From: Deltaproteobacteria bacterium | GTDB lineage: Bacteria > Desulfobacterota > Desulfomonilia > Desulfomonilales > Desulfomonilaceae | Length of the DNA: 46,414 nucleotides | Assembly (NCBI GenBank): GCA_021777225.1 | Contig: JAJYDQ010000030.1 | Span: forward strand, 1 to 46,414 | Direction: 5' to 3' | Part shown: positions 1 to 46,414 of the stretch, piece after piece | Layout: each line of letters begins with the position of its first letter | Position numbering within the stretch: position 1 is the stretch's first letter | Position numbers and translations under genes: made by a program | The notes under the pieces: generated by a model | The model's input: only the letters and a program-made list of their open reading frames with translations | Told to the model about the DNA's origin: nothing | Databases searched by the model: none

Positions 1-48
1 AAGAACCAGTCAAAATCCTGGAACGGTCAAATATAGTGAAATCAGTGA

Positions 49-408
49 TTAGGCGTGTCCGAAGGTAGCCGCCACAATTAGGGCTATTATGGCGAGACCC
101 ATGGGTATCATAGGGGTTGGGAAAACTTGGGACGCCTGAATCAATCTTCCAAAATCGGTCATGGATGGCGAAAACTCACGAGCTAGCCCAATGGTTCCAA
201 TTTCGAGGTCAGGCGGCTTCAGGCCAGGTTGTTGGCCGCAAGATAAGTCTATTTCAGTACAGTCTGCTTTTGGTTTAGGGGCTTCTTCACAAATAATTAT
301 GGCTTCATCCAGCAAGTGAAGTTCTGATAGGTCTTTTGCTTCGACCTGTTCAAAAATAGGCACACCTTTTAAGTCTTCCAACAGTTTGATCTCAGGATCT
401 AAACCCAT
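49..408 (-). CDS. Hypothetical protein with C-terminal membrane segment
   Basis: The product is 119 residues and matches no family I recognise. It has an acidic N-terminal half, a middle with scattered cysteines and prolines, and one hydrophobic stretch at about residues 98-117 that ends two residues before the C-terminus. It could therefore be tail-anchored in the membrane. There is no N-terminal signal peptide. The ATG at 408 is preceded by an AGGCGG-like ribosome site at a rather long spacing. The gene stands alone and points away from its right-hand neighbour. It is probably real because the frame is clean and the amino acid mix is ordinary, but no function can be given. Confidence 0.55.
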   Translation of the reverse strand: MGLDPEIKLLEDLKGVPIFEQVEAKDLSELHLLDEAIIICEEAPKPKADCTEIDLSCGQQPGLKPPDLEIGTIGLAREFSPSMTDFGRLIQASQVFPTPMIPMGLAIIALIVAATFGHA

Positions 409-712
409 AATTTTTCAACCGCCTGTTCACGAAAGTGATTCTATGTTTCAATTGAGGAAAACAAAATAGCGTCATTGATCAGTAAATTATAATAAATTCT
501 TGAAAAAAGTCACGGTTTATATTTAGTTTGAATTTGCGTCAAATGGTGGGCTTACCTCTAACTGTTAACAAATCAAATTTGTTGCGCTACGGCGCCTCTC
601 GTAGTACTTTTGTATATAATAGTTCTGGGGCATTGTAAATCCAATGAATCGAAATGCTTATATTCAGTGTCAATACTGTTGACTATACTTAACAAACGCT
701 GTGGAGGCCTTT
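409..712. other. Divergent intergenic region, 304 bp
   Basis: This AT-rich stretch lies between two divergent genes and holds no convincing gene. On the plus strand a TATAAT hexamer at 615-620 could be a -10 box for the gene starting at 713, but no good -35 box stands 16-18 bases upstream of it. A GGAGG ribosome site at 703-707 belongs to the next gene. I see no clear hairpin terminator. Confidence 0.4.
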
Positions 713-1267
713 ATGGAAAAGAAAACACCGGACGTGAGAGATTCCATAACAGAACTCATTGGAAATATCGGAACAATTGGTGTTTTTATGTTGAGTGAAA
801 TAAGGGTTTTCTTGAAAAATAGTTGGGGCGCATCAAGAGAAGAATTCTTCGCCGCTGTGGACAAGGCAGCTACCAACCTAAAACGGTCCGGGAAAATGGC
901 GGTTGCTGACATAGAGATAGCCTCGGCCAAAATTAAGGACGCATGGGAGATTCTGGACCGCGAAAGAAACCTGGATTGGGATAATTTCATAAATGATCTT
1001 AAACCCAAACTGGCAAAATTGGGGGCCCTTAGTAAAGATACCATAGAGTTATGCCTGAACCAGGCAAAGGAACTTCTCGATAAAAGATGGACGGCTTTTG
1101 GTAGATTAGGGGAGAAGCGCGTAAAGCAGGCGCAAGAACATTCAGATGAAATAGCGGAGGTCTTGAAAACTCGTTTGGGCTCCTTAATTAGAACTGCCCG
1201 AAAAACAGGTAAGAAACTTGATCGGGCCTTTGGCGCCGCTTGGGACGAGATGAAAAAGAAGGACTAA
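713..1267 (+). CDS. Hypothetical helical protein
   Basis: The product is 184 residues from the ATG at 713, which has a GGAGG ribosome site five bases upstream. A GTG twelve bases earlier is in frame but lies on that ribosome site, so the ATG is preferred. The sequence is rich in Lys, Glu, Ala and Leu and reads as long amphipathic helices, with no signal peptide and no cysteine or histidine motif. One mildly hydrophobic stretch lies near residues 15-30. It resembles small helical or coiled-coil proteins in general but no named family. coaE starts 40 bases downstream on the same strand, so the two may be cotranscribed. Confidence 0.72.
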   Translation: MEKKTPDVRDSITELIGNIGTIGVFMLSEIRVFLKNSWGASREEFFAAVDKAATNLKRSGKMAVADIEIASAKIKDAWEILDRERNLDWDNFINDLKPKLAKLGALSKDTIELCLNQAKELLDKRWTAFGRLGEKRVKQAQEHSDEIAEVLKTRLGSLIRTARKTGKKLDRAFGAAWDEMKKKD

Positions 1268-1269
1268 AC

Positions 1270-1295
1270 GCCCTTTAGAGTTTTCGTGAAAGGGC
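1270..1295 (+). promoter_or_regulatory. Hairpin next to the coaE ribosome site
   Basis: GCCCTTT (1270-1276) and AAAGGGC (1289-1295) form a perfect 7-bp inverted repeat with a 12-base loop. It starts just after the upstream stop codon and ends directly before the AGGAA ribosome site of coaE. It has no T-run, so it is not a normal terminator. It may affect translation or mRNA processing, which is inference only. Confidence 0.35.
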
Positions 1296-1307
1296 AGGAA
1301 TTGTATT

Positions 1308-1982
1308 ATGATTGCACATATGAAAAGGGATGGGGTGAAGAGTGGTAAATGTTCCCTGACGGTCGGATTAACCGGCGGCATTGCCAGCGGTAAGAGCGCC
1401 GTAAGTAATATCTTTAGAGATCATGGTATACCGGTAATTTGCGCGGACGAACTCGCTCGTGAAGTTGTTAAACCAGGCTCAAACGGTCTTAAGGAAATAA
1501 AAACGGTCTTTGGAGATTCGGTCATAAAATCCGATGGAGAGTTAAATAGACCTGAACTAGCGCGAATCGTTTTTTCCGATCCAGCCAAACGAAAAATCCT
1601 TGAATCCATAATCCACCCTAGGGTTTCCCGTGAAAAGGAACGTTTGGCAAAAGAGTATATGCTGCAGGGCGCCAACATTGTATTGGTTGATGTGCCACTC
1701 TTATTCGAAGCCGGATGGGAAGCCGCTTTTGATCTTGTGATTCTCGTTTACGCTCCTAGAAAATTACAAAAGAAACGATTGCTACAACGAGATAAAATAT
1801 CACCCGAACAAGCCTCAGCGAGGCTTAGGGCACAAATGGATATAGAATCCAAGAAGACGCTTGCCGATATAATAATTGATAATGGTGGTTCACTTGAAGA
1901 GACGGAGAAACAAGTGAGCAATATAATAGACAGGCTAAAGTCTGTTCTGGCCCAAAATGACCAGGCCCCTTCAGATTTGTAG
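1308..1982 (+). CDS. coaE: Dephospho-CoA kinase
   Basis: This cytoplasmic enzyme phosphorylates dephospho-CoA at the 3' hydroxyl of its ribose with ATP, the last step of coenzyme A synthesis. The P-loop GGIASGKS is at residues 23-30. It is followed by the family's CADELAREVV and VDVPLLFEAGWE blocks and by the RLRAQM segment of the lid region. The length of 224 residues is slightly above the usual 200-210 because of a short N-terminal lead; a second ATG twelve bases in (1320) would trim four residues. AGGAA stands seven bases before the chosen ATG. It lies downstream of a small helical protein gene and is not next to other CoA genes. Confidence 0.95.
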   Translation: MIAHMKRDGVKSGKCSLTVGLTGGIASGKSAVSNIFRDHGIPVICADELAREVVKPGSNGLKEIKTVFGDSVIKSDGELNRPELARIVFSDPAKRKILESIIHPRVSREKERLAKEYMLQGANIVLVDVPLLFEAGWEAAFDLVILVYAPRKLQKKRLLQRDKISPEQASARLRAQMDIESKKTLADIIIDNGGSLEETEKQVSNIIDRLKSVLAQNDQAPSDL

Positions 1983-2102
1983 TCGTTTCCGCTTGATTAA
2001 TTTTTTGGCATGCCTTGAAGTTGATACTAAACTGAGTTTTTTGTCTCCTGGTTGAAAAAATGGTTTAACCTGGAACAGTAATTGGAGTTACGAGGGAGAC
2101 TA

Positions 2103-2861
2103 ATGGAAAAACGATCTTGGAACCAGATCAGTAAAGAGAAACTATCCGAAGAAATCAGCCTCCGAATGATCTGGGGCAAAAACTTGATGGCGGTAAGATT
2201 CGAAATTGCTCCTAATTCATCTATACCAATTCACGAGCATAGGTCCGAACAGCTTACAATGGTTCAAAACGGGCGGATAACCCTTCATTTTCCAGATCAG
2301 GTTGACGTCACTTTGGGTCCTAATGACATGACGCTCATCCCTTCAAATGTTCCCCATTCCGCTTCTTCTGGGCCTGAAGGCTGTGATGTAATCGATTTGT
2401 TCTCTCCTATAAGGCAGGATTTTATCGATGGGACCGCCAGTTACCTTGGGAAACCTCAAAAGACTTCCACAGATCAGCAAGTCGAACCGGAAATAACCAA
2501 AGAGACTTCGAAAGAAGATCCATACTCTGAGCTTCATGGATTTTTGGCAGCGGCTGGGGTTAGGGTCCCTATAGAGAAGCTCAGGGAGTATCCTCTGGAA
2601 ATAATTGCACGATACGCTTATGAAAAGGAATGTGTCACGATGGGGCAGCTTAGGGCTGTCATGGGAATTGACAAGAAGCAGGCCAAGGAAATGCTCCGAA
2701 CCTGGAAGCACGGCGATGATCACAGTGAATCGAGTTACAAACGGAGCCTGGAGCGGATCGTAATTGTACCCAATGTTTTCCAGCATGTTGTTCACAGCCC
2801 AAGCGCCAAATCCCAGAACCCGAAAGAACAAGATGGACGAGAAAAAGATACTGAAGATTAA
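2103..2861 (+). CDS. Cupin-domain protein
   Basis: The product is 252 residues. The N-terminal 100 residues form one cupin barrel. Its first motif is the PIHEHRSEQ segment with a later glycine, and its second is the PSNVPHS segment, so metal-binding His and Glu positions are present. The C-terminal part, about residues 140-210, is a separate helical region that could be a small winged or helical domain and is followed by a charged tail. The ATG at 2103 has a GAGGGAG ribosome site, which makes it a better start than an in-frame TTG at 2082. The methyltransferase gene begins inside its 3' end, so the two are probably translated together. The ligand is unknown. Confidence 0.8.
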   Translation: MEKRSWNQISKEKLSEEISLRMIWGKNLMAVRFEIAPNSSIPIHEHRSEQLTMVQNGRITLHFPDQVDVTLGPNDMTLIPSNVPHSASSGPEGCDVIDLFSPIRQDFIDGTASYLGKPQKTSTDQQVEPEITKETSKEDPYSELHGFLAAAGVRVPIEKLREYPLEIIARYAYEKECVTMGQLRAVMGIDKKQAKEMLRTWKHGDDHSESSYKRSLERIVIVPNVFQHVVHSPSAKSQNPKEQDGREKDTED

Positions 2862-3621
2862 AGAGGCGATAAAAAGAAATTTTGAACAGAGTCCAACCCA
2901 ATATGAAACTTTTGAACGAAAATGCGGTTTCTTCTCTGCTCTTAACTCTACGCTCATCGATACACTAGATATACAGCGCAATCTTAAAGTCCTTGATATT
3001 GGATGTGGTACAGGCGCCAGTTCGAAACAAATATTGTCTGCGATCCCGGGATCTGAAGTTTGGGGATTGGACAATTCGCCGGCAATGTTGGAGATTGCGA
3101 GAAATAGCAATCCTAACCCTTCAAGGCTGAGATTTATAGAAGGAGACGCCGGTGATTTAGTAAATTGCGTAAAAGAAAGAATGGATATTGTTATTTATAG
3201 CGCCTCAATTTTCCTGATTCCTGATTACGAGGCAAGCTTGAACCAGGCCTGGAGCCTTCTGGAACCTGGGGGAAAATTGGGACTAACCTATATGGTGGGT
3301 GTTTTCGAAAATGGAGGCGAGAACGCTTTTGTTTGCGCCGACGATCATGCCCGGACTAATTTGAGCCAAAAGAAACCAGTTGAATTGGATAGCCTCACCC
3401 TTTTTCTAAATGATCTTTTTTCAAATGTAACGTCGCTGGTCAGAGACTTCAGTTGCGACAAAGAGATGTTAAGGGATTTCTTCTCGATTCCCGCTATGTC
3501 CGCCGGTTTGTATCCATCTCTGGTCTATGAAGATCGACTCAAAATGCTGGAGGCCTTGTTTTCACATCTGCGTTGCGACAAAATGTCATTCAGATGGAAC
3601 CTGATTACTGCACTGAAATAA
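2833..3621 (+). CDS. Class I SAM-dependent methyltransferase
   Basis: The product is 262 residues from the ATG at 2833, which overlaps the preceding cupin gene by 29 bases. The S-adenosylmethionine motif I, LDIGCGTGAS, follows an N-terminal helix. An acidic residue in the next strand (GLDNSPAML) would bind the SAM ribose, and motif II/III-like segments follow (IEGDAGDL, then LEPGGKLGLTYM). This is the Methyltransf_25/UbiE-like fold. The substrate cannot be told from sequence. The overlap suggests it works with the cupin protein, as in some small-molecule tailoring pairs, but that is inference. An upstream in-frame TTG at 2764 would add 23 residues and is less likely. Confidence 0.85.
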   Translation: MDEKKILKIKEAIKRNFEQSPTQYETFERKCGFFSALNSTLIDTLDIQRNLKVLDIGCGTGASSKQILSAIPGSEVWGLDNSPAMLEIARNSNPNPSRLRFIEGDAGDLVNCVKERMDIVIYSASIFLIPDYEASLNQAWSLLEPGGKLGLTYMVGVFENGGENAFVCADDHARTNLSQKKPVELDSLTLFLNDLFSNVTSLVRDFSCDKEMLRDFFSIPAMSAGLYPSLVYEDRLKMLEALFSHLRCDKMSFRWNLITALK

Positions 3622-3645
3622 AAATCAGTTGATTCGTGGATTAAG

Positions 3646-3909
3646 TTAGCGCTTTTGAGGTTGGCCATCGGGACGCTTTTGGGTTTCTATTTCCTTTTCA
3701 GCCTCCATGTAGAGCTTCTTTATGTCTTCAACCACCTTGTCAGAATTAGTCAGTTTTTCCGAATCGCGAGGTTGGGGCTGAAACATTTGATGGCTGAGCC
3801 ATTTATGATCGTCAGGCCTTTTAGGATTACCGGTAGTTTGGGCCGAGATTTTTGAAACTGTAAATATGAACATCAGAACAAGAATCAATGAAATCAGTGA
3901 GGCCTTCAA
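3646..3909 (-). CDS. Small secreted hypothetical protein
   Basis: The product is 87 residues with a clear signal peptide: a lysine at position 2, a hydrophobic core, then a likely cleavage after SAQ near residue 24. The mature part is short, polar and rich in Lys, Glu, Gln and Pro, with one predicted helix. It has no cysteine and no family I recognise. The start is a TTG with an AGGAG ribosome site about eleven bases upstream. It is convergent with the methyltransferase gene, leaving 24 bases between them. Confidence 0.6.
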   Translation of the reverse strand: MKASLISLILVLMFIFTVSKISAQTTGNPKRPDDHKWLSHQMFQPQPRDSEKLTNSDKVVEDIKKLYMEAEKEIETQKRPDGQPQKR

Positions 3910-4091
3910 TGTTGATAGTTCTCCTGCAGTTATAGATTGATGAATCTGGACTCAGGGCAACCGAAGCAATACCACACAGGTATCTGTCCTACAACAATTT
4001 AGAACGGCTGTCCAAGAATCATCTGACAGGTTCTCTGAAACCACATTCTATGGCGATAGGCGCATATCCGTAATTAGTTATGGGGCACGCA

Positions 4092-5207
4092 CTATTTTGA
4101 CAGCGACGCATCGTTGGTAATTTCAACAGGTTGCCCTGTGCTGAGAATTTCTTTTCCATCGGTGACGACCTTTTCTCCAGGGGTTAGACCATCCATTACT
4201 TCAGCGTAATGGTCATCGGTAGCGCCGATTCTAATCTGCACTATCTGCGCCTTGTTGTCTTTTGCTATTCGAACAACCGCATTACCCTCGTTATTTCTGA
4301 TTTGTTCCAACAAGGATTCGACAGGAACCCTGACTACATCGGGTATGCTTTTTACTAAAACGCGGCCTCTGGCGTACATGCCTTCCAAAAGTTTCAAATC
4401 CTTGTTGTCAATGTAGAGTCTCACTTGAAAAAGTTGGTTCTGATTAACGACTGCCTGGACGTAACCGATTTTACCTTTGAACTTCTTTCCGGGTAACGAG
4501 TCTACGGTTACTTCGGCGTCTCCTCCGTATCCTTGTTGAATCACTTTGCTGAAGTCGAGTGAGGCGACGTCCCTATCGCTAAGATAGGTTTCGAGATATA
4601 CAGTGGTATAATCGCTAATCTGAAAGAGTTTTCCGCCTGTTGACGCCCAATCTCCCACCTCTACAAAACGATTTGAAAGAATCCCCGTAATTGGAGCGAC
4701 GACCACCGTGTTTTTCAAATCCTCTTCAGCTTTGGCCAACGCTCCTTTGTCAGCTACAACCTGGCCATGCGCTGTCTGATATGCTGACACCTTTTGGTCG
4801 AATGTGAGTTCGCTTATTGCCCCGGTTTTAGCGAGTGGAGTGTTCTTGTCCATGTCTATCTTGGCAAGTTGCTCCGAGGCAATGTCTTTCTGTAGCGTTC
4901 CACGCGCTTGGTCGGCAATAGCCCGTATCGTAGAATCATCGAATAAAAGCAGCCTCTGGCCTGCTGATACTGGCTGGCCATCCCTAACCTCTATCGATGT
5001 TACTTGAGCTGAAACCTGGGAAGACACTGTGGTGTCCCTAATGAAGCGTAAATTACCAGACATATAAAGGTTCTGTTCGATCACGCCTTTTTCAACGTTG
5101 GCTGCGGAAACCTTTATCGGTGGGGGAGGCTTAGTCTCCTGCTTTTTGCCACAAGCGAACATCAGCATGGAAGTTAATAGCAAGAGTATAACTAATCGCG
5201 ATGTCAT
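4092..5207 (-). CDS. RND efflux periplasmic adaptor (membrane fusion protein)
   Basis: This protein should bridge the RND pumps encoded just upstream to an outer-membrane channel. The length of 371 residues is normal for the AcrA/MdtA family. The N-terminus is a signal sequence ending in MLMFACGKK, so it is probably a lipoprotein, although the lipobox is not ideal at position -3. The biotinyl-lipoyl-like half-motifs flank a helical hairpin at about residues 85-165. Beta-barrel and membrane-proximal domains follow. The gene is last in the operon, 116 bases after the second pump, whereas in MdtABC-type operons the adaptor comes first. No outer-membrane factor gene is in the window. Confidence 0.93.
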   Translation of the reverse strand: MTSRLVILLLLTSMLMFACGKKQETKPPPPIKVSAANVEKGVIEQNLYMSGNLRFIRDTTVSSQVSAQVTSIEVRDGQPVSAGQRLLLFDDSTIRAIADQARGTLQKDIASEQLAKIDMDKNTPLAKTGAISELTFDQKVSAYQTAHGQVVADKGALAKAEEDLKNTVVVAPITGILSNRFVEVGDWASTGGKLFQISDYTTVYLETYLSDRDVASLDFSKVIQQGYGGDAEVTVDSLPGKKFKGKIGYVQAVVNQNQLFQVRLYIDNKDLKLLEGMYARGRVLVKSIPDVVRVPVESLLEQIRNNEGNAVVRIAKDNKAQIVQIRIGATDDHYAEVMDGLTPGEKVVTDGKEILSTGQPVEITNDASLSK

Positions 5208-5323
5208 AAATTCTCTGCTTTCCTGAATTTAGAGTCTGGGGACAAAATCCAATAGAAAATGTATTGGGGTCTTCCCCTGGCTCGAAATCTTGAGTTTCCC
5301 GGTCAAGTCCGATACAAGCTTTG

Positions 5324-8300
5324 TCACTGTGCGATCCGGGGCCCATTGCCACCATTGTCGCCTAAACTGATTGGCTTTATTTTCCAGAAACGAATTTTTA
5401 TGTCGTCGAAAATGGTGTAAACCACGGGAATTAGGATGAGAGTGAAAAGCGTCGCAACCGAAAGACCACCTACCACGGCCATCGCAAGCCCGTTATATAT
5501 CTCCGCCCCAGCGCCGTGTTTCAAGGCTAGGGGAAGCATTCCCAATACCATAGAGATCGCTGTCATGAATATTGGTCGCATTCTCCTTTTGCTGGCCAAA
5601 ATCAGCGCCTCATTGCGCTCGATACCACCATCTATAAGTTGGACGGCATATGTAATTAATATGATAGCGTTTTTAACTACAAGGCCAACCATCATTATGT
5701 AGCCAAGCACGGTAAAAGAATCAAATTGGACCCCGCTCAGTTTCACCAAAAAGTTTGCTCCAACAATAGAAAGAGGAACGCTCAGCATGATGGATAATGG
5801 CCTGATAAATGATTGAAATTGCAGCACCAGTAGTAGATAAACAACCACCACCGATAGCGTGAAAACGAAAGAAATGGCTGAAATTAATTCACGAAGCCGG
5901 TTTATAGCGCCAACTGGAACGACTTGATACCCCACAGGCAAAGGCACTGAGGACTTAATCTTAGCCATTACCTCTTTAAAAACATCATACAAGGGCCGAC
6001 CCTGGATCGTAAACTGTACCCTTGCGCATCTTACACCGTTATAGTGGTTAATTTGTAAGGGCCCGAACTCAGTGTCAACTGAGGCCACAGTGGTAAGAGG
6101 GACCTGAACACTTGAGTTTTTTGGAGAGGTCAAAAGGACTCTCTTTATGTCTTCAACTGTTTTCTGTTCATCAGGGGGGCCGGTAACATTGACATAAAAA
6201 TATCTGCCGCTTACATCATACTGCGTTGTGGTTTGCTGACCGCCTCCAGCAGCCTCGATAGCGTCAGCTACATCTTGGGGTTGGAACCCAAATTGGCTAG
6301 CCCTCTCGAGGTTCATCCGGACTTGCACCTCAGGTTTACGAAGAGCCAAATCGGTGTAACGAAACACTATGCCAGGTATTTCCTTGCCTAAATCAAGAAT
6401 CTGGTTTACCAAACGCTCAATAATTGAATACCCCACTCCAACAATTCTCACGTCAACTATACTTGACCTGGAGTAAATATTCCCAAATAGAGGAAACTGT
6501 ATCGGATTTACGAACTTAAGGGGAAGGTCAAGAGAACTCTGATAAGCTTCGCGAGAGATTTTGTCGACTGATTCTCCACTATCTTCCTCCCTGTCACAAT
6601 CGATGAAAATCACATTTCTCGCATCCTGGCGATTTGGAACTGCGACCACATGGCGCACGCCTTTTATTTTCCTCCATCGGTCTTCCAGGACCTTCATAAT
6701 CCTGCTGTTTTCATCCAGGCTCGTGCCTTCAGCGGACACTATCTGGGTTTTTATAAGGTTAGTTCCGCCGGTAGGGAGGTACCCTATTCCCGGTAACATC
6801 TTACATGACAATCCGAACAATCCGACTACTAACACTAACAGAGCTACTTTACGCACGGGCGTCCCAAGGAAGAAACATAAAGAATGAATAAGGCTATGAG
6901 ATACCGCTGTCCCAATTTTATCGAGGAGGAAGAGCGGGGTCATGAGTTTTTTGACCAATCCTTTCGGTTCGGTATCCTCCTTCATCCATCGAGAAGCCAA
7001 CATGGGAACAACTGTGAATGCGTCGAATAATGACAAAAAAATGGCGGCCGAAATTATGAAAGCCACCGGTCCAAATAGTGTCCCAACTTCTCCCTTCAAC
7101 ATCAACACCGGTAAAAACACCGCCGCTGTGGTAAGTGTGCTCATGAAAACGGCGGCGCCGACCTCTCTCGTGCCATCCACACAAGCTTTTATTACGCTTT
7201 TCCCCTCCTCGTAACGGTGCCTGTAAATGTTCTCCAAAACCACGATAGCGTCATCTACTATCATTCCTACCGATAAGGCTAGCCCGGCGAGCGAAAGGAC
7301 GTTTATGGAGTAATGCCCCAAATACATGGCGATAAATGTACCGATGATCGAGACAGGTATCGATGTCGCCACAATAAAAATGCTACGCCAATTCTTGAGA
7401 AACACAAACAGCACAAGGAGCACGAGTATAACGGCTTCTACGAGAGATTCCTTAACTACGTTAATTGCGTCTTTGATATATCCGCTGGTATCGTAAATTT
7501 TCTCAAAATTCGCCCCTCTGGGGCCATATCGCTGTTGCAGAAGCTTCACTTCGCGGTCAACGGAATTGATTACGTCGAGGATGTTAGCGCCGGCCTGGCT
7601 CAGAACACTGAATATGATTCCTCTTTTCCCGTCTATGCGACAGTAAGAATCGGGTCTGTCGTAGGAATCCTGCACATTCGCTACATCAGTGAGATAGACG
7701 ACCGGATCTCCAGGTTTGGAGACGACCAGTTTGCGAAATGCCGAGGCGTCCAGAAATTCGTTCACAGTCCGAAGAGTCCATTCCCGTGTTCCTTGAACAA
7801 AATAGCCGCCACTTTGATTAAAGTTGGCTCGATCGATGTAGTTTTTGACGTCGTTGACCGTTAATCGCCTTGCCTTTAATCTTTGAGGATCAAAGGTAAT
7901 TCTCATTTGACGAGTCAGGTAGCCATCGTATTGACAATCCCCAACGCCAGGCAACCGCAGTATCCTGGGTATAATTTCAAAGTTTGCCCATGTTGAAGTG
8001 GTGACCAAGTCCACATTCCCGGTCAGAGAGAACTGATAAATCGGGAGACTAACCCGATCGGTAGCCTTTATTATTTGGGGCATTTGCACCTGACTGGGAA
8101 GGGTGTTGACTTTTGCGAGATTTCGTTGGACTTCCGCAGCAGCGAGATCCAGATTGGTTCCCGGATTGTAGAAAATAACTACAAACGATTGCCCGTACGA
8201 TGAAAAACTTTGAGTGTATTGCATGTTTGAAACGCCGCTTATGGCGTCTTCAAAAGGGGTGGTTATTTCTCCTTCCACCTCCTCAGGCGCAGAGCCAGTA

Positions 8301-8452
8301 AATACTGTCGACACAACCAGGATGGGCTGATCAGTATTGGGCTTGAGTTCTACCGTGAGAAAGGTCATGCAAACATAACCAAAAACTAGCACAAGAAGAA
8401 CCCGGACTATTACCGTGATCGGAAATTTAACTGAAGATTCAACTATATTCAT
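5324..8452 (-). CDS. RND efflux inner-membrane pump, second copy
   Basis: This is a proton-driven transporter of the HAE1/AcrB superfamily, 1042 residues, with the usual twelve membrane helices and two large periplasmic loops. The paired aspartates of the proton relay are in the GMIVDDAIVVLENI segment of helix 4, and the partner lysine is in GLVVKNAIILITYAV of helix 10. It is closely similar along its whole length to the pump encoded 72 bases upstream, with the membrane core much better conserved than the porter domains. The pair may form a mixed trimer as MdtB and MdtC do, or two separate pumps that share one adaptor. The substrate is unknown. Confidence 0.95.
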   Translation of the reverse strand: MNIVESSVKFPITVIVRVLLVLVFGYVCMTFLTVELKPNTDQPILVVSTVFTGSAPEEVEGEITTPFEDAISGVSNMQYTQSFSSYGQSFVVIFYNPGTNLDLAAAEVQRNLAKVNTLPSQVQMPQIIKATDRVSLPIYQFSLTGNVDLVTTSTWANFEIIPRILRLPGVGDCQYDGYLTRQMRITFDPQRLKARRLTVNDVKNYIDRANFNQSGGYFVQGTREWTLRTVNEFLDASAFRKLVVSKPGDPVVYLTDVANVQDSYDRPDSYCRIDGKRGIIFSVLSQAGANILDVINSVDREVKLLQQRYGPRGANFEKIYDTSGYIKDAINVVKESLVEAVILVLLVLFVFLKNWRSIFIVATSIPVSIIGTFIAMYLGHYSINVLSLAGLALSVGMIVDDAIVVLENIYRHRYEEGKSVIKACVDGTREVGAAVFMSTLTTAAVFLPVLMLKGEVGTLFGPVAFIISAAIFLSLFDAFTVVPMLASRWMKEDTEPKGLVKKLMTPLFLLDKIGTAVSHSLIHSLCFFLGTPVRKVALLVLVVGLFGLSCKMLPGIGYLPTGGTNLIKTQIVSAEGTSLDENSRIMKVLEDRWRKIKGVRHVVAVPNRQDARNVIFIDCDREEDSGESVDKISREAYQSSLDLPLKFVNPIQFPLFGNIYSRSSIVDVRIVGVGYSIIERLVNQILDLGKEIPGIVFRYTDLALRKPEVQVRMNLERASQFGFQPQDVADAIEAAGGGQQTTTQYDVSGRYFYVNVTGPPDEQKTVEDIKRVLLTSPKNSSVQVPLTTVASVDTEFGPLQINHYNGVRCARVQFTIQGRPLYDVFKEVMAKIKSSVPLPVGYQVVPVGAINRLRELISAISFVFTLSVVVVYLLLVLQFQSFIRPLSIMLSVPLSIVGANFLVKLSGVQFDSFTVLGYIMMVGLVVKNAIILITYAVQLIDGGIERNEALILASKRRMRPIFMTAISMVLGMLPLALKHGAGAEIYNGLAMAVVGGLSVATLFTLILIPVVYTIFDDIKIRFWKIKPISLGDNGGNGPRIAQ

Positions 8453-8524
8453 TCCAAGCCTAAAAGACCGAATAAGAATCTAAAAATATAGTAAACACCT
8501 GAGGTTAAAATTAATTTATACGGC

Positions 8525-11500
8525 TTAACTATGAGCCTTATCACCGTTATCTTCTAAACTGACTGGCTTTATCGTCCAAAAACGATTCTTGATGTCGTCA
8601 AGTATTGTGTAAACTACTGGGATAAATATCAGAGTGAAAAGCGTAGCTAACGACAGCCCGCCGACCACGGCCATTGCTAGACCATTGTAAATCTCGGCGC
8701 CAGCTCCATGTTTGAGGGCAAGAGGAAGCATTCCCAATACCATCGAAATAGCCGTCATGAATATGGGTCGCAGACGCCTCTCACTGGCAAGAGTCAGCGC
8801 CTCATCCCTTTCTACACCTCTTTCTATTAACTGGACAGCATATGTAATTAATATGATAGCATTTTTTACTACCAATCCAACCATCATGATGTAGCCCAGC
8901 ATAGTGAACGAATCAAAATGAACCCCAGTGAAATGCACAAGTATGTTTGCCCCAGTAATGGAGAGGGGAACACTGAGCATGATTGACAAGGGGCGAATAA
9001 ATGATTGAAATTGCATGACTAATAGAAGATAGACAACGATTACAGAGAGGGGAAAGACAAATGTGATGGCCTTTTCAAGAGCGCTAAGCTGATTTACGGC
9101 TCCGAATGGGACGATACTGTAGCCTATCGGTAAAGCCACTGTAGATTTAATTTTGTCATTGAGTTCCTGAAATACCTCAGACAATGATCTGCCTTCAATG
9201 GTGAATTGCATGGTAGCTGAACGATTGGAATTATAGTGGTCAATTTGAAGTGGTCCGAATGCGGTTTGTACTAAAGCCACGCTGGAGAGTGGAACCTGGA
9301 TGTTCGAGTTGTTGGGAGACGTCAACATTATCCGTTTGGCGTCTTCTACCGTTTTGAGGCTATTCTCTCGTCCCATGACGTTGATGTAAAAATATCTACC
9401 ATTTACATCATATTGTGTGGTCGTTTGCTGACCCCCTCCAGCCGCCTCAACAGCGTCAGCCACATCTTTGGGCTGGAACCCGAATTTTGCAGTTAGCTCG
9501 GGATTAGGTCGCACCTGCACCTCAGGTTTCTTTAAAGCCAGGTCTGTGTAACGGAACACGATGCCATCGACGCCTTTTGCGATATCCATGACACTCTTTA
9601 CTATGGGTTCGACAACCTTGTAGCTATCACCAACAACCTTAAGGTCCACTATGTTTGATCTTGTGTCTATGTTGCCAAAAAGTGGGAACTGAATGGGATT
9701 GAGGTACTTGAATGGCAAATCTCGGGAGGTATCGTGAGCTTCCTTGGCTATTCGTTCAATCGGGACCCCGCTGTACTCTTCTCGTTCGCAAACGATATAG
9801 ATTACATTCTGGGTAATATCCCTGTTTGGAACTGCCACTATGTTTTGGACGCCTTTGGTTTTACGCCAACGGTCTTCCAGGATTTGCATCAGCCGGCTGT
9901 TTTCATCCAGGCTGGTTCCATCAGCGGCGGCGATCTGGACCTTGATAAGGTTTGTTCCTCCGGTCGGAAGGTATCCCATTCCTGGCAACATCCAGCAGGA
10001 TACGGCGAACAGCATTAGAACAGAAATAATCAGCGCAATTTTACTCATCTGGTGAGCTAGAAAAAATCTCAGAGATTTAATAAAACTTTCCGAGACAGCG
10101 CTCCCGATTTTATCCAGGAGGAAAAACGGTCTCATAAGTTTTTTGAGAAGACCTTTTGGTTCAGTTTCCTCCCGCATCCATCGTGAAGCTAACATGGGGA
10201 CAACCGTAAAGGCGTCGAACAAGGACAAGAAGATTGCAACCGAAATTATGAATGCCACAGGCCCGAACAGTGTCCCAACTTCTCCTTTCAGCATCAAGAC
10301 AGGCATAAAAACGGCCGCGGTGGTAAGTGTGCTCATGAAAACCGCTGTGCCAACCTCTTTGGTACCATCGACACAAGCAGCAATCACATTTTTCCCTTCT
10401 TCGTAGCGATGCCTGTAAATGTTCTCCAAAACCACAATCGCGTCATCAACGATCATCCCTACGGATAGGGCCAAACCCGCTAACGACAAAACATTGATCG
10501 AATAGCCCCCTAAATACATTCCGATGAACGTGCCAATGATTGAAACAGGTATAGATGTCGCCACTATAAAAATGCTGCGCCAGTTCTTGAGAAATACAAA
10601 CAATACCAGAAGCACGAGTATGATGGCCTCTATCAGAGATTCTTTGACGACACTCACTGCATCTTTTATGTAGTTGCTTGAGTCATAGATTTTCTCAAAC
10701 TTGGCCCCTCTAGGGCCGTAATCCCGTCGAAGAAGCTCCAATTCGTGATCGATAAGGCCAATGGTCTTGAGAATGTTCGCTCCCACCTGATTGAGAACGC
10801 TAAATATGATCCCTCTTTTTCCGTTTATGCGGCAGTAGGAGTCTGGCCGGTTGTAGGAATCACTAATGTCGCCTATGTCCGAGAGATATACAACCGGATC
10901 ACCAGGTTTAGAAATCACCAGCTTGCCAAAAGCCGCGGCGTCCAGAAGTTCTCCCACCGTACGGGTAGTCCATTCCCTGGCTCCCTGGACAAAGTACCCG
11001 CCACTTTGATTGAAGTTTGTGCGATCAATAAAATTTTTGACGTCGTTGGCAGTTAATCGTCTGGCTTTCAGGCGCTGAGGATCGAACGTGATATTCATCT
11101 GGCGGGTAAGGTTGCCGTAGTATTCACAGTCGCCGACCCCGGACAATCGCAGTATTCGAGGGGATATATCCTTATCTGCCCATGTTGAGGCCGAAACCAA
11201 ATCCATGCTTCCGGTCAGGGCAAACTGGTAAACGGGGAGGGCGACCTGACTGCTGGCTTTGAAAATCTGGGGAGTCTGAACCGTTTTAGGCAGGGTGGTG
11301 ACCCTGCTGAGGTTACGTTGAAGTTCTGACGCCGCCAAATCAAGGTTTGTTCCAAGCGTATAAAATATCGTAATCTCTGATTCGCCGTACAACGAAAGGC
11401 TTTGCGTGTATAGCATATTTGAAACGCCACTGATGGCCTGTTCAAATTGCGTGGTAATTTCCCCTTCCACCTCTTCAGGCGCTGCGCCGGGATAAAGCGT

Positions 11501-11644
11501 GGTGACAAGTAATATTGGTTCTTCGGTGTCCGGTTTCAGTTCAACCGTCAGAAAGGTCAGACAAACGTAGCCAAAAACTACTACTAGAAGCACTCGAACT
11601 ATTACAGTTATAGGATAGCGAACTGAAGACTCAGCTATATTCAT
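8525..11644 (-). CDS. RND efflux inner-membrane pump, first copy
   Basis: The product is 1039 residues and is a paralogue of the next gene in the operon. It has the same helix 4 Asp-Asp pair (GMIVDDAIVVLE) and the same helix 10 lysine (GLVVKNAIIL), so both copies should be able to move protons. The periplasmic domains differ noticeably, for example after the first membrane helix and in the second porter loop. It is the first recognisable gene of a three-gene minus-strand operon that ends with the adaptor. No strong ribosome site precedes the ATG. A 61-codon frame of doubtful reality ends one base into this start codon and could couple translation. Confidence 0.95.
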   Translation of the reverse strand: MNIAESSVRYPITVIVRVLLVVVFGYVCLTFLTVELKPDTEEPILLVTTLYPGAAPEEVEGEITTQFEQAISGVSNMLYTQSLSLYGESEITIFYTLGTNLDLAASELQRNLSRVTTLPKTVQTPQIFKASSQVALPVYQFALTGSMDLVSASTWADKDISPRILRLSGVGDCEYYGNLTRQMNITFDPQRLKARRLTANDVKNFIDRTNFNQSGGYFVQGAREWTTRTVGELLDAAAFGKLVISKPGDPVVYLSDIGDISDSYNRPDSYCRINGKRGIIFSVLNQVGANILKTIGLIDHELELLRRDYGPRGAKFEKIYDSSNYIKDAVSVVKESLIEAIILVLLVLFVFLKNWRSIFIVATSIPVSIIGTFIGMYLGGYSINVLSLAGLALSVGMIVDDAIVVLENIYRHRYEEGKNVIAACVDGTKEVGTAVFMSTLTTAAVFMPVLMLKGEVGTLFGPVAFIISVAIFLSLFDAFTVVPMLASRWMREETEPKGLLKKLMRPFFLLDKIGSAVSESFIKSLRFFLAHQMSKIALIISVLMLFAVSCWMLPGMGYLPTGGTNLIKVQIAAADGTSLDENSRLMQILEDRWRKTKGVQNIVAVPNRDITQNVIYIVCEREEYSGVPIERIAKEAHDTSRDLPFKYLNPIQFPLFGNIDTRSNIVDLKVVGDSYKVVEPIVKSVMDIAKGVDGIVFRYTDLALKKPEVQVRPNPELTAKFGFQPKDVADAVEAAGGGQQTTTQYDVNGRYFYINVMGRENSLKTVEDAKRIMLTSPNNSNIQVPLSSVALVQTAFGPLQIDHYNSNRSATMQFTIEGRSLSEVFQELNDKIKSTVALPIGYSIVPFGAVNQLSALEKAITFVFPLSVIVVYLLLVMQFQSFIRPLSIMLSVPLSITGANILVHFTGVHFDSFTMLGYIMMVGLVVKNAIILITYAVQLIERGVERDEALTLASERRLRPIFMTAISMVLGMLPLALKHGAGAEIYNGLAMAVVGGLSLATLFTLIFIPVVYTILDDIKNRFWTIKPVSLEDNGDKAHS

Positions 11645-11929
11645 TAGATTCTAACTTTATGGGCCTTACGGTCGAACTGTTTGCGCTTTAAAGAGTTCAC
11701 GGTCTGACGCTTGGCTACTCTTGCCTCGTGCGTAACATTTGAATCCCAGACATGTTGAACAAAAACACTCCCCTTTTTATTACCTTCTTGGCGGCTAATC
11801 CTCGCGCTTATGTATGAAAATTTTGTCATTAAGCAAACCGCATAGAGATAAACCGTCTTCTCAGATTTTTAGGACTTTAAAATCAAGATGTTACTGTGCC
11901 TGTTGACCTGTTTGCAAGGAGTCTTTCCG

Positions 11930-11985
11930 CTCGTTCGATAAAACGAACGAGGCCTCCCTGAGCCAATAGCCCAAGAGGAGGCCTC
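11930..11985 (-). terminator. Two overlapping hairpins, likely terminator of the acyl-CoA locus
   Basis: GAGGCCTCC (11949-11957) pairs with GGAGGCCTC (11977-11985), a 9-bp stem. On the minus strand this stem is followed by a TTCGTTTTATC tail, as expected for a terminator after the dehydratase gene that ends at 12022. A second inverted repeat, CTCGTTCG (11930-11937) with CGAACGAG (11944-11951), shares three bases with the first, so the two full stems exclude each other. Confidence 0.6.
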
Positions 11986-12021
11986 TATTTAAAAATCAAC
12001 TGAGAAAATCCGGGTTTGAAT

Positions 12022-13488
12022 CTAATCGATTTTCATCCCCGCCAATTTCTTCACAATATTCTTTCTTAGTTTCATGTCAAATTGGGAAGTTATAGCGATC
12101 TGTTCCATTATTGGTGATCCGCCCCCATGAACCCCAGCGTAGTTAATAGACGCTCCCGCAGCCGAGCAAGTAAAATCAGTAAAAAACAACCAGAACTTTA
12201 TTTGTTCTTCGACAGGAATTTCAGGATTTCGCATAATGTACTTTTCCAGAAGTCCCCTGATTTCATCATTGAATAAATCCTGTTCGAATGGAAATGTCGC
12301 AGGCATACCGCCGGCCAATTTGCACAGTATTTCCTGTTCATGATAGACCGAATCTCCCGTTAGGCAGCGGCCAACATTGGCGTATATTGAGTTGGGAATA
12401 TATGATCCAGGCCCGTATGGGCGAACTCCCATGCCGGGGATAAACAGTTCCGGTTTTCCAAGGGACGACGCGGTGTAGCCGGCGGCGTATCCCAACTCAG
12501 AGATTGTTATAAGTTCAGCCAGGTGTTCTCGAACATGGTCGGCCTTCTCAATTCCATTTACTTCAGACGCCAGAGAGGCCAAGCCGAGTAAAATGTCACC
12601 GACTGCCGGTTTGCAGCCGGAGTAACTGTGTCGATGAAATAGAGCGAACAATAGAGCGCAGATGCCCCCGTGCTGATATTCCCCGCAGAGAAACACCCTG
12701 TCCCAGGGAACAAACACGTCGTCAAAAATCACATAGGAATCAGCGCCACCCCAATTAAATCCTCGTTCTACATGAATGCGCTTACGAAAATTGTGAGGAT
12801 GAATTACCTGTTTGAGACCCTCATGATCCGCAGGAATAGCGAAAGATATTGAGTACTCACCTTCTTCAGGGGTTAGGGATCGGGTAGGGAGAACTAGAAT
12901 TTCATCAGCTACAGCCGCAAACGAAATATGAACCTTACAACCTCTGACAACTATCCCGTCGCTCTTCCTTTCCACAACACGGAGGTACGCGTCGGGGTCG
13001 GTCTGCTTGGAAGGTCGTTTCATTCGTTCGCCTTTTACGTCGGTTTGAGCGCAAGAACCAACCAGGTCATTTGTTTGGAAATATTCGAGCCATTTCAGGA
13101 AATTCCTGTGATACTCCGTTTGACCTTTATTGCCCCGGTCCGCCTCATATGAAACTGCATTGATTGAATTCAGGGCATCGACCCCCATACACCTTCCCAC
13201 GCAATAGCCGGTTCGCTGACACAAGGCCCTTGTCATGTCCTGTTTCTTGTGGAGGTCATCGGTATTCTGATGCACATGACAGAATCTGTTGATTTTTTTA
13301 CCTGTGATATGAGACACGGCGGTACATAAATTTTCAATTTCCGGGTCCTTTGTCGCTTCGAAGGTTGTCCCTATGACGTCGATAGAAGGGATTAATTCTT
13401 CGTGGTCCCGCCCCACTTTCTCACCCTTAAAATACAAGTTACGACCTAATTTGCTCAATCCCTCAACATACTGTTGTTTTGTTCGCAT
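12022..13488 (-). CDS. 4-hydroxybutyryl-CoA dehydratase-like [4Fe-4S]/FAD enzyme
   Basis: The product is 488 residues, full length for the HpaB/4-hydroxybutyryl-CoA dehydratase fold. The iron-sulfur ligands of the Clostridium enzyme (Cys99, Cys103, His292, Cys299) are matched by Cys96, Cys100, His285 and Cys292, which sets it apart from the flavin monooxygenases of the same fold. The catalytic Tyr and Lys (Tyr296, Lys300) are matched by Tyr289 and Lys293. Compared with the Clostridium sequence as I recall it, Glu455 is Ala451, Glu257 is Asp250 and Gln101 is Gly98, so the substrate may differ. The known reaction turns 4-hydroxybutyryl-CoA into crotonyl-CoA through a ketyl radical and is damaged by oxygen. 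It is the last gene of the acyl-CoA locus and may have its own promoter, as 313 bases separate it from the gene before. Confidence 0.87.
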   Translation of the reverse strand: MRTKQQYVEGLSKLGRNLYFKGEKVGRDHEELIPSIDVIGTTFEATKDPEIENLCTAVSHITGKKINRFCHVHQNTDDLHKKQDMTRALCQRTGYCVGRCMGVDALNSINAVSYEADRGNKGQTEYHRNFLKWLEYFQTNDLVGSCAQTDVKGERMKRPSKQTDPDAYLRVVERKSDGIVVRGCKVHISFAAVADEILVLPTRSLTPEEGEYSISFAIPADHEGLKQVIHPHNFRKRIHVERGFNWGGADSYVIFDDVFVPWDRVFLCGEYQHGGICALLFALFHRHSYSGCKPAVGDILLGLASLASEVNGIEKADHVREHLAELITISELGYAAGYTASSLGKPELFIPGMGVRPYGPGSYIPNSIYANVGRCLTGDSVYHEQEILCKLAGGMPATFPFEQDLFNDEIRGLLEKYIMRNPEIPVEEQIKFWLFFTDFTCSAAGASINYAGVHGGGSPIMEQIAITSQFDMKLRKNIVKKLAGMKID

Positions 13489-13682
13489 CGTTTTTCTCCA
13501 ATCATATTCAATAATGGTTGTCTAAAAGTTGTTTACAAACGTAATTCAGTCCTTTGTTTCAGTTAATTCAGAGCACAAAAATCCGTCTCCCTGATTCAGC
13601 TAAATCAGGAACCAACGCGGCCAAAGCCATTTGTCCAATGCATCAAACCCAAAATGGCTAAAGAGTAAATGGGGCTGAACGT

Positions 13683-13799
13683 TCAAATGTTGTTGGATGT
13701 CAGGACTTTCTTGGCTACCTTTCCTGAGGGGTTTGTTGGCAAAGCCTCTATTAAATAAATGTCGAGCGGGCGTCAGATTTGTCCTTTAAAGTCGCTGAA
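13683..13799 (-). pseudogene. Relic of an acyl-CoA ligase C-terminus in a 313-bp gap
   Basis: This gap (13489-13801) holds no intact gene. Reading the minus strand from 13799 gives a 38-codon stretch broken by one TGA at 13773-13775. After that stop it encodes RPLDIYLIEALPTNPSGKVA and then KKVL, ending in a TGA at 13683-13685. The ALPTNPSGK block is the conserved C-terminal lysine motif of adenylate-forming CoA ligases. The stretch starts two bases after the carboxyltransferase stop codon and has no ligase body, so it looks like what remains after a deletion. It is not a close copy of either intact ligase end nearby. A weak 7-bp hairpin lies at 13590-13609; I see nothing else in the gap. Confidence 0.6.
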
Positions 13800-13801
13800 C
13801 T

Positions 13802-15352
13802 TTAGAAAGTGGTGGGCCAGTTGGCCAACTGTCGCTTGCTTCTATGCCCTCCATCAGCGCCTCTGGCCAACTTGAGAGTTTTTATCAAGGCTTTCCGGGT
13901 ATCCGAGGGATCAATCACATCGTCCAGCAAATGTAACCCAGCCGCTTTCCACGGAGCGCCGGCCGCTCTGATTTGGCTTTCAGCGTGATCTCGAGCTGCT
14001 CTAGCATCACTCGATTCATTTATTTTTCTTCGATACACAACATTGGCCGCTATTTCGGGGGCCATGAAACTCATTTCCGCATTTGGCCATGCCATCACAA
14101 AGTCGGCTCCCATACCGGTCCCGCACATATTGGAATAAGCCATGCCGTAGGATTTTCTGATCACAATGGAAACTTTTGGAACTGTAGCTAAAGCGACCGC
14201 TTCGATAAAATTGATGATCTTGCCTGGCATCCTTTTAAGCTCTGCCGCTCTACCGACTAAAAATCCCGGGGTGTCGTGTAAAAAAATGAGAGGAATGTTG
14301 TAGGAATCACAAAGACATATGAAACCGCAACATTTGTCACATCCATCCGGCCCCATTGCGCCGGCGTTGAACATTGGTTGGTTCGCTATGATACCAACTG
14401 TGTGTCCGTCTAGGCGGGCCAAACACGTAATCACACTTTTGTCAAAATCCGGTTTGAGTGGAAACATATATTCGTCATCGACAATTGTCCTGATAACCCG
14501 GTTCATGTCATATCCACGGCGGGATTCGTCCGGGACGATTGACAGCAATTTTTTCTGTCTCGAGTCCTGATCGCCACTTCGAGGCGACGCAACAGGTGGT
14601 AATTCCATAGCGTTTGAAGGCATGAACGACAAAAATTCTCTAATAATACTAAGACACTCATCCTCGTCTTCAGCCACCCGGTCCACCTGACCTGTTATTT
14701 CAGCGTGGAGTTTCCATCCACCGAGATCTTCATTTTCGACCTTCTCACTTGTAGCCAGTTCAAGCACCCTTGGACCGGAAACAGCCATGCACGAGCCCTT
14801 AACCTGAACAACAAAATCGGCTAACGCAGCCATCCACGACGGAGCGCCGAAACATTCCCCCATGATGGCTGCGATTGACGGGGTTTGACGACATCTGGCA
14901 GCGGTCTCTTTTCTCATGGTCATCGAACTAAGCCCCTCGGATCCCATGATGTCTGGAATACGAGCGCCACCACCTTCGCCAAGATTGATCAAAGGATAAC
15001 CCTTTTCGATCGCCCAGCGGCTTAGGCGGTGTTCCTTCTCCACTCCAACCCTGCCTCCGCTACCAGCCAGAACAGTGGCGTCATCGGCTGTTACTGCAAC
15101 CGTTCTGCCGTCAATGGTCCCGAAGCCACATACTTTCCCGTCTGCAGGCGTCTTGTCTTCCATTCCGGGAACATCAGAGTGGTTGAGCAATCCAATTTCG
15201 AAAAAACTGTCCGGATCCAGTAGTTTCTCTATCCGATCACGCACTGTTCCAGTTCCCTGACCAAGTTTTGAAGCTATTTTTGCGGTTCCGCCCATTTCCA
15301 TCGCCCTAGCTTTTCGTTGCTTGAGTTCCTGGGAGGCTTCTTTGATCCCCAT
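13802..15352 (-). CDS. Biotin-dependent carboxylase/decarboxylase carboxyltransferase subunit
   Basis: The product is 516 residues, the normal length of the propionyl-CoA carboxylase beta or methylmalonyl-CoA decarboxylase alpha family. The two crotonase-like halves are visible: GEGGGARI at 125-132 in the N-terminal half, and the NQPMFNAGAMGPDGCDK and DTPGFLVG segments in the C-terminal half. Such subunits move a carboxyl group between an acyl-CoA and carboxybiotin. No biotin carboxylase, biotin carrier or sodium-pump subunit lies in the window, so the partner must be elsewhere. Glutaconyl-CoA decarboxylation to crotonyl-CoA would fit the pathway, but so would carboxylation of another acyl-CoA. 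The thiolase gene ends 50 bases upstream. Confidence 0.9.
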   Translation of the reverse strand: MGIKEASQELKQRKARAMEMGGTAKIASKLGQGTGTVRDRIEKLLDPDSFFEIGLLNHSDVPGMEDKTPADGKVCGFGTIDGRTVAVTADDATVLAGSGGRVGVEKEHRLSRWAIEKGYPLINLGEGGGARIPDIMGSEGLSSMTMRKETAARCRQTPSIAAIMGECFGAPSWMAALADFVVQVKGSCMAVSGPRVLELATSEKVENEDLGGWKLHAEITGQVDRVAEDEDECLSIIREFLSFMPSNAMELPPVASPRSGDQDSRQKKLLSIVPDESRRGYDMNRVIRTIVDDEYMFPLKPDFDKSVITCLARLDGHTVGIIANQPMFNAGAMGPDGCDKCCGFICLCDSYNIPLIFLHDTPGFLVGRAAELKRMPGKIINFIEAVALATVPKVSIVIRKSYGMAYSNMCGTGMGADFVMAWPNAEMSFMAPEIAANVVYRRKINESSDARAARDHAESQIRAAGAPWKAAGLHLLDDVIDPSDTRKALIKTLKLARGADGGHRSKRQLANWPTTF

Positions 15353-15402
15353 TATCGTAATCCCCTAAAATCGGCGCTAAAGCAAAAGCCACTCAATTAA
15401 TT

Positions 15403-16605
15403 CTAGTTCGACCTTTCAATGATTGTGGCCACACCCTGGCCCCCTCCAATACACGCGTTAGCAAGCCCGAAGCGACCACCTTTAGCTGCAAGTATGCGCG
15501 CAAGAGTACCTACAAGTCGGACTCCGGTAGCCCCAAGAGCGTGCCCAATTGCAATGCCGCCACCCATGACGTTAACCTTTTCCGGATCAATCCCAAGTTC
15601 TTTGATGCAGTTTAGAGCTACAATTGCGAAAGCCTCATTAATTTCCCAGAAATCGATATCAACGGCCTGAAGGCCTGCGGTTTTGAGAGCCTTTTTGCTA
15701 GCCGGAACTGGTCCCGAGCCCATAATAGTGGGGTCAACCCCTGCAAAACCAATCGATCGTATTGCAGCCATGGGCTTTATCGCCTTTTCTACGGCAAGAT
15801 CTTTCGACATGAGAACCATAGCGCTAGCGGCTGAGTTTAGCGGAGATGAGTTTCCGGCAGTGATCTGGTGGCCTTCCCTGAAAGCGGGGCGCAATTTTGA
15901 GAGACTTTCCAAAGTAGTGTCGCCTCTCACCGCCTGGTCTCTATCCACCAAAATTTCGCTTCCGTCATCCTGCTTTGCTTTAACGGGTAATATTTCTCCC
16001 TTGAAGAACCCACTTTCCTGAGCCTTTGCAGCTAAAGAGTGAGATCTGACAGCCCATTTGTCCATGTCGTCCCTGGTGAAATTAGTTTGGGAAAGAAGCT
16101 TTTGGGCTGTGAGTCCCATATTTGTTGACGTCATCATATCCCAATGTAAATATTCCGGAGCGGCGAATAATTGCAAATTTGGAGCGACCAGCCCAGCTTC
16201 TGTTGTTCGCCCGCCCATAGGGACCCTCGTCATATTCTCCATCCCGCCTACCACAACGATGTCGGCGTTACCAGTGGCAATTTCAAGGAAGCCCATATGT
16301 ACTGCTGCCATAGAAGATCCGCACTGCTGATCTACAAATTTTGCCGGGATGGAATAGGGAAGATTAGCCAGAAATATTGGAAAACGTCCTCCATAGGCCC
16401 ATTGCTCTCCGACGGCAGTAGCGCAACCTACGATGAAATCATCGATTTTTTCCGGTTCAATTCCTGTCCTTTTGATAAGTTCAGGTAATAATCCAGCAAG
16501 CAACTCGTCTGCCCTCAATTTACAAAACAAGTCTCTCTGTGGATCGTTAGGGCGTGAACGGGATTGTGCAGTCCTAAGATAGCCGGCGATAACCACTTCT
16601 TTCAT
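15403..16605 (-). CDS. Thiolase (acetyl-CoA acetyltransferase family)
   Basis: This enzyme splits a 3-oxoacyl-CoA with CoA, for example acetoacetyl-CoA to two acetyl-CoA, or does the reverse. At 400 residues it is standard for the family. The nucleophilic cysteine is Cys95 in DQQCGSSM, the conserved histidine is His355 in GGGIAIGHALGATG, and the second active cysteine is Cys385 in NACIGGGQG. The NEAF motif is present too. An AGGAG ribosome site precedes the ATG. It lies 38 bases after the acyl-CoA dehydrogenase gene and so belongs to the same operon. Chain-length preference cannot be read from the sequence. Confidence 0.95.
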   Translation of the reverse strand: MKEVVIAGYLRTAQSRSRPNDPQRDLFCKLRADELLAGLLPELIKRTGIEPEKIDDFIVGCATAVGEQWAYGGRFPIFLANLPYSIPAKFVDQQCGSSMAAVHMGFLEIATGNADIVVVGGMENMTRVPMGGRTTEAGLVAPNLQLFAAPEYLHWDMMTSTNMGLTAQKLLSQTNFTRDDMDKWAVRSHSLAAKAQESGFFKGEILPVKAKQDDGSEILVDRDQAVRGDTTLESLSKLRPAFREGHQITAGNSSPLNSAASAMVLMSKDLAVEKAIKPMAAIRSIGFAGVDPTIMGSGPVPASKKALKTAGLQAVDIDFWEINEAFAIVALNCIKELGIDPEKVNVMGGGIAIGHALGATGVRLVGTLARILAAKGGRFGLANACIGGGQGVATIIERSN

Positions 16606-16643
16606 TTGAAGTCTCCTCTATTGCTGACGAATCATTTATATTT

Positions 16644-18449
16644 TTAGTCTTTAAATACGTCCCCACTCATATTAAGGGTCAGGGAATCTTCCTCCATTAA
16701 CCTCGATGCCAGGCCCTGAATTTTGGGCAACTCATAATGAAAGAAATATTTCATAGTGTGAAATTTCCCCTGATAGAATTCCTTGTCAGTCGCAGAACAA
16801 TCACTTTCTAAAGCCTTTTGAGCTACGGCGCCCTGAATCAGCCATTGCCATGCGATCGTAACGAGCCCGAACATTTCAAGATACAGTGTCGCATCAGCAA
16901 GAAACGCTTCTGTGTTCCCTTTCATGGCGACTTCGATTCGTCCGATGGTGACTTTTCGGATCACTTCTACGGCTTCTTTCAATCTGTCTGAATATGGTTT
17001 TAACTCTGATATTAGGGCCGCTGAATTTATAGATGCCTGAAGTTCCTCGATATAGATCTTCAGGGCTTTCCCCTCTTTGTAAAGAACCTTGCGTCCCAAA
17101 AGATCCATAGCCTGTATGCCGGTAGTTCCCTCATGAATGGTGTGTATCCTGATGTCTCTGTAATATTGTTCCAGAGGAAACTCTTGACAGTATCCGTAGC
17201 CACCAAGTATCTGGAGTCCCTGGCTTACAGAAATTATTCCGGTTTCCGACGGATATGTCTTGGCCACAGGTGTCAGGATATCAAGTAAAAGGGCATAGCG
17301 GTCCCCTGCCTCATCCCTCCTTTGGCGATCGAGATCTGCGTACATGCAGCATTGAAGAATTAATGACAGAGAGCCTTCTACTACAGCCCTCTGAAATAGC
17401 AACATGCGTCTGATGTCGGCATGTTCAATTATTGGAATTTGTGGCAGATTCGCGTCCTTTCCTGACGGTTTCCTACCCTGGGGTCTTTCCCTGGCATAAT
17501 CCAGAGCGCTGTAATAAGCGGCCGACGCAATGGCTGTCGCCTGCATACCCACCCCAAGACGAGCTTCGTTCATCATCTGAAACATGTATGAAAGGCCCTT
17601 ATTGGCATCACCTACCAGGTAGCCTCGACAGTCGTCATTTTCTCCCAAACTAAGTTGTGTGATAGGGCAGCCCCGATATCCCAGTTTATGATAGACGGTC
17701 GCTACTGTGACATCATTGGATTCCAGGGACCCATCACCTGAGATCCTTTTCTTGGGAACTAAAAACAGGGAAATACCTTTAACACCAGGAGGCGCTCCCT
17801 TGATCCTGGCAATCATCATATGAATGATATTTTCCGCCCCGTCATGATCTCCTGCGGATATAAAAATCTTTTGGCCCCTGATTTTGTAATAACCTTTGTC
17901 GGTGGGTTCCGCTCGGGTGACAATGTCTGAAAGGGAACTACCGGCCTGAGGTTCGGTGAGCGCCATCGTGCCTTGCCACTCTCCCGCCAGCATTCGGGGA
18001 ATATAGATTTCTTTCATATCCTCACAGCCAAATGATAGTAGGAGGTGCGCAGCCCCAGAAGTCAGAAGTGGAAAGCCGGTTGAAGAAAAATTGGCGGCGG
18101 CAAAAATAAAATTGCATGCTGTGGAAACTATTGACGGTAACTGCTGACCACCTACCTCATAGGGCATGGATGCGCCGATCCATCCACCGTCTCCCCATTC
18201 CTTCATCATGCTTTTGACGACAGGGTGAACCTTCACACTCCCATTTTCCATAAACGGCGCCTTTTTATCCATTTCTCCGAGATATGGGTAGAGTATGTCG
18301 CGAGCCAGCTTTTGAGCGGTGTCGAGTACGAGCTGGTAGGTCTCCCGTGTATGGTCTTCATAATAGGCTAGATTTGAAAGACGCTCGACGTTGTGCGTTT
18401 CATAGAGCAGGAATTCAAGGTTACGCCTGCTGACGAATTTTTCTGACAT
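16644..18449 (-). CDS. Acyl-CoA dehydrogenase, large (about 600-residue) type
   Basis: This FAD enzyme introduces a double bond between C2 and C3 of an acyl-CoA. Its 601 residues place it with the long acyl-CoA dehydrogenases that have an extra C-terminal domain, such as the methylmercaptopropionyl-CoA dehydrogenase DmdC family, rather than the 380-residue short ones. The FAD-binding signature MALTEPQAGSSLSDI is at 162-176. The likely catalytic base is Glu440 in IHEGTTGIQA, which matches the glutamate of medium-chain enzymes. An in-operon GGGAG ribosome site precedes the ATG, 11 bases after the previous gene. Electrons should go to an electron transfer flavoprotein, which is not encoded here. 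Confidence 0.94.
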   Translation of the reverse strand: MSEKFVSRRNLEFLLYETHNVERLSNLAYYEDHTRETYQLVLDTAQKLARDILYPYLGEMDKKAPFMENGSVKVHPVVKSMMKEWGDGGWIGASMPYEVGGQQLPSIVSTACNFIFAAANFSSTGFPLLTSGAAHLLLSFGCEDMKEIYIPRMLAGEWQGTMALTEPQAGSSLSDIVTRAEPTDKGYYKIRGQKIFISAGDHDGAENIIHMMIARIKGAPPGVKGISLFLVPKKRISGDGSLESNDVTVATVYHKLGYRGCPITQLSLGENDDCRGYLVGDANKGLSYMFQMMNEARLGVGMQATAIASAAYYSALDYARERPQGRKPSGKDANLPQIPIIEHADIRRMLLFQRAVVEGSLSLILQCCMYADLDRQRRDEAGDRYALLLDILTPVAKTYPSETGIISVSQGLQILGGYGYCQEFPLEQYYRDIRIHTIHEGTTGIQAMDLLGRKVLYKEGKALKIYIEELQASINSAALISELKPYSDRLKEAVEVIRKVTIGRIEVAMKGNTEAFLADATLYLEMFGLVTIAWQWLIQGAVAQKALESDCSATDKEFYQGKFHTMKYFFHYELPKIQGLASRLMEEDSLTLNMSGDVFKD

Positions 18450-18460
18450 AAGAATCTCCC

Positions 18461-20590
18461 TTATGATTCGTAAAAAGTCTTGCCGGAGCGAGACATCTCA
18501 ACAATAAGCCTAGCGGGTTTGAAACGGGGGCCATATAGGGTTTCTAGCTCGACCAACTTGGCTAAAACGTTGGTCATCCCCCATTTGTCAGCGTATCTTA
18601 GGATTCCCCCACGATAAGGGGGAAAGCCTGCTCCGTAAATCATGGCTAGGTCCATGTCCTGTGGTCGGTCGCAAACTCCTTCCTCCATCATCAAGGCAGC
18701 TTCATTAATGGCCAGAGCTAGCATAGCGTCGACAATAGACTGATCTGGGACCTTTTTAGGAGAGACGCCGCGATTTTTCAGATATCCCTGAATGACATCC
18801 AGCATTTTGGTGTTGGGCAGGGGTTTGGCGCCAGAGTAATCCATGTATCCGGCTCCCGTCTTGCGACCGTAAAACCCCGTTTGATAAATTAGCTCCGTAA
18901 GAGGATGAATTTTATATCTTTCGCCCAATTTTCGCTCGAACGTTTTGTTGACATGATAGTTGATGTCTATGCCTGTCAGATCAGCAAGTTCCGCTGGCCC
19001 CATAGGCATCCCGAAGTCCTTCATAACCTTTTCTATTTGATTCCCATCTATTCCGTCAGCGACCAGATACACTGAGCCACCGAAAAGACCCCCGAGTTGC
19101 CTGGAAACATAAAACCCGGGAGCGTCATTTACCACGACAGGAGTTTTGTTGATCTTTCGAGCTAACCCCACAGAAGTCGCCAATGTCTCGTCTGACGTTT
19201 TCTCGGCGCAAATGATTTCAAGCAGGGGCATACGGTGGGCCGGGTTGAAAAAGTGCAAACCGATCATTCTCCCCGGATCTGTCAACACTGTGGCCATTTC
19301 AGTAATTGGCAGGGCTGAGGTGTTCGTGGCGAAAATGGTTTCAGGTTTGCATATTGTCTCCAGCTTTTTCCATATTTCCTGTTTGACATCCATGTTTTCA
19401 AGGACGGCTTCGATCACGAGGTCTGATTCCGCAGCCTTTTCGAGTGAAGTCGTCGTAATCAATTTGGCTCCCAGCAGGGATTCCAAGTCTAGCTGCGTTA
19501 TTTTTTTCTTCTTAATGGGATAATCGAAGGTTTTACGTAATGACGCCATTCCTCGACTTAGAGCTTCTTGATTGATGTCCCAAAGGACCGTTTCAAAACC
19601 GGCCTTGAGAAGCAAATGCACGATCCCGGATCCCATTACACCGCCCCCAAACATGGTTACTTTTTTTATCGGGCGAGGCTCAATACCTGAAATTCGGGGC
19701 AGCCGTCCTGCCGATCTCGTATTCAGAAATATCCCGATGAGGTTTTTGGCTACATCAGAGACTGCACATTCAACAAAAAGCTCATTCTCGCGACGAATGT
19801 CGGCTTCGATATCGAATGAAAGTCCTTTTTCCAAAGCCTCAATGACTTTGAACGGCGCAATGTAGCCCTTAGCCTTGGTCATCACCATGAATTTTGCTCC
19901 ATTGGCTACGGCAGTGAGTTCTCCAGCGCTTGGAAGCCTATTAAATTTGTTTCTGGTTCTCCTAGAATTGAGTGATATCGACCCGGAAACGAATTTGCGA
20001 GCAGCGTCTATAGCCGCCTCAATCAACTTTTCTGAATCAGCGACTTCATCAACGAGGCCTCTTGAAAGCCCCTTTTCGGAGGAAATCGGATTTCCGGTAG
20101 TCATCATTTCCAGGGCGTTAGGTAAACCTATAAGTCTCGGTAACCGTTGGGTTCCTCCAGCGCCGGGGATTAATCCGACTTTGACCTCCGGTTGACCAAG
20201 CTGAACGCCTTTGGCAGCGAGCCGGTAATGACAAGCCATGGCAATCTCCAGTCCGCCACCCAGAGCATTTCCGTTAATTGCGGCTACGATCGGTTTAGGC
20301 CCCATCTCGATGTGATTAAGAAAAGTTGAAGTCCCTACAACTTTACCCAAGAGCGCGTCAGCTTCCCTAGCTTTAAAAATTTCGGTTAGGTCCGCGCCGG
20401 CTATGAAGTTTTTTCCAGTCCCAGTGATGACGATCGCATTTACATTTGTGTCTTCAAAACAGTAGGAAATAGCTCCTACCAACTCAGTCACAAAGTGTTT
20501 TGAGAGTTGGTTTACCGGTGGATTGTTCATGATGATCGCTACGACACCATCATGGTTTTCTATCTGTAAGTTTCTAAAATCAGACTTCAT
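18461..20590 (-). CDS. Fused enoyl-CoA hydratase / 3-hydroxyacyl-CoA dehydrogenase
   Basis: This is a two-enzyme protein of 709 residues. The N-terminal crotonase domain has both catalytic glutamates, Glu115 in GGGLEIAMAC and Glu135 in GQPEVKVGL. A linker then leads to the NAD-binding domain with GGGVMG at 315-320 and the catalytic histidine His446 in GLHFFNPAH. Two C-terminal 3-hydroxyacyl-CoA dehydrogenase domains follow. Domain order is as in FadB/FadJ, not the reversed order known from archaeal crotonyl-CoA hydratase/dehydrogenase fusions. It would convert crotonyl-CoA to acetoacetyl-CoA. Its start codon is one base after the upstream ligase stop, so translation is probably coupled. Confidence 0.95.
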   Translation of the reverse strand: MKSDFRNLQIENHDGVVAIIMNNPPVNQLSKHFVTELVGAISYCFEDTNVNAIVITGTGKNFIAGADLTEIFKAREADALLGKVVGTSTFLNHIEMGPKPIVAAINGNALGGGLEIAMACHYRLAAKGVQLGQPEVKVGLIPGAGGTQRLPRLIGLPNALEMMTTGNPISSEKGLSRGLVDEVADSEKLIEAAIDAARKFVSGSISLNSRRTRNKFNRLPSAGELTAVANGAKFMVMTKAKGYIAPFKVIEALEKGLSFDIEADIRRENELFVECAVSDVAKNLIGIFLNTRSAGRLPRISGIEPRPIKKVTMFGGGVMGSGIVHLLLKAGFETVLWDINQEALSRGMASLRKTFDYPIKKKKITQLDLESLLGAKLITTTSLEKAAESDLVIEAVLENMDVKQEIWKKLETICKPETIFATNTSALPITEMATVLTDPGRMIGLHFFNPAHRMPLLEIICAEKTSDETLATSVGLARKINKTPVVVNDAPGFYVSRQLGGLFGGSVYLVADGIDGNQIEKVMKDFGMPMGPAELADLTGIDINYHVNKTFERKLGERYKIHPLTELIYQTGFYGRKTGAGYMDYSGAKPLPNTKMLDVIQGYLKNRGVSPKKVPDQSIVDAMLALAINEAALMMEEGVCDRPQDMDLAMIYGAGFPPYRGGILRYADKWGMTNVLAKLVELETLYGPRFKPARLIVEMSRSGKTFYES

Positions 20591-20591
20591 T

Positions 20592-22265
20592 TTAAGCTTT
20601 CCTTTTTTTCATTTCCTGTTCTTTCAAAATTCTGCGCAGAATTTTTCCAGTGGCGTTCTTAGGTATTTCGGGTAAGAACTCGATAACTGAAGGACATTTG
20701 TAATCTGCCATTTTCCCTTTGGCCCAGTCTATCAATGTTTTTTCAGAGACCGTGGAGGAATATTCCTTTTTCAGAACAATAAATGCTTTGACGGACTCGC
20801 CTCTGACGGGATGTGGAATCGGGATGCAGGCTGCTTCGTTGACGGCAGGATGACGCATCAAGAAGCCTTCCACTTCTTCCGGAGCTATAGTGTAGCCCGA
20901 TGTTTTGATCATTTCCTTTTTTCTTCCGAGGAAGTAGAGATAGCCATCCTGGTCGAACTTTCCCATGTCTCCAGTATAAAGCCACCCGTCCCGTAAAACC
21001 TCTCTCGTCGCCTCTTCACGTCCCCAGTAACCTTTAAAGACACCAGGACTCTTGATTGTTATTTCACCGACCTGTTGAGGGCCCAGTTCGATGTTGGGAT
21101 CATCAAAGTCCACAATTTTTATATTTGTACCGATATGAGGAATTCCGACGCTGCCAACGCGGGGTTTGTCCAGTGGACTGAATGTGTCTCCAGTATGGGT
21201 CTCGCTCAACCCATAAGCCGCCTCTACGATAACTCCCCCGTTGGTGATTTTTCGCCAGCTCTGTACGATATCTTCTGTGAGGAATAAACCAAAGCTCGTG
21301 GCCATACTAACCCTCAGGGAAGTCAAGTCTATCGATTGTGTTTCAGAAATTTTCATGGTGGGAACATACATGGATACCGTGCCGTACATTTTCGAGCACT
21401 TGAGTTTAGTTATAGCCAAAGCCGTAACTACCGGATCAAACCGGCTCATTATGACCGCCGTGCCGCCAGAGTAAATCGGAATAGTGAGCCCGAAAAGCAT
21501 ACCAGCTATGTGATAGGTAGGCATTGCAGTCAGCATGAGATCTTTATGTCCGCAGTCATAAGCCATCGCCATGGCAGAGGTTTTGTAAAGCTGGTTAGCG
21601 TGAGTGAGGATAGCGGCTTTAGGCAAACCAGTCGTCCCGCTAGTGAACTGAAGCAAGCAAGGATCATCCATACAGACATTGGGTAGCAAACAATCCTGCA
21701 TTGGGTCATCAAGAATACTGCTTAACTCTATCGTTTCAGGGAAACGCAATCTAGGCCTTGTCATGCTTTCGTGAAACGGAAAAACGGGTTTGTCCGGCAG
21801 GAAATCAGAAAAACCGGTTACAATTATGCGGTCAAATTTACATTTGATATTGGCATCTTTGACATGCGAGTACAATTCATCCTGGCAAACTATAGTCTTG
21901 GTGTGCGTCTGGCCAAGCTCTTCTTCCAGTTCCCATGATTTGAACATTGGGCCGCACGGTACCACAATTGCTCCGGCCTTGTGGGCGCCGAGCTGACAAA
22001 TAATATACTGTGGGCAGTTTTGCATATATAATGCAACTCTGTCTCCCTTTTTCAGACCCTCCGAAATCAGATATGAAGCAAAGCGATCTGTCAGCGTGTT
22101 TAACATTTTGTACGAGATTTCGAGACCGTAAAAATTGATCGCCGGTTTATTCGGGTAAACTTCGGAATGGCTGCGCAGGCATTCAAATATGGGTTTCTTG
22201 CCAACGTGGGAATTTATTTCCAGGGAAACATCTCCTGCCCAGTCGCTTGAATGAAATTTTTCCAT
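20592..22265 (-). CDS. Acyl-CoA synthetase (AMP-forming), operon copy
   Basis: This adenylate-forming ligase, 557 residues, activates a carboxylic acid with ATP and CoA. The phosphate-binding motif LLQFTSGTTGLPKAAILTH is intact. YGLSETH, GWLYTGD and the C-terminal lysine block PKNATGKILRR follow in order. It is the first gene after the sigma-54 promoter at 22327-22343, with a GAGG ribosome site before the ATG and an expected leader of about 50 bases. Its position at the head of the inducible operon suggests it activates the pathway's starting acid. The acid itself, perhaps 4-hydroxybutyrate or a dicarboxylate, cannot be read from the sequence. Confidence 0.93.
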   Translation of the reverse strand: MEKFHSSDWAGDVSLEINSHVGKKPIFECLRSHSEVYPNKPAINFYGLEISYKMLNTLTDRFASYLISEGLKKGDRVALYMQNCPQYIICQLGAHKAGAIVVPCGPMFKSWELEEELGQTHTKTIVCQDELYSHVKDANIKCKFDRIIVTGFSDFLPDKPVFPFHESMTRPRLRFPETIELSSILDDPMQDCLLPNVCMDDPCLLQFTSGTTGLPKAAILTHANQLYKTSAMAMAYDCGHKDLMLTAMPTYHIAGMLFGLTIPIYSGGTAVIMSRFDPVVTALAITKLKCSKMYGTVSMYVPTMKISETQSIDLTSLRVSMATSFGLFLTEDIVQSWRKITNGGVIVEAAYGLSETHTGDTFSPLDKPRVGSVGIPHIGTNIKIVDFDDPNIELGPQQVGEITIKSPGVFKGYWGREEATREVLRDGWLYTGDMGKFDQDGYLYFLGRKKEMIKTSGYTIAPEEVEGFLMRHPAVNEAACIPIPHPVRGESVKAFIVLKKEYSSTVSEKTLIDWAKGKMADYKCPSVIEFLPEIPKNATGKILRRILKEQEMKKRKA

Positions 22266-22326
22266 TTTAAATCGCCTCGTTGTCTTTCATGCCCGTGAAG
22301 TGACGTAAAGATGTCAGGAGAAACAG

Positions 22327-22343
22327 AGCAATTCATGTGCCAG
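22327..22343 (-). promoter_or_regulatory. Sigma-54 (-24/-12) promoter
   Basis: The minus strand reads CTGGCACATGAATTGCT, which matches the sigma-54 consensus TGGCAC-N5-TTGCW with correct spacing. Transcription should start near 22316, about 50 bases before the ligase ATG. A sigma-54 activator is encoded immediately upstream, which makes this a strong functional candidate. Confidence 0.87.
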
Positions 22344-22440
22344 CTTAAAGACGCCATCAAATAATTTGGAAGGTATTGATAAGACAGGTATAATATGAAT
22401 CAGAAAAAACGTAAAACAAATCAGTTGCGGTAACAGGACA

Positions 22441-22472
22441 CGATATTACGTAGCATACGCTACTATATTTCG
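22441..22472. promoter_or_regulatory. Dyad upstream of the sigma-54 promoter, likely activator site
   Basis: The core is GTAGC (22450-22454), a 4-base centre, and GCTAC (22459-22463). The symmetry extends imperfectly outward to CGA and TCG, with 10 of 14 positions paired in each arm. Its centre is about 115 bases upstream of the -24 element, a usual distance for an enhancer site. It sits just after the regulator's stop codon but has no T-run, so a terminator is less likely. Confidence 0.55.
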
Positions 22473-22476
22473 GACA

Positions 22477-24090
22477 TTACTTAGGCCTGTGTAAGCCGAG
22501 TTTTTTCATCCGTGATTCGAGTGTGGTTGGTTTGAGTTGAAGCAGTTCCGCTGCTCCATTTTGTCCACGGATCCTCCAGTTGGTAATCTGAAGAGTTTTG
22601 ATTATATGTTTACGTTCGACTTCTTCAAGGGATAACACGTTGTCAATGCTGGGATCAGTTTCAACTGGGATGTAGGCGTTTAATGCGGTTCCTCGAGTTA
22701 AGATCACAGACCTTTCTATGACATTCATGAGTTCCCGGACATTTCCAGGCCATCGATAATGCTGATAGGCTGTCATTGCCTGCTTTGGAATGGTTTCAAT
22801 TTTCTTACCCATTTTTTTAGCGTATTTGTTGACGAACCACCATATTAGGGCGGGAATGTCCTCTTTTCGATCCCTGAGAGGAGGGGCGGTAATCTTGAAA
22901 ACGTTTAGACGATAGTAAAGATCTGGGCGAAAGCCTCCTTCCCGGACCGCTTTTTCAATGTCCCTATTTGTGCTCGCTATAATTCTAACATCAACGCTAA
23001 TTGTTTTTGAACTGCCAAGTCTCTCAAATGTCCCGTCCTGAAGGACCCTAAGAAGTTTACTCTGAAGAGGGAAGGGGAGTTCTCCTACTTCATCCAGAAG
23101 GATGGTCCCTTTGTGCGCTGTTTCAAAACGTCCAATTTCCCTTGACGAGGCCCCGGTAAAGGCGCCTTTTTCCCGACCAAAAAGCTCACTTTCCATTAGA
23201 TTCTGAGGGATGGCGGCGCAGTTGACTCTGACCATCATCCTTTCGCGTCGTTTGCTCAATCTATGGATAGCGTTGGCAATCAGTTCTTTGCCTGTGCCGG
23301 TTTCTCCCTGAATCAACACCGTCGCTTCGGTTTCAGCAACCTGTTCCACTTGTCTCAAGACATGCTGAATTGCCTGACTGTTGCCGACAATATCGTCAAA
23401 GTTTCGGAATAATCTAACTTGCTGCCTCAAGTAGACATTTTCCGCTTCCAGTTGTTCCTTTAGGACGCGTATCTCGTTAAATGCCTTTTGAAGAGCTTTG
23501 TCCGAACGCTTTCTCATAAGAGCGTTGGCAAACACATCTCCTAATATCTTGTAGCGCTCGACGTAGGATTCCGGCCACGCGTCGCTTGGAAACCTGGAAC
23601 TAAAACTTAGCGCTCCAACAACTGTCCCACCAACTGACAAGGGAATAGAAATATTGGAAACAGCTCCAACTTCCCTGAAACGCTGTTTGTCCATTTCAGC
23701 TTCTTGCGGCAACTTTTCGACATTAGTGAACTGAACAATATTACCGTTTCTGATTTGGTCAAAAGTCCACGGGTAACTTGCTGCGGAAGGCCTAGCTGGA
23801 AGTTTTTCTATGCCATCAGCGGCCCAAGTGTGGGTGAAGCGGGCTTTTTCCTGGTCTTCAGAATGTTGGGCCAGTGTGCCCACTTTCATATCCAGGAATG
23901 TCCCAATACGGCCCATCCATCGTTCGATTTCCTGGTCAACCTGATCAGAAGGAAGATTGACGAATGTAGCTGAAAGGTCCGACAATAGCCTTTCAAACCT
24001 GAGAAGGGCGCTCAATCCAACCTCTTCTTCGCTCCGATCTTGAGCGCCTCTTGCGGTATCCCGGCCTGTTGGCGCAATCTTTCTGATCAT
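22477..24090 (-). CDS. Sigma-54-dependent transcriptional activator (GAF-AAA-HTH)
   Basis: This enhancer-binding protein, 537 residues, remodels sigma-54 RNA polymerase using ATP. A GAF-like sensory domain spans about residues 30-195 and is followed by a coiled-coil linker at 198-228. The AAA+ domain carries Walker A GETGTGKE at 262-269 and the sigma-54 contact loop GAFTGA at 309-314, with a Walker B-like LLDEVGELP after it. The C-terminal 35 residues form a Fis-type helix-turn-helix. There is no phosphoreceiver domain, so it probably senses a small molecule through the GAF domain. It lies between two ligases and next to a sigma-54 promoter, so it likely controls the catabolic operon. Confidence 0.95.
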   Translation of the reverse strand: MIRKIAPTGRDTARGAQDRSEEEVGLSALLRFERLLSDLSATFVNLPSDQVDQEIERWMGRIGTFLDMKVGTLAQHSEDQEKARFTHTWAADGIEKLPARPSAASYPWTFDQIRNGNIVQFTNVEKLPQEAEMDKQRFREVGAVSNISIPLSVGGTVVGALSFSSRFPSDAWPESYVERYKILGDVFANALMRKRSDKALQKAFNEIRVLKEQLEAENVYLRQQVRLFRNFDDIVGNSQAIQHVLRQVEQVAETEATVLIQGETGTGKELIANAIHRLSKRRERMMVRVNCAAIPQNLMESELFGREKGAFTGASSREIGRFETAHKGTILLDEVGELPFPLQSKLLRVLQDGTFERLGSSKTISVDVRIIASTNRDIEKAVREGGFRPDLYYRLNVFKITAPPLRDRKEDIPALIWWFVNKYAKKMGKKIETIPKQAMTAYQHYRWPGNVRELMNVIERSVILTRGTALNAYIPVETDPSIDNVLSLEEVERKHIIKTLQITNWRIRGQNGAAELLQLKPTTLESRMKKLGLHRPK

Positions 24091-24138
24091 GATCTTCCCG
24101 GAAGCTTTGTTAAACTTTTCTTTCCATTACAGGCTCAA

Positions 24139-25728
24139 TTATTTGTTGTCGCTCCAGGTTCCGAATTGCTCTCTCAAAACTCTGTGCAAGATTTTTCCCG
24201 TCCCTGTGCGCGGCATATCTTCATCGGAAATAAAGTCTATGGACTTGGGAACTTTGTAGCCGGCGATCTTTGTTTTGGCGAGTCGCCTAATTTCGTCCTT
24301 AAGTCCTGACGAAGGGTCTACCCCTGCCTTTAGAATCACAAAGGCGTGGACTGATTCACCCCACTTCTCATGAGGGACACCTATCACAGCCACATCTTTG
24401 ACAGCGGAATGTGACGCCAGAGCATTTTCGACTTCGGATGGAAAGACATTTTCTCCACCGGTAATGATCATGTTAGCTTTTCGATCCACTAGCACATAAA
24501 AACCTTCCGAATCTCTGAAACACATATCACCGGCTGTAAACCAGTTTCCATTAAACACCTCTTTGGTCTTTTCAGGAAGATTCCAATATTCCTTAAACAG
24601 CATCGGCGTTCGGGCGTAAAGTTCTCCGACCTGCCCGTCAGGGACCTCATTACCCTCCTCATCGAGGACTTTGATTCGGTCAATGCCAAAAATTTCTCTT
24701 CCTATTGTGCCCAGTTTTCTTAGCTGGTCTTCCGGCCGGCAGAGCGTAACCAGCCCCGCCTCGGTCGAGCCGTAGGCTTCCCACAATTCGGCGTTCTTGA
24801 AAAAATCCAGGATTGCGACTTTAGTTTCCTTTCTTGCGGGAGCTGATGAAATAAGAAGCTGCCTCATGCTTGAAACGTCGTATTGTTTTTTGATCTCATC
24901 CGGTAAAGAGAGAATCATTATATAATGGGTCGGGACCAAAGAGGTAAAAGTGATGCGGTATTTTTGGACGGTTGCAAGGAAATCCTGAGGATTAAAGCTT
25001 GATTCATTGTAAACACACACAGGGGCGGAAAGCAAAGTGTATGGAAAAGAATAATAGATAGAGTTTACATGGCACATCGGCATGACCATTAGGGTTTTGT
25101 CGGTAGGTCTTATTCCCATATTGGCCACGTCAAGATAATACATTGCCAGGTAACTCTCGTGTGTCCGCACCACTCCCTTGGGTTTTCCTGTGGTCCCGGA
25201 AGTGTACATAAAGGTCCATGGGTCCGCTGAATCTACAATCAGATCAGGTTCGGTCGGCGCAGCGCTGGCTAGCCATTCTTCGTATCCCACATATCCATCT
25301 GGAACGGAGTCTCCGGGTTCTCCAAGGTATATGAAATTTGTGTTTGGCGGAGACATTCTTTCTCTTATGGAATCTATCGTCTCTACAAAAGGTTTTTCCA
25401 CTATGAAGGCTTTGCATCCTGAGTCATTGGTAATGTATTCAATCTCAGGACCGGCGAGTCTGAACATGATCGGGACGCAGATCTGACCGCCTTTTGCGCA
25501 GCCTGCGTAAATTTCCATCCATTCAACCCTGTTGTACGCTATAACGGCAAATCTGTCCCCATGCCCGCAATGCATACTGTTTAAGGCGTTGGCCAGCCGG
25601 CAACTTCTGTCATTCCACTGCTTGAACGTGAGATCTTTGTTTTTGTCCTGGCAACCCAGCTTCTCAGGATATTGCTCCGCCTGTCGGCTCAAAACAGTCC
25701 CCATGTGAATCCACTTGCTAACGGTCAT
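24139..25728 (-). CDS. Acyl-CoA synthetase (AMP-forming), upstream copy
   Basis: The product is 529 residues of the adenylate-forming ligase family. The nucleotide motif MYTSGTTGKPKGVVRTH is intact, as are YGSTEAG, the aspartate of TAGD, and the C-terminal lysine block PRTGTGKILHR. It is only distantly similar to the second ligase of the locus, so the two probably act on different acids. A strong AGGAGG ribosome site precedes the ATG. The regulator gene starts 48 bases downstream on the same strand. This ligase and the regulator may be made from a separate promoter upstream of 25728, where I found no sigma-54 site. Confidence 0.93.
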   Translation of the reverse strand: MTVSKWIHMGTVLSRQAEQYPEKLGCQDKNKDLTFKQWNDRSCRLANALNSMHCGHGDRFAVIAYNRVEWMEIYAGCAKGGQICVPIMFRLAGPEIEYITNDSGCKAFIVEKPFVETIDSIRERMSPPNTNFIYLGEPGDSVPDGYVGYEEWLASAAPTEPDLIVDSADPWTFMYTSGTTGKPKGVVRTHESYLAMYYLDVANMGIRPTDKTLMVMPMCHVNSIYYSFPYTLLSAPVCVYNESSFNPQDFLATVQKYRITFTSLVPTHYIMILSLPDEIKKQYDVSSMRQLLISSAPARKETKVAILDFFKNAELWEAYGSTEAGLVTLCRPEDQLRKLGTIGREIFGIDRIKVLDEEGNEVPDGQVGELYARTPMLFKEYWNLPEKTKEVFNGNWFTAGDMCFRDSEGFYVLVDRKANMIITGGENVFPSEVENALASHSAVKDVAVIGVPHEKWGESVHAFVILKAGVDPSSGLKDEIRRLAKTKIAGYKVPKSIDFISDEDMPRTGTGKILHRVLREQFGTWSDNK

Positions 25729-26317
25729 TAAATCCTCCTCAAGACATTACCTGCGGTCCAAATCAATACCTAAATTAACAACTTCAACGGGTCGAATATT
25801 GCTTAGGTCTATCGTCGATACCCTGAGCTTGGAAACGAAGTAGATCTATAACCACACGACGTGTAAAATCCAAGCGTTAACTCCGATGAACTAATTTCAC
25901 AAAAACATGAAACTTTAGACTTAAAGACGCGAGACAGAACTCGCGGAGACCATGCCATTGAACTTGACATAAATGGTTTGTTCAGATTAATTAGAAACGG
26001 TTGACCCAATATGTTGACATCATAGGTGGTCCTGCAATCTGTGTCAATACCAATGTATTTCTGTATCCGGAAATTGGGTGATCTGAGGAAGTTTATTCAA
26101 ATTCAGGTAATGCTGGTCCTTGATAAGCCTCGGGACCAATGCATCCACTGAGATTTAATCTAGATCCTATATAGTTAGCCGTCTTTAACTGATCAGCTTC
26201 GTAAATTCAAGTAACGAAGCAGCTTGACCGTTTCTGCTGGAATGTGGATTCTTAGTCGTTATTGTTCAGCCTGGTGAATCAAATGATTATCCAAAGAGGA
26301 GAGGGTTGGAGGTACGA
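25729..26317. other. Divergent intergenic region, 589 bp
   Basis: This region separates the minus-strand ligase from the plus-strand PaaK-like gene and contains no supportable gene. It has three TTGAC boxes in the plus direction (near 25964, 26001 and 26014), none with a good -10 box at the right spacing. A 6-bp dyad CGCGAG/CTCGCG lies at 25928-25945. A longer inverted repeat is listed separately. I found no -24/-12 sigma-54 site in either direction. Confidence 0.45.
26196..26220. repeat. Inverted repeat in the leader of the PaaK-like gene
   Basis: GCTTCGT (26196-26202) and ACGAAGC (26214-26220) form a perfect 7-bp inverted repeat with an 11-base centre, about 100 bases before the start codon. 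It could be an operator or an RNA hairpin. No T-run follows it. Confidence 0.4.
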
Positions 26318-27592
26318 ATGGTTTCAGAGGATCGAAAAGCTGGTATATTGAGTAGTAGAGAAACTTTTTCCAAGGAAAATAGGAGAACGTATCAAGAAAG
26401 TTTCTTAAAACAGCTTATTGAACATGCATATGATTCGCGAACACCGCTTAGAAAAAATATGGACGGTTTGGGGCTCCGCCCTTCTGACATCTCGTCAATA
26501 GAGGACCTTCAAAAACTACCAATTACAAAAAAAAAGGACCTTTCTGAGTCCCAGAAATCGGATCCACCTTTTGGTGGGTTTCTAACTGTGCCGATAAAGG
26601 ACCTGGCCAGAATTCATCAATCGCCCGGCCCAATATATGATCCAGTGGGTAGAATGCCCGACTATTGGCGTTGGAAGACTGCCTTGTATTCAGTTGGTTT
26701 TCGATCTGGAGACATAGTCGTCAACACGTTTGCTTATCATCTTACACCTGCCGGACACATGTTCGAGGAAGGCATCGTAGAGCTGGGTGGGGTTGTTGTT
26801 CCCACGGGTGTTGGAAATACCGAAACTCAAGCAGAAATTTTGAAAGCATTGGGTGTCACCGGTTTCATAGGGACCCCCAGTTTCCTAATGGCTATCCTAA
26901 AGAAAGCTAAAGAAATGGGCTTCAGACCGAAAGAGGACTTAAAACTTGAAGTGGCTTTCCTCGCTGCTGAGATGCTTCCTGAGTCAATGCGAGAAAGGTT
27001 TCTTCAGGAGTATGGGATCATAGCCAGACAGGCGTATGGAACAGCGGATGTTGGTTGCGTTTCATTCGAGTGTCCGGAAACTGTAGGTATGCATATTCAT
27101 TATGACGTCATAGTTGAAATTGTCGACCCTGATTCCGGGAAAGTGTTACCTGAAGGTGAACCGGGAGAAGTTGTAGTCACCTGTAACAACAAAACGTATC
27201 CATTGGTGAGATTTGGCACAGGTGACCTGTCGAGTATTATGAACGAAGATTGTCCTTGCGGTCGAAAGTCCCCAAAGTTGACTCGGATTATGGGTAGGGT
27301 TGATCAGGTCACCAAAGTGAAAGGAATGTTTGTTCACCCATCACAAGTGCAAAAGGTTCTGGATGCCCATCCCGAGATATCCAAGGCCCGTCTGGTGGTG
27401 GAAAGGCCAGGTGATCAGGACCTGATGAAGCTGGAAATTGAACTGAAAGGCGCTGTAGCAGAAGGTTTTGTTTCAAAAGTGGAAGAGACAATCCGGGACT
27501 CTATGAAACTCAAGGGCGTTGTGTGTATCCTCGAGCCTGGAACTTTGACAAATGAACAGAAGATTATAGAAGATCGGCGTAAATGGGATTAG
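26318..27592 (+). CDS. Phenylacetate-CoA ligase-like (PaaK family) protein, P-loop replaced
   Basis: The product is 424 residues from the ATG at 26318, which has a GGAGG ribosome site; an in-frame TTG at 26306 is less likely. Length and layout match the PaaK family: an N-terminal helical region, the RQAYGTADVG segment, VRFGTGDLS, and a C-terminal domain with MGRVDQVTKVKGMFVHPSQV. However, where PaaK enzymes have an SSGTTGKPT phosphate loop, this protein has RIHQSPGPIYDPVG at about 98-111. It may be a variant ligase subfamily or no longer make an adenylate. It is transcribed away from the acyl-CoA locus and may belong to it functionally. Confidence 0.85.
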   Translation: MVSEDRKAGILSSRETFSKENRRTYQESFLKQLIEHAYDSRTPLRKNMDGLGLRPSDISSIEDLQKLPITKKKDLSESQKSDPPFGGFLTVPIKDLARIHQSPGPIYDPVGRMPDYWRWKTALYSVGFRSGDIVVNTFAYHLTPAGHMFEEGIVELGGVVVPTGVGNTETQAEILKALGVTGFIGTPSFLMAILKKAKEMGFRPKEDLKLEVAFLAAEMLPESMRERFLQEYGIIARQAYGTADVGCVSFECPETVGMHIHYDVIVEIVDPDSGKVLPEGEPGEVVVTCNNKTYPLVRFGTGDLSSIMNEDCPCGRKSPKLTRIMGRVDQVTKVKGMFVHPSQVQKVLDAHPEISKARLVVERPGDQDLMKLEIELKGAVAEGFVSKVEETIRDSMKLKGVVCILEPGTLTNEQKIIEDRRKWD

Positions 27593-27610
27593 ACAACACA
27601 GAGTTTAGAA

Positions 27611-27644
27611 GAAGACAGGATGTCCCTTTTCGGCGCCTGTCTTC
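27611..27644. terminator. Hairpin between convergent genes
   Basis: GAAGACAGG (27611-27619) pairs with CCTGTCTTC (27636-27644), a perfect 9-bp stem with a 16-base loop. It lies 18 bases after the PaaK-like gene and 35 bases beyond the end of the convergent FmdB gene. The T-run is weak, so termination efficiency is uncertain. Confidence 0.5.
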
Positions 27645-27679
27645 CTTATGGTGAACGCTCACGGCGTCAGTTGTTAACC

Positions 27680-27883
27680 TCAGGAAAATCCTTTGGAACC
27701 GGAAGATCCACACGAAGCGCTTAAGGTCTTTTCAATCCCGGTGCGGGAAAAGACCGAAAAACTCTTTTTTGTGTGCTCACTTTCACACGAAGGACATTTA
27801 ACAGGATCATCACACTCGGAAATAAAAAATATCCTTTCGAACTGTTTCCCGCAATCTTCACAAACAAATTCGAAGATAGGCAT
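27680..27883 (-). CDS. FmdB-type zinc-ribbon protein
   Basis: The product is 67 residues. The N-terminus MPIFEFVCEDCGKQFE is typical of the FmdB/CxxC zinc-ribbon family. Two Cys pairs, Cys8-Cys11 and Cys30-Cys33, should bind one zinc. The C-terminal tail is rich in serine and glycine with one further cysteine. The family is often called regulatory after FmdB of formamidase operons, but its role is not settled. A GAGGG ribosome site precedes the ATG, which lies 12 bases after the stop codon of the selenoprotein gene, so the two form one operon. Confidence 0.85.
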   Translation of the reverse strand: MPIFEFVCEDCGKQFERIFFISECDDPVKCPSCESEHTKKSFSVFSRTGIEKTLSASCGSSGSKGFS

Positions 27884-27895
27884 TTTAATCCCTCG

Positions 27896-28192
27896 TTAAC
27901 TGCAACTGCAGCCTGATCCGCATTCTGCTCCCGCCAACTCCGCGGTAGGTCCGAACATGCTATTACGAATATTCAATCCACCGGATTCCTTTATAATCTT
28001 CATCGCGAAAGGATCGACGATGATTGGCAAGTCATTTACAGTATAATGTTCGTCCTCTTCTTTAGGCTCATCCAGAGCCAACCCCATACTGGGGCCGCCT
28101 CAACCATAGCCGCCAAAAAACACACGTAAAGATTGATTTGGCTCAATCTTTTCAATCAGGAATTTTTTTGATTCTTCATCTATAGAAAACAT
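27896..28192 (-). CDS. HesB/IscA-like selenoprotein (TGA read as selenocysteine)
   Basis: Translation from the ATG at 28192 gives 98 residues if the single in-frame TGA at 28100-28102 (codon 31) is read as selenocysteine. The surrounding residues are FFGGYG-U-GGPSMGLALDEP, the place where HesB/IscA-type proteins have a conserved cysteine. The C-terminus CGSGCSCS supplies the other cysteines of the family. Coding quality is equally good before and after the TGA, and an AAGGGG ribosome site stands before the ATG. A hairpin that can serve as SECIS follows the TGA. HesB-like selenoproteins are a known family, but their task, perhaps iron-sulfur or redox chemistry, is not established. Ordinary gene calling would keep only the last 63 codons. 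A sigma-70-like promoter lies upstream and an FmdB gene follows. Confidence 0.9.
28065..28079 (-). promoter_or_regulatory. Candidate bacterial SECIS element
   Basis: On the minus strand GGCTC, the loop TGGAT and GAGCC form a 5-bp hairpin whose loop begins 25 bases after the TGA codon and has a G at its second position. This fits the bacterial SECIS pattern of a short stem, a G in the first two loop bases and a loop about 16-37 bases from the UGA. A second hairpin, CCCC-AGTAT-GGGG at 28082-28094, has a GU in its loop but sits only 9 bases from the UGA, which is closer than usual. Confidence 0.6.
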
Positions 28193-28222
28193 GTTACACC
28201 CCTTCACGATTGATCTGTCAAC

Positions 28223-28251
28223 AATATATTCATATAATTCTATATAGTCAA
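28223..28251 (-). promoter_or_regulatory. Sigma-70-type promoter of the selenoprotein operon
   Basis: Minus-strand TTGACT (28246-28251) and TATATT (28223-28228) are separated by exactly 17 bases. Transcription would start near 28216, about 24 bases before the ATG at 28192. Confidence 0.55.
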
Positions 28252-28309
28252 GTGTTCTTGCTTTGGATTGTTTAGGTGGGCTGGATTTATTTGACGAACT
28301 TGTATTGCA

Positions 28310-28882
28310 CTAGTCATGATCGTCATTTATGATCTTTATCCTCTGTGATCCTGTCTCATGTTGACTGGGCACAGGTGTTTCGTCTTCCTTTTTTGATCCT
28401 CCAGCAACCTTGTGGTGATTTTTCTTTTGAACTTTTTTGGAACTTCCTGAGTCCTCGGCCATGCCGAATAGTGAATTTTTCTGTTGTGAAGCCTGGAAGG
28501 CTTTAACTATGGCTTCCAGTTTAGCAAATATCTCGGACTGGCCAATCAATATCTTGTCGCCGACTATTACCAGGGGGACCGCAAACCTGGCGTTCTTGTG
28601 GGTAGCTTCGATCTTGAGATAAAGGTCATAGTCGTTAGGTTTGTTGATATCAAATATTTCGGTCTTTATAGGAATTTGTGTTTTCAGATCATCCAATAGT
28701 TCTTTAACGTTTTCACAGTACGGACATTCAGAGGACGTAAAAACTGTTACCACAACAGTTTTCGCTGGTTCGGAAGAGCTTTCGGCAAGCGCTTGATTTT
28801 CTAGAGAGCCCATTAGCCAAAAACACAGAATGAAGCAATTCATTAAGGCTGCCGAAGTGTTGAAATATTTCTTGGGGCTCAT
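28310..28882 (-). CDS. Periplasmic glutaredoxin/thioredoxin-fold protein
   Basis: The product is 190 residues from the ATG at 28882, which overlaps the stop of the upstream gene as ATGA. A signal peptide ends near ALAES at about residue 35. The thioredoxin fold starts with VTVFTSSECPYCENVKELL, so the active site is Cys-Pro-Tyr-Cys as in glutaredoxins. The cis-proline is in RFAVPLVIVGD. After about residue 135 comes a Lys/Ser/Gly/His-rich polar tail with no clear fold. It could be a periplasmic disulfide reductase or a carrier of thiol electrons. A longer start 24 codons upstream is possible but would place the signal peptide inside the protein. Confidence 0.85.
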   Translation of the reverse strand: MSPKKYFNTSAALMNCFILCFWLMGSLENQALAESSSEPAKTVVVTVFTSSECPYCENVKELLDDLKTQIPIKTEIFDINKPNDYDLYLKIEATHKNARFAVPLVIVGDKILIGQSEIFAKLEAIVKAFQASQQKNSLFGMAEDSGSSKKVQKKNHHKVAGGSKKEDETPVPSQHETGSQRIKIINDDHD

Positions 28883-29229
28883 TTCTTGACAGGTTTGAGT
28901 TTCGGTGGAATAGGGTAGTGTACATTCACGTTTTTGTGGGTCCTGAATCCGCAAGCTTCACGTTGTATCAATAGCCAGCGCAGTGTGTCTTCAGCTTTAT
29001 CCACTAAAGAGTTATACTCCGTAATGTGTGTGTTTAAGTTGTCGATGAGGATAGATGATGCGACTGAAGGTTCGGCCTGATATTCTTCAAGGATTTTTTC
29101 TGCTTTGGATTTGGTTAGATTTGCTTTTTCTAAGAGACTGTCGAGCAAAAGGCCAGTGCAGCCGAGTCCTTCGGCCATCTCTTTAACAAAATCTATTTGA
29201 CACTCGGAGATGTCACGGCAGACACCCAT
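28879..29229 (-). CDS. Small cysteine-containing hypothetical protein
   Basis: The product is 116 residues and not of a family I recognise. It begins MGVCRDISECQIDFVKEMAEGLGCTG, with cysteines at 4, 10 and 24, and continues as several helices to a proline- and lysine-rich end. It has no signal peptide. The ATG has a GGAGG ribosome site eight bases upstream. Its stop codon overlaps the start of the periplasmic thioredoxin-fold gene, so the two are translated together and may share a task. A likely promoter lies at 29259-29287. Confidence 0.7.
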   Translation of the reverse strand: MGVCRDISECQIDFVKEMAEGLGCTGLLLDSLLEKANLTKSKAEKILEEYQAEPSVASSILIDNLNTHITEYNSLVDKAEDTLRWLLIQREACGFRTHKNVNVHYPIPPKLKPVKK

Positions 29230-29258
29230 TTATGAACCTCCAGAGTACATTGACTTTA

Positions 29259-29287
29259 AATATAGCATAGTTGACAAGCAAAGACAA
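29259..29287 (-). promoter_or_regulatory. Possible promoter of the thioredoxin-fold operon
   Basis: Minus-strand TTGTCT (29282-29287) and TATATT (29259-29264) are 17 bases apart, about 30 bases before the start codon at 29229. The -35 box is imperfect. Confidence 0.42.
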
Positions 29288-29362
29288 TGTTACTGGCCGC
29301 TTAAGCAATGTAACTTAAAATAGTATTGTTTTGGAGTATTAAATAAATTATCTTTAAATTAC

Positions 29363-29391
29363 TTGACATTTTATGAATAACCTACTATTAG
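29363..29391 (+). promoter_or_regulatory. Sigma-70-type promoter of the duplicated-domain protein gene
   Basis: A perfect TTGACA at 29363-29368 and TATTAG at 29386-29391 are 17 bases apart. Transcription would start near 29398, giving a leader of about 95 bases before the ATG at 29493. Confidence 0.6.
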
Positions 29392-29416
29392 TTGGGCTAC
29401 TTTCAGCCTATGGATG

Positions 29417-29445
29417 CTGGAGGCGGCTGTTAAGCGGCCATCCAG
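29417..29445 (+). promoter_or_regulatory. Structured 5' leader hairpin
   Basis: CTGGA (29417-29421) pairs with TCCAG (29441-29445). Inside, GGC-g-GCT pairs with AGC-g-GCC around a GTTA loop, leaving one G-G mismatch and one bulged A. The result is a stem of about 11 pairs in the mRNA leader. No T-run follows, and I recognise no riboswitch class. Confidence 0.4.
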
Positions 29446-29492
29446 AAAATCTAGAGCGAAAATCCTTACGCCCCCGAGTGAGGAGGTTCCCA

Positions 29493-30419
29493 ATGCACGG
29501 GAAGACGTCTGTTATTAGTTGTACGGCCATTCTTTCTTTGATTATGGCCATCATTGTTTTAGGCGAGGTCACTGCCGACGCATATCGCGTTTGCACCTTC
29601 AAAGGCACTGTTATGGACAATGGATGGAGAACCATGACAGTAAAATCCAACGGTCAATGCGCGGAAGTCAATGTGGGGTGGCGCACGAAATACGTGCCTA
29701 ACCGGCGCCCATGCATTGGGGAAGTTGTTGCCGTGGATTTCATCCTTGAAGACGGGTATATGAAAGCCACAAAAGTTGTGAGTTTGACACCGTCTCCAGC
29801 AGTGAACCAATGTTATCCACCAGCGCCTCCAAGCGGTTCTGTTTGTCGAACTGTTGGAGAAGATACCGGTCCAGGTCCGGATTCATGCGCACCTCTGAAA
29901 CCCATATGTTCGACCAGACCTCCTGCTCACGTTTCCGAGCGCTCCTGGTCTCCGGGAAAGAAAGAGGCGGCCCCCAAACCTTCATCAACCGGCGCAGCTA
30001 CACCTAAACCTTCATCATCTGCTACAGCTCCGCCCAAAACTTCCAGAGCTGAACCTTCAGTAACTGTTCCATCGAAAAGGCCTGCGGTGAAACAGTCGCC
30101 TGCTGAGAAAAAGATTATCACAAAAACATCTCCTCCTGAGAAGGTCAAACCTGAAGTCAAAGAAGAAATCAAGGAGGAGCCCGCTAAAGAAGAGAAGACT
30201 GTGAAAACCCTTGTGGGTGAAGTAGTAGCGTCATCTCCGAAAAGCCTGTCGTTAAGAAGTTCCGAGGCGGGCGAATCTGCAGAGGTCGTAAACATAAGAG
30301 TAGGATTGAAAACGAAATTCATACCCTTTAGAAGACCGGCTGTTGGTGAGAAAGTTAAAGTCGACTATCGGGTAGAAAACGGTGACAAATTCGGGTATAC
30401 CGTGCAGGTGGTTCAGTAG
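29493..30419 (+). CDS. Secreted protein with duplicated beta-domain and charged linker
   Basis: The product is 308 residues from the ATG at 29493, which has a GAGGAGG ribosome site six bases upstream. An in-frame ATG 40 codons earlier lies in the leader region and is not preferred. A signal peptide ends near TADAYRV at about residue 30. Two related domains of about 60 residues stand at the two ends of the mature protein. The first contains GWRTKYVPNRRPCIGEVVAVDF and the second GLKTKFIPFRRPAVGEKVKVDY. Between them is a long linker rich in Pro, Ser, Thr, Lys and Glu that probably spans the periplasm or cell envelope. The first domain has extra cysteines. The family and function are unknown to me. 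Confidence 0.8.
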   Translation: MHGKTSVISCTAILSLIMAIIVLGEVTADAYRVCTFKGTVMDNGWRTMTVKSNGQCAEVNVGWRTKYVPNRRPCIGEVVAVDFILEDGYMKATKVVSLTPSPAVNQCYPPAPPSGSVCRTVGEDTGPGPDSCAPLKPICSTRPPAHVSERSWSPGKKEAAPKPSSTGAATPKPSSSATAPPKTSRAEPSVTVPSKRPAVKQSPAEKKIITKTSPPEKVKPEVKEEIKEEPAKEEKTVKTLVGEVVASSPKSLSLRSSEAGESAEVVNIRVGLKTKFIPFRRPAVGEKVKVDYRVENGDKFGYTVQVVQ

Positions 30420-30474
30420 AAAGTCCCTTATCTCTTCCCGTAGAATTCTCCTCTTACAGGCCGAAGTGAAAAAA

Positions 30475-30497
30475 GGGCAGCGTTTGCTGCCCTTTTT
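30475..30497 (+). terminator. Intrinsic terminator
   Basis: GGGCAGC (30475-30481), a GTTT loop and GCTGCCC (30486-30492) are followed by TTTTT. An A-run precedes the stem, so it can act in both directions between two convergent genes. Confidence 0.9.
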
Positions 30498-30543
30498 ATC
30501 CCATCTCTGTCATCAGTCAGGAAATCAGCGGCAAACGTAAGTG

Positions 30544-31077
30544 TTACGCATCGGATTTCAAACGAGCTTTAAGATCAAGATAGAGCCTGTCTACGAAAAC
30601 CTTATACATATCATTAATCTCTGACTCAATTTCAGACTGTGTTTGCTCGAATCCCACAAGGAAGTAGTACATGGCCCTGTCAAAAAATAAGGCTGTTCGG
30701 TTATTCAGGGCCACGATTGATCGGACGTCAAAGGGTTGTCCCGCAAAATTGCTTTCCTGAAAAAAAAGCCAAATGTGGCGCTTTAACAATATGAAAACCC
30801 GGACCATCTCGGAATAACTTAGTTCATCCTCGGCACACCGGATCCCAAGTTGCACATATCTGTCCGCTATGGTTTCTACTGTAGTCTTCTTGTCAATATT
30901 CGTGGTGAATTCTGAAAGAACCGCGTCAGCCAGCTCTTCAAGCATTTCACGGCCGAGTTGGTAATGAGATAATATTTCCCGTTTGTGGAAAGTATCTTCG
31001 ATAAAGGCGTCCCTTATCTCTTGGTGGAACCTTTCAATAAACTTGGCGAATTCCATTTCAAATGTTCTAGCTTCCAT
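30544..31077 (-). CDS. Helical protein, possibly RsbRD N-terminal-like
   Basis: The product is 177 residues, all alpha-helical in appearance and without a signal peptide or cysteine pair. The pattern of helices with FIERFHQEIRDAF near the start and YVQLGIRCAEDELSYSEMVR in the middle resembles the globin-like RsbRD N-terminal domain found in stress-signalling proteins. I am not sure of this. An AGGAG ribosome site stands before the ATG. A strong terminator lies just beyond its 3' end. It is followed upstream on the same strand by the His-rich protein gene, 105 bases away. Confidence 0.68.
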   Translation of the reverse strand: MEARTFEMEFAKFIERFHQEIRDAFIEDTFHKREILSHYQLGREMLEELADAVLSEFTTNIDKKTTVETIADRYVQLGIRCAEDELSYSEMVRVFILLKRHIWLFFQESNFAGQPFDVRSIVALNNRTALFFDRAMYYFLVGFEQTQSEIESEINDMYKVFVDRLYLDLKARLKSDA

Positions 31078-31182
31078 GGATCTCTCCTGAGTTCCTCAAA
31101 CTATAATTTGCACATAAACGTAAAATTAGAATCTCTTATTCAAAACAAAATTCAAACAGGCAAATAATCCCTCGATCCAGTA

Positions 31183-31494
31183 TCAAGAGTGTCTGTGATG
31201 TGTTTCTTTATGCTCATGGGTATGTGGTCCGTGTGACGACCCACAATGGCCATCTTCGTGTTTCCCCGAACACTCTACATGCTTTCCCACTTTGGATTCA
31301 ATGTAACTGAGGGCCGATTCAAATTTCTCATTGGCCTTCACGCTCAAGTCGACGGCCTGGCGAATGTCGTTCGATGCGTCTGTCATACCTGAATCAAACA
31401 TTTTTCCGGCCACATCCTCGTAGGCCTTAATATGTTCCAGGTTGTGACCAATCCAGTGTCTAAGCCTGATAGCGATTTTATCCAGTTCATCCAT
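31183..31494 (-). CDS. Small protein with His-rich metal-binding tail
   Basis: The product is 103 residues. The first 70 form helices, starting MDELDKIAIRLRHWIGHNLEH. The last 30 residues contain about ten histidines plus two cysteines in an HxH-type pattern, ending in HTHEHKETHHRHS. The tail should bind nickel, zinc, cobalt or copper. There is no signal peptide, so metal storage, delivery or sensing in the cytoplasm is plausible. A GAGG ribosome site precedes the ATG. The neighbours do not name the metal. Confidence 0.75.
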   Translation of the reverse strand: MDELDKIAIRLRHWIGHNLEHIKAYEDVAGKMFDSGMTDASNDIRQAVDLSVKANEKFESALSYIESKVGKHVECSGKHEDGHCGSSHGPHTHEHKETHHRHS

Positions 31495-31556
31495 CTGACA
31501 ACCTCTAATTTTAAAATAGCACCATCAACGTTGTTTATGAGAATAAAATATACTAC

Positions 31557-32312
31557 TCAATTCAAATCGGCATAATTACTTACAGCGTAAGCCATCTTCA
31601 GAAAGTTTGCCAGAATGATTTTGCCGTTTTGCATCGGAGCTTCTTGAAAACTTTTCTTGTCACCCCAACCTCTTTCAGGATGGAAAGCTGTTCCATATAC
31701 AATTTTTCCGGGGAGCCGAATTAGTTGCGAACCCGACAATTCACTGGAAGCCAAATTTATGAATGCAGGGGGAACTATCTTTACTTCCTCTACATGGTTC
31801 TGGATAACACCAAATTTCCCCGGATGGACAGTTATACCTTCAAAAATAGGATCTTCCTTCAATGTCCTGATAACGGTAGGACCGCGTTCAGCAACACAAT
31901 TCTTAGGATATGCGGATGTTACGATTCCAGCATAATTGTGGTCGATCAGTCCGATTTCTCCTCCAAATACCATGGTCAAGAATTGATGACCCCCACAAAT
32001 TCCCAGTACAGATAATTGTTTGTGAAAAACAAATTCTCTAATAGTTTCAGCGACAATATTCAAATGTGATATATCACGCCCCTGATAGTAACTCCACGGG
32101 CAGCCCTGGGGACTCAGTATGAAAAAATCATATTCTGGAAAAGTCGGCCGCTGGTCTTCGAAATTGGTAAAGTGAATATAGTTTAGAGAAACATTTATTG
32201 AAAGGCCTGAAATTTGGGTTAGTGCTGCCGCTTGAATAATACCATTCTGCAGTTCTTGATAGCGAGACGCGTCAGGTAGTTTTCGGTCAATATCAATCAG
32301 CAATCCGTGCAA
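31557..32312 (-). CDS. Class I glutamine amidotransferase-like protein
   Basis: The product is 251 residues. The nucleophile elbow LGICGGHQFL gives the active cysteine at about residue 105, and the AFHPERGW segment near the end gives the His-x-Glu of the catalytic triad. This is the fold of the GuaA/TrpG amidotransferase domain. No synthase domain is attached, so the acceptor of the ammonia is unknown; gamma-glutamyl hydrolases are a further possibility. The start is a TTG with only a weak ribosome site, and no better in-frame start lies upstream, so the N-terminus is uncertain. Confidence 0.84.
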   Translation of the reverse strand: MHGLLIDIDRKLPDASRYQELQNGIIQAAALTQISGLSINVSLNYIHFTNFEDQRPTFPEYDFFILSPQGCPWSYYQGRDISHLNIVAETIREFVFHKQLSVLGICGGHQFLTMVFGGEIGLIDHNYAGIVTSAYPKNCVAERGPTVIRTLKEDPIFEGITVHPGKFGVIQNHVEEVKIVPPAFINLASSELSGSQLIRLPGKIVYGTAFHPERGWGDKKSFQEAPMQNGKIILANFLKMAYAVSNYADLN

Positions 32313-32361
32313 GGTGTCTACTCTTGTGTTGGAACCATAGGATTGTCCTGCTTATGCCGGC

Positions 32362-32781
32362 TTAGTTGTATGGCCAACCTTGCTGAGGCATACCCCAATA
32401 ATTATATGGTCTTTGCAGAAAGACCTGGTATGTATCGCCGTCAATTCCCTTGAAGACCCCCCTGATGCTCCAGTCGGGGTAAATATATCCCTCAAATGAA
32501 TTGCCGTCTCTAGACCCGAAAATAAAATTGCCCCGGATTTTTCCACGTATTTCGAATTTAGCCGAGCCGAAAATGTTGCCCCCTTCAATAATTCCAGCAA
32601 TTTCTTCTCCCTGTTGGGAAGTTATATTAACTGAACCCTTGGCTCCGAAAATTGACCCTTTTGCATTTCCTACCCATACACCTCTAATGTCGTAGGCCAT
32701 AGTATTTGCGGAGAAGATTAGAATCAACAGTGTTCCAATCCCAAGATACGACAATGTTTTTGTAAATAATGTTAAATTCAT
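32362..32781 (-). CDS. Secreted hypothetical protein, beta-rich
   Basis: The product is 139 residues. A signal peptide ends near TMAYD at about residue 29. The mature part alternates short strands and glycines, for example GVWVGNAKGSIFGAKGSVNI and GGNIFGSAKFEIRGKIRGNF, which suggests a small beta-barrel or sheet with an internal repeat. The C-terminus is rich in aromatic residues, Pro and Gln. The family is unknown. It begins 18 bases after the potassium channel stop codon and may be cotranscribed with it. Confidence 0.74.
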   Translation of the reverse strand: MNLTLFTKTLSYLGIGTLLILIFSANTMAYDIRGVWVGNAKGSIFGAKGSVNITSQQGEEIAGIIEGGNIFGSAKFEIRGKIRGNFIFGSRDGNSFEGYIYPDWSIRGVFKGIDGDTYQVFLQRPYNYWGMPQQGWPYN

Positions 32782-32799
32782 AACTTCATTATATCACAA

Positions 32800-33807
32800 T
32801 TACCACGAGGTTGATAAGTGAGATTTTTTCTGAAAAGTTTCCAGGTTCTTTTTTTCTCCCATGGCTATTAGCGTGTCATTTTCTTCTATAACAGTACTGG
32901 GCCCAGGATTGAAAACCATTTTCCCGTTAGGTTTTTTTATAGCGATGATTATCAGGTTTAAATCTTTTCTTATGTCCGTGTCTATAAGGCTTTTTCCAGC
33001 ATAGTCCGACCCATCCATTACCTTGATTTCTTCAATTTCAATGTTCAAGTCGCGATAATCCATCGCGACTTCAAGAAAATTCATCACTTCCGGTTTTAAT
33101 ATAGCCATTACCATACGCATTCCTCCAACTTGGTAAGGGCTGATCACTCGATTGGCTCCAGCGCGCACAAGTTTCTTACTAGCGCCTTCTTCTCCAGCCC
33201 TCGCGATGATTTCAAGATTCGCATTCAGTTCTCTTGCGGTAAGCACAACGTAGACATTGGCGGCGTCTGAGTTCAACACTGACACCAAACCTCTAGCGCT
33301 TTTAATGTTGGCTCCCACTAACACTTTCTCTTGAGTCGCGTCTCCTGGAGATAGAAAATATCCGGCTTCCATGATCTTGAACTGCGTTTCCTGATCGTTT
33401 TCCACAACTACAAATGGGATTCCACGAGCATGGAACTGCTGGCAAACAAACGCGCCCATACGACCGAATCCGCAAACTACGAAATGGCCCTTTATCTTTT
33501 CAATTGCTTTCATAAAACGTCGCCTGGTAAATATCTTCTGAACTTCGCCTTCGATTATAAGTCTGCTGGCGGCAACCAAGACGTAGCCCACCACGCCGAA
33601 CCCAAAGAAGATAAGAAACATCGTGAAAATGCGTCCGGCGTCGCTGAGTTCGTGAACTTCCCCGTACCCAACTGACGATATAGTCAACACCGTCATGTAC
33701 AGCCCGTCAAGAAAAGACCAATGCTCAATCAACATATAGCCCGAGGTCCCGATAATAATTACCGATAAAAGGCCTACAATTGATCGCAAAAGAATATTTG
33801 AGTGCAC
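32800..33807 (-). CDS. RCK-domain potassium channel
   Basis: The product is 335 residues with the layout of MthK-type channels. Membrane helix 1 is at about 8-27, then comes the pore helix and the selectivity filter SVGYGE at 45-50, and helix 2 at 58-80. The cytoplasmic RCK (TrkA-N) domain has the nucleotide-binding motif CGFGRMG at 113-119, followed by a TrkA-C domain at about 250-330. It should pass potassium with gating by a bound ligand such as calcium or a nucleotide. The start is a GTG. It diverges from the nucleotidase gene, with 148 bases between them. Confidence 0.93.
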   Translation of the reverse strand: MHSNILLRSIVGLLSVIIIGTSGYMLIEHWSFLDGLYMTVLTISSVGYGEVHELSDAGRIFTMFLIFFGFGVVGYVLVAASRLIIEGEVQKIFTRRRFMKAIEKIKGHFVVCGFGRMGAFVCQQFHARGIPFVVVENDQETQFKIMEAGYFLSPGDATQEKVLVGANIKSARGLVSVLNSDAANVYVVLTARELNANLEIIARAGEEGASKKLVRAGANRVISPYQVGGMRMVMAILKPEVMNFLEVAMDYRDLNIEIEEIKVMDGSDYAGKSLIDTDIRKDLNLIIIAIKKPNGKMVFNPGPSTVIEENDTLIAMGEKKNLETFQKKSHLSTSW

Positions 33808-33955
33808 GAGCGCCTGTTCTTAAACTCCTTCACCGAAGTCTCAGTCTTGTGAGACCGTGATTTGGGACTGAATATTTAGTATAAGGCTTTTAGGTTTTAT
33901 TCAACAAACGAAAAGAATTTTCTTTTATAAATCTGTTACGAATGAGGTCTGATAG

Positions 33956-34534
33956 ATGAAAATAGCTTTTGACATAGATGGAGTGGTGTTACAGTCCATC
34001 AACATTATATTGGATCACGTCAAGACTGTTACGGGAGTAAGAATTCCCCCTTCAAGTTTACTGTCATGGGATCTCGAGCCCCTTGGTATCGATCCTGTGA
34101 TCTTGATGGACGCTGTCGATTACATGTATTCGATGGCGGCCATTGAACCATATGAAGGAGCCGTAGAAACTCTTAAAAATGTCTACGAAATAACCGGGTC
34201 CCCGTTGTTATTTATCACTGGTAGATCTGATCTTGAGAGCGCCAGGCGCCAACTTGAATCATTGCCATGGAATGGAAAAAGGCCGGAAATGATCGTCACT
34301 GGAGGATCTCGGGATAAGCGCGGTTACTTGAGAGAAACTGGCGCCGAGTTTATCATTGAGGACGATGAGTTACACTTGGGAGATTACCTTAGCGAAGGGG
34401 TCGGGGTTGGGTTGATGATTCAACCCTGGAACCGAACCTGTAAAACTCCAGTAACGGCAAGATTTGATGACTGGATCGAAATTGACCAATGGTTGATGAG
34501 AATTGGCGACTTCAATAGAGAACCCCGATCATGA
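33956..34534 (+). CDS. HAD-superfamily hydrolase, 5'-nucleotidase (NT5C)-like
   Basis: The product is 192 residues. The nucleophile motif FDIDGV gives Asp6 and Asp8, motif II-like FITGRSD follows at about residues 87-93, and an acidic motif IIEDD comes later. The arrangement fits the deoxyribonucleotidase NT5C group, which removes phosphate from nucleotides, but the substrate may be another phosphate ester. A GAGGT ribosome site precedes the ATG. Its stop overlaps the tsaD start as ATGA. Confidence 0.8.
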   Translation: MKIAFDIDGVVLQSINIILDHVKTVTGVRIPPSSLLSWDLEPLGIDPVILMDAVDYMYSMAAIEPYEGAVETLKNVYEITGSPLLFITGRSDLESARRQLESLPWNGKRPEMIVTGGSRDKRGYLRETGAEFIIEDDELHLGDYLSEGVGVGLMIQPWNRTCKTPVTARFDDWIEIDQWLMRIGDFNREPRS

Positions 34535-35586
34535 TTGTATTGGGTATAGAGACATCATGTGACGAAACCGCCGCAGCGGTGGTCGAGAACGGGACCAGGA
34601 CTCTCTCAAATGTGGTGGTGTCTCAAATCGACATTCACCGGGAATTTGGAGGAGTGGTCCCGGAACTGGCCTCCAGAAAGCACGTCGAATCTATTTCAAT
34701 AGTTATTTCAAAAGCGCTTCAAGACGCATGTGTGGGTCTTCACGATATCGACGCGATCGCAGTTACGAGAGGACCGGGTTTGATAGGGTCTCTACTTGTA
34801 GGCATAGGCGCGGCAAAAGGCCTGTCGTACGCTCTGAAGAAACCTATTTGCGCCGTCAACCACCTTCATGGACACCTGTTTGCATCATGGCTGGAAAATG
34901 ATCGGATGAAGTTTCCATTTCTAGGGCTGGTAATCTCTGGAGGGCACACAAGTATTTTCGAGGTTCGAACACCATTAGACATTGAGATCATAGGCAAGAC
35001 AAGAGATGACGCGGCGGGTGAAGCCTACGACAAAGTTTCAAAGCTACTTGGACTGGGTTATCCAGGGGGGGCCATAATTGAGAAGCTTGCCGAAGGGGCC
35101 TCGACTAATGGACTTCGTTTTCCTCGTGCCCTGATGGAACCCGGGAACCTCGATTTCTCATTTTCAGGATTAAAGACCGCCGTATTGAGACACACCGAAA
35201 AGATTTTTGTCAATCGCTATGAAAAGAAAATTCCAGGGAGTTTTCAACAGATCACTCCTCTGGAACCCTCAAGTGATGACTATCACCATATTCGAAAGAT
35301 CGCCGCTGCTTTCCAGGAAGCTGTTATAGATGCTGTGGTAAAGAAGTTGTTCATGGCTGTTGAGATAAGAAAATCCACACGTGTCGTCGTCTGTGGAGGT
35401 GTAGCCGCTAACAGGGCCTTGCGGAACAGGGTCATATCGGAGGGTCTAGACAGGGGGATAGACATCATCTTGCCAGCGATTTCCCTTTGCTCAGACAATG
35501 GAGCTATGATAGCGGCAAGAGGTTACTTCCTTTACCAGGAGGGGATTGTGGATTCTCTGGACTTCGGAGCCAAGAGTCGTTGGTAA
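34531..35586 (+). CDS. tsaD: tRNA threonylcarbamoyladenosine transferase TsaD
   Basis: This universal enzyme transfers the threonylcarbamoyl group from its adenylate to A37 of ANN-reading tRNAs, working with TsaB and TsaE. The 351 residues include MIVLGIETSCDETAAA at the start, the metal site HLHGH at 111-115, SGGHT, and the C-terminal GGVAANRALR and CSDNGAMIAARG blocks. A short insertion near residues 220-250 is slightly longer than in the E. coli protein. It overlaps the preceding nucleotidase gene by four bases, so translation is coupled. Confidence 0.96.
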   Translation: MIVLGIETSCDETAAAVVENGTRTLSNVVVSQIDIHREFGGVVPELASRKHVESISIVISKALQDACVGLHDIDAIAVTRGPGLIGSLLVGIGAAKGLSYALKKPICAVNHLHGHLFASWLENDRMKFPFLGLVISGGHTSIFEVRTPLDIEIIGKTRDDAAGEAYDKVSKLLGLGYPGGAIIEKLAEGASTNGLRFPRALMEPGNLDFSFSGLKTAVLRHTEKIFVNRYEKKIPGSFQQITPLEPSSDDYHHIRKIAAAFQEAVIDAVVKKLFMAVEIRKSTRVVVCGGVAANRALRNRVISEGLDRGIDIILPAISLCSDNGAMIAARGYFLYQEGIVDSLDFGAKSRW

Positions 35587-35653
35587 TGCTAAATGTCAAC
35601 CAAACGCGCCTTAGGCGCCCGCATCAACAAATGTAGTCGAGGAGCTAATCCCC

Positions 35654-36178
35654 ATGAAGCCCATGACCAGGAGAGAGTTGTTCAGTGAGGAGAAAATCGC
35701 GGAACGCGTCAAAGATATTGGCGAACAAATATCCAGAGATTACAAGGACAAACCAATACTATTGGTCGGAATACTCAAGGGGGTGTTTGTTTTTATGGCA
35801 GATCTCGCCAGAAACATAGCATGCCCCTGTCATGTTGATTTCGCGCGAATATCGTCTTATGGGAACAATACAACCAGTAGTGGCGATCTGGAAATAATAA
35901 TGGACGTCAGCCTACCGGTTGAAGGTAGGGACGTAATTCTCGTGGACGACATCGTTGATACGGGTTTGACACTTCATAACTATAGTGAATATCTAAAAAG
36001 CCGAAACCCAAATTCGCTGAAAACTGCTGCGTTAATAGATAAGACATCAAGAAGAGAAAAATTTGTCGAATTAGATTACTGCGGGTTTGAAGTTGAAGAT
36101 GGCTTCATCGTCGGATATGGTCTTGATTGTGGGGAAGATTTTCGCAATCTTCACGGACTCTATGTGTTGGAGAATTGA
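35654..36178 (+). CDS. hpt: Hypoxanthine phosphoribosyltransferase
   Basis: This purine-salvage enzyme makes IMP or GMP from hypoxanthine or guanine and PRPP. The PRPP-binding loop VILVDDIVDTGLTL is at 94-107. The early GILKGVFVFMADL and VDFARISSYG blocks and the late FIVGYGLDCGEDFRNL block are all typical. The length of 174 residues is normal. A GAGGAG ribosome site stands upstream of the ATG. It lies 67 bases after tsaD on the same strand and probably belongs to the same transcript. Confidence 0.93.
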   Translation: MKPMTRRELFSEEKIAERVKDIGEQISRDYKDKPILLVGILKGVFVFMADLARNIACPCHVDFARISSYGNNTTSSGDLEIIMDVSLPVEGRDVILVDDIVDTGLTLHNYSEYLKSRNPNSLKTAALIDKTSRREKFVELDYCGFEVEDGFIVGYGLDCGEDFRNLHGLYVLEN

Positions 36179-36258
36179 GAAGTCGTTATGAGAAAACTCA
36201 CCATTAGTATTTAAACGAGCGCAACGGAAAACTTAACGAGCGGTAGCCGTAACATTGA

Positions 36259-36567
36259 TCACGATTTTAAGAAGCTTATCAAAAGCCTTTTGAACTGAGT
36301 AAGTCCAAACAATACACTTGCAAGCCAACCACCGATAACTCCGGTTAGAAAAATTTGGGGAGCCTGAATTCCAGTCGTCATGATCTTGGTATGAAGTAGC
36401 AGGTATATTATGAGGAACGACACGACCCCAGCTAGCAAATAAACACTGCTAAATCTACGTCTGTTGATTTTCAAAAGATTTCCCGCAATCAGGAAAACGA
36501 GACACATAGCCCCGGTAGAAGCGGCGAAACCCATGAATCCAGCTTTGATCAAAAGATTATATTCCAT
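36259..36567 (-). CDS. Small membrane protein, three helices
   Basis: The product is 102 residues. Three hydrophobic segments at about 9-30, 41-60 and 70-90 should span the membrane, with Arg/Lys-rich turns between. It matches no family I can name. The ribosome site is weak, though the even amino acid mix suggests a real gene. It is convergent with hpt and lies about 100 bases before the nfnB end on the same strand. Confidence 0.65.
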   Translation of the reverse strand: MEYNLLIKAGFMGFAASTGAMCLVFLIAGNLLKINRRRFSSVYLLAGVVSFLIIYLLLHTKIMTTGIQAPQIFLTGVIGGWLASVLFGLTQFKRLLISFLKS

Positions 36568-36671
36568 ATGACGTCACTGACGTGTCAAAGTCCTTGAAGC
36601 GGCCCACAAAAACTAAGTATATGCGAAGGCCGCCTCAAGAACTGATCAGGATAATAATTTGGGTTCAAAAG

Positions 36672-38099
36672 TTAACTGATCCCAAAAGTGTTTAGCATTG
36701 ACAGCGCGGCTTTTCTGCCCGCTCCCATAGCGAGAATAACTGTCGCAGCGCCGGTAACTATATCTCCACCTGCCCATATACGGTCACGGGAAGTCTTGCC
36801 GGTTTCAAGGTCGGCGACAATGTTTCCCCATTTATTGGTTTCCAAGTTTTTTGTGCTCGTGGGAACCAGAGGGTTGGCCGCGTTACCTATTGCGACAATA
36901 ACGGTGTCACATTCTATTCGGGCTGTTTCTCCGGGGATCTCGACAGGGCGTCTTCGTCCAGACGCGTCGGGCTCACCAAGCTGCATCTTCTGCACATTGA
37001 CACCAATAGCCCATCCCGTATCATTTCCAACTATTTCAGTGGGGGAGTTCAAAAGTTGGAACTTGACACCTTCTTCGACCGCGTGATGAACTTCCTCAGT
37101 TCGAGCTGGTAACTCTTCCATTGTTCGCCGGTAGACTATGGTTGACTGTTCAGCTCCAAGTCTCAAAGCGGTCCTGGCCGCGTCCATAGCCACGTTACCT
37201 CCACCGAAAACAACCACCCTACGTCCTTTTGCTACCGGAGTATCGGTTTCCGGGAACTTGTAGGCTTTCATAAGGTTTGCGCGGGTCAGGAACTCATTTG
37301 CCGAATAAACACCGTTCAAATTTTCCCCTGGAATCCTTAAAAACAGAGGCGCCCCGGCTCCAGAACCAATGAATACTCCATCAAATTTGCGTTTATCGAG
37401 CATGTCATCAACTGTTTCTATTCTTCCGACGACCCAGTTGGTTTTGAATTCCACGCCCATCCTTATAAGTTCATCGACCTCGGCCCGGACAATAGCTTTA
37501 GGAAGCCTAAACTCTGGGATGCCGTAAACCAGCACTCCGCCGAGTTCGTGTAAGGCTTCAAAAACAGTCACTGCAACTCCCTTTTTAATTAAAGCGCCCG
37601 CGAGAGTTAACCCCGCAGGACCAGAACCGACAACGCCGACCTTCAGGCCAGTGGGTTTCGGGAGTTCCGGTCTTTTACCGTCATCATGAAGCGCGGCATA
37701 ATCAGCGACATATCTTTCAAGTCTTCCGATTGCGCAGGGTTCGCCTTTTCCTTTAGCGCCAACAACACACTTGGATTCGCACTGGCTTTCCTGTGGGCAT
37801 ACTCGTCCAGCTATCCTGGGCAAACTGTTTTTTTCTTTGATTTTCCACGCGGCCCCCATAAGATCGCCAGATTTGACCAGACTTATGAAATCCGGAATAT
37901 CGACCTCGACAGGGCAGCCCTTCATACAGGATGGTTTCTTACACTGAAGACACCGGCTCGCTTCCAACAAAGCTAAATCGTTGTCATAGCCTAAGGCGAC
38001 TTCGTAAAAATTGTGGGCTCGTTCTATAGGATTCTGCTCGGGCATTTTCTGCCGAGGGGTTTTGGGTTTCTTTGCTGGTTTTGTCTCTTGGTCACTCAT
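36672..38099 (-). CDS. nfnB: NADPH-binding subunit of NADH-dependent ferredoxin:NADP+ oxidoreductase (NfnB / GltD-like)
   Basis: This is the large subunit of the electron-bifurcating transhydrogenase, or of the related sulfide dehydrogenase. It is 475 residues from the ATG at 38099; a TTG-like longer start is not needed. Cysteines at 50, 53, 58, 62 and at 101, 107, 111 match the two [4Fe-4S] sites. The FAD-binding motif VGVVGSGPAGLTLAGAL and the NADPH motif VVVFGGGNVAMDAARTAL follow. The start overlaps the nfnA stop in TAATG with GGAGG just before it. A glutamate synthase small subunit is the alternative name, but the adjacent nfnA argues for Nfn. Confidence 0.91.
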   Translation of the reverse strand: MSDQETKPAKKPKTPRQKMPEQNPIERAHNFYEVALGYDNDLALLEASRCLQCKKPSCMKGCPVEVDIPDFISLVKSGDLMGAAWKIKEKNSLPRIAGRVCPQESQCESKCVVGAKGKGEPCAIGRLERYVADYAALHDDGKRPELPKPTGLKVGVVGSGPAGLTLAGALIKKGVAVTVFEALHELGGVLVYGIPEFRLPKAIVRAEVDELIRMGVEFKTNWVVGRIETVDDMLDKRKFDGVFIGSGAGAPLFLRIPGENLNGVYSANEFLTRANLMKAYKFPETDTPVAKGRRVVVFGGGNVAMDAARTALRLGAEQSTIVYRRTMEELPARTEEVHHAVEEGVKFQLLNSPTEIVGNDTGWAIGVNVQKMQLGEPDASGRRRPVEIPGETARIECDTVIVAIGNAANPLVPTSTKNLETNKWGNIVADLETGKTSRDRIWAGGDIVTGAATVILAMGAGRKAALSMLNTFGIS

Positions 38100-38959
38100 T
38101 ATGCGCCTCCGGGGAAACTGCATTTACAGCCGCGAGGAGTCTCACGGAAGTTGTTGAGAGCGATTAGCTCCGGCCCTTTATACATTGCCAACCTCTTCAT
38201 TAGAAGGTCGAAATCTACCTGAAGGCCATCGAATTCCGGGCCGTCAACGCACCCGAACATGGTTTTTCCGGCGACTTCCACTCTACATGCTCCACACATT
38301 CCTGTCCCATCAACCATGATCGGATTCAAACTCACGACTGTAGGAAGATTTGCCTTCTTGGTCACACCGCAGACTGCCTTCATCATTGGGACAGGACCAA
38401 TAGCGACGACCAGATCTATCTTCGTGCCCTTGTCAATAAGCCCTTGCAATACCTGGGTAACAAATCCATGTACGCCGAATGAGCCGTCGTCGGTAGAAAT
38501 AATCAGTTCATCGCTAACCTTTTTGATGTCCTCGGTCATGATCAGCAGACCTTCGGTTCGAGCGCCTATGATGCTGATCACATGGTTTCCTGCGTCGTGC
38601 ATGCCCTTGGTGATAGGATAGAGAGGCGCTACACCGATTCCACCGCCTACACCCACGACCGTCCCAAATTTTTCAACATGGGTTGGTTTACCCAACGGTC
38701 CACAGATGTCCTGAAATTTTTCGCCTATAGCCATGGTTCCCATGTAATAAGTCGTAGCCCCGACTTCCTGCCACACTAATGTAATGGTTCCCTTGTCCGC
38801 ATCCTTGTCCGCGACTGTCAGTGGGATTCTCTCTCCATCGCTGTGAGTGCGCAATATAATAAACTGCCCCGGTTTATGGGCCCTGGCGATGTCAGGCGCT
38901 GAAATTACGGCGCGATTCACCCCTGGACCTAAACGTTCTTTTTGAAGAATTTCAAACAT
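38099..38959 (-). CDS. nfnA: NAD-binding flavoprotein subunit of NADH-dependent ferredoxin:NADP+ oxidoreductase (NfnA / SudB)
   Basis: The product is 286 residues of the ferredoxin-NADP reductase fold. An FAD domain contains ERIPLTVAD, and the NAD motif VGVGGGIGVAPLYPI is at 102-116. The [2Fe-2S] site has Cys222 and Cys225 in DGTGMCGAC and Cys237. Asp217 lies where Thermotoga NfnA is described as using an aspartate ligand. With NfnB it would couple NADH and reduced ferredoxin to NADP+ reduction. A strong GAGGAGG ribosome site precedes the ATG. A possible promoter lies at 39041-39068. Confidence 0.93.
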   Translation of the reverse strand: MFEILQKERLGPGVNRAVISAPDIARAHKPGQFIILRTHSDGERIPLTVADKDADKGTITLVWQEVGATTYYMGTMAIGEKFQDICGPLGKPTHVEKFGTVVGVGGGIGVAPLYPITKGMHDAGNHVISIIGARTEGLLIMTEDIKKVSDELIISTDDGSFGVHGFVTQVLQGLIDKGTKIDLVVAIGPVPMMKAVCGVTKKANLPTVVSLNPIMVDGTGMCGACRVEVAGKTMFGCVDGPEFDGLQVDFDLLMKRLAMYKGPELIALNNFRETPRGCKCSFPGGA

Positions 38960-39040
38960 GAAATTGTCCTCCTCAAGCTTCTCTTCGCTGAAATTTTTCT
39001 AGGAAAACTCGCTCGGCTGGTATGGAGTGTCGAAAGCAGA

Positions 39041-39068
39041 GTTATAACAAAAAGTAATATCACATCAA
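39041..39068 (-). promoter_or_regulatory. Possible nfnAB promoter
   Basis: Minus-strand TTGATG (39063-39068) and TATAAC (39041-39046) are 16 bases apart, about 80 bases before the nfnA start. The match is moderate. Nothing else is evident in the 280-bp gap between nfnA and the next gene. Confidence 0.35.
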
Positions 39069-39239
39069 AACTACTGCGGGCAACAAGTTTATCGAGCTGA
39101 AATCACACCAATTGCGGAAGTCGCCGTATACACAAAAATTTGAAGCATAAACAACCAAATAAACGCGTGTGAGTTTATTGCCAAGTTCTCTATTGTGAAA
39201 CCATCATTACGGTCAATGGACTTTTAAAGGGCTCATAAA

Positions 39240-41468
39240 TTATTCCAGGCGAGACCTTATTTTCTGGAATTCCTTTTGATTACGTAATCTCTCGAAAACC
39301 GGGTCTTCCAGGATTTTGTTGAGGTTCCTATATCCTCTGTCTATTGCAGTGTTCAGTGCCCGAAACGCTAAAGCGTACTGTTGATTCAAAGCGTACATAC
39401 CGGCCAGGTTATAATAATGTGAAGGATCACCGGGTTCTACCTCAATGGCTTTTCGCATCCAACTTATTGCGTCACCCAACTTGCCTGACATCGCCAGAGA
39501 AAGAGCATAGGGAGAAAAAAGCGCTGTCGAATCAGGATACTTTGCTATCCCCTGTTTAAGGAGGTCGTTAGCTTCGTCAAGGTGTCCATTTGTCAACCAT
39601 AGCATAGAGAGGTTCGCATAAACTTCGGGAAATTCCTGACCTGAATGAAGTATATCCTCATAAGTAGCCTCAGCTTCCTCCTTGTTACCAGCATTGTATT
39701 GAGCTATACCGAGTGACAATTTTAATTGGGGATCGCCACCGGAAAGTCTTACAGCTTCCTTGTATTGCTTAATAGCCTCATCGAATTGATTGTCTTCAAG
39801 AGCATAAGATCCCAACATCTTATGAACTTCGGCATTATCCGTTTCTCTTTTGGCGATTCGTAGCAGGTCCTGTCTGGCCTCCTCCTTTTTCCCCGCCCAC
39901 CTTAGGGTTTTTGCCAAGTTCAAGTCACGGAGGGTGTAGATCGAAGGGTCCAAGGATTTTAGGCCTCGATCCATAACCGATTGCATTTCTTCTTGATTCA
40001 AAGAATTACAGTTGTCGGCAAGTCCCATCTTTTCTATTTTCTTAAATAAAAGCTCCGCCAAAGCCTGATGCAATTCGATAGTAGGGTGAACGTGGTCCAA
40101 AAAGCTCTCTTTGCCTGGGATCCCTGACGCGTTTGCGTGTTCTTTGGCATAGGAGTCAACAAAGCTGGAAAACTTTATAAGGTTAACGTCTTGGTCCTTC
40201 GCAATCCGGAGAATTGTTTCTATAATGGGCGTCGTGGCCCTCAATGGGCAAACATCTAGGTCTCTGGCCTTCACAAAATTCGAGCGAGCTTGATCATAAA
40301 GCCCTTCTGCTTCAAGAGCTTTAGCTTTCAAGAAATAAGTTAGCGCAAATAGAGGATCTTCGGTTTCGATCCTATTTGTTTCTTCGACAGCCTCTTTATA
40401 ATCTCCACTGTCGATTAGTGATTTTGCATGTTCCAATTCCTGGTCTATATGACTCTGGCTCGATTTGCTGAGTTTGGAGTTGTGTTCCGATTTAAAAGGT
40501 GAGAAATCTTTGAGATTGCAGGGAGTTTCAACCAAAATAACTGGAACTCTGGATGCTCGGCAAAGTGACACCATCTTTTCCAAATTGTATTCGAAATGTT
40601 TAACAACACCTTTCTCAAAATTCTCATCCCGGTAATAAAGGTCAAGGCCAGCGCTTTTATCGAGGATAGCGGTAGTCTCATCGTTCAAAAGTGTTTTGCC
40701 GGGTTGTTTGGTGTTTGGGTTTATAGCTTTACCAGCTTTTGTTTTTGCTGATTTTGCTCCACCGATTATTGGGGAAATAATTTCTTCGAGAGCTTTATAG
40801 ATCCTCAGGTTTTCTAAATGTGACCTTAGCGAGATTAACGTTTGCCCCTGTTTGAAAAGGCCTGAGTAACTGCGTCTCTCTAAAAACTCATTGTGTCCAA
40901 CATAGATTATTACTAGATCAGGTCTGTATCTGAGGCTTTCCTCTACCAAGTGGACAATACGGTATGATGCATATGATATTCCACCTGCGTTTATGACTTC
41001 GATGTTTTTTTTCGGGCAGGCTGCAACTAACAAGTCCTGCAACCATCTGGAATAGGCGGTTCTGCCATCAAACGGGTGACCGTATGTGGTGGATTCACCA
41101 AATGAAAAAACACGAAATGTGTTTTCCCCCTTTTCAACTGGGAACGATTCCTTGTTGAAATATCTCTGCCTGACAGTCGATGTTGTCGCTACACCATCTT
41201 TAACGGTAAACAAGGGGTGAATGGCGGAGAATCCGACAAAAGGGTCTTCTGTGCTAACTGGGGGAGACCAAACCAGTCTAAGCGCTCCCTCAATCAGAAC
41301 AAGCCCCAAAAAGGCAACGACTATGCCCAAAGCTACATTTTTCAGCCAGGCCAACAATCGATTTTTTGAATCCTGACGGTTTTTCTCCAATTCGGCGGTA
41401 AAATTAAGGTTTGTCAATTTTTGTCTGTTCTTTTTGGAATTTTTAATATTCTTAGGTTTGTAACGCAT
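39240..41468 (-). CDS. Membrane-anchored SGNH hydrolase with TPR repeats
   Basis: The product is 742 residues. A basic cytoplasmic start is followed by one membrane helix at about 44-66. Then comes an SGNH/GDSL-type domain: Ser126 in FSFGESTTYG, Gly in NAGGISYASYR, Asn193 in YVGHNEF, and the Asp458/His461 pair in FLDHVHP. A pair of TPR-like helices (about 345-405) is inserted between the third block and the Asp/His block. Tandem TPRs fill residues 500-742. Such proteins may hydrolyse or transfer acyl groups on cell-envelope polysaccharides; the substrate is not known. It is divergent from the Tyr/Gly-rich gene. Confidence 0.87.
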   Translation of the reverse strand: MRYKPKNIKNSKKNRQKLTNLNFTAELEKNRQDSKNRLLAWLKNVALGIVVAFLGLVLIEGALRLVWSPPVSTEDPFVGFSAIHPLFTVKDGVATTSTVRQRYFNKESFPVEKGENTFRVFSFGESTTYGHPFDGRTAYSRWLQDLLVAACPKKNIEVINAGGISYASYRIVHLVEESLRYRPDLVIIYVGHNEFLERRSYSGLFKQGQTLISLRSHLENLRIYKALEEIISPIIGGAKSAKTKAGKAINPNTKQPGKTLLNDETTAILDKSAGLDLYYRDENFEKGVVKHFEYNLEKMVSLCRASRVPVILVETPCNLKDFSPFKSEHNSKLSKSSQSHIDQELEHAKSLIDSGDYKEAVEETNRIETEDPLFALTYFLKAKALEAEGLYDQARSNFVKARDLDVCPLRATTPIIETILRIAKDQDVNLIKFSSFVDSYAKEHANASGIPGKESFLDHVHPTIELHQALAELLFKKIEKMGLADNCNSLNQEEMQSVMDRGLKSLDPSIYTLRDLNLAKTLRWAGKKEEARQDLLRIAKRETDNAEVHKMLGSYALEDNQFDEAIKQYKEAVRLSGGDPQLKLSLGIAQYNAGNKEEAEATYEDILHSGQEFPEVYANLSMLWLTNGHLDEANDLLKQGIAKYPDSTALFSPYALSLAMSGKLGDAISWMRKAIEVEPGDPSHYYNLAGMYALNQQYALAFRALNTAIDRGYRNLNKILEDPVFERLRNQKEFQKIRSRLE

Positions 41469-41530
41469 TTTGAACTCTCAAAAAATGTATCCAAAGGTAG
41501 CTCTCGGAATATAGTATTTTCGTGCGAAAT

Positions 41531-41559
41531 TTGACCTTCAGGCCTGTTACATCTAAAAT
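41531..41559 (+). promoter_or_regulatory. Sigma-70-type promoter of the Tyr/Gly-rich protein gene
   Basis: TTGACC (41531-41536) and TAAAAT (41554-41559) are 17 bases apart on the plus strand, about 85 bases before the ATG at 41645. Confidence 0.5.
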
Positions 41560-41644
41560 ATGAGAGACCTCAAGATCGAACGTATTCGATCATGATGCTA
41601 CGGCCATTGATAAATTTTGGCAACCCGTAGAGAAAGGGCATAAG

Positions 41645-41944
41645 ATGCATAAGATACTACTGCTAATATGTTTTTCGCTATTTTCCATTGTGTTGGTTTG
41701 TGGTTCCGGTATGGCCCAAGACCCTATCAAGTGGTCGGCTCCAATGAATAATTACCCCGAGCAATGGGCGCCAACTCCCGCCCCCCCACAATATAATCAG
41801 TATGGCTACGGTTATTCATATCCTTATGCCGCATACGGATACGGAGGATACGGCCAGAATCAGGGGTATTCGTATGGCTATGGCGCGCCCTCCCAACAAT
41901 ATGGTGGCCAGTATTCAGGTAACCCTTATTATTACGGAAGATAG
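41645..41944 (+). CDS. Small secreted Tyr/Gly-rich low-complexity protein
   Basis: The product is 99 residues. A signal peptide ends near GMAQD at about residue 25. The mature part starts with proline-rich sequence and then becomes a run of YGYG, YGGYG, QYGG and similar units with Tyr, Gly, Gln, Ser and Asn, but no charge until the final Arg. This composition resembles adhesive, prion-like or disordered sequences that can self-associate. A GAAAGGG ribosome site precedes the ATG and a promoter lies upstream. It is convergent with proS, 18 bases away. No family is recognised. Confidence 0.75.
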   Translation: MHKILLLICFSLFSIVLVCGSGMAQDPIKWSAPMNNYPEQWAPTPAPPQYNQYGYGYSYPYAAYGYGGYGQNQGYSYGYGAPSQQYGGQYSGNPYYYGR

Positions 41945-41962
41945 GGCCTCCGCAGTTCATGG

Positions 41963-43681
41963 TTACAGGCCGGCGCCCCAAGAGTTGATTTGGGTCCTTA
42001 TAGTGGAAACAATCTCATCAGGTTTGACCAGCCTGTTTTCCTTCGTTTTGCGATCTCGCAACTCTACATTTCCCTGAGCCAGGGCCTTCTGACCGATTGT
42101 AACTCTGAACGGTATGCCGAGTAAGTCTGCATCCTTGAATTTGACTCCGGGACGTTCATCCCTGTCATCCCAAAGCGCGTCGATACCTGCACTCCATAGA
42201 TCCTCATACACTTTTTGGGAGGCGTCGCTTATTGTATCCGATTTTGCTCCGACCGGTGTAATTATGACTGTGAAGGGCGCCAATGGCGGAGGGAAGATAA
42301 TTCCATCATTGTCGTGGTTCTGCTCAATCGCAGCGGCAAGGACCCTGCTAACGCCGATCCCATAGCATCCCATTATCATGAAGGTTTCTTTGCCTTCTGG
42401 ATCGAGGAATGACGCGTTCATTGCTTTGGAATATTTGACTCCAAGTTTGAAAATGTGCCCAACTTCGATACCCTTGTTAAAACGCAACTTTCCAGAACAA
42501 CGCGAGCACAGGTCACCTTCTGATGCGGCCCTGAAATCCCCGAAATCGTCAACTCGAAAATGGTTTAGGGGATCAACATTTATAAAGTGAGTGTCCGCTT
42601 CGTTCGCCCCAACTACAGCGGATTGAATCGTTGTGATGGCGTGATCCGCCAGGACATGGACGTCTTGTAATCCAATTGGGCCTGAGAATCCCAATGGGCC
42701 GCCGGTAACTTTTTCGATAAGGGTAGCGTCAGCCATTTCTATTTCGGCAACATCAAGGAAGTTCTTAACTTTTATTTCGTTGAGTTCATGGTCGCCTCTG
42801 AACAGGACTACTACCGGACCCTTTTCAGTTCGTAATATTAACGTCTTAATAATGCTCAAAGGACTGATATTTAGGAATTGGGCGAGATCCCCTACGGTTT
42901 TGACATTGGGGGTATGCGCTTTTTGCGGGTTTCCGGAAAGAGACGCAAACGAAGCCGGTTCGTTCCTGATTTCGGCTTTTTCCAGGTTTGCCGCGTAGTT
43001 ACACGAATCACAAGAGACGATTATGTCTTCACCAGTGTCGGCCAATACCATGAATTCATGTGAGAAACTCCCACCTATAGGACCAGAGTCCGCTTCAACA
43101 GCTCTGAATACCAGACCACATCGATGGAAAATCTTTTCATAAGCGTCCCGCATTTGAATGTATGACTGTTCAGCTCCTTCTTCAGACGCGTCAAAAGAAT
43201 AAGCGTCTTTCATAATGAACTCACGCCCACGCATCAACCCGAAACGAGGCCTTATTTCATCACGAAACTTGGTCTGTATCTGATACAGGTTTAATGGCAG
43301 GTCACGGTATGAACGAACCTCGCGTCTGACAAGGTCCGTAATAACTTCCTCGTGGGTCGGGCCGAGGCAACATTCCCTTTCATGTCGGTCCTTGAATCTT
43401 AGCAACTCTTTTCCATATATATCCCAGCGCCCCGATTCCTTCCACAGTTCCGATGGTTGAACGACTGGTAGGAACACTTCTTGCGCGCCGGCCGCATCCA
43501 TTTCCTCTCGAACGATCTGCTCAACTTTTCGCAAGGAACGATATCCGAGAGGCAAGTATGAATATATACCGGCGGTCAATTTGCGTATCATGCCCGCCCG
43601 CACCATAAGTTTGTGGCTTATTACTTCCGCGTCAGCAGGGTCTTCTTTAAGCGTCGGAACCAGTAGTTTGGATAGTCTCAT
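41963..43681 (-). CDS. proS: Prolyl-tRNA synthetase (bacterial type)
   Basis: This class II synthetase charges tRNA-Pro. The 572 residues are the normal bacterial length, with the catalytic core split by the editing (INS) domain. The motif 2 region reads ELLRFKDRHERECCLGPTHEE, then come the editing domain (about 225-390) with LFRGDHELNEIKVKN, motif 3 in MGCYGIGVSRVLAAAIEQ, and the C-terminal anticodon-binding domain. GGGAA precedes the ATG. It stands alone and is convergent with the Tyr/Gly-rich gene. Confidence 0.96.
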   Translation of the reverse strand: MRLSKLLVPTLKEDPADAEVISHKLMVRAGMIRKLTAGIYSYLPLGYRSLRKVEQIVREEMDAAGAQEVFLPVVQPSELWKESGRWDIYGKELLRFKDRHERECCLGPTHEEVITDLVRREVRSYRDLPLNLYQIQTKFRDEIRPRFGLMRGREFIMKDAYSFDASEEGAEQSYIQMRDAYEKIFHRCGLVFRAVEADSGPIGGSFSHEFMVLADTGEDIIVSCDSCNYAANLEKAEIRNEPASFASLSGNPQKAHTPNVKTVGDLAQFLNISPLSIIKTLILRTEKGPVVVLFRGDHELNEIKVKNFLDVAEIEMADATLIEKVTGGPLGFSGPIGLQDVHVLADHAITTIQSAVVGANEADTHFINVDPLNHFRVDDFGDFRAASEGDLCSRCSGKLRFNKGIEVGHIFKLGVKYSKAMNASFLDPEGKETFMIMGCYGIGVSRVLAAAIEQNHDNDGIIFPPPLAPFTVIITPVGAKSDTISDASQKVYEDLWSAGIDALWDDRDERPGVKFKDADLLGIPFRVTIGQKALAQGNVELRDRKTKENRLVKPDEIVSTIRTQINSWGAGL

Positions 43682-43914
43682 AAAAAATTCCCGTGATAGA
43701 TAATTTCAAATTAATTAAAATGAGGGAAAAATTGCGTTGAATCCCTATAATCTGACAAGTTTTAACAGAACAGCCTGAAATAGGCAACGGCGGCGAATTG
43801 ACAATGTATAGACTTGTAGTGAGGTGAGAAATGTGACTCAATTATTTAAGTTATTCACGATTTAATCGCATAAATCCCTTTTGTTATAGTGTTGTTCAAA
43901 GAAACTGGAGTCAC

Positions 43915-44865
43915 ATGCGCTGCTCATCAGACGAGATTTTAGAGGTCGCTAAAAAACTAAAACAAATCGCGCGTTCATGTCGTCTTTGCCCACGGGAATG
44001 TGGAGTTGACCGCACGGACGACGAACGCGGTTACTGCGGAGCCGGTTTGCTGCCGTCGGTCAGTAGTATTGTTAAGCATTTTGGGGAAGAACCACCTCTA
44101 GTTGGGAACCGAGGGGCCGGGACTATTTTTTTCTCATATTGCAATCTTCGTTGCGTGTACTGTCAGAATCATCAGATTAGTCGAGGTGTTATCGGGGAGG
44201 AATGCTCCATACAAAGGCTGGCTTCAGAGATGATCAGTCTTCAGGCTCAAGGCGCATTGAACATTGAGCCGGTATCTCCCACGCATCAAGTTCATGCTTT
44301 TATCGAAGCCCTGGAATTGGGCCTGTCTAAGGGATTGGACCTGCCAATAGTCTACAATTGCGGCGGTTATGAGTCCTTGGACGTGGTCAAATTGCTCGAT
44401 GGAATCGTTGATATTTATTTGCCTGATCTGAAATATGCGGACAACAATGCGGCGGCTAAATATTCGGATTGTCCTGATTACGTTGAACACGCCAGGACCG
44501 CTATAGTGGAAATGTATTCCCAAGTAGGTGACCTGAAGCTTGATTCTGATGGTAATGCTGTCAGAGGTTTAATGATCAGGCATCTTGTGCTGCCTAACGA
44601 TATCTCAGGATCTATTGATACGTTGCATTGGATCAAAGCGAATTTGTCAGTAAACGTGACAATCTCACTAATGGCCCAGTATTCCCCACAGTATGAGGCC
44701 AGAAGATTTAATGAGCTGAACAGACGTATCAATCGCGCCGAATATGACCGGGCGGTTGATTTATGCTGGGAACTGGGATTCGAAAATGTCTTCATTCAGG
44801 ATTTCCAGTCGCAGGATCTTGGTCTCCCGGATTTCTCAGAAGATGAACCGTTCAGGTGGGGGTAG
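43915..44865 (+). CDS. Radical SAM protein, PflX-type
   Basis: The product is 316 residues. The radical SAM motif CNLRCVYC (Cys-x3-Cys-x2-Cys) binds the [4Fe-4S] cluster that cleaves S-adenosylmethionine. An N-terminal cysteine block, CRLCPRECGVD with a later GYCGAG, is typical of the uncharacterised PflX/COG1313 group related to pyruvate formate-lyase activases. No glycyl radical enzyme is encoded nearby, so the target is unknown. It diverges from proS over 233 bases and converges with the membrane protein gene. Confidence 0.9.
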   Translation: MRCSSDEILEVAKKLKQIARSCRLCPRECGVDRTDDERGYCGAGLLPSVSSIVKHFGEEPPLVGNRGAGTIFFSYCNLRCVYCQNHQISRGVIGEECSIQRLASEMISLQAQGALNIEPVSPTHQVHAFIEALELGLSKGLDLPIVYNCGGYESLDVVKLLDGIVDIYLPDLKYADNNAAAKYSDCPDYVEHARTAIVEMYSQVGDLKLDSDGNAVRGLMIRHLVLPNDISGSIDTLHWIKANLSVNVTISLMAQYSPQYEARRFNELNRRINRAEYDRAVDLCWELGFENVFIQDFQSQDLGLPDFSEDEPFRWG

Positions 44866-44893
44866 GATGGTCTCGCTGCACCGATCAAGAAAA

Positions 44894-46162
44894 CTATGGT
44901 TGATATTTTAGCCCTCTCAGGAATTGGGGATCCTTCCAGTCCCATACTCTCCAAGATGCTTTGTCAATATCAATAGGCTGTGCGTTCCAGCCATTTACCG
45001 AAGAATTTGTTGCGCCCTGTAAGTGAACGAAAAAACTGAATCCAATCAGTAATACCGAAAGAATCCAAAGCGACTTCTGTGCCGGTCGATTGTTCAAGGC
45101 TGAGAGCCATGCAAAAAAAGGTATCATGAGATAGATAAAATAGGGAGTCATGTCTGAGAAAAATCTTGGACCAATACTCCAACCGGCCCACCAGTGGGGG
45201 AACGAAGAGATTACTAACCAATGACATATTATAATAACTATCAGAAACAAGTCCAATTTGTTGTTGAACGATTTTCTCAAACTTAGAATCATTCCCAAAA
45301 TGCTCAAAATAAATACTGGCGTAAACACAAATAGCCCTCTCCCCGGGCTCAGCAAATTGGCAAGAAGGACGTTTAAAGAAAGATTGTCGACATTTAACCG
45401 ACCTGCCCAGTGATATGGAGGTAATGGTGATTGATATAACGAAAAATTAAACAGAAAAAACGCCGTTGCTACAAAAGCCCCCCAAAACATGTATTTGAGA
45501 AAATACACCCTAAATTGCACGAGCACATAGATAGACAGGAACAAAATGGAAATGCTATTTGTTGGTCTCATGATGAAAGAAAAAGCCAGCGGCAATGATG
45601 CGAATTGAGATAACAATGGCCGCCGCTGAGCCTTGAGCAAAACGTACAATGCTATCGTAAGCATCAAAGCGGATGGGCCGTGTTGCCACATGGCTCTGCT
45701 GCAAATAGACCATTCTGGCGTACAAAACGCGAAAATGAACGCCAAGAGCACAGACAAATGCGTACTCAGAAACATATTAGCTATGGAATAAATAAATATA
45801 GCGGCTATTGCGACAATGATGGATCCTGAAATTTTCTCAATCAGCCCTCGTTCCTCAAGAATTTCATGATCAGTCCTCCACAATTTAAGTATCGCGACAA
45901 CGGGAACGGTAAAAAGCTTGGGTCCCAAAGGGAAAAAGCAATACTGATGTCCATTTATTTTCTCGATCGCGTAGGAATGGCTTCGTGAAATCAAATCTGG
46001 ATATTGATCCAAGTCTGTCGTGTGATTATTCAAAATGCTCAGAGCGACAGGTATGGTCCATCTTGAGTCACCATTTGTAACTACGGGACTCATCGAATGT
46101 GTTATAATTATTAAAATGAACAGAAATAATGGAATCAAGAACCTGAGAACGGGGAATTTCAT
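44894..46162 (-). CDS. Multispanning membrane protein, glycosyltransferase 39-like
   Basis: The product is 422 residues with about ten membrane helices. The first periplasmic loop carries acidic residues (GDSRWTIP and TDLDQYPDLIS). Lipid-linked-sugar glycosyltransferases of the GT39/PMT type have catalytic aspartates in the same place. Other features, such as HWAGRLN and SPGRGLFVF, fit that group. The match is by overall shape, so a related membrane enzyme is possible. The sugar and acceptor are unknown. The remaining 250 bases to the window end hold no gene that I can support. Confidence 0.8.
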   Translation of the reverse strand: MKFPVLRFLIPLFLFILIIITHSMSPVVTNGDSRWTIPVALSILNNHTTDLDQYPDLISRSHSYAIEKINGHQYCFFPLGPKLFTVPVVAILKLWRTDHEILEERGLIEKISGSIIVAIAAIFIYSIANMFLSTHLSVLLAFIFAFCTPEWSICSRAMWQHGPSALMLTIALYVLLKAQRRPLLSQFASLPLAFSFIMRPTNSISILFLSIYVLVQFRVYFLKYMFWGAFVATAFFLFNFSLYQSPLPPYHWAGRLNVDNLSLNVLLANLLSPGRGLFVFTPVFILSILGMILSLRKSFNNKLDLFLIVIIICHWLVISSFPHWWAGWSIGPRFFSDMTPYFIYLMIPFFAWLSALNNRPAQKSLWILSVLLIGFSFFVHLQGATNSSVNGWNAQPIDIDKASWRVWDWKDPQFLRGLKYQP

Positions 46163-46186
46163 ATATTTTGACCTTGCTTAAACCCC

Positions 46187-46208
46187 AATAACGAATGAAT
46201 AACGAATG
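46187..46208. repeat. Tandem 11-bp direct repeat
   Basis: Two exact, adjacent copies of AATAACGAATG stand 25 bases upstream of the membrane protein start. They could be an operator or chance. Confidence 0.45.
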
Positions 46209-46414
46209 GATTACGATCACATTTGAAAATCTGATGAAGTCATATCGATTTTTGTGGCATCTTAACTGCTAAATATTCTTTTCCGCAAGAAAATTTGTCC
46301 TTGCTATCAACTAGGAGTTTTGCTGGGCGCTGAAGAAGATGAACTAAGAAAAATTCGATTTCTCAATTTGGGAACGCAGTCTTGCCCGCAAAGAACAAGA
46401 TCGCGAAAAATTGC

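Follow-up and report, generated by a model that had tools for sequence, protein, structure and literature searches.

A HesB-like gene with a predicted selenocysteine codon, of a divergent branch and paired with fmdB, in a deltaproteobacterial genome

A 98-codon gene of a Deltaproteobacteria bacterium carries an in-frame UGA at codon 31 that is almost certainly read as selenocysteine (Sec), and its predicted product is a HesB-like protein. The gene is found in assembly GCA_021777225.1, contig JAJYDQ010000030.1, of which forward-strand positions 1 to 46,414 (46,414 nt) form the window analyzed here. The genome that holds it measures 4.04 Mb and is 97.6% complete. This is a real, ordinary selenoprotein gene of a known family. 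Computation brings together the Sec recoding machinery, conservation of the TGA, a SECIS hairpin, the fold, an exchange of Cys and Sec among homologues, a pairing with fmdB and conservation of the promoter. The novelty is modest: the branch is divergent and escapes the curated models, it has fmdB as its fixed partner, and its promoter is private. HesB-like selenoproteins have a history of about 20 years and still lack a clear function, and the constant partner (17/17) and the conserved private promoter provide two handles not available from single genes.

The gene and the signals at its start are as follows.

27896..28192, minus strand: hesB-like selenoprotein gene, ATG at 28192 to TAA at 27896, 98 residues with Sec31
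28100..28102, minus strand: UGA (Sec) codon 31, in frame, assigned from TGA conservation; Cys or Trp is found here in non-Sec homologues
28199..28204, minus strand: Shine-Dalgarno-like AAGGGG, read from the sequence

The sequence-only reading had placed a single TGA at codon 31 of a 98-residue frame, and these coordinates and the residue number are correct. The TGA is the only one in the frame and has the context FFGGYG-U-GGPSMGLALDEP. The complete translation is MFSIDEESKKFLIEKIEPNQSLRVFFGGYG-U-GGPSMGLALDEPKEEDEHYTVNDLPIIVDPFAMKIIKESGGLNIRNSMFGPTAELAGAECGSGCSCS. That reading also supposed the organism to have the selenocysteine machinery, which the genome bears out: SelA (579 bits, cut-off 268), SelB (402 bits, cut-off 242), SelD (350 bits, cut-off 125) and tRNA-Sec (68.4 bits, cut-off 47) all lie above curated cut-offs. 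ARAGORN calls the same tRNA as tRNA-SeC with anticodon TCA. The SelD gene (L018, G000:C14) itself has one in-frame TGA, thus SelD is probably another selenoprotein.

A search of the genomes of 99 relatives, a collection that includes one Syntrophaceae and two Deltaproteobacteria MAGs, gave 78 homologous matches, and 66 of these show a single internal TGA. In the same family, where the relatives' copies show 60–95% identity, each of the 17 genomes with a detected copy has the TGA at codon 31; a further genome of the genus, 82% complete, gave no match. The relative G010 carries its copy at G010:C1:5758852-5759145. As the same codon is TGA in 17/17 family genomes and in dozens of distant ones, its presence is not due to chance. 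Twelve of the 78 matches have an open frame. In seven, none of them from this family, the aligned codon encodes Cys (TGT/TGC); in the other five, all paralogues in this family with two of them in this genome, it encodes Trp (TGG). It had been asked whether Cys or Sec stands at position 31 in related proteins; it is Sec across the family and Cys in more distant non-Sec homologues. An alignment of 26 homologues shows no change at R23, G30, Sec, G33, P34, L40, D41, E42 and D47.

If the TGA were a true stop, the locus would encode a short peptide or be a pseudogene, and translation would start anew at Met36 (28087); the table-11 open reading frame listing does give just a 63 aa ORF from 28087. However, the first 30 codons are conserved in all homologues, and none of the homologues, close ones included, starts at the Met that follows the TGA. 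With the clade pooled, pN/pS is 0.25 ahead of the TGA and 0.30 beyond it, so both flanks are under purifying selection. In addition, the TGA is kept in 17/17 family genomes, and the Cys homologues display one continuous frame. Termination followed by a restart at Met36 is thus excluded in practice and has next to no probability.

Two mutually exclusive hairpins are found downstream of the TGA codon or overlapping it.

28065..28079, minus strand: bSECIS apical hairpin GGCUC-UGGAU-GAGCC, assigned from codon freezing, pairing, RNAalifold and published model limits
28075..28101, minus strand: competing longer hairpin, preferred at minimum energy when the window's sequence is folded alone, 86.5% of cells paired

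The first hairpin has a 5 bp stem and a 5 nt loop with G at position 2, and the distance from UGA to loop is 25 nt. Its free energy is −7.6 to −8.8 kcal/mol. The bSECIS model calls for G within the first two loop positions, a loop of 3–9 nt, a stem of at least 4 bp, a distance of 16–37 nt from the UGA and an MFE of −7.5 or lower (PMC13188914), and the hairpin lies within all of these limits. The consensus across homologues is GGCUC-UGGAY-GAGCC. Counted over up to 30 Sec genes, the codons that form the hairpin hardly vary: GCT encodes Ala in 29/29 (against 14% of Ala codons in the rest of these genes), CTG encodes Leu in 30/30 (39% in the rest) and GAG encodes Glu in 28/29 (48% in the rest). 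In a 29-row alignment 99.3% of the stem cells are paired, compared with 8–48% in controls with slid 3′ partners. The RNAalifold consensus is the same hairpin. As a control, the 12 Cys or Trp homologues all retain just 1–3 of the 5 pairs. Covariation is thin, as the coding sequence is conserved; the one compensatory change, C-G to U-A on both sides, is found in homologue L045, and 19 of 500 shuffles reach as much. An Rfam scan of the region showed no family above chance. Since energy minimization on the window's own sequence yields the other hairpin, the assignment rests on comparison. The longer hairpin was rejected as the SECIS element: its loop is situated approximately 10–12 nt from the UGA, outside the 16–37 nt range, and it is less conserved. 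In homologue L028 (G012:C374), a TAG is found besides the TGA and replaces the Glu codon of the stem (GAC TAG). Beyond it the frame is uninterrupted and fmdB is intact, and the TAG represents either a sequencing error or a decaying gene.

The TGA could also stem from a sequencing or assembly error, or be read as Trp by another code or by readthrough; paralogues in the same genome do carry TGG at the aligned codon. But the TGA is repeated in dozens of independent genomes, tRNA-Sec and SelB are present, and TGA is the normal stop of the same-family hesB homologues L030-L032. In addition, the SECIS hairpin is kept only together with the TGA and has decayed in the Trp paralogues. An error or a Trp codon is therefore very improbable, and selenocysteine is the reading adopted below. 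The Trp paralogues (GGWRGP) are found at L058:305-652 (G000:C106) and L059:252-599 (G000:C102), and as L087-L089 in other family genomes. They exceed the NF038090 cut-off. Of the SECIS they retain the 5′ half, GCT CTG GAT, and the 3′ arm is broken; from their sequences they look like products of a Sec-to-Trp conversion (TGA to TGG) that left a relic of the SECIS.

The best NCBIfam models for the translated protein are the two HesB-selenoprotein models, TIGR01911 and NF038090, with E-values of 6e-12 and 5e-10. The protein (P0001) is under both cut-offs, with 45.7 bits against 85 and 39.8 bits against 66.35, and thus represents a divergent branch and not a typical family member. Both models also hit each of the 26 homologues, at E ≤ 0.001. 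HesB-like selenoproteins are listed with a UxGP motif (PMC13188914); here it reads UGGP, and its U, G and P are invariant in the 26 aligned homologues. That such proteins form a described family agrees with what is on record since the 2000s, and by its sequence the gene is placed with the known HesB-like selenoproteins of TIGR01911/NF038090 as a divergent branch. Automated annotation may end the protein at the UGA or take Met36 as its start, since its scores are also under the cut-offs of the curated selenoprotein models.

A sequence profile compared with PDB gave HI1723 (1e-13), AQ_1857 (2e-13), E. coli IscA (4e-10) and SufA (1e-5). In the profile alignment the Sec column falls on the first ligand cysteine (GC-S-G) of IscA-type proteins. 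E. coli IscA has three invariant Cys ligands, C35, C99 and C101. An AlphaFold2 model shows a pLDDT of 83.9, with the tail, positions 91–98, below 50. A structure search with this predicted model has IscA, SufA and DsrR among its PDB matches, with a TM of about 0.6; IscA, SufA, HI1723 and AQ_1857, which lead the profile matches in PDB, are also among the leading structural matches. These results support a predicted IscA-like fold in which Sec takes the place of the first metal-ligand cysteine. The sequence-only reading had Sec replace a catalytic or metal-binding Cys; the alignment with IscA favors the metal-binding alternative, and the catalytic one is without support. The C-terminal tail, CGSGCSC, is cysteine-rich. 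Tail cysteines are present among the clade but their number and spacing vary, e.g. L034 ends in GCC and L035 in CSGA, which weakens the case for a fixed three-ligand site. A PF01521 profile gave no match over the genome, because the hesB branch and the Trp paralogues are too divergent, and classical A-type carriers are not thereby shown to be absent.

The neighboring features are as follows.

27680..27883, minus strand: FmdB-family zinc ribbon gene, 67 aa, TIGR02605 56 bits against a cut-off of 31
28223..28251, minus strand: sigma-70-like promoter TTGACT-17-TATATT, conserved spacer
28310..28954, minus strand: exported glutaredoxin/thioredoxin-like protein gene (ECPYC), upstream of hesB, syntenic in 9/10 genomes compared

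The fmdB start lies 12 nt past the hesB stop, and the two genes are probably co-transcribed. The pairing with an FmdB zinc ribbon, which had been noticed in the window, holds throughout the clade: fmdB is directly downstream of hesB in 17/17 members, 16 from the survey and a seventeenth read from the sequence. No fmdB was seen within 150 nt of 13 more distant hesB homologues. A search for a HesB-FmdB pair in the literature library used here found none.

Upstream of hesB, the conserved motif TTGACNATATN5TATATGAATA spans 28227-28251 (minus strand). A form of it is present in every clade member; in three of them the second half differs at one or a few positions. At two or fewer mismatches the hesB site is the only one in this genome, and the exact motif is found once in each of 14/18 family genomes, always just upstream of hesB. 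A wider regulon was considered and rejected on these counts. Within the genus, conservation of the 45 bp preceding the ATG is alike at all codon positions (pS 0.16, pN 0.13), as expected of a regulatory and not a coding stretch. A literature search on the motif yielded chance matches only. As the conserved promoter lies between the thioredoxin-like gene and hesB, the former is probably a unit of its own. Positions 28310-29229 (minus strand) contain a small coiled protein together with the exported thioredoxin-like protein (ECPYC), and this segment upstream of hesB is syntenic across the family. A convergent AMP-ligase-like neighbor is syntenic in 9/10 genomes compared.

For expression of the gene, SelB with Sec-tRNA(UCA) would recognize the SECIS hairpin just past the UGA, and Sec would be inserted at residue 31 in place of termination. 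Sec31 would then occupy the place of the first IscA metal-ligand cysteine (Cys35 in E. coli). Together with the tail CGSGCSC it would most likely bind iron or an Fe-S cluster, or else a different soft metal or a chalcogen, and the bound species may be passed on. Such a putative role as a metal or Fe-S carrier is somewhat favored here. The FmdB zinc ribbon is the likely partner, perhaps in physical contact, and the dedicated promoter/operator would govern hesB-fmdB through a repressor or an activator.

Sec31 may instead have a redox or a selenium/sulfur-handling role in a selenoprotein that is no carrier, perhaps together with the upstream thioredoxin-like protein, whose gene is upstream in 9/10 genomes. 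A 2026 review expects redox roles for most uncharacterized selenoproteins (PMC13188914), and the C-terminal cysteines are not strictly fixed. Against this, the fold is IscA-like with Sec at a ligand-Cys position, the translation has no CxxU/UxxC redox motif, and the promoter separates hesB from the thioredoxin-like gene. A non-carrier role is a serious though less favored possibility. It opposes the functional half of the explanation alone, and its probability is counted within the best explanation. Beyond the carrier role, it is conceivable but doubtful that hesB(Sec)-fmdB is a dedicated two-gene metal/selenium module with a regulator that has TTGACNATATN5TATATGAATA as its one target, and that a second hesB copy in this family, by going from Sec to Trp, lost the first ligand and took on a new function.

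A 2006 count of 25 bacterial selenoprotein families included the HesB-like one (PMC1794560), and members are described from Deltaproteobacteria, e.g. Syntrophobacter, Syntrophus, Geobacter and Desulfovibrio (PMC1794560; PMC13188914). Proteins of TIGR01911 (HesB_rel_seleno) and NF038090 (IscA_HesB_Se) likewise display a small IscA fold, Sec at the conserved Cys and UxGP. The branch in the window differs from them in that it lies below the cut-offs, shares 30–41% identity with Sec forms from other families, carries FFGGYGUGGP and an altered C-terminal half, and has fmdB immediately downstream. MMJJ_08070 of M. maripaludis, found through mutagenesis and 75Se labelling and reported as of unclear function (PMC11097638), is also a HesB-like selenoprotein, but an archaeal one; archaeal SECIS elements are mostly found in the 3′-UTR (PMC13188914). 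IscA, SufA and ErpA share the fold, and their first ligand Cys aligns with Sec31 of the window protein, on which PF01521 scores below its cut-off. The window protein has Sec for Cys and a Pro after the UxG motif, and its tail is variable and Cys-rich, whereas that of IscA, SufA and ErpA is a fixed CGCG.
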